This document shows positions 1-38,965 of a stretch of DNA of 38,965 nucleotides, piece by piece (position 1 is the stretch's first letter; each line of letters opens with the position of its first letter). Below the pieces are notes generated by a model that worked only from the letters and a program-made list of their open reading frames with translations, was not told the origin of the DNA and ran no database searches. Where the stretch lies: NCBI GenBank assembly GCA_944349765.1, contig CALVNN010000008.1, positions 1 to 38,965 of the forward strand, given 5' to 3'. Origin of the DNA: an uncultured Clostridia bacterium (GTDB taxonomy: Bacteria; Bacillota; Clostridia; Christensenellales; UBA1242). The translations under genes were made by a program, and so were the position numbers.

Positions 1-27
1 GCTCCCCATTTATAAATTTCTGCTATC

Positions 28-56
28 ATTATAATATAAAAGAAATAAACTGTCAA
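28..56 (-). promoter_or_regulatory. Sigma-A-type promoter reading out of the left edge
   Basis: On the minus strand TTGACA (51-56) and TATAAT (28-33) are separated by exactly 17 bp, a perfect consensus. Transcription would start near position 21 and leave the window to the left. The last bases of the window on that strand read GGGGAGC, which could be a ribosome-binding site or the 5' end of a stable RNA. The product is outside the window. Confidence 0.75.
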
Positions 57-265
57 TAGCAAACTAAAGAAAAAAATTCAATTAAATTGTGAGATCTACA
101 ATACATAATCGACAAAAAACGCACAACTAATCTATAATTAAATATAAATTTTTAATGCTTATACTATCATTATATAATTAATACAAATACAAATTTACAT
201 TTGCCTCTTTACAAATATTTCAAATTATGATAACATTAACTTTAGGTAAAGAGGAGGATATTGAA

Positions 266-1147
266 GTGGAATTAATTGATATACCTAAATGTGAAGAGTT
301 AGAAAACGCTGGAACATATGTAGACACTCCACATAGCGACCCATCTACTAGAAAACCAGGTGATATTGTTATTCATCCTATAGATTTTTATTTTACTGTG
401 AAGAATTTGTTGGATTTTGACTATGCCGTAAAATATTACCCAAATTGTGATGATGGCTACCCTGTAAAAGACAAACCAAGAAATGAGCTTGGATTGCACA
501 AATATGGCCCTGGCTATTATGATGGTAGCTATGACGGCAAAGAAGCTAATGAGCGTGCAAACGACTTGATCAAACAGCTCAACACCGCTTTGTCAAAAAA
601 TCCTACTAGTCCAGGGAATGTCGCTTACGCAAGAATCTTAAAGGATACTGGTGATACTACCTATGCTAAGCAGGAAAAAGCCAGAATAGACGCAAATATG
701 TATGTTTATGTGTTTAACTTGCTTCAATCTAATAGATGCGTTTTTGTTTACAACCATCCACACTTCGGGATTAATTGGAAAAGCTTAATTGAAAAAGCCG
801 GGTACGAAAGGTATGAAACATTTATCAGCGAGACTCAACGTGCTTTATTTAACGCAGAGGGTTTGATAAGATTTTTGGATGATGACTATGTGACCTTAAA
901 CCGCCGTGCAGGATATTCACTATCAGTAGCTTGGCATAGAAATGATTTTAAGCCTAACGCTGACGAGATCAAACAATATGTAATGAACCTCAACAACAAA
1001 GAGTTTAATCATAGATATAAATATTGTGCACCTTTGATAGATGGAATATACAACGATATTATTGTAAAAGGCGACATTCCACCTTATGAGAGATTTTTGA
1101 GAGATTATAATTATATAAAGGTATTAAACAAAGAAAGAAATAGATAA
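266..1147 (+). CDS. Hypothetical protein, 293 aa, no recognised family
   Basis: I do not recognise this protein. It is a soluble, fairly polar sequence with no signal peptide, no membrane segment and no familiar catalytic motif. It has several aromatic-rich stretches (KYGPGYYDGSYDG near residues 80-92) and cysteines scattered singly. The reading frame is open from an ATG at 227, but that ATG has no ribosome-binding site, while GAGGAGG at 251-257 lies 8 bases before an in-frame GTG at 266. I therefore place the start at GTG 266 (MELIDIPK). The gene is monocistronic: AT-rich DNA precedes it and a clear terminator follows the stop. The AT-rich upstream stretch has a TATAAT-like box near 171-178 but no good -35 partner. 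Confidence is high that it is a real gene and nil on function. Confidence 0.8.
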   Translation: MELIDIPKCEELENAGTYVDTPHSDPSTRKPGDIVIHPIDFYFTVKNLLDFDYAVKYYPNCDDGYPVKDKPRNELGLHKYGPGYYDGSYDGKEANERANDLIKQLNTALSKNPTSPGNVAYARILKDTGDTTYAKQEKARIDANMYVYVFNLLQSNRCVFVYNHPHFGINWKSLIEKAGYERYETFISETQRALFNAEGLIRFLDDDYVTLNRRAGYSLSVAWHRNDFKPNADEIKQYVMNLNNKEFNHRYKYCAPLIDGIYNDIIVKGDIPPYERFLRDYNYIKVLNKERNR

Positions 1148-1160
1148 ATCTACTTAAAAA

Positions 1161-1195
1161 AACACTTTAACTACAAGCGTTAAGGTGTTTTTTAT
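1161..1195 (+). terminator. Intrinsic terminator of the 266-1147 gene
   Basis: An 11-bp stem, AACACTTTAAC (1161-1171) with GTTAAGGTGTT (1179-1189, one G-T pair), has a 7-base loop and is followed by a T-rich run. Confidence 0.85.
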
Positions 1196-1244
1196 TATAA
1201 GCAAGATACAATAATTTGAAAGTTTTCAAGCAAACATTTTAATC

Positions 1245-1273
1245 TTGACAAACAAAAAATATTTGTTTAAACT
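1245..1273 (+). promoter_or_regulatory. Promoter with internal inverted repeat, upstream of the S51-type gene
   Basis: TTGACA (1245-1250) and TAAACT (1268-1273) are spaced by 17 bp. The spacer is almost entirely occupied by the perfect inverted repeat AAACAAA (1250-1256) / TTTGTTT (1262-1268), a position where a bound repressor would block RNA polymerase. The regulator is unknown. Confidence 0.65.
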
Positions 1274-1336
1274 AATATCGAGACATTTCAAATACGAAAA
1301 AATATCTTAATGATTATTTAAAGTAAAGGAGCAAAT

Positions 1337-2089
1337 ATGATTTTATTTTTGACCAGTGATATTGGAGCGTCAAAACAAGAAAATGGAGTAAGTGTTGCCT
1401 CAAAATTAAACAACACAAACGGTTTTATAGACGAATTGCAAAAATATATAATAAAAGGTGACAACTTTTTATTTGTAGCAAGTAGTCCTAATGCTTTTAA
1501 AATAAATGATTTTTATGCACAACTAACATTTAATGCTTTTAATATTTCTGGATTTGATTTTAAAAATTTGCAGATATTAGATTCTAGAAACCAGCATAAT
1601 GCGGAGAATTTAGTCAAAGAAGCAAGCATAGTTTTTCTAGCAGGTGGAGACACTAGGAGTGAAATGCAATTTTTTGACGAAATAAACCTATCAAATTTAT
1701 TAAAACAATATCCTAATATCATAGTCGGACAAAGTGCTGGAGCAATGAATTTAGCTGAAGAAGTTTATAGTCCTCCTGAAAACGAAGAAGAAATCAACAA
1801 TACAAGATATTTCACTGGTCTTGGGTTAACCAAAATTAACGTTGAGCCACATTTTAAGAATACTCCAAACTTTGGCGAAACTGACATTTTACAAAAAACA
1901 CTACTTGAAGATAGCAAGAAAAAACCTTTTATAGCTATAACTGATGGTAGCTACATTGTGGACAACGGACTAGAACAAAATATTTTTGGTGAAGCTTACA
2001 CTTTTGAAAATGGAACTTATAATCAAATATGTAAAAATGGCGAATATGTAAAACTTAATTCTACATTTGAAAATAAAAATGAATTATAA
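1337..2089 (+). CDS. Peptidase family S51-like protein (dipeptidase E / cyanophycinase fold)
   Basis: The 250-residue protein has the layout of peptidase family S51, which uses a class I glutamine-amidotransferase-like fold with a serine nucleophile. Visible marks are LAGGDT at residues 101-106, the nucleophile elbow GQSAGA with Ser133 in the middle, and EPHF at 170-173, where the family usually carries its histidine. Family members hydrolyse aspartyl dipeptides (dipeptidase E) or related substrates; the exact substrate cannot be read from this sequence. There is no signal peptide, so it should be cytoplasmic. AAAGGAG lies 6 bases before the ATG. It stands alone between its own promoter and a terminator. 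The length is normal for the family (about 230-250). Confidence 0.85.
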   Translation: MILFLTSDIGASKQENGVSVASKLNNTNGFIDELQKYIIKGDNFLFVASSPNAFKINDFYAQLTFNAFNISGFDFKNLQILDSRNQHNAENLVKEASIVFLAGGDTRSEMQFFDEINLSNLLKQYPNIIVGQSAGAMNLAEEVYSPPENEEEINNTRYFTGLGLTKINVEPHFKNTPNFGETDILQKTLLEDSKKKPFIAITDGSYIVDNGLEQNIFGEAYTFENGTYNQICKNGEYVKLNSTFENKNEL

Positions 2090-2096
2090 ATAGAAA

Positions 2097-2134
2097 AAAA
2101 GATAATGTCATCAAAAACATTATCTTTTATTTTT
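2097..2134. terminator. Bidirectional intrinsic terminator
   Basis: A perfect 12-bp stem AAAAGATAATGT (2097-2108) / ACATTATCTTTT (2117-2128) has an 8-base loop and runs of T on both strands. It can end both the S51-type gene (plus) and the small peptide gene (minus). Confidence 0.85.
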
Positions 2135-2180
2135 CACTTCAATATGCTAAAACTAGTCACTTTGTTTACTTTAATATTTT

Positions 2181-2279
2181 TTAATAACCTAAGTACGCAA
2201 AGGTTGCACTTATAATGAGGCCTAGTGATAATACTATCAATAAACAAGATAATAAAGCAGTATTTCTTTTTGTCTTCAT
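2181..2279 (-). CDS. 32-residue single-pass membrane peptide resembling a SipW-type leader
   Basis: This is a 33-codon reading frame that starts with ATG at 2279, preceded by GGGGGAT at a good distance, and ends at TAA 2181. The product has a charged start (MKTKRNT), one hydrophobic segment at about residues 8-24, and the end SATFAYLGY. The last part resembles the signal segment of TasA/camelysin-type proteins, where the membrane segment is followed by A-Y-F-T; the gene at 10248-11381 has such a leader (ITYAFFTD). Here translation stops right after that motif. It has its own well-formed promoter (2327-2355) and a terminator downstream, so it appears to be expressed as a micro-protein. It could be a functional small membrane peptide or the stub of a lost surface protein. 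Confidence 0.6.
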   Translation of the reverse strand: MKTKRNTALLSCLLIVLSLGLIISATFAYLGY

Positions 2280-2326
2280 AAATCCCCCTTTATCCGAAAC
2301 ATATTCAGATATATCGTATATGATAT

Positions 2327-2355
2327 AGTATAACTAAAAACGAAAGTATTTGCAA
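2327..2355 (-). promoter_or_regulatory. Promoter for the 32-residue peptide
   Basis: On the minus strand, TTGCAA (2350-2355) is followed after 17 bp by TATACT (2327-2332). The predicted start is about 40 bases before the ATG at 2279. The leader is AT-rich. Confidence 0.7.
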
Positions 2356-2379
2356 ATAAATAACTCGTATTTTTATAAA

Positions 2380-2417
2380 TTTCTAAAAAAATAAAAACAA
2401 AGGCCTTTTAGCCTTTG
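2380..2417 (-). terminator. Intrinsic terminator after ypeB
   Basis: A stem CAAAGGC/GCCTTTG (2398-2404 with 2411-2417) has a 6-base loop and on the minus strand runs into a long T-rich tract. It lies 8 bases past the ypeB stop. Confidence 0.85.
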
Positions 2418-2425
2418 AAATTTTT

Positions 2426-3832
2426 TTATTCAGTTAATGTTCCTTCGTCGGTAGCTACGACTTTGAGTACACGCTCTTCTTCGCCTGTGATAGCATTGAT
2501 GAAGACATAGTAGGTATCCCCATAATATTCGCACTCAAACTCATAAGCTAGCACTTCACCACCATACTCAAGAGGCATAATACATAGCCTTTGGTCATTG
2601 ATATTAAGCACTAAGTCTATCATATCACGGGCTTCAGTAGCACCTATGACTGGAGTGGTCTCAGTACGTTCGGTATGGTTGTATGCGTAGTTTTGAGCTT
2701 CCCAACCTATGATAGTGCCAGTCGACATCTCTATTTTGACCTTGATAAGGTCTGGATAGTATATCACATCATCAATGACAGGAGCAAGATTTATAAAGCA
2801 AATACCCTGCAAATCCTCAGACCAAACACTTTGCATATCAGATAGAGTCAATTTGGTAGCAAAGTCTTCAGCTAATTGTTCACAACCAGCTACATCTACC
2901 GAGATGGTCTCACTCTGTCCGCCGTAAGAGCTAAGCGTCAACAAAAACCCGCCCTTTTTAGTGATTTGTACAAAGAACATACGTTCATCGGCAGTAACCT
3001 CAAAATCATAAGTTTCAAAAATACCATTTGTTTCATTTGAAAAATTTACTTCGGCATTTTCAAAGTCATCGAAAATATTTTGGACAATGGTAGTAGCTTC
3101 TTCTTCGGAAATCTCCTCTCCAGTTAACCCCTTTATCTCTCTATTATAAAGGCTGTCTGAAAAAGGTCCATCAAATATCATAGACGGATAAGTTATACTA
3201 TCAGAGCTAATCCCTGTAAAGTTTGAAGAGAAATTAGTCAACCCCTCTTCATTAAAGTCACTGTTATTAAGGATACTATAACCATTCAATAGCTTAGTAA
3301 CTATAGAGTTTAACGCAGCCTTAAGCTCCAAAGTAATATCACGAAGCTCGCTAATTTGCTCCTTTTCTTCTTGAGTTAATAAATCATCACTAGCTATTAG
3401 GCTAGTGCAATAACCATCCATTTGATTTATAAATTTGACACCTTCATTTACAGTATTGACGCCTACAGGCAAAGTACCAAAATTATTTTGGGCGTATTTA
3501 CAGTTATCAGACACCAACTGCAAATACTTTTGCTGTAAGGCTTGATTATTGCTTACTTGCACCTTGCTAAGATTTAATTCAATATCATTTACATTATCTA
3601 ATAATTCATAAAAAGTCTTTTTATAAGAAGACTCTATGGTATTGCCATAGGTGCTGGCAAGATTGTTGCTATTTATAAATAACGCACCAAAAGTAACCAT
3701 CCCTACTACAAATACTCCGCACAATATGGCAAGCACCAGTACGGCAGTATTAGTTTTCTTTTTTGCTTTAGTATTAGTATTAGAATTATTCGAACCGCTA
3801 GGTCCGTTGGTAAGTTTTACTTTATCTTCCAT
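2426..3832 (-). CDS. ypeB: Germination protein YpeB
   Basis: YpeB is the partner that spores need to store and stabilise the cortex-lytic enzyme SleB; it sits at the inner spore membrane. The 468-residue protein has a low-complexity Ser/Asn/Lys-rich start, one membrane segment (about residues 29-53), a helical region, the family signature PSMIFDGPFSD (near 215-225), and a C-terminal half with PepSY-like repeats, two of which end in the typical 'TGTIIGWEA' and 'ITGEEERVL' strands. AAGGAG precedes the ATG by 7 bases and overlaps the sleB stop region; the gap to sleB is 12 bp, so the two are co-transcribed and probably coupled. The length is close to the Bacillus protein (about 450). Confidence 0.93.
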   Translation of the reverse strand: MEDKVKLTNGPSGSNNSNTNTKAKKKTNTAVLVLAILCGVFVVGMVTFGALFINSNNLASTYGNTIESSYKKTFYELLDNVNDIELNLSKVQVSNNQALQQKYLQLVSDNCKYAQNNFGTLPVGVNTVNEGVKFINQMDGYCTSLIASDDLLTQEEKEQISELRDITLELKAALNSIVTKLLNGYSILNNSDFNEEGLTNFSSNFTGISSDSITYPSMIFDGPFSDSLYNREIKGLTGEEISEEEATTIVQNIFDDFENAEVNFSNETNGIFETYDFEVTADERMFFVQITKKGGFLLTLSSYGGQSETISVDVAGCEQLAEDFATKLTLSDMQSVWSEDLQGICFINLAPVIDDVIYYPDLIKVKIEMSTGTIIGWEAQNYAYNHTERTETTPVIGATEARDMIDLVLNINDQRLCIMPLEYGGEVLAYEFECEYYGDTYYVFINAITGEEERVLKVVATDEGTLTE

Positions 3833-3844
3833 TTACTCATCTCC

Positions 3845-4534
3845 TTATCTTGCAAACGTATGGTTACCGATAACAACGGTCACCTCTCTTGACCATATCC
3901 AACTGCTCGTAGCTGTCGCTGGATTGTAATAATAGATACTACCATAAGTAGGGTCCCAACCATTAAGTGCATCACGTGCCGCTTGATACGCTGTGCTGTC
4001 TGGCTCTAGGTTTATCTGTCCGTCATGCACTGCTGTAAACGCCCAAGGCTGATAGATAACACCACTTATAGTATTTGGAAAAGCTGGATCAGCTACACGA
4101 TTTAATATAACCGCTCCGACCGCGACCTGCCCTACATAAGACTCTCCACGTGCTTCAGCATATATACATTTTGCAAGTAAATACAAGTCGCTATTGCTTG
4201 TATTGTAATTACTACTATACGCTGATAAGGTCATACCTAGTGCTTTGGCTGTGATAGGTCCGACTGTACCAGTCTGCTCTATGCCATTTACTCGTTGGAA
4301 ATATTTCACCGCCTCAGTCGTCAGTGGCCCGTAGTAACCAGTAATAGGTCCGTCAAAATATCCCCATCTTTTGAGCTTATCTTGCACTATCTTTACCTCT
4401 TCTGTAGTTAGTGTGGCTGTAGTTTCTGCTTCCACCTGATAATCATTTGTATTATCTTTTAGCATAAACGCCGTCGTAACACCCATTCCTATTATGAGTG
4501 CCACTACAAAAAATCTGTTTAAAATTTTTTTCAT
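3845..4534 (-). CDS. sleB: Spore cortex-lytic enzyme SleB
   Basis: SleB is a lytic transglycosylase that cleaves muramic-delta-lactam-containing spore cortex during germination. The 229-residue protein shows an N-terminal signal/membrane segment (residues 7-24), a peptidoglycan-binding domain with the repeat signature 'GYFDGPITGYYGPLTTEAV' (about 58-76), and a C-terminal SleB-type hydrolase domain. The domain contains 'IYAEARGE' with the expected catalytic Glu and 'GQVAVGAVILNR', and ends 'SREVTVVIGNHTFAR'. AAGGAG lies 6 bases before the ATG. It heads the sleB-ypeB pair, the standard arrangement in spore formers. A forespore (sigma-G) promoter would be expected upstream, but I could not find a convincing match in 4535-4649. 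Confidence 0.94.
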   Translation of the reverse strand: MKKILNRFFVVALIIGMGVTTAFMLKDNTNDYQVEAETTATLTTEEVKIVQDKLKRWGYFDGPITGYYGPLTTEAVKYFQRVNGIEQTGTVGPITAKALGMTLSAYSSNYNTSNSDLYLLAKCIYAEARGESYVGQVAVGAVILNRVADPAFPNTISGVIYQPWAFTAVHDGQINLEPDSTAYQAARDALNGWDPTYGSIYYYNPATATSSWIWSREVTVVIGNHTFAR

Positions 4535-4649
4535 AAATTCTCCTTAACGATTTGTTTGTAAATGTCAAAAGTCAACTAACCTTTTTAAAGCCCAAAAGTT
4601 AGTAGATGTTTATTTTAATGAAAAGATATAATCCTAATCAGATACCCGC

Positions 4650-5189
4650 TTACAACTTTCCATTATTTATAAACTGCTGAATTATTGACACTATTTTTGA
4701 TTTATATACCACCCCTTTCCCATTTGTATACTCACTATTTACAAAGCATAGTGGAGGATACACCACACACCACCAGTTGTCACCCTTAGCCTCGCCTAGC
4801 TCTATTATAAGTGCATCATAGTATCCACTCTCCACTACATACCCCTCATAGCTCCTTACTGGAAAGTACTCATTATTTATAATAGGATTGCTCTCATACT
4901 CAAAGCCTTCTGCCTTAAGTATCCTATCAGCTATTACCTTTATCTCTACCAAATTATCACCTATTACACGCTTCGCCTCATCAAAACTAGTAATATCAGC
5001 AACAATAGGCGTCAAATACTTGACCACCTCGTCTTTTATCTCATATTTAACTGACTGGTCGATACTCGAATTGCTATTTGCCCTAATATGTAATCTAAGT
5101 AACGTACTATCCTCACCGTCGCCGCTACCAACCACCGCGATAACCACCATAACAATCACCGCCACCATACCAATTAAAAACTTCTGCAT
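4650..5189 (-). CDS. spoIIR: Stage II sporulation protein R
   Basis: SpoIIR is made in the forespore and exported; it triggers SpoIIGA to process pro-sigma-E in the mother cell. The hallmark is 'LRLHIRANSNSSIDQSVK' just after the N-terminal membrane segment (MQKFLIGMVAVIVMVVIAVV), followed by the conserved 'VVYPPLCFV' region near the C-terminus. A longer frame begins at a TTG at 5222, but that codon lies inside the predicted sigma-F -10 element (5221-5230) and would be upstream of the transcript start. The ATG at 5189 is preceded by GAGGTGAT, so I use it (179 residues). The Bacillus protein is about 224 residues, so this one is somewhat short. Confidence 0.92.
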   Translation of the reverse strand: MQKFLIGMVAVIVMVVIAVVGSGDGEDSTLLRLHIRANSNSSIDQSVKYEIKDEVVKYLTPIVADITSFDEAKRVIGDNLVEIKVIADRILKAEGFEYESNPIINNEYFPVRSYEGYVVESGYYDALIIELGEAKGDNWWCVVYPPLCFVNSEYTNGKGVVYKSKIVSIIQQFINNGKL

Positions 5190-5220
5190 CCAATCACCTC
5201 TATGTACCTTAATTGACCTC

Positions 5221-5250
5221 AATTATCCCCATCTTTTTAAAATATATACA
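5221..5250 (-). promoter_or_regulatory. Sigma-F-like forespore promoter of spoIIR
   Basis: On the minus strand TGTATA (5245-5250), a 14-bp spacer, and GGGGATAATT (5221-5230) match the established sigma-F pattern (wGCATA-like -35; GGnnAnAnT -10). spoIIR is a classic sigma-F target, which supports the reading. The predicted start is about 25 bases before ATG 5189. Confidence 0.6.
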
Positions 5251-5258
5251 TACATTCA

Positions 5259-5289
5259 CAAAAAAAAGAGAGCAAATCTTTCCGCTCCC
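5259..5289 (-). terminator. Probable terminator after the leucine-rich-repeat gene
   Basis: On the minus strand GGGAGCG (5283-5289) pairs with TGCTCTC (5268-5274) including two G-T pairs, and is followed by TCT and a run of T. It separates the surface-protein gene from spoIIR. A second run of T at 5300-5307 may add to it. Confidence 0.55.
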
Positions 5290-5362
5290 TTAAACACAAA
5301 AAAAAGAGCAACAAAGTTTTTCACCCGTCACTCTTAAATATAAGTTACTTATGTATTTAAAA

Positions 5363-8300
5363 TTAAGCACAATAATATTCAGTAGCACCAGCCAATCTAT
5401 AATAAGTAACACTGTTGTAAGTAGTACTCTCTAAAGTTCCATTAGAGTTAGATACTACACTCCAAGTCTGACCACCCAAAGCTGTGATGATATCACTATC
5501 ACTCACTTTAACAAGTATTCTACTTGCACTTAAACCTTTACCCGTAGCCAACGTCTGCACTGCCTCAGTCTCACAAAACATATAGAAGTAAGAACCATCA
5601 AATGCATTAGAACCTATGTACGTTACACTACTTGGAATAACCATACTTATTAAACTTGTACAATCTTGGAAAACATACATATCTAAAAATGTAACACTAT
5701 TTGGAATAACTACGTTTGTTAAGCTGGTACATTCTTTAAAAGCAGCACTATTTATCTGTCGTACACTATTAGGTATAGTAATATTAGTTAAACTACTGCA
5801 TCCTTGAAATGCATAAGCATCTATCCTTGTTACTGTATTAGGAATATTTACATTAGCCAAACTAGTACATGCATTAAATATCGAATAACCTATATTCTTT
5901 ATACCATTTCCTAAGGTAACACTAGTTAAGCCGGTACACCCATCAAAGGCGTAACTACCTATATCCGATACATTATCTGGTATTGTGATATTTATTAAAC
6001 TAGTGCAATCTCTGAATGCAGAATCTTCAATACTAGTCACTGTACTTGGAATAATTGTATTTTTACACCCCATCAATAGCGTATTAGTAGACGTCTCAAT
6101 AATAGCATTACTCCCATTTCCGCTATTATATGTCGTGTTATTTGAATCAACAACTATACTCAACAAACCAGAGCACCCACGTAAAGCGTAAGGTTTTATG
6201 CTCGTTACACTGTCTGGAATAGTTATACTCGTTAAATTTGTACACATGTAGAAAGCGTATTGATTGATAATATTTATAGCAGGTATATCATTCGCTGTGG
6301 TTGTATCAACATCCTTCAACCCCACCAAATATTTTTCATTGTCATAATTATAAATATAATATTTATTGTCAGTATCAAACTCACCAACCACACTTTCACC
6401 AGCATTTGTGTTTACTATTTCAATAGCGTAATAACCGGTATACCCATTTGTTGCATTATTTGCTATTGTCAAAGTACTATTATTTATTACCTGAACTAAG
6501 CGATAACAGTCCTTAAACGCATTGTTGCCTATGCTCGCAACACTATCTGGGATTGTTAAACTTGTAAAACCATTGCAACCACTAAAAGCTGAATAACTTA
6601 TACTTGTTACACCATCTGGAATAATTAATTCTCCCGTCAAGTTTCTACAACCATAAAAGACATAGCTACCTAAACTTGTTATACCACTTGGAATAACTAA
6701 TTCTCCTGTTAAGCTGCTACAACCATAAAAAGCATAATCCCCTATACTTGTAACACCATCTGGAATTGTGATACTTATTAAACCACTACATCCACGGAAA
6801 GCCCAAGCTCCGATGCTCGTTACACCATCTGGGATTGCTATACTTGTTAAGCCACTACATCCATAAAAAGTAGTACCATTTATAACTGTTACACCTTCTG
6901 GGATGATTAATTCACCCTTCAAGCCACTACAGCCATAAAAAGCCCCAGACCCTATGGTTGTTACATTTTTAGGTATATCTACGCTTAAAAGGCCAGTACA
7001 TCTTCTAAACGCACAAGCACCAATACTCGTTACACCATTTGAAATATCTACACTTGTTAAACCAACACAGTCATTAAAAGCATAATCGCCTATACTCGCG
7101 CATAAGCTATCAGTTACAAACTCAACCGTAGTAATGTTTGGTACTTGAAAAGCATTGGCAGCATTGTAACTATTACAAAATAAATACGCTGGAATCCTGG
7201 TCACCTTCGAACCTATGGTAACTTTTATCCCATTAGTTTCCTCACCAGCACGAAAAAATGCGGAATTTTGAGATGATAAATCGGTACAGTTTATAGCATT
7301 AAATTGTATACTCGTTAATAGTCTACAATTATTAAAAGCTTGATCTCCTATACTTGTTACACCTTCGCCTAGTATTAAACTGGTCGCACTACTACAATTC
7401 AGAAATGCATTCTCTCCTATACTTGTTACATTATTTGGTATTGTAATAGTTACCAAACTATTACACCCACTAAAAGCATAATCCATTATACTCAAAACAC
7501 CACTACCAATCGTTAGGTTTTTTAATCGAATACAACCAGAGAACGCGGAAGTTCCTATACTTGATACTTTATTTGGGATAACTACACTAGTTAAATAATT
7601 GCACCCACTGAAAGCACTATTACCAATGCTTGTTAAATCACCACCAAGGGATATACTATTTAATGCAGAGCAACCATAAAACGCATAATTTCCAATTCCC
7701 TTACATATACTCTCAGGCTCGAATTCTAACATAGTGATATTAGGATCATAAATAGTATTACCAGGATAAAATAGATATGCTGGTATATTCTCAACATTCT
7801 TTCCTATAGTAACGGTTATACCAGTAGAATTACCCCCGACATTATTAAATGCATTATTGTTATAACTAGACAAATCAGCACAATTTATCGCGTTATAATT
7901 TATCTTTATTAATCCCGTACAATCTTTAAAAGCAGAATTACCTATACTTATTACACCTTCTGGAATTGTTATACTCGTCAACTCTCTACAACCATTAAAA
8001 ACACCAGTGTCAAGCGTTGTAATTGTATTTGGTATTTTAACACTTGTAAGTTTGGATTTGTTACTAAAAGCATAATATCCCAATTCCGTTACTGGATATA
8101 CGTCATCATCAACCATGCGATTATCTGCTATTATAACATCAGTGTCTACAACTGTTGGATATCCACTCCCAGAAGAACCAGTACCAACCATACACGCATT
8201 TTCATTTGTAATTTTTGTGTATTGCACGCCACTGGTTACTGACTCTACATATACCTGCTGTCCATTAATTAAGAGATCCGTCAAAGCGATACTATTTTCC

Positions 8301-9883
8301 AACCCCTCATCACTATAAAAATTATATGTATTCTGTAAATCAGGATCAAATAAAATCAAATCAGCTAACGTATAATTATTATTTTTTATTTCTTTAACTA
8401 GTAAACCATTTTCTATTATTTGAATAGATGTATTTACAAATTTTGCATACAAATTAAAATTAGTTGTTACTGGTTTATTAAAATCATACTCATTTTCTAA
8501 AGTAACATCGGTATACCAACCAACAAACTCATAACCATCTTTTTCAGGTGCCGGTTGAGGCTCTAAAATGGCCTCCCCATTTAAAACATTTACTTTGGAA
8601 TATTGTATACCCTCACTAATAAACGTTACTGTAAATTGCTCTTTAAATAATGCATATAAATTAAAGTTACTTGTAACTATAGTGCCAAAGTTATATTCGG
8701 TAACATAACTTGTATCTGTATACCACCCTACAAAAACCATATTAGTATTATCATGAGTCGGATCATTTGGCTCACTGACGGCAGTATTCTCTGGCACTTT
8801 TACAATCTGGTATGTCTCGTCACCACTTATAAATGTTACTGTATATTCTCTTTCGAATTTTGCATAAAGGATCGTATCGTCAGTAATTGGAGTATTGAAA
8901 TCATACTTTTTCTCAAACGCAGAATCTAAATACCAACCTTTAAATGTCATATTTTCCAATGCAGAAGTTGGTTCAGTAGGAGCAACAGGAGTAGAACCTC
9001 CTACAACTTCAGTGGTCATATATGTATTGCCTTCACTTATATACGTTATAGTATGTACTTGTTCGAATCTTGCATACAAGGTGAAGCTCTTGTCGACTAT
9101 TGTCTCAAAGTTGTACTCGTTGGTGAAATCGGGGTCGGTGTACCAGCCTACAAACTCATAATCTAATTTGCTAGGCTCTGGAGGTACGGTGACTGTGAGC
9201 CCGTTAGTTAGAAAGGTTTGAGCGGTCACAAATCCAGCGCCATCCGTGTCAAACGCCACTATATAACCCAACACCGGTGGGGTGCCAAAGTTGGTATTGA
9301 ATAAAGCACTCAAATCCGTAAGTGCTATACTATCCACATCTTTGGCGTGAATGGCTTGAAGCTCGGCATTTAACTTCAAAGTAGCTGGAGCTGGAGCGTC
9401 GTTATTTATACACTTCGCACCTTGATACGTCAGCCCACTGCAAAAGATATACTTATTACTATCTGTTACCTTGAGTGGGGCTCCATCAAGGTCTGTAAGA
9501 TAATAATATCCGTCCTCAGCTCGCACCCATTTGTATGAATCACCCTCAAAGGTAGCCACATCGTCATAGTTGATAGCAAGTAAAAATCTCTTGTCCTCAT
9601 CACTAAGTGTACCAGTAGCAACGTATCTTAGGTCTGCCCTAACGTATATATCGTTGCTATCTGTTGCTCGACTAAAAGACACGCCATTGACAATGGTGTC
9701 ACCAAGGACAACGTCTTGCAAATCTTCCTCAAGATCAATAGTAGCATCAAGAGTAACTGGGTATACATTTACTTCAGTAGACTTACTTACTCTAAACGCA
9801 CTAGCCAAAGTAATACCAAGTATAGCTAGCACCCCCACCACAATAAATGCTATGTATGTATTTTTTCTTCTAACTCTAATCAT
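5363..9883 (-). CDS. Large BspA-type leucine-rich-repeat surface protein with InlB repeats
   Basis: This is a 1506-residue exported protein. Residues 1-30 form a basic start plus membrane/signal segment. Residues 30-200 are a beta-rich module whose opening (membrane segment, then 'NDIYVRADLRY') resembles the TasA/camelysin-like protein encoded at 10248-11381. Four Listeria-Bacteroides (InlB B-type) repeats follow at about 205-275, 275-345, 346-415 and 416-484, each with 'FVGWYTD...Y.F...LYA.F'. From about 600 to 1450 come more than twenty BspA/TpLRR repeats of the form 'LTSITIPDGVTSIGDYAF.GC'. There is no LPXTG sorting signal or other anchor at the C-terminus, which ends YYRLAGATEYYCA, so retention must depend on the N-terminal segment or other contacts. 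AAGGGGG precedes the ATG. BspA-type proteins usually mediate adhesion to host or other cells; that role is inferred. Confidence 0.92.
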   Translation of the reverse strand: MIRVRRKNTYIAFIVVGVLAILGITLASAFRVSKSTEVNVYPVTLDATIDLEEDLQDVVLGDTIVNGVSFSRATDSNDIYVRADLRYVATGTLSDEDKRFLLAINYDDVATFEGDSYKWVRAEDGYYYLTDLDGAPLKVTDSNKYIFCSGLTYQGAKCINNDAPAPATLKLNAELQAIHAKDVDSIALTDLSALFNTNFGTPPVLGYIVAFDTDGAGFVTAQTFLTNGLTVTVPPEPSKLDYEFVGWYTDPDFTNEYNFETIVDKSFTLYARFEQVHTITYISEGNTYMTTEVVGGSTPVAPTEPTSALENMTFKGWYLDSAFEKKYDFNTPITDDTILYAKFEREYTVTFISGDETYQIVKVPENTAVSEPNDPTHDNTNMVFVGWYTDTSYVTEYNFGTIVTSNFNLYALFKEQFTVTFISEGIQYSKVNVLNGEAILEPQPAPEKDGYEFVGWYTDVTLENEYDFNKPVTTNFNLYAKFVNTSIQIIENGLLVKEIKNNNYTLADLILFDPDLQNTYNFYSDEGLENSIALTDLLINGQQVYVESVTSGVQYTKITNENACMVGTGSSGSGYPTVVDTDVIIADNRMVDDDVYPVTELGYYAFSNKSKLTSVKIPNTITTLDTGVFNGCRELTSITIPEGVISIGNSAFKDCTGLIKINYNAINCADLSSYNNNAFNNVGGNSTGITVTIGKNVENIPAYLFYPGNTIYDPNITMLEFEPESICKGIGNYAFYGCSALNSISLGGDLTSIGNSAFSGCNYLTSVVIPNKVSSIGTSAFSGCIRLKNLTIGSGVLSIMDYAFSGCNSLVTITIPNNVTSIGENAFLNCSSATSLILGEGVTSIGDQAFNNCRLLTSIQFNAINCTDLSSQNSAFFRAGEETNGIKVTIGSKVTRIPAYLFCNSYNAANAFQVPNITTVEFVTDSLCASIGDYAFNDCVGLTSVDISNGVTSIGACAFRRCTGLLSVDIPKNVTTIGSGAFYGCSGLKGELIIPEGVTVINGTTFYGCSGLTSIAIPDGVTSIGAWAFRGCSGLISITIPDGVTSIGDYAFYGCSSLTGELVIPSGITSLGSYVFYGCRNLTGELIIPDGVTSISYSAFSGCNGFTSLTIPDSVASIGNNAFKDCYRLVQVINNSTLTIANNATNGYTGYYAIEIVNTNAGESVVGEFDTDNKYYIYNYDNEKYLVGLKDVDTTTANDIPAINIINQYAFYMCTNLTSITIPDSVTSIKPYALRGCSGLLSIVVDSNNTTYNSGNGSNAIIETSTNTLLMGCKNTIIPSTVTSIEDSAFRDCTSLINITIPDNVSDIGSYAFDGCTGLTSVTLGNGIKNIGYSIFNACTSLANVNIPNTVTRIDAYAFQGCSSLTNITIPNSVRQINSAAFKECTSLTNVVIPNSVTFLDMYVFQDCTSLISMVIPSSVTYIGSNAFDGSYFYMFCETEAVQTLATGKGLSASRILVKVSDSDIITALGGQTWSVVSNSNGTLESTTYNSVTYYRLAGATEYYCA

Positions 9884-9906
9884 AGTTTACCCCCTTGTAC
9901 GTACAC

Positions 9907-9940
9907 GAAAAAAGACATTTAGTCTCACCATCCTAAATGT
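9907..9940 (-). terminator. Leader terminator (attenuator) between promoter and surface-protein gene
   Basis: On the minus strand ACATTTAG (9933-9940) pairs perfectly with CTAAATGT (9915-9922) around a 10-base loop, followed by C and six T. It lies about 100 bases downstream of the predicted transcription start and about 24 bases before the ATG at 9883, where a terminator would reduce expression unless prevented. Its left arm contains the stop codon of the 25-codon upstream ORF. Confidence 0.7.
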
Positions 9941-10010
9941 TGAATGCAAAAAATGCGCTATTAGCGTTTGATAAAGTCATACAAAACATCCAATAATTGT
10001 CTTTTTGCAT
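9933..10010 (-). CDS. Upstream ORF / putative leader peptide (25 aa)
   Basis: This reading frame begins at ATG 10010 after AGAGGCGAAAAT and ends at TAG (9933-9935), inside the left arm of the leader terminator. The encoded peptide starts MQKDNYWMFCM and ends NSAFFAFNI; it has no run of one amino acid that would identify a sensed amino acid. The same stretch can form a long-range pairing (ATGCAAAAA at 10002-10010 with TTTTTGCAT at 9944-9952), so the region may act as RNA structure rather than as a coding unit. Translation is inferred, not shown. Confidence 0.4.
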   Translation of the reverse strand: MQKDNYWMFCMTLSNANSAFFAFNI

Positions 10011-10041
10011 ATTTTCGCCTCTTTTACCTATTTGTATTTAT

Positions 10042-10070
10042 AGTATACCCAATAAGTAGTATATTGTCAA
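10042..10070 (-). promoter_or_regulatory. Consensus promoter of the surface-protein gene
   Basis: TTGACA (10065-10070) and TATACT (10042-10047) on the minus strand are separated by 17 bp. The predicted start is near 10035, leaving a leader of about 150 bases with the upstream ORF and terminator. Confidence 0.85.
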
Positions 10071-10140
10071 ACAATTTGTATTATTTTGCGGAAAATATTT
10101 AATTTTTATGCTAGTTTGTCGGTTTAGCATTCTTCTTTAA

Positions 10141-10172
10141 GGGAGATTCTTCGGCTTTGCCTCTGAATGACA
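10141..10172 (-). repeat. Isolated copy of the island repeat half-unit
   Basis: Read on the minus strand, this 32-bp stretch begins TGTCATTCAGAGGC and ends GAATCTCCC. It matches the half-units packed into 11.6-14.1 kb. It directly follows the terminator of the TasA-like gene. Confidence 0.85.
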
Positions 10173-10173
10173 A

Positions 10174-10205
10174 TAAAAAAACACCTCACTAAAATGTGAA
10201 GTGTT
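10174..10205 (-). terminator. Intrinsic terminator after the TasA-like gene
   Basis: On the minus strand AACACTTCAC pairs with GTGAGGTGTT around a 6-base loop (one G-T pair), followed by a run of T. Confidence 0.85.
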
Positions 10206-10247
10206 TCTTTATAGATTCTTCTAGTAAAATCTATACATTAATCATTA

Positions 10248-11381
10248 TTAGTTCTCTAATATACCGCCATGAGAGCTTGCAGCTGCATAGAACATAACTA
10301 TAGCATCATATGCAGATTCGCTATCTGATAAACCTAAGCCATCAAATGCAGTCCAATAATCATCTTTTATATCTTCAGCTGGGATAACGCTATCAACATT
10401 AGCAGCTTGTACAGCTTCAACGATTAAGTCTAAGTTGATCTCAACACCTTGAAGTGCGTTACCTAACTCAAGAGGAAGAGTATACTCAATAGCAACAGTT
10501 TCAGCAACGGCTGTAGATGCTAAAGCTACATCCTTGTATACATATCCATCACCAGGAGCAGTGAAGCCATCAGGGATAGCATCAGCATCCTTATTCGCAC
10601 CTAGAGCGTTATTCAAATCATCAACAGCTTTATCAATAGCTACCTTATCATCAAAGCTATTCTTAGTCTTGATTAACAAATCCTCAACGTTTGCTGTGTC
10701 ACCTTCAGTTGACCAAGTCCAATTAGCATCACCGTTGCCATCTACATTATCAACCACGTTTACTTTAGTTTCAATATAAGTAGTATCACTTTCAACACGT
10801 TCAAAAGTTATAGTGTAGGTAAATTCACCCTCTGTGAAAGTAGCAAATGTGTCATATGCTTTAATACTATCAATTAATGCCTTATCCGCCTCAGCATCTA
10901 ATGTAGTACCTGTATCAGTACCATCGAATACAGTAACACCAGCTTCGCTATCAACAGCGGCCTGAACTAATTCACCATCTATATAAGCCACCACAACATA
11001 CTGAGCCTCTAATTGACCTGATTTAAATGTCTTAAATTGAGTTTCATCATCAAATGGTTGATCATATTCTGCGTTAGCTGTTAGCTTATATCTAATGAAA
11101 GCTTCTTCGCTACCAGTAGTCAATTTAAGACCAAATACACCTTTTAGCTTGTCACCAGGCATAACAGGAGTGTCGATAGTTGAACCTTGTCTCTCAACAT
11201 CAATAACATTAGCACCAGTTGACTCAAGACTGATAGTACCGAAAGTAAAGTTGTCGGTGTTGGTTTCTCTATCTGTGAAGAATGCATACGTAATGTTGAA
11301 CGCAAGCAAGCCTACTAGAAGCACAGCTAGAATAGCAATAACAAAGGATTGTTTCTTGCTAGAAGTTTTTTGTTTTGTCAT
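10248..11381 (-). CDS. TasA/camelysin-like surface protein with SipW-type leader
   Basis: The 377-residue protein starts with a basic stretch (MTKQKTSSKKQ), a membrane segment (about residues 12-31) and the motif ITYAFFTDRE, typical of proteins cleaved by the SipW-type signal peptidase. The mature part opens 'NTDNFTFGTISLEST' and contains 'VMPGDKL' and 'EEAFIRYKL', all common in the TasA/camelysin family whose members form extracellular matrix fibres or bind the cell surface. A C-terminal strand, 'GVEINLDLIVEAVQAANV', is also a family-type feature. The middle (about 240-290) is unassigned. AAAGGAG precedes the ATG. No sipW gene is visible in the window, so the peptidase must be elsewhere. The mRNA would begin with a small hairpin (11412-11430, stem AAGAAAG/CTTTCTT), which could stabilise it. 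Confidence 0.8.
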   Translation of the reverse strand: MTKQKTSSKKQSFVIAILAVLLVGLLAFNITYAFFTDRETNTDNFTFGTISLESTGANVIDVERQGSTIDTPVMPGDKLKGVFGLKLTTGSEEAFIRYKLTANAEYDQPFDDETQFKTFKSGQLEAQYVVVAYIDGELVQAAVDSEAGVTVFDGTDTGTTLDAEADKALIDSIKAYDTFATFTEGEFTYTITFERVESDTTYIETKVNVVDNVDGNGDANWTWSTEGDTANVEDLLIKTKNSFDDKVAIDKAVDDLNNALGANKDADAIPDGFTAPGDGYVYKDVALASTAVAETVAIEYTLPLELGNALQGVEINLDLIVEAVQAANVDSVIPAEDIKDDYWTAFDGLGLSDSESAYDAIVMFYAAASSHGGILEN

Positions 11382-11437
11382 AATTCTCTCCTTTTAGAAA
11401 AATAAGAAATTAAGAAAGTTGCTCTTTCTTGCTCTCA

Positions 11438-11465
11438 TATTAACACAATGAAAAAATAAAAGCAA
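11438..11465 (-). promoter_or_regulatory. Weak candidate promoter for the TasA-like gene
   Basis: On the minus strand TTGCTT (11460-11465), a 16-bp spacer and TTAATA (11438-11443) form the best pair I see upstream. The -10 box is poor, so another sigma factor may be used. Confidence 0.3.
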
Positions 11466-11635
11466 ATAAAAAAGATAACTTTTTGATAAAAAAATACAAA
11501 TTTCTCAAATTTATTGTAAACGATTTAGATTAAATTATACATAAAAAGAAAAAGTAATTGAAGTTTATAAATGATATTATACATTTTATATGATATAAAG
11601 TTTGACACTCTTTAGAATAGCCGAAGTTTCAAAGC

Positions 11636-14125
11636 TGTACCCTTCCGGGGGATGTTTCGACTCCGTTGCACTCCGCTCAACATGACATAAAGGAATGTTC
11701 GACTGCGTTGCACTCCGCATGACATAAAAGAATGGTCGACTCCGTTACACTTCGCTCAACATTGACATTATTATAAAGCAATAATCCATAGTATACCCTT
11801 CCGGGGGATTCTTCGACACAGCACTTCCAGTGCTGGCTCAGAATGACATTTAAAACCTTCTTAGGCGTTCTCGACAAACTCGACATGACATTGGCTGTAG
11901 AACGGTTGATCCTTTATAGTGGGGCGATTACCCCTAGTAGTGTGGCTCCAAAGCTTTGAAAAGGCTTCTTTATTGTCACCCTGAGCGTAGTCGAAGGGTC
12001 TCTTTATTGTCATTCAGAGGCGAAGCCGAAGAATCTCCCGGAAGGGAATACGGACGCTGGGTACAAGCAGAACCCTTCCGGGGGATGTTTCGACAGGCTC
12101 AACATGACATTGGTTGTAGAACGGTTGATCCTTTATAGTGGGGCAATTACCCCTAGTAGTGTGGCTCCAAAGCTTTGAAAAGGCTTCTTTATTGTCACCC
12201 TAAAGCCCTGTCGAAGGGTCTCCCGGTAGGGAATACGGACGCCGGGTACAAGCAGAACCCTTCCGGGGGATGTTTCGACAGGCTCAACATGACATTATTG
12301 TAGAACGGTTGACCCTTTATAGTGGGGCAATTACCCCTAGTAGTGTGACTCCAAAGCTTTGAAAAGGCTTCTTTATTGTCACCCTGAGCGTAGTCGAAGG
12401 GTCTCCCGGTAGGGAATACGAAATTAAGTATAAGAAATAACGAATATAGAACGCGTAATCAACCATACGTTCTTCTCTTATTTAATATTATAACCCTTGT
12501 TATTATTAGTTGTACCCTTCTTAGGCGTTTTCGACAGGCTCAACATGACATTAATACAAAACATTTAATCATTATTTGTAAAAATGAACAACTTTGGTTG
12601 TATCATTCAGAACAAGTGCGTAGCACGCCGTGAAGAATCTCCCGAAAGGGAATACGAAGGCTTGGTACAAGCAGAACCCTTCCGGGAGATATTTCGACTC
12701 CGTTTTACAACTCCGCTCAATATGACATTATTATTAAACGCTTAACCTAAGCGATGTCACCCTAAAACTCTGCCTAAGGGCTTCTTTATTGTCATTCAGA
12801 GGCGAAGCCGAAGAATCTCCCGGAAGGGGAACGGATACTGGGCACAAGCGGAACCCCTCTTAAGCGTTTTCGACTCCGTTTACAACTCCGCTCAACATGA
12901 CATTTATTATAGCAGAGATAACCCTAGTAATATCGCACAAAGCAAACACGAGACGAAAAATCCCCTCATTTGTCATTCAGAACAAGTGCGTAGCACGCCG
13001 TGAAGAATCTCCCGGAAGGGAATACGGACGCTGGGTACAAGCAGAACCCTTCCGGAGGATATTTCGACAGGCTCAACATGACATTAATACAGAACATTTA
13101 ATCATTATTTGTAAAAATGAACAACTTTGGTTATGTCATTCAGAACAAGTGCGTAGCACGCCGTGAAGAATCTCCCGGAAGGGAATACAAAGGCTTGGGA
13201 CAAGTAGAACCCTTCTTATGTGTTTTCGACAGGCTCAACATGACATTTGTTGTAGCACATTAATACATTTTATTTGTTGTAACCACTATTAGTATAAAAA
13301 TGTACCCTTCCGGGGGATGTTTCGACAGGCTCAACATGACATTAATACAGAACATTTAATCATTATTTGTAAAAATGAACAACTTTGGTTATGTCATTCA
13401 GAACAAGTGCGTAGCACGCCGTGAAGAATCTCCCGGAAGGGAATACAAAGGCTTGGGACAAGTAGAACCCTTCTTATGTGTTTTCGACAGGCTCAACATG
13501 ACATTTGTTGTAGCACATTAATACATTTTATTTGTTGTAACCACTATTAGTATAAAAATGTACCCTTCCGGGGGATGTTTCGACAGGCTCAACATGACAT
13601 TATTGTAGAACGGTTGACCCTTTATAGTGGGGCGATTACCCCTAGTAGTGTCACCCTAAGCGTAGTCGAAGGGTCTTCCGGAAGGGAATACGGACGCTGG
13701 GTACAAGCAGAACCCTTCTTATGTGTTTTCGACAGGCTCAACATGACATTTATTATAGCAGAGATAACCCTAGTAATATCGCACAAAGCAAACACGAGAC
13801 GAAAAATCCCCTCATTTGTCATTCAGAACAAGTGCGTAGCACGCCGTGAAGAATCTCCCGGTAGGGAATACGAAGTTAAGTATAAGATATTACGAATATA
13901 GAACGTGAAATCAACCATATGTTCTTTTTTATTTACTATTGTAAACCTTGTTATTATTAAGTTGTACCCTTCTTAGGCGGTTTCGACAGGCTCAACATGA
14001 CATTATTGTAGAACGGTTGATCCTTTATAGTGGGGCAATTACCCCTAGTAGTGTGGCTCCAAAGCTTTGAAAAGGCTTCTTTATTGTCACCCTAAAGCCC
14101 TGTCGAAGGGTCTCCCGGAAGGGCC
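11636..14125. repeat. Repeat island: about thirty REP/MITE-like inverted half-units
   Basis: This 2.5-kb stretch has no credible gene. It consists of one repeat family in alternating orientation. The plus-oriented half-unit runs TGTCAYYC...CGAAGRRTCTCCCGGAAGGG (for example 12008-12046), and the reverse half-unit runs CCCTTCCGGGGG...TTTCGACAGGCTCAACATGACA (for example 12071-12110). Paired head to head they give imperfect palindromes of about 105 bp with TGTCA/TGACA ends. I count about 13 half-units in one orientation and about 17 in the other. Spacers are repeated too: the segment starting TGTAGAACGGTTGA occurs five times (near 11896, 12115, 12299, 13601, 14006), and a segment around 12418-12550 recurs at 13870-14005. 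Base composition is clearly richer in G+C than the flanks. Short open frames inside it are by-products of the repeat. Confidence 0.9.
13063..13601. repeat. Perfect 258-bp tandem duplication inside the repeat island
   Basis: The sequence from 13063 repeats from 13321 with a period of exactly 258 bp and, as far as I can read, no mismatch through about 13601. Each copy holds one plus-oriented and two reverse half-units. Identity this high means a recent duplication or a homogenised array. Confidence 0.85.
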
Positions 14126-14230
14126 TTGCACTACCCTAAGCCTGTACTAATTTTAAATTTTTATAAAAATTAAAATAAAAGCCATTATTATTTTAAAAAT
14201 ATAAATGACTTTAAAATTATTATATAAACT

Positions 14231-14370
14231 ATGTGATGTTAAAATTTTATTAATATAAAATTTTAATAAATTCTAACGAATTTTGCGTTCTTCGCACGCC
14301 ATCACGGTTTGAATTACCATCAGTTTTGCTTACAAATGTCTTCGGCGCTTGTAGACAAAACTTCCGATAA
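14231..14370 (-). repeat. Second structured repeat family, copy A (downstream of spo0A)
   Basis: Read on the minus strand it starts TTATCGGAAG 7 bases after the spo0A stop, contains CTGATGGTAATTCAA and a GCGTGCGAAGAACGC hairpin, and ends in a perfect 12-bp AT-rich palindrome (arms 14239-14250 and 14255-14266). The same order of parts is found at 21259-21398. It also has an internal stem AGTTTTG/CAAAACT. It is unrelated by sequence to the CCCGGAAGGG repeats of the island. Confidence 0.75.
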
Positions 14371-14376
14371 TATAGA

Positions 14377-15120
14377 TCATGAGTTTTCTAGTAACATTTT
14401 GTCAGCAACTAATGCTATAAATTCACCATTGGTTGGCTTTTCGTTGGAACTATACACCGAGACTCCGAATAGTGAATTTATATTCTCTATCTTACCTCTA
14501 TTCCAAGCCACCTCTATAGCGTGACGTATAGCTCGCTCTACTTTACTAGCTGAGGTCTCGTACTTAGCGGCAATTTCTGGATAAAGTCTTTTTGTGATGC
14601 TATTGATGATATTAGGGTCGTTGATGCTCATTTTTATAGCTTCTCTTAAAAATTTATATCCTTTTATATGAGCTGGGATGCCAACAGTCATAAATATATA
14701 GCTTATTTTCTCATCTATTGCCTTACTATTGTTATTTGTCTGCGCATTTTTTACACTAACCTCACTAGGCTCTGCAAGCACATCCTCACATCTTTGACGC
14801 AAGGTACTGGATTTTACAGGCTTTAACATATAATAAGATACGCCCATATCCATACACTTAGTAACAAATTTATCACTACTAATAGAGGAACAAACAATAA
14901 TCTTGATTGAATTGCCGTAATCCTTTTGAATGCTATCTATTATGTCAAAACCATCCGCGTTAGGTAAAAGTAAATCCAATACCACCACATCTGGTCTTAA
15001 GCTCTTTATAGTTTTTAACGCTTCTTCACCGTCAGTAAAATATTCGAAAGTATCATTCTCAAACTCCTTTTTGAGTTCACTCGCAAAATCTTGATTTTCA
15101 TCTATTAAAACAATTTTCAT
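14377..15120 (-). CDS. spo0A: Sporulation master response regulator Spo0A
   Basis: Spo0A is the phosphorelay-controlled transcription factor that commits the cell to sporulation. Residues 1-120 are a receiver domain ([10 protein letters not shown] with the acidic pair D7-E8, phospho-acceptor Asp49 in '[14 protein letters not shown]', and the conserved Lys in 'MLKPV'). The C-terminal third is the Spo0A DNA-binding domain, with '[16 protein letters not shown]' and the recognition-helix region '[20 protein letters not shown]', nearly identical to known Spo0A. The frame extends upstream to 15156, but AAGGAG sits 10 bases before the ATG at 15120 and the start MKIVLID aligns with the family, so I use that start (247 residues). 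It is monocistronic; a structured repeat follows the stop and no U-tract terminator is visible. Confidence 0.96.
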
Positions 15121-15364
15121 ATCGTTTTTTCTCCTTAAATAAAAAGTTACTAGCATAATAACACATAAATTTTAATCTTGTTACAAAATAAAATATATAA
15201 AAAAGGAAAATTTAAGGGGAATTTAGATAAAAAACTCATATAATTTCATATTTTTATGTTTTCTAATAAAAAAGCCAAAATGAACTTGCATTTTCAATTA
15301 ATAAAGTTGATTGTGTCTAAACATAAAAGACCTTAAAAATATTATTATAAATTGTTTGTTTTGT

Positions 15365-15393
15365 TTGATTTTTTTTATATGTTTTGATAAACT
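15365..15393 (+). promoter_or_regulatory. Candidate promoter of xfp
   Basis: TTGATT (15365-15370) and TAAACT (15388-15393) are 17 bp apart in an extremely AT-rich stretch. The start would be about 27 bases before the ATG. Other AT-rich boxes nearby are possible. The remainder of 15121-15360 shows no gene or RNA that I recognise. Confidence 0.45.
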
Positions 15394-15426
15394 AAATATA
15401 TTATATAGATATACCGAGGTGTTTTA

Positions 15427-17787
15427 ATGAATAAATTATTAGACAAAGATACTCCGTCAAAATCAGAGCTTCAGCTAATTGACGCGTATTTTAGGGCGAC
15501 AAACTTTTTATGTGCTACCCAATTATACCTAAGAGACAACCCACTACTTAGAAGGCCATTAACAAAACAAGACGTAAAAAATCGTATTGTAGGTCCTTGG
15601 GGTACTGCTCCTGGACAAAACTTTATATATATACATATGAATAGGGCAATAAAAAAATATAACCTTAATATGATATTGTTGTCTGGTCCTGGTCATGGTG
15701 GACATTTTTGGACAACAAATACCTATTTAGAGGGTACTTGGAGCGAATTTTATCCAGATATTACGCAAGATGAGCAAGGGTTAAAAAAGTTTGACAAGCA
15801 ATTTTGCTTCCCTTATGGCGTCTCTAGCCACGTCGCACCTGAGATGCCAGGGTCTATCCACGAGGGGGGCGAACTTGGCTATGTACTAGGTCACGCATAT
15901 GGTGCTGTATTAGACAATCCAGATTTAATCGCTACAGCAATAGTTGGTGACGGCGAAGCGGAGACTGGGCCTTTGGCGACTTCGTGGCACGCTAACAAAT
16001 TTATAAATCCTATTACCGACGGTGCGGTACTACCAATACTACATTTGAACGGATTCAAAGTATTCAATCCGACGGTTCTTGCTAGAATTAGTCACGAGGA
16101 GCTAAAAAGCTTATTTGAAGGTTATGGATATGAGCCTTACTTTGTAGAAGGTAGCGACCCTATGAAGATGCATATGCTTATGGCACGCACGGTTTGCACA
16201 GTAATAAAGAAGATAAAGCAAATTCAACACAAAGCCCGAACCACCAACGATCCTACAAGACCTAAATGGCCTATGATAATATTAAGGACGCCAAAAGGAT
16301 GGACTTGTCCTAAGATGGTAGACGGCAAGCTTTGTGAAGGCACGCACAATGCTTATCACGCACCTTTTGATATGACCAAAGAAAGTCATTTGCAAGAATT
16401 AGAGGCTTGGCTAAGAAGTTACCGTCCAGAGGAACTATTCGACGAAAAAGGTCAACTAATCAAACCACTTAGGGACCTTGCCCCTAAAGGAAATGCTCGT
16501 ATGGGAAGTAATCCTCACGCTAACGGCGGACTACTACTAAAAGAGCTAAAACTACCTAAAATAGATTTATTTGCTGTAAAAGTACCTAAGCGTGGCGAAA
16601 CTCTAAGTGCTGACACTACGGTGCTTGGCAATTATATGAAAGATGTGATTAGACTTAATCCAACAAATTTTAGGATATTTAGCCCAGACGAAATGGTGTC
16701 AAATAGAATGAAACCTGTGTACAACGTGACTAACAATGTGTTTAATGCAGAAATTTTGGATATTGACGAATGTATAGCACAAAGTGGCAGAGTGATGGAT
16801 TCTTATCTCAGTGAGCATATGTGTGAGGGGTGGCTAGAAGGGTATCTACTAACTGGCAGGCACGGAACTTTTAGTTGCTATGCGGCGTTTATACGTGTAG
16901 TAGACTCTATGATCTCTCAACATTCTAAATGGATTAAGATGAGTAAAGAGGTCGCTTGGCGAAAGCCTATAGCTTCGCTCAACCTAGTACTCACCTCACA
17001 CGCTTGGCAACAAGAGCATAATGGGTATTCACATCAAGACCCAGGACTTCTTGACCATTTAGCTAATAAAAAAGAAGATATAATCCGCCTTTATCTACCA
17101 CCTGACAGCAACTGTTTACTATCTTGCTATGAGCATTGTATGAAGACAAAAAATTATATCAATGCTATTATTACGTCTAAACACCCATCACCTCAATGGT
17201 TAAACATTGATGAAGCAAAAGCACATTGCGAACAAGGTATTGGCGTTTGGGATTGGGCTAGCAATTCCCCTACTAGACCTGATGTGGTAATAGCTTGCGC
17301 TGGAGATGTCATCACAATGGAGACGGTAGCCGCTGCAACTATCTTAAAAGAAAATCTACCTAAATTAAAGTTTAGATTTATCAATGTGGTCGATTTGATG
17401 AAATTAACGTCTAATACCGCACATCCACACGGATTAACCGATAAAGAATTTGATAAATTGTTTACCAAAGACAAACCTATCATATTTAATTTTCACGGTT
17501 ATAGGAGCTTAATACATGAATTGACTTGGAGTAGAACAAATAGAGACATCACCGTTTGCGGGTATCAAGAAGAAGGACGTATATCTACACCATTTGATAT
17601 GAGGGTGCAAAACAAAGTCGACAGATATAACCTTGTCAAAGAAATACTAAAACACATCCCTAAGACCGAAGAAACAAAAGCCCTTGACAAGAAAATGGAT
17701 GAGATGCTAAAACGTCATGTAGAATATATCAAAGAAAACGGAATTGATATGCCTGAAGTACTAAACTTCAAATTTAACATTAAATAA
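15427..17787 (+). CDS. xfp: Phosphoketolase (xylulose-5-P / fructose-6-P)
   Basis: Phosphoketolase splits xylulose 5-phosphate, and often fructose 6-phosphate, with phosphate into acetyl phosphate plus a triose- or tetrose-phosphate, using thiamine diphosphate. The 786-residue length is typical. Clear signatures are GPGHGG (residues 87-92), the stretch SIHEGGELG (143-151), and the thiamine-diphosphate motif GDGEAETG (174-181) followed by 'SWHANK'. Two further thiamine-enzyme domains follow, with 'LTGRHG' and 'SHQDPG' in the second. GAGGTG lies 5 bases before the ATG. It is a single-gene unit ended by a terminator. It gives this presumed anaerobe a route from pentose phosphates to acetyl phosphate and ATP; deoC about 3 kb away also feeds pentose or deoxypentose carbon into the same pool. 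Whether it uses both substrates cannot be told. Confidence 0.96.
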   Translation: MNKLLDKDTPSKSELQLIDAYFRATNFLCATQLYLRDNPLLRRPLTKQDVKNRIVGPWGTAPGQNFIYIHMNRAIKKYNLNMILLSGPGHGGHFWTTNTYLEGTWSEFYPDITQDEQGLKKFDKQFCFPYGVSSHVAPEMPGSIHEGGELGYVLGHAYGAVLDNPDLIATAIVGDGEAETGPLATSWHANKFINPITDGAVLPILHLNGFKVFNPTVLARISHEELKSLFEGYGYEPYFVEGSDPMKMHMLMARTVCTVIKKIKQIQHKARTTNDPTRPKWPMIILRTPKGWTCPKMVDGKLCEGTHNAYHAPFDMTKESHLQELEAWLRSYRPEELFDEKGQLIKPLRDLAPKGNARMGSNPHANGGLLLKELKLPKIDLFAVKVPKRGETLSADTTVLGNYMKDVIRLNPTNFRIFSPDEMVSNRMKPVYNVTNNVFNAEILDIDECIAQSGRVMDSYLSEHMCEGWLEGYLLTGRHGTFSCYAAFIRVVDSMISQHSKWIKMSKEVAWRKPIASLNLVLTSHAWQQEHNGYSHQDPGLLDHLANKKEDIIRLYLPPDSNCLLSCYEHCMKTKNYINAIITSKHPSPQWLNIDEAKAHCEQGIGVWDWASNSPTRPDVVIACAGDVITMETVAAATILKENLPKLKFRFINVVDLMKLTSNTAHPHGLTDKEFDKLFTKDKPIIFNFHGYRSLIHELTWSRTNRDITVCGYQEEGRISTPFDMRVQNKVDRYNLVKEILKHIPKTEETKALDKKMDEMLKRHVEYIKENGIDMPEVLNFKFNIK

Positions 17788-17792
17788 CAAAA

Positions 17793-17822
17793 AAAATGTC
17801 ACTCGCAATGAGAGACATTTTT
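17793..17822. terminator. Bidirectional terminator between xfp and the convergent membrane gene
   Basis: AAAATGTC-A-CTC (17793-17804) pairs with GAG-A-GACATTTT (17810-17821) around a 5-base loop with one A-A mismatch. A or T runs flank both sides, and the stop codons of both convergent genes are adjacent. Confidence 0.8.
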
Positions 17823-17824
17823 TA

Positions 17825-18577
17825 TTAGTAATCACTAGCAGATATTTCATCCACCTTATTTGAATATTTGTCTATGACGCTTTGCAATACTCCTTCTATT
17901 TCGTAACGATAGACCACCCTTATTGTTTCTACATCCTGTTCGTCTTTGGATATATTTACACAGTATACACTATCCGGCGTTTGGCTAAGTTTTATAACAA
18001 AGCCGTTACTATAGGTAATAGTCATTAAATCTTCGTCTTTTCGTAAAAAAGGATTTACTCGTCCTTTGCCTACATCTAGATTAGGAAACATCAAATCTTT
18101 TACATTGGTTTTTAGTAGTACTTTAAACCTTAAATACGCAAAGCCCGCAAGTACAAAAAATACGCCACTTAAAATATAGCTAAACACACCCCCAACCAGT
18201 ACCGCAGTCGCAAAGGCAATAGCAAAGCCTACTACACAAATACCTAACATAAGTGCTGTGATATTTTCTCTACTTTTTTTGTTGTCTACTATTACAGAAT
18301 CTTTATCTAAAGATTTGATAGATTCTTGCACTTTAGCGACACTTTCTACAAGGTCGGTATATCTAGCATAGTCATCTCTTAACATCACATAAGAACTAAG
18401 ATGCTTTGTGATAAGCTTAAGTTTGGCATCCCTATTAGTTCCCAGCAAAATGTCATTAAGCTCGACAAGCAATATTTCATTGATAAAGTCTTTTATATCT
18501 TCGTCATCCTGATACTTAAGTGCCGTATTGATTGCGTTTAAAACATTTTCATTCAATTCTTTATACTTTTCGTTCAT
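17825..18577 (-). CDS. Uncharacterised membrane protein, 250 aa
   Basis: I do not recognise a family. The N-terminal 105 residues are polar and helical, with many Asp/Glu/Lys. Two membrane segments follow (about residues 110-152: 'ALMLGICVVGFAIAFATAVLV' as one helix region, then 'GVFSYILSGVFFVLAGFAYL'), and the last 95 residues are a soluble tail with beta character. The longer open frame starts at a TTG at 18616; the ATG at 18577 is preceded by AAAGGATGG and is preferred. It lies 28 bp downstream of the metallo-beta-lactamase-fold gene and is likely co-transcribed. A membrane-associated role is all that can be supported. Confidence 0.8.
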   Translation of the reverse strand: MNEKYKELNENVLNAINTALKYQDDEDIKDFINEILLVELNDILLGTNRDAKLKLITKHLSSYVMLRDDYARYTDLVESVAKVQESIKSLDKDSVIVDNKKSRENITALMLGICVVGFAIAFATAVLVGGVFSYILSGVFFVLAGFAYLRFKVLLKTNVKDLMFPNLDVGKGRVNPFLRKDEDLMTITYSNGFVIKLSQTPDSVYCVNISKDEQDVETIRVVYRYEIEGVLQSVIDKYSNKVDEISASDY

Positions 18578-18605
18578 TAAAATCCATCCTTTATTGAGAC
18601 TGCTT

Positions 18606-19370
18606 TTACACTTCAACGTCTTCTTTGTAGTTAGGCGTAATTATATCAATATTACCCTCGTATTCTTTTTTTACCTTAGTTGTATCCACTTCAATAGTAA
18701 TTGGCGGGAATGTATCATCCCAGTGATCAAGCATAATTTTCTTTGGCTTCAGCCTTTGTATAATTGGCTTAGCATGTGCTAAGTTGTCCCTATACCCCAC
18801 ATAAGGCAAAACTAACAAGTCGCAGCCGGTCGGGTATACTACGTCTTTTGCTAAATTCATACTACCCATTATAGCGACTTTCTTTCCATCTGCCTCGACC
18901 CAAAAAAGCACGGTCTCATTAGCTTCTGGACATTTATTATTTTCACTCAATATGTAAGGTACATTCTTAATATATCTATAAGTTCTGCCCTTTAATAAAT
19001 AAGACGTCAAAGACCCTTGCAATACTGCGTGTTTACTTTTGTATACCGTAATCTTAATATCGCCTATGTTTAGCACATCGTTTGGAGATATCTTTATTAA
19101 ATGTTCCTCACTAATACCCCTACGCCTTAATGTGTTGTATGGCGTTTTTGTGCAATAGATTTTTACGCCTACATTACGTGAGACTATATCAGGGATGCTT
19201 GATATATGATCAAAGTGTCCGTGCGTAACGACTATACTATCAAACCCATCGTAATCTTCCAGTCTAGTATCTACTTTACTATACCTTAACGGCACAAACG
19301 GGTCAAAAATAATTTTTGTTAAGTTAGTCTCAATAACTATAGAAGCAGTGCCATACCATCTAACCCTCAT
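18606..19370 (-). CDS. Metallo-beta-lactamase-fold hydrolase (UlaG/YtkL-like)
   Basis: The 254-residue protein opens 'MRVRWYGTASIVIET' and 'IIFDPF' and carries the metal-binding motif HGHFDH at residues 50-55, so it belongs to the metallo-beta-lactamase superfamily, in the group of small L-ascorbate-lactonase-like (UlaG) proteins. A later 'DHWDD' can supply the C-terminal histidine. The place where the family normally has a bridging aspartate ('GDT') reads 'IMGSMN', so the second metal site may be altered. There is no signal peptide, so it is cytoplasmic. AGGAGG precedes the ATG. It has its own promoter (19406-19434) and is followed by the unknown membrane protein. The substrate is unknown. 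Confidence 0.85.
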   Translation of the reverse strand: MRVRWYGTASIVIETNLTKIIFDPFVPLRYSKVDTRLEDYDGFDSIVVTHGHFDHISSIPDIVSRNVGVKIYCTKTPYNTLRRRGISEEHLIKISPNDVLNIGDIKITVYKSKHAVLQGSLTSYLLKGRTYRYIKNVPYILSENNKCPEANETVLFWVEADGKKVAIMGSMNLAKDVVYPTGCDLLVLPYVGYRDNLAHAKPIIQRLKPKKIMLDHWDDTFPPITIEVDTTKVKKEYEGNIDIITPNYKEDVEV

Positions 19371-19405
19371 ACCGTATCCTCCTACCCTTTTTTAAGCTAC
19401 TAAAT

Positions 19406-19434
19406 ATTATAGCACCATTTTTTTAGTAAATCAA
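19406..19434 (-). promoter_or_regulatory. Promoter of the metallo-beta-lactamase-fold gene
   Basis: On the minus strand TTGATT (19429-19434), 17 bp, TATAAT (19406-19411). It is followed after about 35 bases by AGGAGG and ATG 19370. Confidence 0.75.
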
Positions 19435-19493
19435 ATGTTAAAATTAAACTAGACAAATATTTAATATTTTTTCTTAAAAAAAATAAAAAACTG

Positions 19494-19522
19494 TTGACAA
19501 GAGCAAATAGTATTGTTATAAT
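19494..19522 (+). promoter_or_regulatory. Consensus promoter of tRNA-Asn
   Basis: TTGACA (19494-19499), a 17-bp spacer and TATAAT (19517-19522) match the consensus perfectly. The start would fall about 5 bases before the mature tRNA. Confidence 0.92.
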
Positions 19523-19533
19523 GTACTTGTTAT

Positions 19534-19609
19534 TCCCCAATAGCTCAGCCGGTAGAGCGCTCGACTGTTAATCGATAGGTCGTAGGTTCAAGTCCTACTT
19601 GGGGAGCCA
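19534..19609 (+). tRNA. tRNA-Asn (anticodon GTT)
   Basis: The 76-base sequence folds as a cloverleaf: acceptor stem TCCCCAA/TTGGGGA with discriminator G and encoded CCA, D-arm GCTC...GAGC, anticodon arm with loop CTGTTAA (anticodon GTT, reading AAC/AAU), and T-arm GTAGG/CCTAC with the GTTCAAG-type loop. It is a single gene with its own promoter and terminator. Confidence 0.97.
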
Positions 19610-19672
19610 AATATTACAAAATAAGAACCGCGTTATATTAATAACCATTAGCTCTTATTTTGGATTGCTTAT

Positions 19673-19700
19673 AAATAGGTGTTAACGCACCTATTTTTTT
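19673..19700 (+). terminator. Terminator of the tRNA-Asn transcript
   Basis: A perfect 9-bp stem AAATAGGTG (19673-19681) / CACCTATTT (19688-19696) has a 6-base loop and a run of seven T. Confidence 0.88.
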
Positions 19701-19744
19701 GTATTATAAGCTAACCACAAATTAACACATAAATAGAGTGCAAC

Positions 19745-19772
19745 AAAAGGTGCCGTGATGGCACCTTTTTTG
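19745..19772 (+). terminator. Second, tandem terminator
   Basis: A perfect 10-bp stem AAAAGGTGCC (19745-19754) / GGCACCTTTT (19760-19769) with a 5-base loop and further T. No gene lies between it and the previous terminator, so it is a backup or belongs to a lost gene. Confidence 0.85.
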
Positions 19773-19860
19773 GTTTGCCAAAATGGCTAAATAAAGTGAA
19801 ATTTTCTAAAAAAAATGTCATCAAATCAAATTTAAGAATTTTTTACTAATTTTATAAAAA

Positions 19861-19996
19861 TTCATTCAAAAAATAGTCTCAAGCATCAAATTATCAAAAA
19901 AAACGTTCAAAAAATCAAAAATAGGTAATTTACCCGCTTAAAACTCATTCAAAAAAATAAAAATCTGAAGTTTTACCATAAAAAAACGTTCAAATT
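19861..19996. repeat. Four A-tract repeats spaced about 41-42 bp
   Basis: The motif C(A/G)TTCAAA, usually continuing as a run of A, begins its TTCAAA at 19865, 19906, 19948 and 19989. The spacings of 41, 42 and 41 bp are about four helical turns each. The region 19773-20110 is otherwise non-coding and very AT-rich. The copies agree only over about 8-12 bases. Confidence 0.4.
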
Positions 19997-20113
19997 TGTG
20001 TCGGTTTATATATGATTTTAGCTAATTTTGGGTAATTTTGTCTAAATAATAAACCTTTTGATTAATTTAATTCAATATAGTCAATCATTTTATAAGTTTT
20101 TAAGTCAAAAGTC

Positions 20114-20141
20114 TTAAAAATACCAGTATAAATGGTATAAT
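20114..20141 (+). promoter_or_regulatory. Promoter with overlapping palindrome, XRE regulator gene
   Basis: TTAAAA (20114-20119), 16 bp, TATAAT (20136-20141). The inverted repeat ATACCA (20120-20125) / TGGTAT (20133-20138) fills the spacer and overlaps the -10 box, as an autoregulatory operator would. Binding by the downstream protein is inferred. Confidence 0.6.
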
Positions 20142-20169
20142 ATATTGAATTTTAATAAAGGTGTGAGAA

Positions 20170-20484
20170 ATGAAAGACAGATTAAAAAAACTTAGGAAAG
20201 AAGCACATAAGACACAATTTCAAATAGCACAATTACTTAACATAACCCAACCTGCATACGCTAAATATGAAAAGGGTCTAACTGAGCCTGACTGCTCATC
20301 TTTAAGAAAACTTTCCGAGTATTATGGGGTCGACATCGACTATATTGTAAAAGACGAAAGCTCAAAAATGACCGAATTAGAAGCTGAAATAATGCAATTA
20401 GTTAAGAAAATGTCTCCAGAAAATCAACAAATAATATTATCTATTGTAAAGCAGATACTTAATCTTAAAACAGATAAGGAGTAA
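20170..20484 (+). CDS. XRE-family DNA-binding regulator, 104 aa
   Basis: The N-terminal 60 residues are a Cro/C1-type helix-turn-helix: 'LKKLRKEAHKTQFQIAQLLN', then 'QPAYAKYEKGLTEPD' and 'LRKLSEYYGVDIDYI'. The C-terminal 40 residues are helical and charged and probably dimerise. There is no metabolite or protease domain. AAGGTGTGAG lies before the ATG. The promoter has an inverted repeat that the protein may bind. It is monocistronic and convergent with deoC, with which it shares a terminator. The target genes are unknown; deoC and the A-tract repeats upstream are only positional candidates. Confidence 0.88.
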   Translation: MKDRLKKLRKEAHKTQFQIAQLLNITQPAYAKYEKGLTEPDCSSLRKLSEYYGVDIDYIVKDESSKMTELEAEIMQLVKKMSPENQQIILSIVKQILNLKTDKE

Positions 20485-20521
20485 TTAATTATACCCTTAT
20501 TGTTTTATTTCTGACATTAAT

Positions 20522-20556
20522 AAAAAAACGCTAGGCAAAATACCTAGCGTTTTTCT
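20522..20556. terminator. Bidirectional terminator shared by the XRE gene and deoC
   Basis: A stem AAAAACGCTAGG / CCTAGCGTTTTT (20524-20535 with 20543-20554) surrounds a 7-base loop, with T runs on both strands. The TAG stop of deoC (20544-20546) is part of the stem. Confidence 0.9.
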
Positions 20557-21191
20557 AATTCTTTCATAATTTTCTCACCACTACTAGTACCTAGTCTCTT
20601 TGCTCCTGCATTTATAAAGCTCTCAGCATCAGCAAGGGTGCGTATGCCACCACTCGCCTTTACATATTTACCGCTCTGCATCAAAGATACCATTAATTTG
20701 ACATCTTCAAGCTTAGCACCATCACCAACAAATCCCGTGCTAGTTTTAATAAAGTCTGCTTTACTAAAATTAACCAATTCGCACATCTTGGCTATTTGCT
20801 CTTGCGTTAGGATAGACGTCTCTATGATTACTTTAACTACGGCATTTGTTGCTTCTTTTATAGCGTTTATCTCATTTATAATTTGAGCGTAATTTCCATT
20901 AAGAAAATCTTCGTGGTTTACCACCATATCCAGTTCATCAGCACCATCACTGACAGCTAGCTTCGCCTCAAAAATCTTTGTCTCGGTTTTGTTGGCCCCT
21001 AAAGGAAATCCTATTACTGTAGCGACCTTGACATCGGTATCCTTTAAGATACTTTTGCAAAGACTTACGTAGTCTGGCTGTACACACACCGCACAAAAAT
21101 CATAATAAATAGCGTCATTACACAATTTACGAATATCTTCTTCTGTAGCTGGTTTAAGCAATGTACTATCAATATACTTATTAATCATCAT
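20544..21191 (-). CDS. deoC: Deoxyribose-phosphate aldolase
   Basis: DeoC converts 2-deoxyribose 5-phosphate to acetaldehyde and glyceraldehyde 3-phosphate through a Schiff base, the last step of deoxynucleoside use. The 215-residue protein has the class I aldolase layout: 'IDSTLLKP' at the start, 'VIGFPLGA', 'DELDMVVN', 'VVKVIIETSILT', and the active-site lysine in 'VKASGGIRT' near residue 178. The length is typical (about 215-220). AGAGG precedes two adjacent ATG codons; the first (21191) is used. It has its own promoter, and its stop codon lies inside a terminator stem. No other deoxynucleoside gene is adjacent. Confidence 0.95.
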   Translation of the reverse strand: MMINKYIDSTLLKPATEEDIRKLCNDAIYYDFCAVCVQPDYVSLCKSILKDTDVKVATVIGFPLGANKTETKIFEAKLAVSDGADELDMVVNHEDFLNGNYAQIINEINAIKEATNAVVKVIIETSILTQEQIAKMCELVNFSKADFIKTSTGFVGDGAKLEDVKLMVSLMQSGKYVKASGGIRTLADAESFINAGAKRLGTSSGEKIMKELEKR

Positions 21192-21206
21192 ATTTACCTC
21201 TTAAGT

Positions 21207-21234
21207 ATTATAGCAAATTGTATGTAAAAAGCAA
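21207..21234 (-). promoter_or_regulatory. Promoter of deoC
   Basis: On the minus strand TTGCTT (21229-21234), 16 bp, TATAAT (21207-21212), about 15 bases before the ATG, which leaves a very short leader. Confidence 0.7.
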
Positions 21235-21258
21235 CTTTTTTGGTATATTTAATTTGCA

Positions 21259-21398
21259 TTACCGGAAGATGTCGTACATAGAGGCGGAGCCACATTTGAC
21301 AGCAGCTGATGGTTATTCAAGTTGTGATGCCGTGCGTCAGCACGCTAATTCGCCAGAATTTCTAAAATTTAATGTCAATTAAATTTTAGCATTACATA
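21259..21398 (+). repeat. Second structured repeat family, copy B
   Basis: The order of parts is the same as in copy A at 14231-14370: TTACCGGAAG, CTGATGGTTATTCAA, TGTGATGCCGTGCG, a GTGCGTCAGCAC hairpin, AATTCGCCAGAATTT, and a perfect 12-bp AT-rich palindrome (21362-21373 with 21378-21389). Many substitutions in the stems keep pairing. It lies between the deoC promoter and the 3' end of the next gene. Confidence 0.75.
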
Positions 21399-22027
21399 AT
21401 ATTCACATCATACGTAATATGAACAAAATACTCGCTAATTACATTGTTATTTTCATCGCAAAAGCCATAATACAAGTAGTTATCCTCACCGTCTTCTATG
21501 TCACTAGTCACCTTAAAATTATTTTGCTTACTATCGCCTATTATATATTCAACTTTTTCGTAATAGTAGCCATCTTCTATACTTTGAGCCTTATCAATAG
21601 GTGTTGGACCTCTTCCATCCATTTTATCTATTTTGACAGCGTCATCATTAGGTAGTTTAATTTTAAGTTTTATCCAATCTGTATAATAAGATGGTGTTTC
21701 TCCACTACTTGTAACGTGACTCGCCCCTACCTCACCTGTCATAGCCGTTGTGTTTTCTTTAAGTGCTTCATCAGTCACATCGCCCTCAACTAGCACTGTA
21801 ATCTGTGCTATCTCACCAAGCTCACCAAACTTAGCTATACGCTCCTCACTATCTGTACCCAGTATAAAAGCCTTTTTGCTATCACCATCGACAACTTTGG
21901 CTGAGATACCTCCCATTTTTGTATATGTAGCATCTGCCCAAGCTAGCTTCCCGCCAAAACAGCCTCCGCATAAGATCACACAAACAGCAATTGAACACGT
22001 AAAAAAGGAATAGATAAGTTTCTTCAT
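21392..22027 (-). CDS. Secreted or membrane-anchored protein of unknown function, 211 aa
   Basis: I do not recognise a family. The start has a signal peptide ('MKKLIYSFFTCSIAVCVIL') followed by CGGCFGG; the second cysteine could be a lipoprotein attachment site, but the residue at -3 is Cys rather than the usual Leu, so lipidation is uncertain. The mature part is beta-rich and acidic, without cysteine pairs or catalytic motifs; 'WIKLKIKLP' and 'YYYEKVEYIIG' look like sandwich strands. AGGAG lies before the ATG. No clear promoter could be fixed in 22028-22173. The last codon overlaps the palindrome end of repeat copy B. Confidence 0.75.
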   Translation of the reverse strand: MKKLIYSFFTCSIAVCVILCGGCFGGKLAWADATYTKMGGISAKVVDGDSKKAFILGTDSEERIAKFGELGEIAQITVLVEGDVTDEALKENTTAMTGEVGASHVTSSGETPSYYTDWIKLKIKLPNDDAVKIDKMDGRGPTPIDKAQSIEDGYYYEKVEYIIGDSKQNNFKVTSDIEDGEDNYLYYGFCDENNNVISEYFVHITYDVNIM

Positions 22028-22173
22028 AAAATCTCCTAAAATATATCTTTAAAACAACAATATATTCTATGATAATAAAACTTACGCTATTCTCATATTA
22101 CAATCTTCGACGCAAGTTGTCGACATAAAAATTCTTTAAATATCTTTATCCATAAAATAATTTAATCAAAGCA

Positions 22174-23310
22174 CTAAGTATTAATGATATGAGAATCAAA
22201 TACTCTTGTTAGATTGTTTAGTTTGTTGTGTTTTCTTATAGCCTGCAGAATGATCTCGTCTAAAAGTTTAGAAAAATCAAATTTTTCTTTCCACAAATAA
22301 TACGCCAAAGAACCCGGAATGGTATTTACTTCATTAACATAAAGCTTGTTATCTTCATCTAACAAATAATCCACCCTGATAACACCGTCACACTCCAAGC
22401 ATTTATATATGCCTGAAGTTAAAAATTTTATTTCTTCGGTAAGCTCATCTTCTAAAGGTGCTGGGATGACCCTAGATTGATTAACTAACCCCTTTTCATT
22501 ATCGCCTTTTAGTTTACCCTTGTCACCACCTCTATATTTGTCGTCAAAGGACAAAAAATCCTCATTTTTCATCACCATTTCAACGTCGCTAGATAGTATA
22601 TCCCCATTAACCATAGTTGCTGAACAATTAACCTCAACAGATTTTACAAATTTTTCTGCAAGCAATTTATTATCTAATTCAAAGCATAACTCACAGGCTT
22701 CATTTAGCTGACTTGCATCGTGCACCACACTTACGCCTATACTACTACCTAAGGATGCTGGTTTAATGACCATAGGAAAGTCTAACTTAGCAATCTTATT
22801 TTTTGCCGACTTTATATCTTTAAACCATTCATCACTAGATACAGCTATACCCTCCACTACGCAAAAGCCTTTACTTTTTAAAATTGTCTTGGTTATCGCT
22901 TTATCCATAGTGATAGCTGAGGACTTCACATCTGGGCTAGTAAAGGGAATATTACTTGCCGTCAATACACCTTGCAATACACCATCTTCACCATTTGTTC
23001 CATGGGTGCAAAGCAACGCACAATGCACTTCGGTGACATTAAAGGTAAGAACGCTTAAAGACTCGCTAAATAAATGGTTGTCACCCGCCTTTAAGAAAAC
23101 TTTTTTACTTCGCCTCTCTATTAAATCTTTTGGTTCTCGCACATCATCATACAGATGCCACTGACCATTTTTAGTTATGTACACTGGGAATACTTTGTAT
23201 TTGCTTTTGTCCAACGCCTTTAACACTTGCAAGCCAGTCAATACACTTATATCGTGTTCTACACTCACGCCACCAAATAATACTACTATGTTAGTTTTCA
23301 AAAAAAACAC
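22174..23310 (-). CDS. ddl: D-alanine--D-alanine ligase
   Basis: Ddl joins two D-alanines with ATP to make the dipeptide that MurF adds to the peptidoglycan precursor. ATP-grasp features are visible: 'NIVVLFGGVSVEHDIS' at the start, 'THGTNGEDGVLQG' with the conserved Gly-Glu-Asp, 'FPMVIKPASLGSSIGV' (ATP-binding lysine), and the metal and substrate end 'VNEVNTIPGSLAYYLW'. The 378-residue length is normal. The start is ambiguous: the frame opens with GTG at 23310 only 3 bases after AAGGAGG, and a TTG at 23301 (giving MKTNIVVLFGG) matches the family better but is about 12 bases away. Both lie in or next to a hairpin. It is the last gene of the tsaE operon. Confidence 0.93.
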   Translation of the reverse strand: MFFLKTNIVVLFGGVSVEHDISVLTGLQVLKALDKSKYKVFPVYITKNGQWHLYDDVREPKDLIERRSKKVFLKAGDNHLFSESLSVLTFNVTEVHCALLCTHGTNGEDGVLQGVLTASNIPFTSPDVKSSAITMDKAITKTILKSKGFCVVEGIAVSSDEWFKDIKSAKNKIAKLDFPMVIKPASLGSSIGVSVVHDASQLNEACELCFELDNKLLAEKFVKSVEVNCSATMVNGDILSSDVEMVMKNEDFLSFDDKYRGGDKGKLKGDNEKGLVNQSRVIPAPLEDELTEEIKFLTSGIYKCLECDGVIRVDYLLDEDNKLYVNEVNTIPGSLAYYLWKEKFDFSKLLDEIILQAIRKHNKLNNLTRVFDSHIINT

Positions 23311-23339
23311 TAGCCTCCTTAAAAAATAACTAGTGTTTT
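23300..23339 (-). terminator. Terminator-like hairpin overlapping the ddl ribosome-binding site and start
   Basis: On the minus strand AAAACACTAG (23330-23339) pairs perfectly with CTAGTGTTTT (23304-23313), followed by more T. The 16-base loop carries AAGGAGG, and the right arm contains the GTG start of ddl. It could stop transcripts from the MurF-like gene or gate ddl translation. Confidence 0.6.
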
Positions 23340-23366
23340 ATATGATTTTAAATGTAAATTTGTTAA

Positions 23367-25007
23367 TTAAGTATAGTTATCAGGTAGATCATTTTCAATA
23401 AGCACGCAGGTGTTATTCGGCTCTATTACATCTTTTAATGTTATAAAAGCTAGAGCAAAACTGTCTTTTATAATGATTTGACTTTCATCCATTCCACCTT
23501 TTATCAACCCCTCTTTCAAACTATCTCTATTGACTTTATTGACAACAATACAGGTATCTGCTACTTTGGCTATAGCTTCGCCAAATTTTACATTTTCTTC
23601 ATACTCCATATTTCCAAGTTCAATCAAGCCTGGAGTTAAGACTACTTTTTTACCTTCAAATAGACTTAGTACCTTTAATGCACTTTGAGCTCCCTCGACA
23701 CTCGCATTGAAAGAATCATCTAAGACTTTAAAGCCTTTATATTTTGTTCTAAGCTCTAGTCTGTGTGGGACAGGTTTTAATTCGCTGATGGCTTCGACAA
23801 TATCTTTGGCTGGCACACCCAATTTGTTCGCCATACATACACATAAGAGTATGTTACTGATATTGTGTTCACCTAATAGTCTAGTAGTACAAGTATATTT
23901 GCCCTCAGGCATAACTAGCTCAAAGCTCATACCTTCATTAGAGAGCTTTATGTCTGAAGCATAAATGTTTGCTTCAGTATTATTTACCGATGTGAATTGC
24001 TTCTCAAGATTTGCCTTTTCGTATAGTTCCATAGACCCAGCGTTATCACCATTAAATACCGCAAAACCATTTACTTTTTCTAGATTTTTTATCAATTCAA
24101 ATTTGGTATTTTTGATATTTTCGATGGTTTTAAAAGTCCTTAAATGCTGAGTCCCTACGGCTGTCAAAATTCCCATTTTAGGATTGATGATATTGCATAA
24201 ATAATTAATATCCCCTACATTGTCCGCCCCCATTTCAGCTATTAAAATCTGGTCGTATGGTTTGAGATATTTAAGCACAACTTTTGTTAGTCCCATAGGT
24301 GTATTAAAACTATGTGGACTCATACAAACTGAGTATTTCTTGCTAAGAATACTATTCAAAATATATTTACAAGAAGTTTTACCGAAGCTTCCCGTTATAC
24401 CGATTTTAATAAGATTTGGCATCTTTTTTAGCACTTTTTTAGCTCTTGAGATATAAGTCTGCCTAATAAGAGCCTCAAGAGGTAACATCAAATAATGTGC
24501 TAAAGGTACAGCAATAATTAGTATAAGTGGTGTAAGTGTTATAATACCATAGCTTAAGAAAGTAATATATTCTGTACTAACCGCTATTAGTATAAATGTA
24601 ACCGCAGTCATTATGATAAACAAACAAATACTAAGTCTATTCATTCTGTTTGTTTGCTTTAAAGGAATTTTCTTAGGAGCGTCAAATAGATTTTTGATAA
24701 ATACGATTGAAAAATAAAAATAAAATATCAATCCTAAATAGTACAAGTAACTATTTTGCAAATAACTATCAAACACAGCATTAGTAACTAGCACACCAGC
24801 AATAGATAAAAACGACAAAAAAACGACTCGGCTAACGTATTTACCTTTAGTGTCTTTAAGCCATTCTATATACGCAGTCATCTTGTATCCGCCTAGTTGC
24901 AAAACTTGCAAAAATTTATATCCGACCAAACACATCAAGACGCCATTAATGATTGATAGTGCAAGTGCAACATAAAAATGTGCATCCATTTGCTGAAAAA
25001 ATTCCAT
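23367..25007 (-). CDS. murF: Membrane-anchored MurF-like Mur ligase
   Basis: MurF adds D-Ala-D-Ala to UDP-MurNAc-tripeptide. Residues from about 200 onward are a Mur ligase: P-loop GITGSFGKTS, 'SFNTPMGLTKVVL', 'AEMGADNVGDI', then 'LLGEHNISNIL' and 'DDSFNASVEGAQSAL' of the central and C-terminal domains, as in MurF. The N-terminal 200 residues differ: instead of the soluble UDP-substrate domain there are about five or six hydrophobic segments. Related fused proteins exist in some Clostridia as far as I know, but the role of the membrane part is unclear. GGGAG precedes the ATG, which lies only 3 bases after the stop of the hydrolase gene, so translation is coupled. The ddl gene downstream supports a D-Ala-D-Ala ligase role. 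Confidence 0.85.
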   Translation of the reverse strand: MEFFQQMDAHFYVALALSIINGVLMCLVGYKFLQVLQLGGYKMTAYIEWLKDTKGKYVSRVVFLSFLSIAGVLVTNAVFDSYLQNSYLYYLGLIFYFYFSIVFIKNLFDAPKKIPLKQTNRMNRLSICLFIIMTAVTFILIAVSTEYITFLSYGIITLTPLILIIAVPLAHYLMLPLEALIRQTYISRAKKVLKKMPNLIKIGITGSFGKTSCKYILNSILSKKYSVCMSPHSFNTPMGLTKVVLKYLKPYDQILIAEMGADNVGDINYLCNIINPKMGILTAVGTQHLRTFKTIENIKNTKFELIKNLEKVNGFAVFNGDNAGSMELYEKANLEKQFTSVNNTEANIYASDIKLSNEGMSFELVMPEGKYTCTTRLLGEHNISNILLCVCMANKLGVPAKDIVEAISELKPVPHRLELRTKYKGFKVLDDSFNASVEGAQSALKVLSLFEGKKVVLTPGLIELGNMEYEENVKFGEAIAKVADTCIVVNKVNRDSLKEGLIKGGMDESQIIIKDSFALAFITLKDVIEPNNTCVLIENDLPDNYT

Positions 25008-25010
25008 ATT

Positions 25011-25739
25011 TTAACTCCCTAAAAAATTATTTATCTTATCCAAATATTGCTCTCTATTTTCTAAAAAAGCATAATGCCCACCATTAAACACCACTAGTTC
25101 TGCTTTTAAATGCTTAGCTAAATATTTGCCACATTTTAGCGTCGTATCATTATCATCACGCCCCCACACCACTAAACAAGGTGCCGAAATCTTAGCAAGC
25201 TCTTTTCTTTGATTGACTTTTATAATTTGATTAAAAGTTTGTTTCATTGTGTCGCTTAAAGTTACATAATCTTCACTACCTGTCTTTCCAACAAACCAAT
25301 CGTCTAGCAAACCTATCTTAGCTAAAAACTTTTTCCATTTATAATTTGCTATTTTTAGATAATCTATTACACTTTTACGGCCTATACCAGCTATGTCAGT
25401 AAGCACCATTTTATTGACTTTGTCAGTGGTCGAAGCCAATCTTAACGCCATTCTCCCACCAAAGGAATGAACTATCAAATTTAGTTTGTCTAACCCTAAA
25501 TGCTTCGTTAGTTCGTTAAGCATATCAACATAGGTATCTAAAGTCCAAGCTTCTTTTGGTTCCTGCGAATTTCCAAAAGGCGGAAGGTCTAGGTTTAAAG
25601 TATTTAAAGTACTCGTATCAGCTACCCATTTAAAAATATTTTGGTTACCACCCCAGCCGTGCAAATATACATTTGTAATCTTAGTCCCTTTATCGACAAA
25701 AGTATAATCTATTTCAATGTCTTTATACAAAAATCTCAT
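25011..25739 (-). CDS. Alpha/beta-hydrolase fold protein
   Basis: A 242-residue cytoplasmic hydrolase. The nucleophile elbow is VHSFGG (Ser near residue 92), the oxyanion region is 'YLHGWGGN' (residues 25-32), the acid is probably in 'VVWGRDD', and the catalytic His in 'GGHYAF'. This is the standard catalytic triad of esterases, lipases and MhpC-type C-C hydrolases; the substrate cannot be inferred. The ribosome-binding site is weak (AAGAG only). It sits in the tsaE operon, 31 bp after rimI and 3 bp before the MurF-like gene. Confidence 0.85.
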   Translation of the reverse strand: MRFLYKDIEIDYTFVDKGTKITNVYLHGWGGNQNIFKWVADTSTLNTLNLDLPPFGNSQEPKEAWTLDTYVDMLNELTKHLGLDKLNLIVHSFGGRMALRLASTTDKVNKMVLTDIAGIGRKSVIDYLKIANYKWKKFLAKIGLLDDWFVGKTGSEDYVTLSDTMKQTFNQIIKVNQRKELAKISAPCLVVWGRDDNDTTLKCGKYLAKHLKAELVVFNGGHYAFLENREQYLDKINNFLGS

Positions 25740-25770
25740 ATTTTTATATATGACTCTTATAAAACAAACT

Positions 25771-26205
25771 TTACAATAAGCGAGACATTATTACAGCATC
25801 CGCCCCGTCCTTGTAATAAGCTTTTCGACGCGCAACTTCGCAAAATCCCTCTGATAGATAAAGACGTTTTGCCTGCTCATTAGTATCTTTGACCTCAAGG
25901 TACAATTTTTCTAACGCTCTATCATTACACTCTTCAATTACAGCTTCAAGCAATGCTTTGCCAAAGCCTTTTTTTCTATATCTTTTCTTAACCGCAATCC
26001 TTAGTAGCTCAGCTTCGCCCTCAAGGAGTAATAAACTTATGTACCCAGCAATATCGCCATCATCCGTTCTAACAACTTTGTACAAAGAACGTTGATTGAA
26101 GTCGCTCTGTATCATCTCCTTAGTCCACGCTTCATCGCCAAAGCACTCACCCTCAATAGCGACTATTTCCTTTAGGTCGCCCTCTACGGCACACTCAACT
26201 CTCAT
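25771..26205 (-). CDS. rimI: Ribosomal protein S18 alanine N-acetyltransferase RimI
   Basis: RimI is a GNAT acetyltransferase that acetylates the N-terminus of ribosomal protein S18. The 144-residue protein shows the acetyl-CoA loop 'RYRKKGFGKALL', the 'EVKDTNEQAKRLYLSEGF' stretch and the family-specific end 'RRKAYYKDGADAVIM'. GGAG precedes the ATG, which overlaps the end of tsaB by 11 bases, so the two are translationally coupled. The order tsaE-tsaB-rimI is the usual bacterial cluster; tsaD, often the fourth member, is not here. Confidence 0.93.
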   Translation of the reverse strand: MRVECAVEGDLKEIVAIEGECFGDEAWTKEMIQSDFNQRSLYKVVRTDDGDIAGYISLLLLEGEAELLRIAVKKRYRKKGFGKALLEAVIEECNDRALEKLYLEVKDTNEQAKRLYLSEGFCEVARRKAYYKDGADAVIMSRLL

Positions 26206-26776
26206 CTGTCGCTCCTTTAAGCTGTCTTTCGGCTTGGCTTAGTTTGAGATAAATCGGCGATAATGTATCTATACTGACAAGCTCACCTTTGTTATATTTT
26301 TGCTGAGTAACGGCTAATTCATTCAAGGCGTCAACCTCACTTTCTTCAAAGGCGTCCTTTAATGAAGCAACCTCTTCATTAGTCAAGACTCGAACATTAT
26401 CGACAGCATCACCCTTAGCATCTCCGACAAAATAGTCATCTTTACTGGCTCTAAGACACACAGTGCCATACTTGTCATAACCTAAAGCTTCAAGACTATT
26501 AAAAGCAACAACTTTAGCATCTCTTCCCGCTAAAAAGCCTTTAAGCAAGCTTAGCCCTATCCTAACACCAGTAAATGAACCAGGTCCTATATTCACACCA
26601 AAGACGTCTATATCGCTTAGCTTTAAATTAACACTAGTCAAAAGTTCGTCTACAAAGCGTAATGCACTCTCACTATGTCTTTCACCGGGCAAAGACTTTT
26701 TTATATACACTTGTTCGTCTACTTTTAATGCGTATACAGCCACATCCAAAGCAGTGTCAATAATTAGATAATTCAT
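26195..26776 (-). CDS. tsaB: tRNA N6-threonylcarbamoyladenosine protein TsaB
   Basis: TsaB pairs with TsaD (and TsaE) to transfer the threonylcarbamoyl group to A37 of ANN-decoding tRNAs. The ASKHA-fold signature 'GPGSFTGVRIGLSLLKG' lies at residues 64-80; it starts 'MNYLIIDTA' as usual. At 193 residues it is slightly shorter than the common 220-230, the difference lying in the C-terminal lobe. It overlaps tsaE by 4 bases (ATGA type) and rimI by 11. Confidence 0.94.
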   Translation of the reverse strand: MNYLIIDTALDVAVYALKVDEQVYIKKSLPGERHSESALRFVDELLTSVNLKLSDIDVFGVNIGPGSFTGVRIGLSLLKGFLAGRDAKVVAFNSLEALGYDKYGTVCLRASKDDYFVGDAKGDAVDNVRVLTNEEVASLKDAFEESEVDALNELAVTQQKYNKGELVSIDTLSPIYLKLSQAERQLKGATDES

Positions 26777-27186
26777 ACACCCTCTATCTCTATATTTCGC
26801 TTATCGTCATCAAGTTTGTTTATATTGACTGTAATTACGCTTTTAGGCAAAAGGTTAGCAGTCTTACTAGACCATTCAATAGCACACACATAGTTTTTAT
26901 CGCCTATAAACTCTTCAAAGCCGAGCTCTTTAAGCTCACTATCGTCGTCAATCCTATACATATCAAAGTGACAAAACTTAATATTCTGCCCTTGATAAAC
27001 ATTCATAATATTAAATGTCGGACTATTAACTACAGCCTGAACACCTAGCCCTTTTGCAAGCCCTTTTGCAAAAACAGTCTTACCCGCGCCGAGATCACCA
27101 TTTAACAAAATCACCTCACCGCCTCGTAGCTTTTTCGCTAAATCTTCACCAACCTTAAAAGTCTCATCAATAGAATTAGTTATCAA
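26773..27186 (-). CDS. tsaE: tRNA threonylcarbamoyladenosine ATPase TsaE
   Basis: TsaE is the ATPase that drives turnover of the TsaBDE complex in t6A synthesis. The 137-residue protein has Walker A GDLGAGKT (residues 30-37), 'SPTFNIMNVY', 'FCHFDMYRID' and 'CAIEWSSK', all typical. The start is TTG at 27186, with AGGTAGG 7 bases upstream; no ATG is better placed. It is the first gene of a six-gene operon: tsaE, tsaB, rimI, hydrolase, MurF-like ligase, ddl. Confidence 0.94.
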   Translation of the reverse strand: MITNSIDETFKVGEDLAKKLRGGEVILLNGDLGAGKTVFAKGLAKGLGVQAVVNSPTFNIMNVYQGQNIKFCHFDMYRIDDDSELKELGFEEFIGDKNYVCAIEWSSKTANLLPKSVITVNINKLDDDKRNIEIEGV

Positions 27187-27215
27187 AATAAACCTACCTT
27201 ATATAAAGATAATCT

Positions 27216-27244
27216 ATTTTAACATAATTTACGTTTGTTTACAA
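27216..27244 (-). promoter_or_regulatory. Promoter of the tsaE-ddl operon
   Basis: On the minus strand TTGTAA (27239-27244), 17 bp, TAAAAT (27216-27221), about 30 bases before the TTG start of tsaE. No other promoter of this quality lies between the six genes. Confidence 0.65.
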
Positions 27245-27409
27245 GATTTTTATTATGTACCGCTAGTAAAACACATAGAAAAAATTAAATACTTATACTT
27301 CTCAATACTTTTTTACAAATTATCTCATTATTTTTGAAAAAATCATTTATATGTTTGTTATACACGAACCTCTAGTGTCAAAAATAACTAAAAAGGAGAT
27401 TTAACTTAA

Positions 27410-28165
27410 ATGAGTTATAGAAGAGCGGTTAATTTTGTAGATGATTTATTTAAGAGTTTTATAATATTTGTAATTGTATTTATTTGGTTTAGGTATTTTT
27501 TAGATAGCCTGGCGTTAAGCCTAGTATTGGGCGTAGTCACCTCTCTACTTATAAGCATATCTTTAATAGCATTGAAAAAGAAAAAAATAGATAGCATAAA
27601 TCTATCACGAAAACAACAACTTGAATTAGATGATATAGCTACCTATCTGCTATTAAGCAACAAAAATGAAATTCTTGACATATTCAACCAAACTATTATG
27701 GGAGCCATAAGTGGTAGATATATAATAAAAGATAGTAAAGTCTACTATCCATTTTTTGAAAGCGAAATATTTAGTTTGAATGATCTATATAGAGTGATTA
27801 AGACACTACCAGAAAATATCGAACTTGAGATAATTGCTATAAATTTTGACACTAAGGTAGAAAAAGTGTCAAAGAGTCTTAAATCCAACAAAATAATATT
27901 AACGTTTAAAGATCAAATGTACACTAAATATCTCTTGGACAAAAAATTAGACATTAAGTCAAAACTATCGCAATCGGCGAAAACTACGTTTAAGGATTTT
28001 CTTAGATTATTTGTCCGCCCTGAAAACTCAAAAGGTTACTTATTTAGTGCATTTTATATACTACTTGCCTGCTTAATCATTCCACAAAAACTCTACTATC
28101 TAATATTTGCCAGCGTTTTACTTGTGCTAGCTCTTATTTGTCGTTACAAAAGACAAAAAGCTTAA
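27410..28165 (+). CDS. Uncharacterised membrane protein, 251 aa
   Basis: No family recognised. Membrane segments are at about residues 14-32, 35-54, 209-225 and 229-245, with a soluble middle of 150 residues (rich in Lys, Asp, Ile). A two-plus-two arrangement around a large cytosolic domain is suggested by the positive charges 'KKKKIDS' after the second helix. AAGGAG lies about 11 bases before the ATG, longer than usual. The last 4 bases overlap the 3' end of the convergent CinA-like gene, leaving no space for a separate terminator. Confidence 0.82.
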   Translation: MSYRRAVNFVDDLFKSFIIFVIVFIWFRYFLDSLALSLVLGVVTSLLISISLIALKKKKIDSINLSRKQQLELDDIATYLLLSNKNEILDIFNQTIMGAISGRYIIKDSKVYYPFFESEIFSLNDLYRVIKTLPENIELEIIAINFDTKVEKVSKSLKSNKIILTFKDQMYTKYLLDKKLDIKSKLSQSAKTTFKDFLRLFVRPENSKGYLFSAFYILLACLIIPQKLYYLIFASVLLVLALICRYKRQKA

Positions 28166-28635
28166 TCCTGCAATAGACTCAAAATAAGGTCAACGACCTC
28201 ATCTATCACTTGATTTTTATTGTCTTGACGGACATCATATTTGACGACCACTTTTTTTGTGTAATAATTTTTACCATCATACACCGAAATAAAAACCGTA
28301 CTGTCGTCGCCAAATTTATTTTTTTCATCTACTCTTTTTAATTTGCCTGTTATACCTATCCCGAAGCTAGAACCAGTATAATCTAATATAGCTCTACTCA
28401 TCTCTTTTGCGGTCTCTTCGCTGTATACGGTAAACTTATCAATGACGTCTTTATCTACTCCAAACTTTATTTTGTATTCATTTGAATAGGTCACTACACC
28501 AAAACTAAAAACTTTGCTTGAATGTGGATGATTGGTTAATTCATTACAAAGACCGCCACCTGTGCAAGACTCCATAGCACTGACGGTCTTACCTTTTTGT
28601 CTTAATGTATCTATTAATCTTATTACTTTATTCAT
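28162..28635 (-). CDS. CinA C-terminal domain-like protein (PncC type)
   Basis: The family hydrolyses nicotinamide mononucleotide to nicotinate mononucleotide (PncC). The signature 'SAMESCTGGGLCNELTN' and the following 'GVVTYSNEYKIKFGV' and 'TVYSEETAKEMS' match the CinA C-terminal domain. The usual end of the site, 'GITGIAGP', reads GITGKLKRVD here, so activity may be changed. The frame can be read from further upstream (28662), but AAAGGAG lies before the ATG at 28635 (MNKVIRL), giving 157 residues, the normal size of the stand-alone domain. It is downstream of the 28689-29390 gene and may share its promoter. Confidence 0.8.
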   Translation of the reverse strand: MNKVIRLIDTLRQKGKTVSAMESCTGGGLCNELTNHPHSSKVFSFGVVTYSNEYKIKFGVDKDVIDKFTVYSEETAKEMSRAILDYTGSSFGIGITGKLKRVDEKNKFGDDSTVFISVYDGKNYYTKKVVVKYDVRQDNKNQVIDEVVDLILSLLQD

Positions 28636-28688
28636 ACATACTCCTTTAAAATCAAAAGACAAACTAATATCAATAGTTTGTCTTGAAA

Positions 28689-29390
28689 TTACTCTTCGTC
28701 TTTTTTCTTCTCAATCTTCTTTGTCATTCTAAAAGAATGTGAGTATTTACTCTCATCAATAGCAAATAAAAACTTACATTGCTTAGCTAGCCTACGGTTT
28801 AACTCTTCAAAGTACACATCCCCGCAAGTACTATCTGGCTCTTCTTTGATGCGAAGTAAATTGACGTAATTTTCCCTTTTTGTATCGACATTCCTAAAAG
28901 TCACTTGCTCTATAGTAAGCCTTGCCTTAAACCCTTTAATATTAACCATCTTATAATCTTGATTTTTCATATCAACATACATCTTTGGTACCACATTTTT
29001 AAATAGGCTATCCGCATCAAATGTAAGTGGCTCTGTAAAGCATCTTGATAAAGAGTAACTCAAAAACTCAAGATTATTGACAGGCTCACTCTTCGCATCT
29101 ACAGACTTAACAAAACGATATTTTTCAAACATTTTGATAAATTTTTTATTAGGCGAATTTTCTATATCACGCTCTAGTATAATATCCCTTTTATTACCTA
29201 CGGTATCTGTACTTAGTATTATTTTTGACGAGCGTAAAATATTATCATCAGTGTCATAAAATATAATTTGACGTTTGTACTTTTCTTCTTTTGTCGTATT
29301 GTATCCAGCAAAAATTTTGATTACCTTATATATTTCCTTTTCTGCATTCTTTTTAAAAACTTCATAATATTGTTCTCTTGGCTCGTTCAT
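28689..29390 (-). CDS. Possible CYTH/VTC-like protein, 233 aa
   Basis: Identity is uncertain. Near the start 'EKEIYKVIK' recalls the ExExK motif of CYTH-type triphosphate tunnel proteins. It is followed by 'IIFYDTDDNILRSSKIIL', which resembles the 'YYDT..L...G..LR' strand pair, and the end has 'SKYSHSFRM', like the family's C-terminal 'SKY..G'. This supports a tunnel-fold protein (triphosphatase, adenylate cyclase or VTC-like) but the basic tunnel residues are poorly conserved. The frame begins with GTG at 29396; GAGG precedes an ATG two codons later (29390), which I use. Its promoter is at 29438-29466, divergent from the lipoprotein gene. Confidence 0.6.
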   Translation of the reverse strand: MNEPREQYYEVFKKNAEKEIYKVIKIFAGYNTTKEEKYKRQIIFYDTDDNILRSSKIILSTDTVGNKRDIILERDIENSPNKKFIKMFEKYRFVKSVDAKSEPVNNLEFLSYSLSRCFTEPLTFDADSLFKNVVPKMYVDMKNQDYKMVNIKGFKARLTIEQVTFRNVDTKRENYVNLLRIKEEPDSTCGDVYFEELNRRLAKQCKFLFAIDESKYSHSFRMTKKIEKKKDEE

Positions 29391-29437
29391 ACACACCTCT
29401 TCATATCAAAATGCTTTATAAAAATTAATCTACATTT

Positions 29438-29466
29438 ATTATAAACAAAATCTTCAAATTACGCAA
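29438..29466 (-). promoter_or_regulatory. Promoter of the CYTH-like/CinA-like pair
   Basis: On the minus strand TTGCGT (29461-29466), 17 bp, TATAAT (29438-29443). It is back to back with the lipoprotein promoter, only 36 bp away. Confidence 0.65.
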
Positions 29467-29502
29467 CAAAAATATAACTTTTTTAAAATTAAAACAAAAA
29501 GA

Positions 29503-29531
29503 TTGTACTAATTTTTTTGTTGTGATATAAT
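29503..29531 (+). promoter_or_regulatory. Promoter of the lipoprotein gene
   Basis: TTGTAC (29503-29508), 17 bp, TATAAT (29526-29531). The leader of about 75 bases contains a hairpin TGCAAT/ATTGCA at about 29560-29577. Confidence 0.75.
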
Positions 29532-29610
29532 TATCTTATCTTGAATACAATAAAAAGAATGCAATTTTCTTATTGCAAATATTTTATACCTATAAACTAA
29601 AAGGAGTGTT

Positions 29611-30492
29611 ATGAAGAAAAAAATTGTACTATTGCTTTTGGCCACTGTTTTTTTATTCACTGGATGTGCTAATGTAGAATACACCGTTGTAGATAGTGGC
29701 ACCTACCTGCAACAAAACATTCAGGTTTCTTTAGACAAGGCTAAGTTAGATGAAGCAAATTGTCCTATTGAAGACGTCAAAAAGAGTATTGTAAATTGCG
29801 TAAATTCATTACACGATGCTCAATACAATAGCTTTTTGTCAAATCTTCAAATGCTCGTTGTGAATGAAAGCCTTACGCCTAATCAATGCGAAGAAATCCT
29901 TAATGCTATCAAAGTATCAAGAGTATGGCCGACAGATGAAATATATATGTATGAGATATTATTTACAGGCGTTTCTAGTGCTGACCTTAGATTGAGCTAT
30001 ACCGAAGTATTCTATTTGTACAACTATGGCACCACTATACCGCCATCAAGTGACGATGAAAGTGAAGGTAATGTCATAACCTTTGAGTGGCTTACTACAA
30101 AAGTCGAAAGCACACAAACGACCGCCTTTGCTAACAGTGATAGTATAGCTAATTACTTTATGGCGCTATTTGCTGACTATGGGTTTACGGAAGAAGACGT
30201 AAGTTATACCTACACATATGGCACAAATTATCACAGGCTTCATAGCGATGCGGATACTATAGAAAATGTAAATGGTATCTATATGCACACTTGGGACTTA
30301 GAAAATAAAGATGAAGAAATAACACTATATAGATTGATAGCAGACACTACAGGTTGGTATATAATTGCACTAATTGTTGGCGTAGTAACAGCTGGTATTG
30401 TTGCCATAATAGCCTACACAAAAAAATCAAAAAGTAAAAAAGCTATTAACGCTGAATTATCAGATATAACTAATATAGAAAACAAAAACTAA
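29611..30492 (+). CDS. Lipoprotein with C-terminal membrane segment, 293 aa
   Basis: The signal ends in the lipobox LFTGC, so Cys19 should be lipid-modified and hold the protein outside the membrane. The domain of about 220 residues after it is not recognised; it is polar, rich in Thr, Ser, Tyr and Asp, and may bind a ligand or partner. A hydrophobic segment near residues 249-270 ('WYIIALIVGVVTAGIVAI') is followed by KKSKSKK, so the tail is cytosolic and the protein is anchored twice. AAGGAG lies before the ATG. It is monocistronic, with its own promoter and a strong terminator. Confidence 0.85.
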   Translation: MKKKIVLLLLATVFLFTGCANVEYTVVDSGTYLQQNIQVSLDKAKLDEANCPIEDVKKSIVNCVNSLHDAQYNSFLSNLQMLVVNESLTPNQCEEILNAIKVSRVWPTDEIYMYEILFTGVSSADLRLSYTEVFYLYNYGTTIPPSSDDESEGNVITFEWLTTKVESTQTTAFANSDSIANYFMALFADYGFTEEDVSYTYTYGTNYHRLHSDADTIENVNGIYMHTWDLENKDEEITLYRLIADTTGWYIIALIVGVVTAGIVAIIAYTKKSKSKKAINAELSDITNIENKN

Positions 30493-30500
30493 ATTAAAAG

Positions 30501-30543
30501 AAAAAACCTCACTATTTTAAAACCCTAAATAGTGAGGTTTTTT
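30501..30543. terminator. Strong bidirectional terminator
   Basis: A perfect 17-bp stem with arms 30501-30517 and 30527-30543 encloses a 9-base loop, with A runs on one side and T runs on the other. It separates the lipoprotein gene from the convergent envelope operon. Confidence 0.9.
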
Positions 30544-30545
30544 GA

Positions 30546-30773
30546 TTAGCTTTTTGATGGAATGCCGTACTCTAAATATTCGTTTGGACTAGAGCGATAT
30601 TCATCCACCATTTTTTCTAACTTTTCTATCAAACTTTCTTCATATTCTTCATCGCTACTTATTTGCGTTTGTAAGATATAAATGTGTGATATATTATCTT
30701 CAATAGACATTTCAAATACACCTTCATCGATTTCTTCGACTTCAATGGTGCAATCCTTGTATTCCTTTATCAT
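30546..30773 (-). CDS. Small acidic protein, 75 aa, unknown
   Basis: A 75-residue, strongly acidic, soluble protein; the first half forms strands ('CTIEVEEIDEGVFEMSI') and the second is helical ('DEEYEESLIEKLEKMVDEY'). AAAGGAG precedes the ATG. It is the last gene of the envelope operon, 17 bp after the glycosyltransferase. No function can be given. Confidence 0.75.
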   Translation of the reverse strand: MIKEYKDCTIEVEEIDEGVFEMSIEDNISHIYILQTQISSDEEYEESLIEKLEKMVDEYRSSPNEYLEYGIPSKS

Positions 30774-30790
30774 CAGTAAACTCCTTTTAT

Positions 30791-31885
30791 TTAATATGAC
30801 ATTATGGTATCTACAATATCATTGGTAGCGTTCAGCTTACGCACCTTAAGTATATTTTTCTTAACATTATTTAGTGTGTTTTCATTAGAAATGATATGAC
30901 TTATAAGATTAGGTAGATCTTTGTATTTTCTAAAACCTATAATAGCGTCAAAATCTCTCATAAATTCGTAATTATTTAATTCTTGCAATACCAATTTATT
31001 GCGACATATTACAGGCACCCAAGCGTTTAAAGCCTCTGTTAGATTGATAGCACCACACTTACCTAGCATACAATCCGACGCATTCATATAAGGCACTACG
31101 CTATCTACATAGCCTAGATTTGTCACATTTCCAAGATTGTTTTTCTCTACAAAACGTTTAATTCTCTTGTAGCTTTTTTGATCTTTTCCGTTTATGCAAA
31201 TTATTTGATAATTACCTTCGGCTTTTACACTTTGTTTTAATAATTTTTGAATATTGCCAAATCCACCGCCACCTGTCATAACTAATAAAGTAAACTTATC
31301 ATCAAGCCCTAAGTCACTTCTAGCCTCTACTTTATCCTTATATACAGAAAATTCCGCATCAACTGGTATACCATAAGGCAATAATTGACTCTCAATAAAG
31401 CCCATTTCTAAGAATTGACTCACCATATTTTCATGAGGCAAAATAATATAGTCTAATACCGCTGTGTCTGCTACATATGGATACTCGCTATAGTCAGTTA
31501 CCACATAAACTGAGGTAGCCTTAAGACCAAACTTTTCTTTCAAATTAGCTAAAGTTGTAGCAACAAAGATATGTGTAGCTATCACGACATCTGGTTTATA
31601 TTCTTCTATAATATTATTTAGCTTGTTGAGCGTTCTATTACTTGTCTTGCTACCTTTTTTGCCTATTAGCGAAGAATAACACGCATTGTAAATAGGTCGT
31701 GCATACTTACATGCAAGCTTATAACCTTTATCTAAGGTCCATGTCTTGTAGCGATTCGAACACTCTTTATAAAAATCTACAATCTTTACTTCGGCTCCCT
31801 TTTCTTCAAAGCCTTTTTTTAAAGCTCTAGATATGCTATTGTGTCCCTCGCCAGAAGTAGCAGATAAAATCAAAATCTTTTTCAA
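30791..31885 (-). CDS. MGDG-synthase-type glycosyltransferase (UgtP/GT28-like)
   Basis: The family transfers glucose or galactose to diacylglycerol (UgtP, MGDG synthase) and includes MurG relatives. The 364-residue protein starts 'KKILILSATSGEGHNSISRAL', has 'KPDVVIATHIF' and the C-terminal nucleotide-sugar region 'LLVMTGGGGFGN', 'NLGYVDSVVPYMNASDCMLGKCGAINLTEAL' (several parts of the GT28 signature). The start is TTG at 31885, with GAGGTG 6 bases before it. It likely makes glycolipid or lipoteichoic-acid anchor lipid at the membrane. It follows the O-antigen-ligase-like gene by 30 bp. Confidence 0.85.
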   Translation of the reverse strand: MKKILILSATSGEGHNSISRALKKGFEEKGAEVKIVDFYKECSNRYKTWTLDKGYKLACKYARPIYNACYSSLIGKKGSKTSNRTLNKLNNIIEEYKPDVVIATHIFVATTLANLKEKFGLKATSVYVVTDYSEYPYVADTAVLDYIILPHENMVSQFLEMGFIESQLLPYGIPVDAEFSVYKDKVEARSDLGLDDKFTLLVMTGGGGFGNIQKLLKQSVKAEGNYQIICINGKDQKSYKRIKRFVEKNNLGNVTNLGYVDSVVPYMNASDCMLGKCGAINLTEALNAWVPVICRNKLVLQELNNYEFMRDFDAIIGFRKYKDLPNLISHIISNENTLNNVKKNILKVRKLNATNDIVDTIMSY

Positions 31886-31915
31886 ATTTCACCTCGTATA
31901 TCTTTCTATTTTACT

Positions 31916-33259
31916 TTAGTCTTTGCTAATAACAGCATTTTCATTCACTAAATCCGAATTTATGTCTACTTCAAGGTTCTTTTTCTTAGATTCTTCACTA
32001 GCAAGCATAAGTATAACTGCATAAATGTAACTCATAGCAAAGGTACTTGTTTGATCTATAAACCCGTATCCTTCGCAAATAAGCATACACATACAAGCAA
32101 AGAAAGTATATACATTTCCGTTTTGTATAAATGCTTGATATCTTTGGAAATAATGAGGCAAACATATAAAAAATCCTATAAGACCAGTGCTAGCCAAAAG
32201 TTGTAAAGGTGTAGAGTGGAATTGACTAAATACAAAACCATAAGTATCCACTTGCCAGCCAACACCAAATGCTGGGTAATCTCTGAAGTAGGCAATAGCC
32301 AATTCATACAATTCAAATCTACCGGTATCGTCAAAGCCTCTATTAATGTAATGTTGCATCATTTCTATTATTGTCGGCCAGAATACTATTACGCCTACTA
32401 TGATAACAGCCAAAGTACTACCTAAAGTAATGCTTATATTTTTCTTTTTCTTGGTCTTTATAAAGAATACAATGACACTAATTAGACCAAATATAATGGT
32501 AAATAGCAATGCTCCTCTACTGAATGTAAATATTATGTTGATAAAAGCAAATAGTCCGAGTAGCACATACAAATAATCGTGCTTTGTATTCAAGCCCTTA
32601 GCTAGAAGCAAAGGTATCCACATACCAATTGTCATAGCAGGAAGATTAATCTCGCCTACACCCACTCTGACGCCTTTATTTTGCATTAAACTCAAAATAT
32701 CACCACTAGCTAAGTAACACCACCACATCTCAAGTATTATAACTACAGACACTACGGTAAATAAATTGAATGCCAAATCTTTAAATGATGTCTTAGTAAA
32801 ATTATACACTAGCAAATAAGCACCTAAGGCACAAAGGCTGATAACGACGCCAAATCCAAAACTACCAAAATTAAAGTATGGACTAAATATACCGCCTAAG
32901 CTATACGCTACAACTATCAATACCAATGGCCAAAAATATTTACCCAATCTAAACTTGATGCCATTTTTTATATTTTTGTACATAAAATACGCCAAACTCG
33001 GTACAAACACCGCAAGGCATACACCAAAAACTATGTAATACGTAGTAGTAACTGGATACTCATTAAGAGCATAAACGCACGCACCAATAGTCACCATAAT
33101 AGGTGCAAAGTCGTCTTGAACAATTAACGCCGTACATATAAAGGCAACAAGTATAGATAAGCCTACAATACCTAGGTCAAGGCTATTAAATATTACAGCT
33201 ACCAGTATTACCAAAATGTAATATTGATAAGATGTAAAAAATTTTTTTAAGTTTTCCAT
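31916..33259 (-). CDS. O-antigen ligase / Wzy-type polymerase family membrane protein
   Basis: The 447-residue protein has about ten to twelve membrane segments and, in the large loop region near residues 310-340, 'DDTGRFELYELAIAYFRDYPAFGVGW', the signature region of the Wzy_C (O-antigen ligase/polymerase) family, with 'FTFSRGALL' upstream of it. Such proteins polymerise or attach polysaccharide repeat units on the outside of the membrane. The last 30 residues are cytosolic and charged. AAGGAG precedes the ATG. Its place between the ABC transporter and the lipid glycosyltransferase suggests work on an exported envelope glycan. Confidence 0.85.
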   Translation of the reverse strand: MENLKKFFTSYQYYILVILVAVIFNSLDLGIVGLSILVAFICTALIVQDDFAPIMVTIGACVYALNEYPVTTTYYIVFGVCLAVFVPSLAYFMYKNIKNGIKFRLGKYFWPLVLIVVAYSLGGIFSPYFNFGSFGFGVVISLCALGAYLLVYNFTKTSFKDLAFNLFTVVSVVIILEMWWCYLASGDILSLMQNKGVRVGVGEINLPAMTIGMWIPLLLAKGLNTKHDYLYVLLGLFAFINIIFTFSRGALLFTIIFGLISVIVFFIKTKKKKNISITLGSTLAVIIVGVIVFWPTIIEMMQHYINRGFDDTGRFELYELAIAYFRDYPAFGVGWQVDTYGFVFSQFHSTPLQLLASTGLIGFFICLPHYFQRYQAFIQNGNVYTFFACMCMLICEGYGFIDQTSTFAMSYIYAVILMLASEESKKKNLEVDINSDLVNENAVISKD

Positions 33260-33286
33260 TATTTCTCCTTAAAGCGACTACTTAAA

Positions 33287-35662
33287 TCACTGCCTTAATG
33301 CTTCAACTGGGTCTTTCTTTGTAGCGACTTTAGCAGGTATCAATCCAGCAATCAAAGTTAGCAACATACTTATAGCTATCAATATAATAGCACTTAACGC
33401 ACTAAGATTAGCAATATTATTTATTCCAGTAAGTCCGCTAACCACAATATTTATAGGTACGGATAATATAAGCGTAATGAATACCCCCAGTAATCCGCTA
33501 GTAAAACCTACAATCAAAGTCTCAGCGTTAAATACTCGACTTATATCTTTCTTCCTTGCACCAATAGCTCGCAAAATTCCAATTTCTTTGGTTCGCTCAA
33601 GCACACTAATGTATGTAATAATTCCTATCATAATAGAAGACACAACTAGACTAATACTAATAAAAGCTATAAGCACATAACTTATGACATCAACTATGGT
33701 ATTCATAGTATTGACCACAAGCGCCATACTATCGGTATATCTCACTTGATCTTCATCTTGTTTACCTTCATTATAAGCATCTAAAGCGTCAGTGACCTTC
33801 GTCTTGCCCTCAAAATCTACTGCAAATATTCTGATTTTTGATGGTGAAGTCAAATAATTTAAAGACGCAAGCATATCTAGTCTTTGCTGTTCTATAGAGT
33901 CAAGATCTTCTTCTATATACGCCGAACCAGTAAGCGGATTAAGGGTGGGGTTTGCTAATTGCCACTCAACTATATCACTTGTCTTAGCTGATTCTATTAC
34001 TGTATTGATTAAATCAGTATGATAATAAACTCCACCCATTAGGCTAGCCACATCAGTTTCTGATTTGGCTTTAAGTACGGCAGTTATCTTAAATGTAGTA
34101 CCAGCTTGATAAACATCTTCATTAACTATATTTATTCTAAACCTGCCATCTTGATAAGTATACAATCCGTTATTACTTATTAGTTTTAATTCCATATTAA
34201 GTAATGTATCTAGTTTTATCTTAGATAGGTTATCAGATTGCAAGCCAAGAGCTACTAACGTCAAATCAGATATGCGATAATTACTATCTACAACCACAGC
34301 AATTTCATCATATTTTGTAGGCAATTTACTATCTCCGACTAACTCATACTGATCCAAAAGCAATTCACTATTATTTAGCATTTGCGTCCATAATGAGTTG
34401 CTACCATATGAAGAATACCCTCTCACGTATCTAGTCTGGTCTTCTATAGTTCGCTTATTATACAAGCTTAAATTCAAATCATAGTCTATCAAAATGTCAT
34501 TAACAAAGTCTTCATCTCTTAACGGCTCAATGACTTCGTCAATATATTTTTGCGTTAAATTATTTGATACTACTGCTTGATTCATATTAGCCATTATGGA
34601 GTTGACTAAAAATTCCTCCTCGGTGCCTGATTGCTGGGAATCTTGTACTATGGTTAATAATTGATTTAAATCATAGGTACTTTGGTTTATGGTAATAGGA
34701 TAAGAAGTCAAAGTCTCTTCTTGCATATTATTTATGTAACTTTGAAATCCCGAACTGATAGCCAAGACAAGTGCGATACCTATAATACCAATACTACCAG
34801 CAAAAGAAGTCAAAATTGTACGTGCTTTTTTGGTCTTTAGGTTATCAAAACTAAGATTTAAAGCAGTAAGATAAGACATAGAAGTCTTATTTTTCTTCTT
34901 TTCTTTTAATTCACCCTCTTGTTTTTCATCTTCTGAAACTTCTTCTTTTTTCAATGCCTCAAAATCTTTATTAAGCTCCTCATCAGAATAAGGATTACTG
35001 TCGCTTATGACCTTACCATCCAGTAGCTTGATTATTCTAGTAGAATACTCTTTAGCCAGCTCAGCATTGTGCGTAACCATTATAATAAGCCTATCTTTGC
35101 TTATCTCTTCCATTAGGTCCATAATCTGTCTACTAGTCTCAGTATCAAGAGCACCTGTAGGCTCATCAGCCAAAATTACAGATGGATTATTGACTAAGGC
35201 TCTAGCTATAGCCACTCTTTGCATTTGCCCACCAGATAGTTGGGTAGGTTTTTTGAATATTTGTTCCTTAAGGCCCACATCTTCAAGTGCTTTTATGGCT
35301 CGATTACGACGTTCGGTCTTATTCACACCACTTAAAGTTAGGGCAAGCTCAACATTCTTTAATACAGACTGGTGCATTATAAGGTTGTAACTTTGGAATA
35401 CAAATCCTATAGTCTTGTTTCTATAATTATCCCAATCTTTATCCTTGTATTCTTTTGTGCTGACGCCGTCTATAATCAAATCACCTTCGGTGTACCTATC
35501 TAACCCACCTATGATGTTTAAAAGCGTAGTTTTACCACAGCCACTCGGGCCAAGTATAGATACAAACTCGCTCTTACGAAAATTGAAAGTTACCCCCTTT
35601 AATGCTTCGACTTTGTTTTCAGCCAATTCATAATGTTTTTTAATATCCCTTAACTGTAACAT
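33287..35662 (-). CDS. ABC transporter with ATPase and FtsX-type permease fused (MacB-like)
   Basis: A fused protein of 791 residues. Residues 1-230 are the ATPase: Walker [10 protein letters not shown] (38-46), signature LSGGQMQR, Walker B '[11 protein letters not shown]', His in 'VTHNAE'. After a charged linker, membrane segment 1 lies near 280-305, then an extracytoplasmic domain of about 350 residues, then three segments in a FtsX domain ('[21 protein letters not shown]') to the end at '[10 protein letters not shown]'. The order and size fit MacB-type mechanotransmission transporters, which act on peptides, lipids or antibiotics outside the membrane. AAGGGGAG precedes the ATG. A promoter lies at 35700-35728. 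It is the first gene of the envelope operon. Confidence 0.9.
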
Positions 35663-35699
35663 AAAGCCACTCCCCTTTATTTAATTAATTCAATAAATT

Positions 35700-35728
35700 A
35701 ATATACAATATAAAACCTTTTTTTGCAA
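35700..35728 (-). promoter_or_regulatory. Promoter of the envelope operon
   Basis: On the minus strand TTGCAA (35723-35728), 17 bp, TATATT (35700-35705), about 40 bases before the ATG. It heads ABC transporter, O-antigen-ligase-like, glycosyltransferase and the small acidic protein, whose gaps are 27, 30 and 17 bp. Confidence 0.65.
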
Positions 35729-35860
35729 GCGAAAGCCTAAGCAAATTTATTATTCTACAAAATAATCAAAAATTCAAATTTTAATTTATTGCATAAATTA
35801 TATATTCATTTAAAACATTTTTGCTTTCACTAAAAAATTAAAAAATTCATTTGCACTAAA

Positions 35861-35906
35861 ATAAAAACTCACTTAGTAAGTTTAACCAATCTTACACAAG
35901 TGAGTC
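35861..35906 (-). terminator. Terminator after the carrier-protein gene
   Basis: On the minus strand the two-part stem ACTCACTT/AAGTGAGT and GTAAG/CTTAC (35867-35905) is followed by a run of T. It begins 12 bases after the stop at 35918. Confidence 0.88.
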
Positions 35907-35917
35907 TTGTTTGCCAT

Positions 35918-36166
35918 CTACATTGCCATAGTTTGAACTGTGGTTCTACGCTCAATATATGTTATTAAATCTGATAAAGTATCTAAATTATTCATATCGT
36001 CATCAGGTATTTGCACGCCAAATGATTCCTCTATGTCACATATGAGTGATATGACCCCAAAAGAATCCAAACCAACGTCGGTTTGAAGACTCATATTGTT
36101 TTGAATATCTCCCACTGACAGGCCTGAATAATCACTTATAATTTCTTTTAAACGATTTTCTATCAT
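35918..36166 (-). CDS. Free-standing acyl/peptidyl carrier protein
   Basis: An 82-residue carrier protein with the 4'-phosphopantetheine site GLDSFG (Ser35) and the usual four-helix layout ending 'LSDLITYIERR'. A thioester-bound acyl or aminoacyl group is carried on the phosphopantetheine arm. GGAG precedes the ATG. It follows the condensation-type gene by 22 bp and is the second gene of that unit, which is ended by a terminator. It is not adjacent to fatty-acid genes, and its sequence neither proves nor excludes a fatty-acid role; the neighbour suggests a peptide or ester-forming one. No adenylation or transferase gene to load it is in the window. Confidence 0.88.
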   Translation of the reverse strand: MIENRLKEIISDYSGLSVGDIQNNMSLQTDVGLDSFGVISLICDIEESFGVQIPDDDMNNLDTLSDLITYIERRTTVQTMAM

Positions 36167-36188
36167 AATTTACTCCTATAAAATATTA

Positions 36189-37532
36189 TTAATTTATTTT
36201 TATATCTTTAATTAGAATATCAGGGTTATCCATTATCTGATTGATTATACTAACATAATTTTTATGAAATCTAATCACATCATCTCTACTTATTATCTTA
36301 TCTTGTACGTCATAAGCTAAGTTTGCATCACCTTCGTTTGTATTATATAACATTGCTAAATACGCTGGCAAAGCACCTTTACCATTACTATAGATATTAA
36401 ATTCAATACCATTTGTATTTACAATAGGTATAAATGAAAAAGTAATAGAATAATATGTCTCAAGCATAGATGACCCATATCTTTTATGAAGCATCATTTC
36501 AAATTGCTGGTCGCTAAAGCCTAAATGTCTATACAATTGATTCTGATTTTCCACAAAACTAGCTAAATTGTCTTTAAAGCTTTTTTCTCCATCCACAACT
36601 GTATAACATCCAATACTTTGCACTTTCGTGCCAGCACATTTTCTTTCCAAATTAGTAGCCCTACAATTGCAAAGCTCTAAGGGCAACATATTGCTTACAT
36701 TACCATTCATTTTTGACGCTGTTATAGAACACATATAAAACAATAAATTAGCCATAGATATTCTCGACTGTTTGCTATACATAACCACCTTATCTATAGT
36801 CGCTTTGTCTATGTTATACATATATCCAGTCGTATCATTTTTTACAAAGAACATCTTCATAGCACGTTTGTTTTTTGCAAGTTGCTTCTGCCACAAAGGC
36901 TGGTTAATCCCGTGAATACCTGCGTAATATGGCTCCTCTCTACTCTCAAGATATTCCTTAAAATACTCGTAATGTTTATTGTATTTGTCAGAGTTGTTTT
37001 TTGTTTCAATATCCCTGATAAGCACTTCTTCAAATTTGGTTGGCGGGGTAGGTAATTCAGTTTTATTTACATATGCATTATAGACTTCAAACAAATCTTT
37101 AAAAATCACATTTATCCCATATATATCAAGTATTAAATGACACACTTTAAGTAGTACCATATATTTACCATCAAAGGTCTTGATAAAGTAAGGCTCAATC
37201 ACCACTCCCTTAAGGTATTTGATAGCTTTCTTTTTTAATTTATTAAAAAATTTATCTTGTTCCTTTTGTGTCGTAAACTCCAAATAAGGTATATTATCGA
37301 ATTCAAACTTTTCAAGAAAGTATTGCATTAACTTTTTGTCTTGTTTAACAAAACGCAAACGTAAACAATCATTACGCTCTAATATCTTATTAAAAGCTTG
37401 AGTCATTATTTCAAAATCAATTGGTTTCTCACTTACTGAAGCTGTTAAGATATTTATAACTCTTTTGTATAACGTGTACTTACATTGCAACTTAACAACT
37501 TCCTGCGAAGCATTCAACTCGTATAGTTTCAT
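36189..37532 (-). CDS. Free-standing NRPS-type condensation / acyltransferase protein
   Basis: The 447-residue length, the start 'MKLYELNASQEV', 'RNDCLRLRF' (residues 53-61) and the motif KVCHLILDIYG (129-139) mark a condensation-domain fold, as in NRPS C domains and free acyltransferases. The active motif HHxxxDG reads CHLILDI: the first His is Cys131, His132 and Asp136 are kept, and the final Gly is Ile137. The second His is the catalytic one in the family, so it may be active. No adenylation or thioesterase domain is attached. AAGGAG precedes the ATG. It is divergent from the membrane XRE gene at 37747 and followed at 22 bp by the carrier protein. It may join two thioester- or CoA-bound groups, with one on the carrier. 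Confidence 0.85.
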   Translation of the reverse strand: MKLYELNASQEVVKLQCKYTLYKRVINILTASVSEKPIDFEIMTQAFNKILERNDCLRLRFVKQDKKLMQYFLEKFEFDNIPYLEFTTQKEQDKFFNKLKKKAIKYLKGVVIEPYFIKTFDGKYMVLLKVCHLILDIYGINVIFKDLFEVYNAYVNKTELPTPPTKFEEVLIRDIETKNNSDKYNKHYEYFKEYLESREEPYYAGIHGINQPLWQKQLAKNKRAMKMFFVKNDTTGYMYNIDKATIDKVVMYSKQSRISMANLLFYMCSITASKMNGNVSNMLPLELCNCRATNLERKCAGTKVQSIGCYTVVDGEKSFKDNLASFVENQNQLYRHLGFSDQQFEMMLHKRYGSSMLETYYSITFSFIPIVNTNGIEFNIYSNGKGALPAYLAMLYNTNEGDANLAYDVQDKIISRDDVIRFHKNYVSIINQIMDNPDILIKDIKIN

Positions 37533-37586
37533 TTTTTCTCCTTATATTTTATTTGAAAATTGCAATAACTTTAGCAATTTCACGCT

Positions 37587-37616
37587 ATTATACGTATAAA
37601 AAATCTATTAAAGCAA
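37587..37616 (-). promoter_or_regulatory. Promoter of the condensation-carrier unit
   Basis: On the minus strand TTGCTT (37611-37616), 18 bp, TATAAT (37587-37592). The 9-bp inverted repeat of the operator region begins directly at the -35 box. Confidence 0.6.
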
Positions 37617-37697
37617 GAGAATTATAAAAAAATAATTCTCAACTTAAAAATGCCTAGCGAGAATTTTAAAAATATCTCTCCACTAAAGCGAGAATTT
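37617..37697. promoter_or_regulatory. Operator-like cluster between divergent promoters
   Basis: GAGAATTAT (37617-37625) and ATAATTCTC (37632-37640) form a perfect 9-bp inverted repeat with a 6-bp A spacer. Two direct copies of AGCGAGAATTT follow at 37656-37666 and 37687-37697, 31 bp apart (three helical turns). All four share GAGAATT. The set lies between the condensation-gene promoter and the XRE-gene promoter, so one regulator could control both. Confidence 0.6.
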
Positions 37698-37710
37698 AGT
37701 TAAAAACTTG

Positions 37711-37739
37711 TTGTTTTTCGCATAAATTCATAGTATAAT
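37711..37739 (+). promoter_or_regulatory. Promoter of the membrane XRE gene, giving a leaderless mRNA
   Basis: TTGTTT (37711-37716), 17 bp, TATAAT (37734-37739). With a normal -10-to-start distance of 6-7 bases, transcription begins at about 37746, at or next to the A of the ATG at 37747. No ribosome-binding site precedes the ATG. Confidence 0.75.
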
Positions 37740-37746
37740 ATCCACA

Positions 37747-38340
37747 ATGGAAAATATTAAGGAAGTAATAAAAGACAATTTAATAAATCTTAGAAAACAA
37801 AATAATCTAACGCAAATAGAATTAGCCAAGAAATTAAACTATTCAGACAAAGCTGTGTCTAGATGGGAAAACGGAGAAGTCACTCCAGATGTGGAAGTAC
37901 TTCAAAATATAGCTGACATTTACGGTGTGCCTCTGACGTATCTATTTGAAAAGGAACATTTTGAAGAAGCTAATGTAGATAGCTCACCCAAGCAATATGC
38001 AATGGCTATTTTAGCCATATTAGCTATATGGACAGCAATCACTATCACCTTTGTATATTTGTACATAGCATATGACTATTCTTACTGGCAAATATTTGTA
38101 TGGGGAGTCCCTGTATCCGCTGCCTTTTTGTCTTTTTTTAATAAAAAGATATATGATAATAAGATAGTTATACTTGTTACTCGTTCTATTCTAAATTGGT
38201 CATTATTTGCAAGCTTATATGTTCAATTTATTGAGGCAAATATTTGGCTTATATTCCTAATAGGTATCCCTATTCAAGCTTGTATTGTAGTAGCTTATTA
38301 CATAGAAGTCACACAAGATAAGTCAAACAAAAGTAAATAA
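37747..38340 (+). CDS. Membrane-anchored XRE-family regulator, 197 aa
   Basis: Residues 8-65 are a Cro/C1-type helix-turn-helix ('LRKQNNLTQIELAKKLNYSDKAVSRWENG', then 'LQNIADIYGVPLTYLF'). From about residue 84 come four hydrophobic segments (84-108, 113-131, and two more to about 188), so the DNA-binding domain is tethered to the membrane. This architecture is known in Bacillota regulators and may let the membrane or a ligand control DNA binding. The gene is divergent from the condensation-carrier pair with GAGAATT repeats between, a common layout for a regulator and its target. The transcript appears to start at the ATG. Confidence 0.88.
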   Translation: MENIKEVIKDNLINLRKQNNLTQIELAKKLNYSDKAVSRWENGEVTPDVEVLQNIADIYGVPLTYLFEKEHFEEANVDSSPKQYAMAILAILAIWTAITITFVYLYIAYDYSYWQIFVWGVPVSAAFLSFFNKKIYDNKIVILVTRSILNWSLFASLYVQFIEANIWLIFLIGIPIQACIVVAYYIEVTQDKSNKSK

Positions 38341-38353
38341 ATAAACACATAGC

Positions 38354-38386
38354 AAAAAAGCTCCAACAAAAGTTGGAACTTTTTTA
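38354..38386. terminator. Bidirectional terminator
   Basis: TCCAAC (38362-38367) and GTTGGA (38372-38377) form the core, extended by a G-C pair and A/T pairs with one mismatch; T runs lie on both strands. It lies between the membrane XRE gene and the convergent ATPase gene, whose stop codon it touches. Confidence 0.85.
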
Positions 38387-38965
38387 TTTGTGCTTCGAAT
38401 CAAACAATCTTATAATATACGGTGCTGTGTTGATTTGGAGCATTGTACGACTCATTGGTCCGGTGATTAAGAAGCACTGCCCTAATCCTGCGGTAACAAT
38501 TTGGTTCTGCTCCTCTTCATTGATTTCTCCTGCGTTCCTATACAAAGCAACCAAGTCGGTCATATCATTAGGTGCAAGTGAGAAAATAAACGAATACTGA
38601 CTAGCATTAATAATAGCCGTAGATTGACGAGCGATTTCCTCACTACCGACAAAGTCTTTAATATTTTGAGTAATGATAATCTGCATACCATCGTACTTAC
38701 GAATACGCTTAGCCATTTGTGCCATAAAGTCCAGCGCAATAGGGTATTTAGGATTAATAAATACGTGCGCCTCATCAACAACAACTATAATCTTACGTTT
38801 ATTAGCACTGTACTTTCTGTTAAAGTCACGATTTTTAATGATTTCGTTATCTAGATACTTAAATACAAGTAGCATCTGAGCACTTGCTATTGTCTTATTT
38901 CTATTAGCAAGCAATGATTGGAAGCTAAATGTTATAAAGTTTTCCTTAGTCTCAATAGACATTGG
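38384..38965 (-). CDS. VirB4/TraE-like conjugation ATPase, C-terminal part (runs off the right edge)
   Basis: Only the last 190-odd residues are in the window; the frame stays open to position 38965, so the gene continues outside. The fragment has Walker B 'IIVVVDEAHVF', a 'MQIIITQN' sensor motif, and the typical end of VirB4-type ATPases with 'SQYSFIFSLAPNDMTDLVALY' and 'GLGQCFLITG'. These ATPases drive type IV secretion in conjugation. It suggests an integrative conjugative element or plasmid-derived region beyond this edge. It is convergent with the XRE gene, so the element boundary may lie between them or further left. Confidence 0.85.
   Translation of the reverse strand, partial: PMSIETKENFITFSFQSLLANRNKTIASAQMLLVFKYLDNEIIKNRDFNRKYSANKRKIIVVVDEAHVFINPKYPIALDFMAQMAKRIRKYDGMQIIITQNIKDFVGSEEIARQSTAIINASQYSFIFSLAPNDMTDLVALYRNAGEINEEEQNQIVTAGLGQCFLITGPMSRTMLQINTAPYIIRLFDSKHK

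Follow-up and report, generated by a model that had tools for sequence, protein, structure and literature searches.

A free-standing condensation enzyme, a dedicated carrier and a divergent membrane regulator as a probable two-protein variant of the gut fatty-acid-amide pathway

We analysed a 38,965-nucleotide stretch of DNA (the window; contig CALVNN010000008.1 of assembly GCA_944349765.1) from an uncultured Clostridia bacterium of the order Christensenellales. The window holds a compact unit of three genes with the following features.

36189..37532, minus strand: free-standing condensation (C) enzyme of the OaaC (C_FAA) kind with the motif CHLILDI; 447 aa, PF00668 E 2.1e-23
35918..36166, minus strand: dedicated acyl carrier protein, phosphopantetheine site in GLDSFG; 82 aa, PF00550 E 3.2e-13
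37747..38340, plus strand: XRE regulator of the Cro/C1 type, divergently oriented, with four membrane segments towards the C terminus; 197 aa, HTH_3 E 3.8e-17
37677..37696, minus strand: predicted operator site 1, AATTCTCGCTTTAGTGGAGA; left arm conserved, from intergenic comparison
37617..37640, no strand given: predicted operator site 2, perfect dyad GAGAATTATAAAAAAATAATTCTC; from intergenic comparison
35859..35908, minus strand: intrinsic-terminator-like hairpin and U-run, 3′ of the carrier gene; from folding against shuffles

A first-pass annotation, made from the letters and their reading frames, had described a free C protein with CHLILDI (Cys131, His132 and Asp136), a free carrier, a terminator and a divergent regulator with four membrane helices. 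All of these were recovered here. The C protein is a single significant PF00668 domain whose 447 aa agree with the stand-alone length of about 450 aa that marks fatty-acid-amide (FAA) enzymes, and the PF00550 carrier starts 22 bp downstream, as had been claimed. The hairpin past the carrier gene folds at a dG of -17.8 kcal/mol (z -4.3), a value equalled in 0 of 200 shuffles. The regulator combines its HTH_3 domain with hydrophobic segments at residues 85-103, 113-131, 140-158 and 166-184. Also as annotated, no adenylation, thioesterase or phosphopantetheinyl transferase gene adjoins the unit. The interval originally assigned to it, 36189-37760, takes in C and the regulator's first codons but leaves the carrier just outside.

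Performing a PDB sequence search, we found that the best solved relative of C is 12kh, which aligns over the full length (E 7.6e-31). A profile built from six relatives scored 12kh at 155 bits and the next chain at 44.5 bits. The PDB title of 12kh reads only 'Condensation Domain Protein'; judging from its length, insertion and DHxxxDS motif against the published description (PMC13142362), we infer that it is OaaC. The OaaA/OaaACP/OaaC system of Coprococcus eutactus yields oleoyl aminovaleric acid and belongs to the gut FAA clusters of Chang and colleagues; the structure is reported in PMC13142362, where OaaC makes FAAs from acyl-ACP and small amines. The window C is related to OaaC at low identity, about a fifth.

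We then placed C among its relatives in a maximum-likelihood tree, with NRPS domains of the same order and one tyrocidine domain as the outgroups. Sixteen free-standing proteins, including OaaC and the Monoglobus enzymes from C-ACP-ligase clusters, grouped apart from NRPS starter and internal C domains with a support of 100/99, and the eleven-member clade holding the window C had a support of 100/100. The nearest NRPS type by profile score is the starter C domain. The AlphaFold model of C (pLDDT 93.4) came closest, among the solved folds listed as matches, to the C8-CoA-bound starter C domain of RzmA, with a Z of 38.6 and an rmsd of 2.9 across 413 residues; 12kh was absent among these matches from a fold library extending to 8 April 2026. 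Starter domains such as that of RzmA, which act in lipoinitiation, resemble the window C in fold and in the predicted use of an acyl donor. Unlike it, they belong to modules, retain HHxxxD, do without the insertion described below and fall outside the free-standing clade. The window C does not belong to an NRPS module: it is a single-domain protein, and neither an AMP-binding domain nor a second C domain was detected in the genome.

Aligning 15 sequences, we observed that His132, Asp136 and Arg291 are invariant. The position of Cys131 varies, with Ala in the relative G138, Asn at another locus (L031) and Asp in OaaC. The first-pass annotation had asked whether Cys131, His132 and Asp136 form an active site; we dropped Cys131 as a catalytic candidate because the position is not conserved, while the other two residues are kept. 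The clade accepts C, A or N at the first motif position and I, L, V or T after the Asp. CHLILDI therefore departs from the (D/H)HxxxD(S/A/G) reported for most FAA enzymes, the final position of which is called variable (PMC13142362). OaaC also carries an insertion of about 17 residues (PMC13142362). The corresponding segment of the window C, near residues 199-236, has 38 residues, against 38-41 in the group that includes OaaC and about 20-22 in most NRPS domains compared, and the AlphaFold model places a helix within it (residues 212-219).

The possibility had been raised that the carrier is simply the general fatty-acid ACP of this organism. The sequence comparison answers otherwise: the general ACP, of the DSLD type, sits elsewhere, on contig C1, and the window carrier is 44-46% identical to the carriers of relatives' C units vs 22-29% to general ACPs. 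It also scored below every curated ACP cut-off. By these measures the carrier is dedicated and distinct from the general ACP.

Surveying the same family, we found C in 7 of 309 genomes, the window's counted, which belong to six genera and show the following gene orders.

G206: XRE regulator divergent from C-ligase-ACP
G138: XRE regulator divergent from C-ligase, then contig end
G187: C-ligase-ACP
Window and G285: XRE regulator divergent from C-ACP
G222: XRE regulator divergent from C
G221: XRE regulator divergent from C, and on a short contig a second copy of the XRE regulator divergent from a separate ligase-ACP unit that has an operator too

An eighth candidate, G097, was left out, as its match (31% over 99 aa) lies inside an unrelated 595-aa frame. 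In each of the six genomes with that end assembled, the regulator gene points away from C. As for a conserved fourth gene, an AMP-binding ligase adjoins C in three genomes (G206, G138 and G187), and a ligase profile search gave strong matches in 4 of the 309 genomes, all of them among the seven with C (chance p about 9e-8). Counted by genus, four ligase genera fall within the six C genera of 42, which by our own arithmetic has a chance of about 1.3e-4. Thus the description of the unit as 'minimal' may fit the two-protein set of the window but not the several relatives that add the ligase. The AMP-binding gene of G285 was considered as its missing ligase and rejected, being DltA-like and located beside a small carrier and a DltB-like gene.

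Beyond the family, a profile scan of the genome-contig collection returned 14 C loci; a scan of the same collection with the single sequence gave no match to C, and the plasmid collection gave none. The relatives are nearly all MAGs, and those with a named source come from the guts of sheep, water buffalo, deer and horse. A Bacteroidales bin has C and ligase together with the ACP 5.6 kb off, a Sphaerochaetaceae bin has C and ligase apart, and in three Clostridia genomes of larger size C stands by itself, with no ligase of this kind. Comparing the C-only genes of two genomes (L026 and L027), we obtained a pN of 0.107 and a pS of 0.667, by which these genes are under strong purifying selection. 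For the window C, synonymous sites are close to saturation in such comparisons, with pN near 0.28.

The intergenic regions between the regulator and its neighbouring gene keep the left arm AATTCTC(G/T)C in 7 of 7 cases, followed by a partial inverted copy. This operator-like element is present at the C promoters and at the promoter of the detached ligase of G221, and a dyad resembling site 2 occurs in G222, G206 and G138. Scored with a leave-one-out matrix from which the window was omitted, the window site reached 25.1, and the next-best place in the 39 kb reached 10.0. A matrix made from C promoters only gave the G221 ligase unit 16.9, the sole match above 9 in that locus. Four of the window's 20 GAGAAT/ATTCTC half-sites fall within the 214-bp gap between regulator and C, where 0.11 would be expected, and the operator has a single occurrence in the window, which lies in this gap. 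Owing to a different spacing, the sites in G222, in G138 and at the ligase unit of G221 are not matched by the operator pattern. The relatives' regulators are 45-51% identical to that of the window. The conserved synteny and the shared predicted operator support the earlier idea that a membrane regulator controls the unit, probably by binding the GAGAAT/ATTCTC sites.

The MacB-like gene, 255 bp beyond the carrier, had been suggested as a possible member. It does not adjoin C in close relatives, the terminator-like hairpin stands between it and the carrier, and it has no operator copy of its own. We rejected it as a conserved partner, and it is probably not part of the FAA unit. A caveat comes from G435, a distant relative, in which five genes on one strand (L104, 5526-13653) encode a ligase, an ACP, an ABC ATPase, an FtsX/MacB permease (1243 aa) and C, with the ATPase and permease between ACP and C. 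This built-in candidate exporter makes FAA export by such transporters worth a look there. Directly after the MacB-like gene of the window, a diglucosyl-diacylglycerol-synthase-like glycosyltransferase lies beside a Wzy_C-type ligase (30791-33259, minus strand).

From the gene content, homology, clade, conserved catalytic residues, ligase linkage in relatives and operator-like element, we consider that the locus is probably a two-protein, regulated form of the gut FAA pathway, with its reaction and product predicted. AcpS would turn the dedicated carrier into its holo form, which would then take on a long acyl chain from a source discussed below. The C protein would move this chain to a freely diffusing small amine and release an N-acyl amide, with His132 catalytic, Asp136 structural and Cys131 incidental. 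The membrane-bound regulator would bind GAGAAT/ATTCTC in the shared promoter region and control both the operon and itself. The first-pass interpretation is thus upheld in part: acylation of a small molecule gains support through the homology to OaaC, as does control by the regulator, while a catalytic role of Cys131 is unlikely, the unit is more than minimal in several relatives, and a lipid or envelope target gains no support.

The above reading raises a question of how the carrier is loaded. By single-family searches, neither an AMP-binding enzyme nor FabF was detected in the window's genome, an assembly that is 93% complete in 30 contigs. The genome has PlsX, a FakA-like kinase, one AcpS and two carriers. 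As far as an assembly of this completeness allows, the absence of FabF suggests dependence on outside fatty acids. The lack of a detected AMP-binding enzyme counts against the above reading unless the carrier is loaded by another route, and the presence of PlsX, the FakA-like kinase and AcpS means that the carrier may be loaded through acyl-phosphate. It is quite possible, though we would put it below even chances, that the system is an ordinary three-protein FAA system whose ligase gene lies in the unassembled 7%, perhaps in a separate XRE/ligase/ACP unit such as G221 holds on a short contig. The fragmentation of the assembly and the presence of a ligase in 4 of the 7 C-bearing genomes favour such a gap. 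However, G285 (97%) and G222 (81%) likewise lack the ligase. Were gaps the sole cause in all three genomes, the naive probability would be about 0.07 x 0.03 x 0.19 = 4e-4, although accessory genes can go missing more often in MAG binning; the C-only loci of the three larger Clostridia genomes also speak against it. Alternatively, the ligase may have been replaced, with FakAB making acyl-phosphate from exogenous fatty acid, PlsX passing the chain to the dedicated carrier and C to the amine; we regard this as one plausible option, held with about one-in-three conviction. Such a ligase-free route is chemically reasonable, since PlsX of Enterococcus faecalis charges the auxiliary carrier AcpB to completion, with oleoyl- or stearoyl-phosphate as the acyl source (PMC6509188). 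PlsX, the FakA-like kinase, AcpS and the two carriers of the genome also favour it, as does the failure to detect FabF or an AMP-binding enzyme. On the other hand, PlsX has no direct link to the window carrier, and the ligase may be lacking through a gap in the assembly. We regard ligase-free charging and a ligase in the unassembled 7% as about equally likely. The fuller proposal remains tentative: an adenylation-free N-acyl amide pathway in which PlsX loads the dedicated carrier from acyl-phosphate and a CHxxxDI C enzyme passes the chain to an amine, under a membrane XRE regulator that also governs a relative's detached ligase-carrier unit, in reduced-genome gut Clostridia seemingly unable to make fatty acids.

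The stepwise simplification across relatives, from C-ligase-ACP to C-ACP to C alone, would also fit a decaying remnant whose product was lost once the ligase was gone. We think this unlikely, as the genes for C, carrier and regulator have stayed intact together with the operator and the terminator, and the low pN against pS of the L026/L027 pair argues against decay of C even without an adjoining ligase. Still less probable to us is that C and the carrier serve to acylate a lipid of the membrane or a polymer of the envelope, together with the MGDG-synthase-like glycosyltransferase, the Wzy_C-type ligase and the MacB-like exporter. These genes neighbour the unit on the same strand, and the G435 cluster encloses an ABC ATPase and permease, but none of the neighbours adjoins C in the closer relatives, the hairpin parts the carrier from the MacB gene, and the single predicted operator of the window lies in the regulator-C gap. 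Nothing we found favours a target among lipids or envelope components.

The predicted FAA unit shares with the Coprococcus eutactus Oaa system a free-standing C enzyme and carrier, the catalytic His and Asp, the insertion of about 17 residues and a common clade, and in several of its close relatives the ligase belongs to the set too. It differs in having CHxxxDI instead of DHxxxDS, in its low identity, in the lack of a detected ligase in its genome, in its membrane XRE regulator and conserved predicted operator, and in the C-ligase-ACP order of its relatives. With E. faecalis AcpB/PlsX/FakAB (PMC6509188) it has in common a second carrier, PlsX and FakA, and thus a possible loading route, whereas AcpB serves fatty-acid regulation beside plsX and the window carrier adjoins a condensation enzyme. 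FAAs from gut Clostridia act on host receptors (PMC13142362). The clade described here is a separate, deep branch of FAA enzymes in gut bacteria of livestock and wild herbivores with genomes of about 1 Mb; it adds a candidate regulator and operator to the family. What is unusual is that the fatty-acid-activating enzyme of the known gut systems is missing from the genome as assembled, which raises carrier charging without an adenylating enzyme as a testable alternative.

At the contig end (38384-38965, minus strand), convergent to the regulator, lies the 3′ end of a VirB4-like conjugation ATPase gene (Mbov_0397 ICE family, E 1.2e-55); together with the patchy spread of the unit, it might point to mobility. 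In G187, a contig (L017, 1-598) opens with a frame that joins a solute-binding-protein-like start to the final part of C; this is probably a chimera made in assembly. Two C-alone genomes (G310 and G309, loci L040 and L044) encode proteins of about 1000 aa in which an AMP-binding region is combined with carrier-like and reductase-like ones; they seem to resemble carboxylic acid reductases. The window also encodes a large surface protein of 1506 aa (5363-9883, minus strand) with leucine-rich (BspA-like) and InlB-like repeats, as judged by eye.
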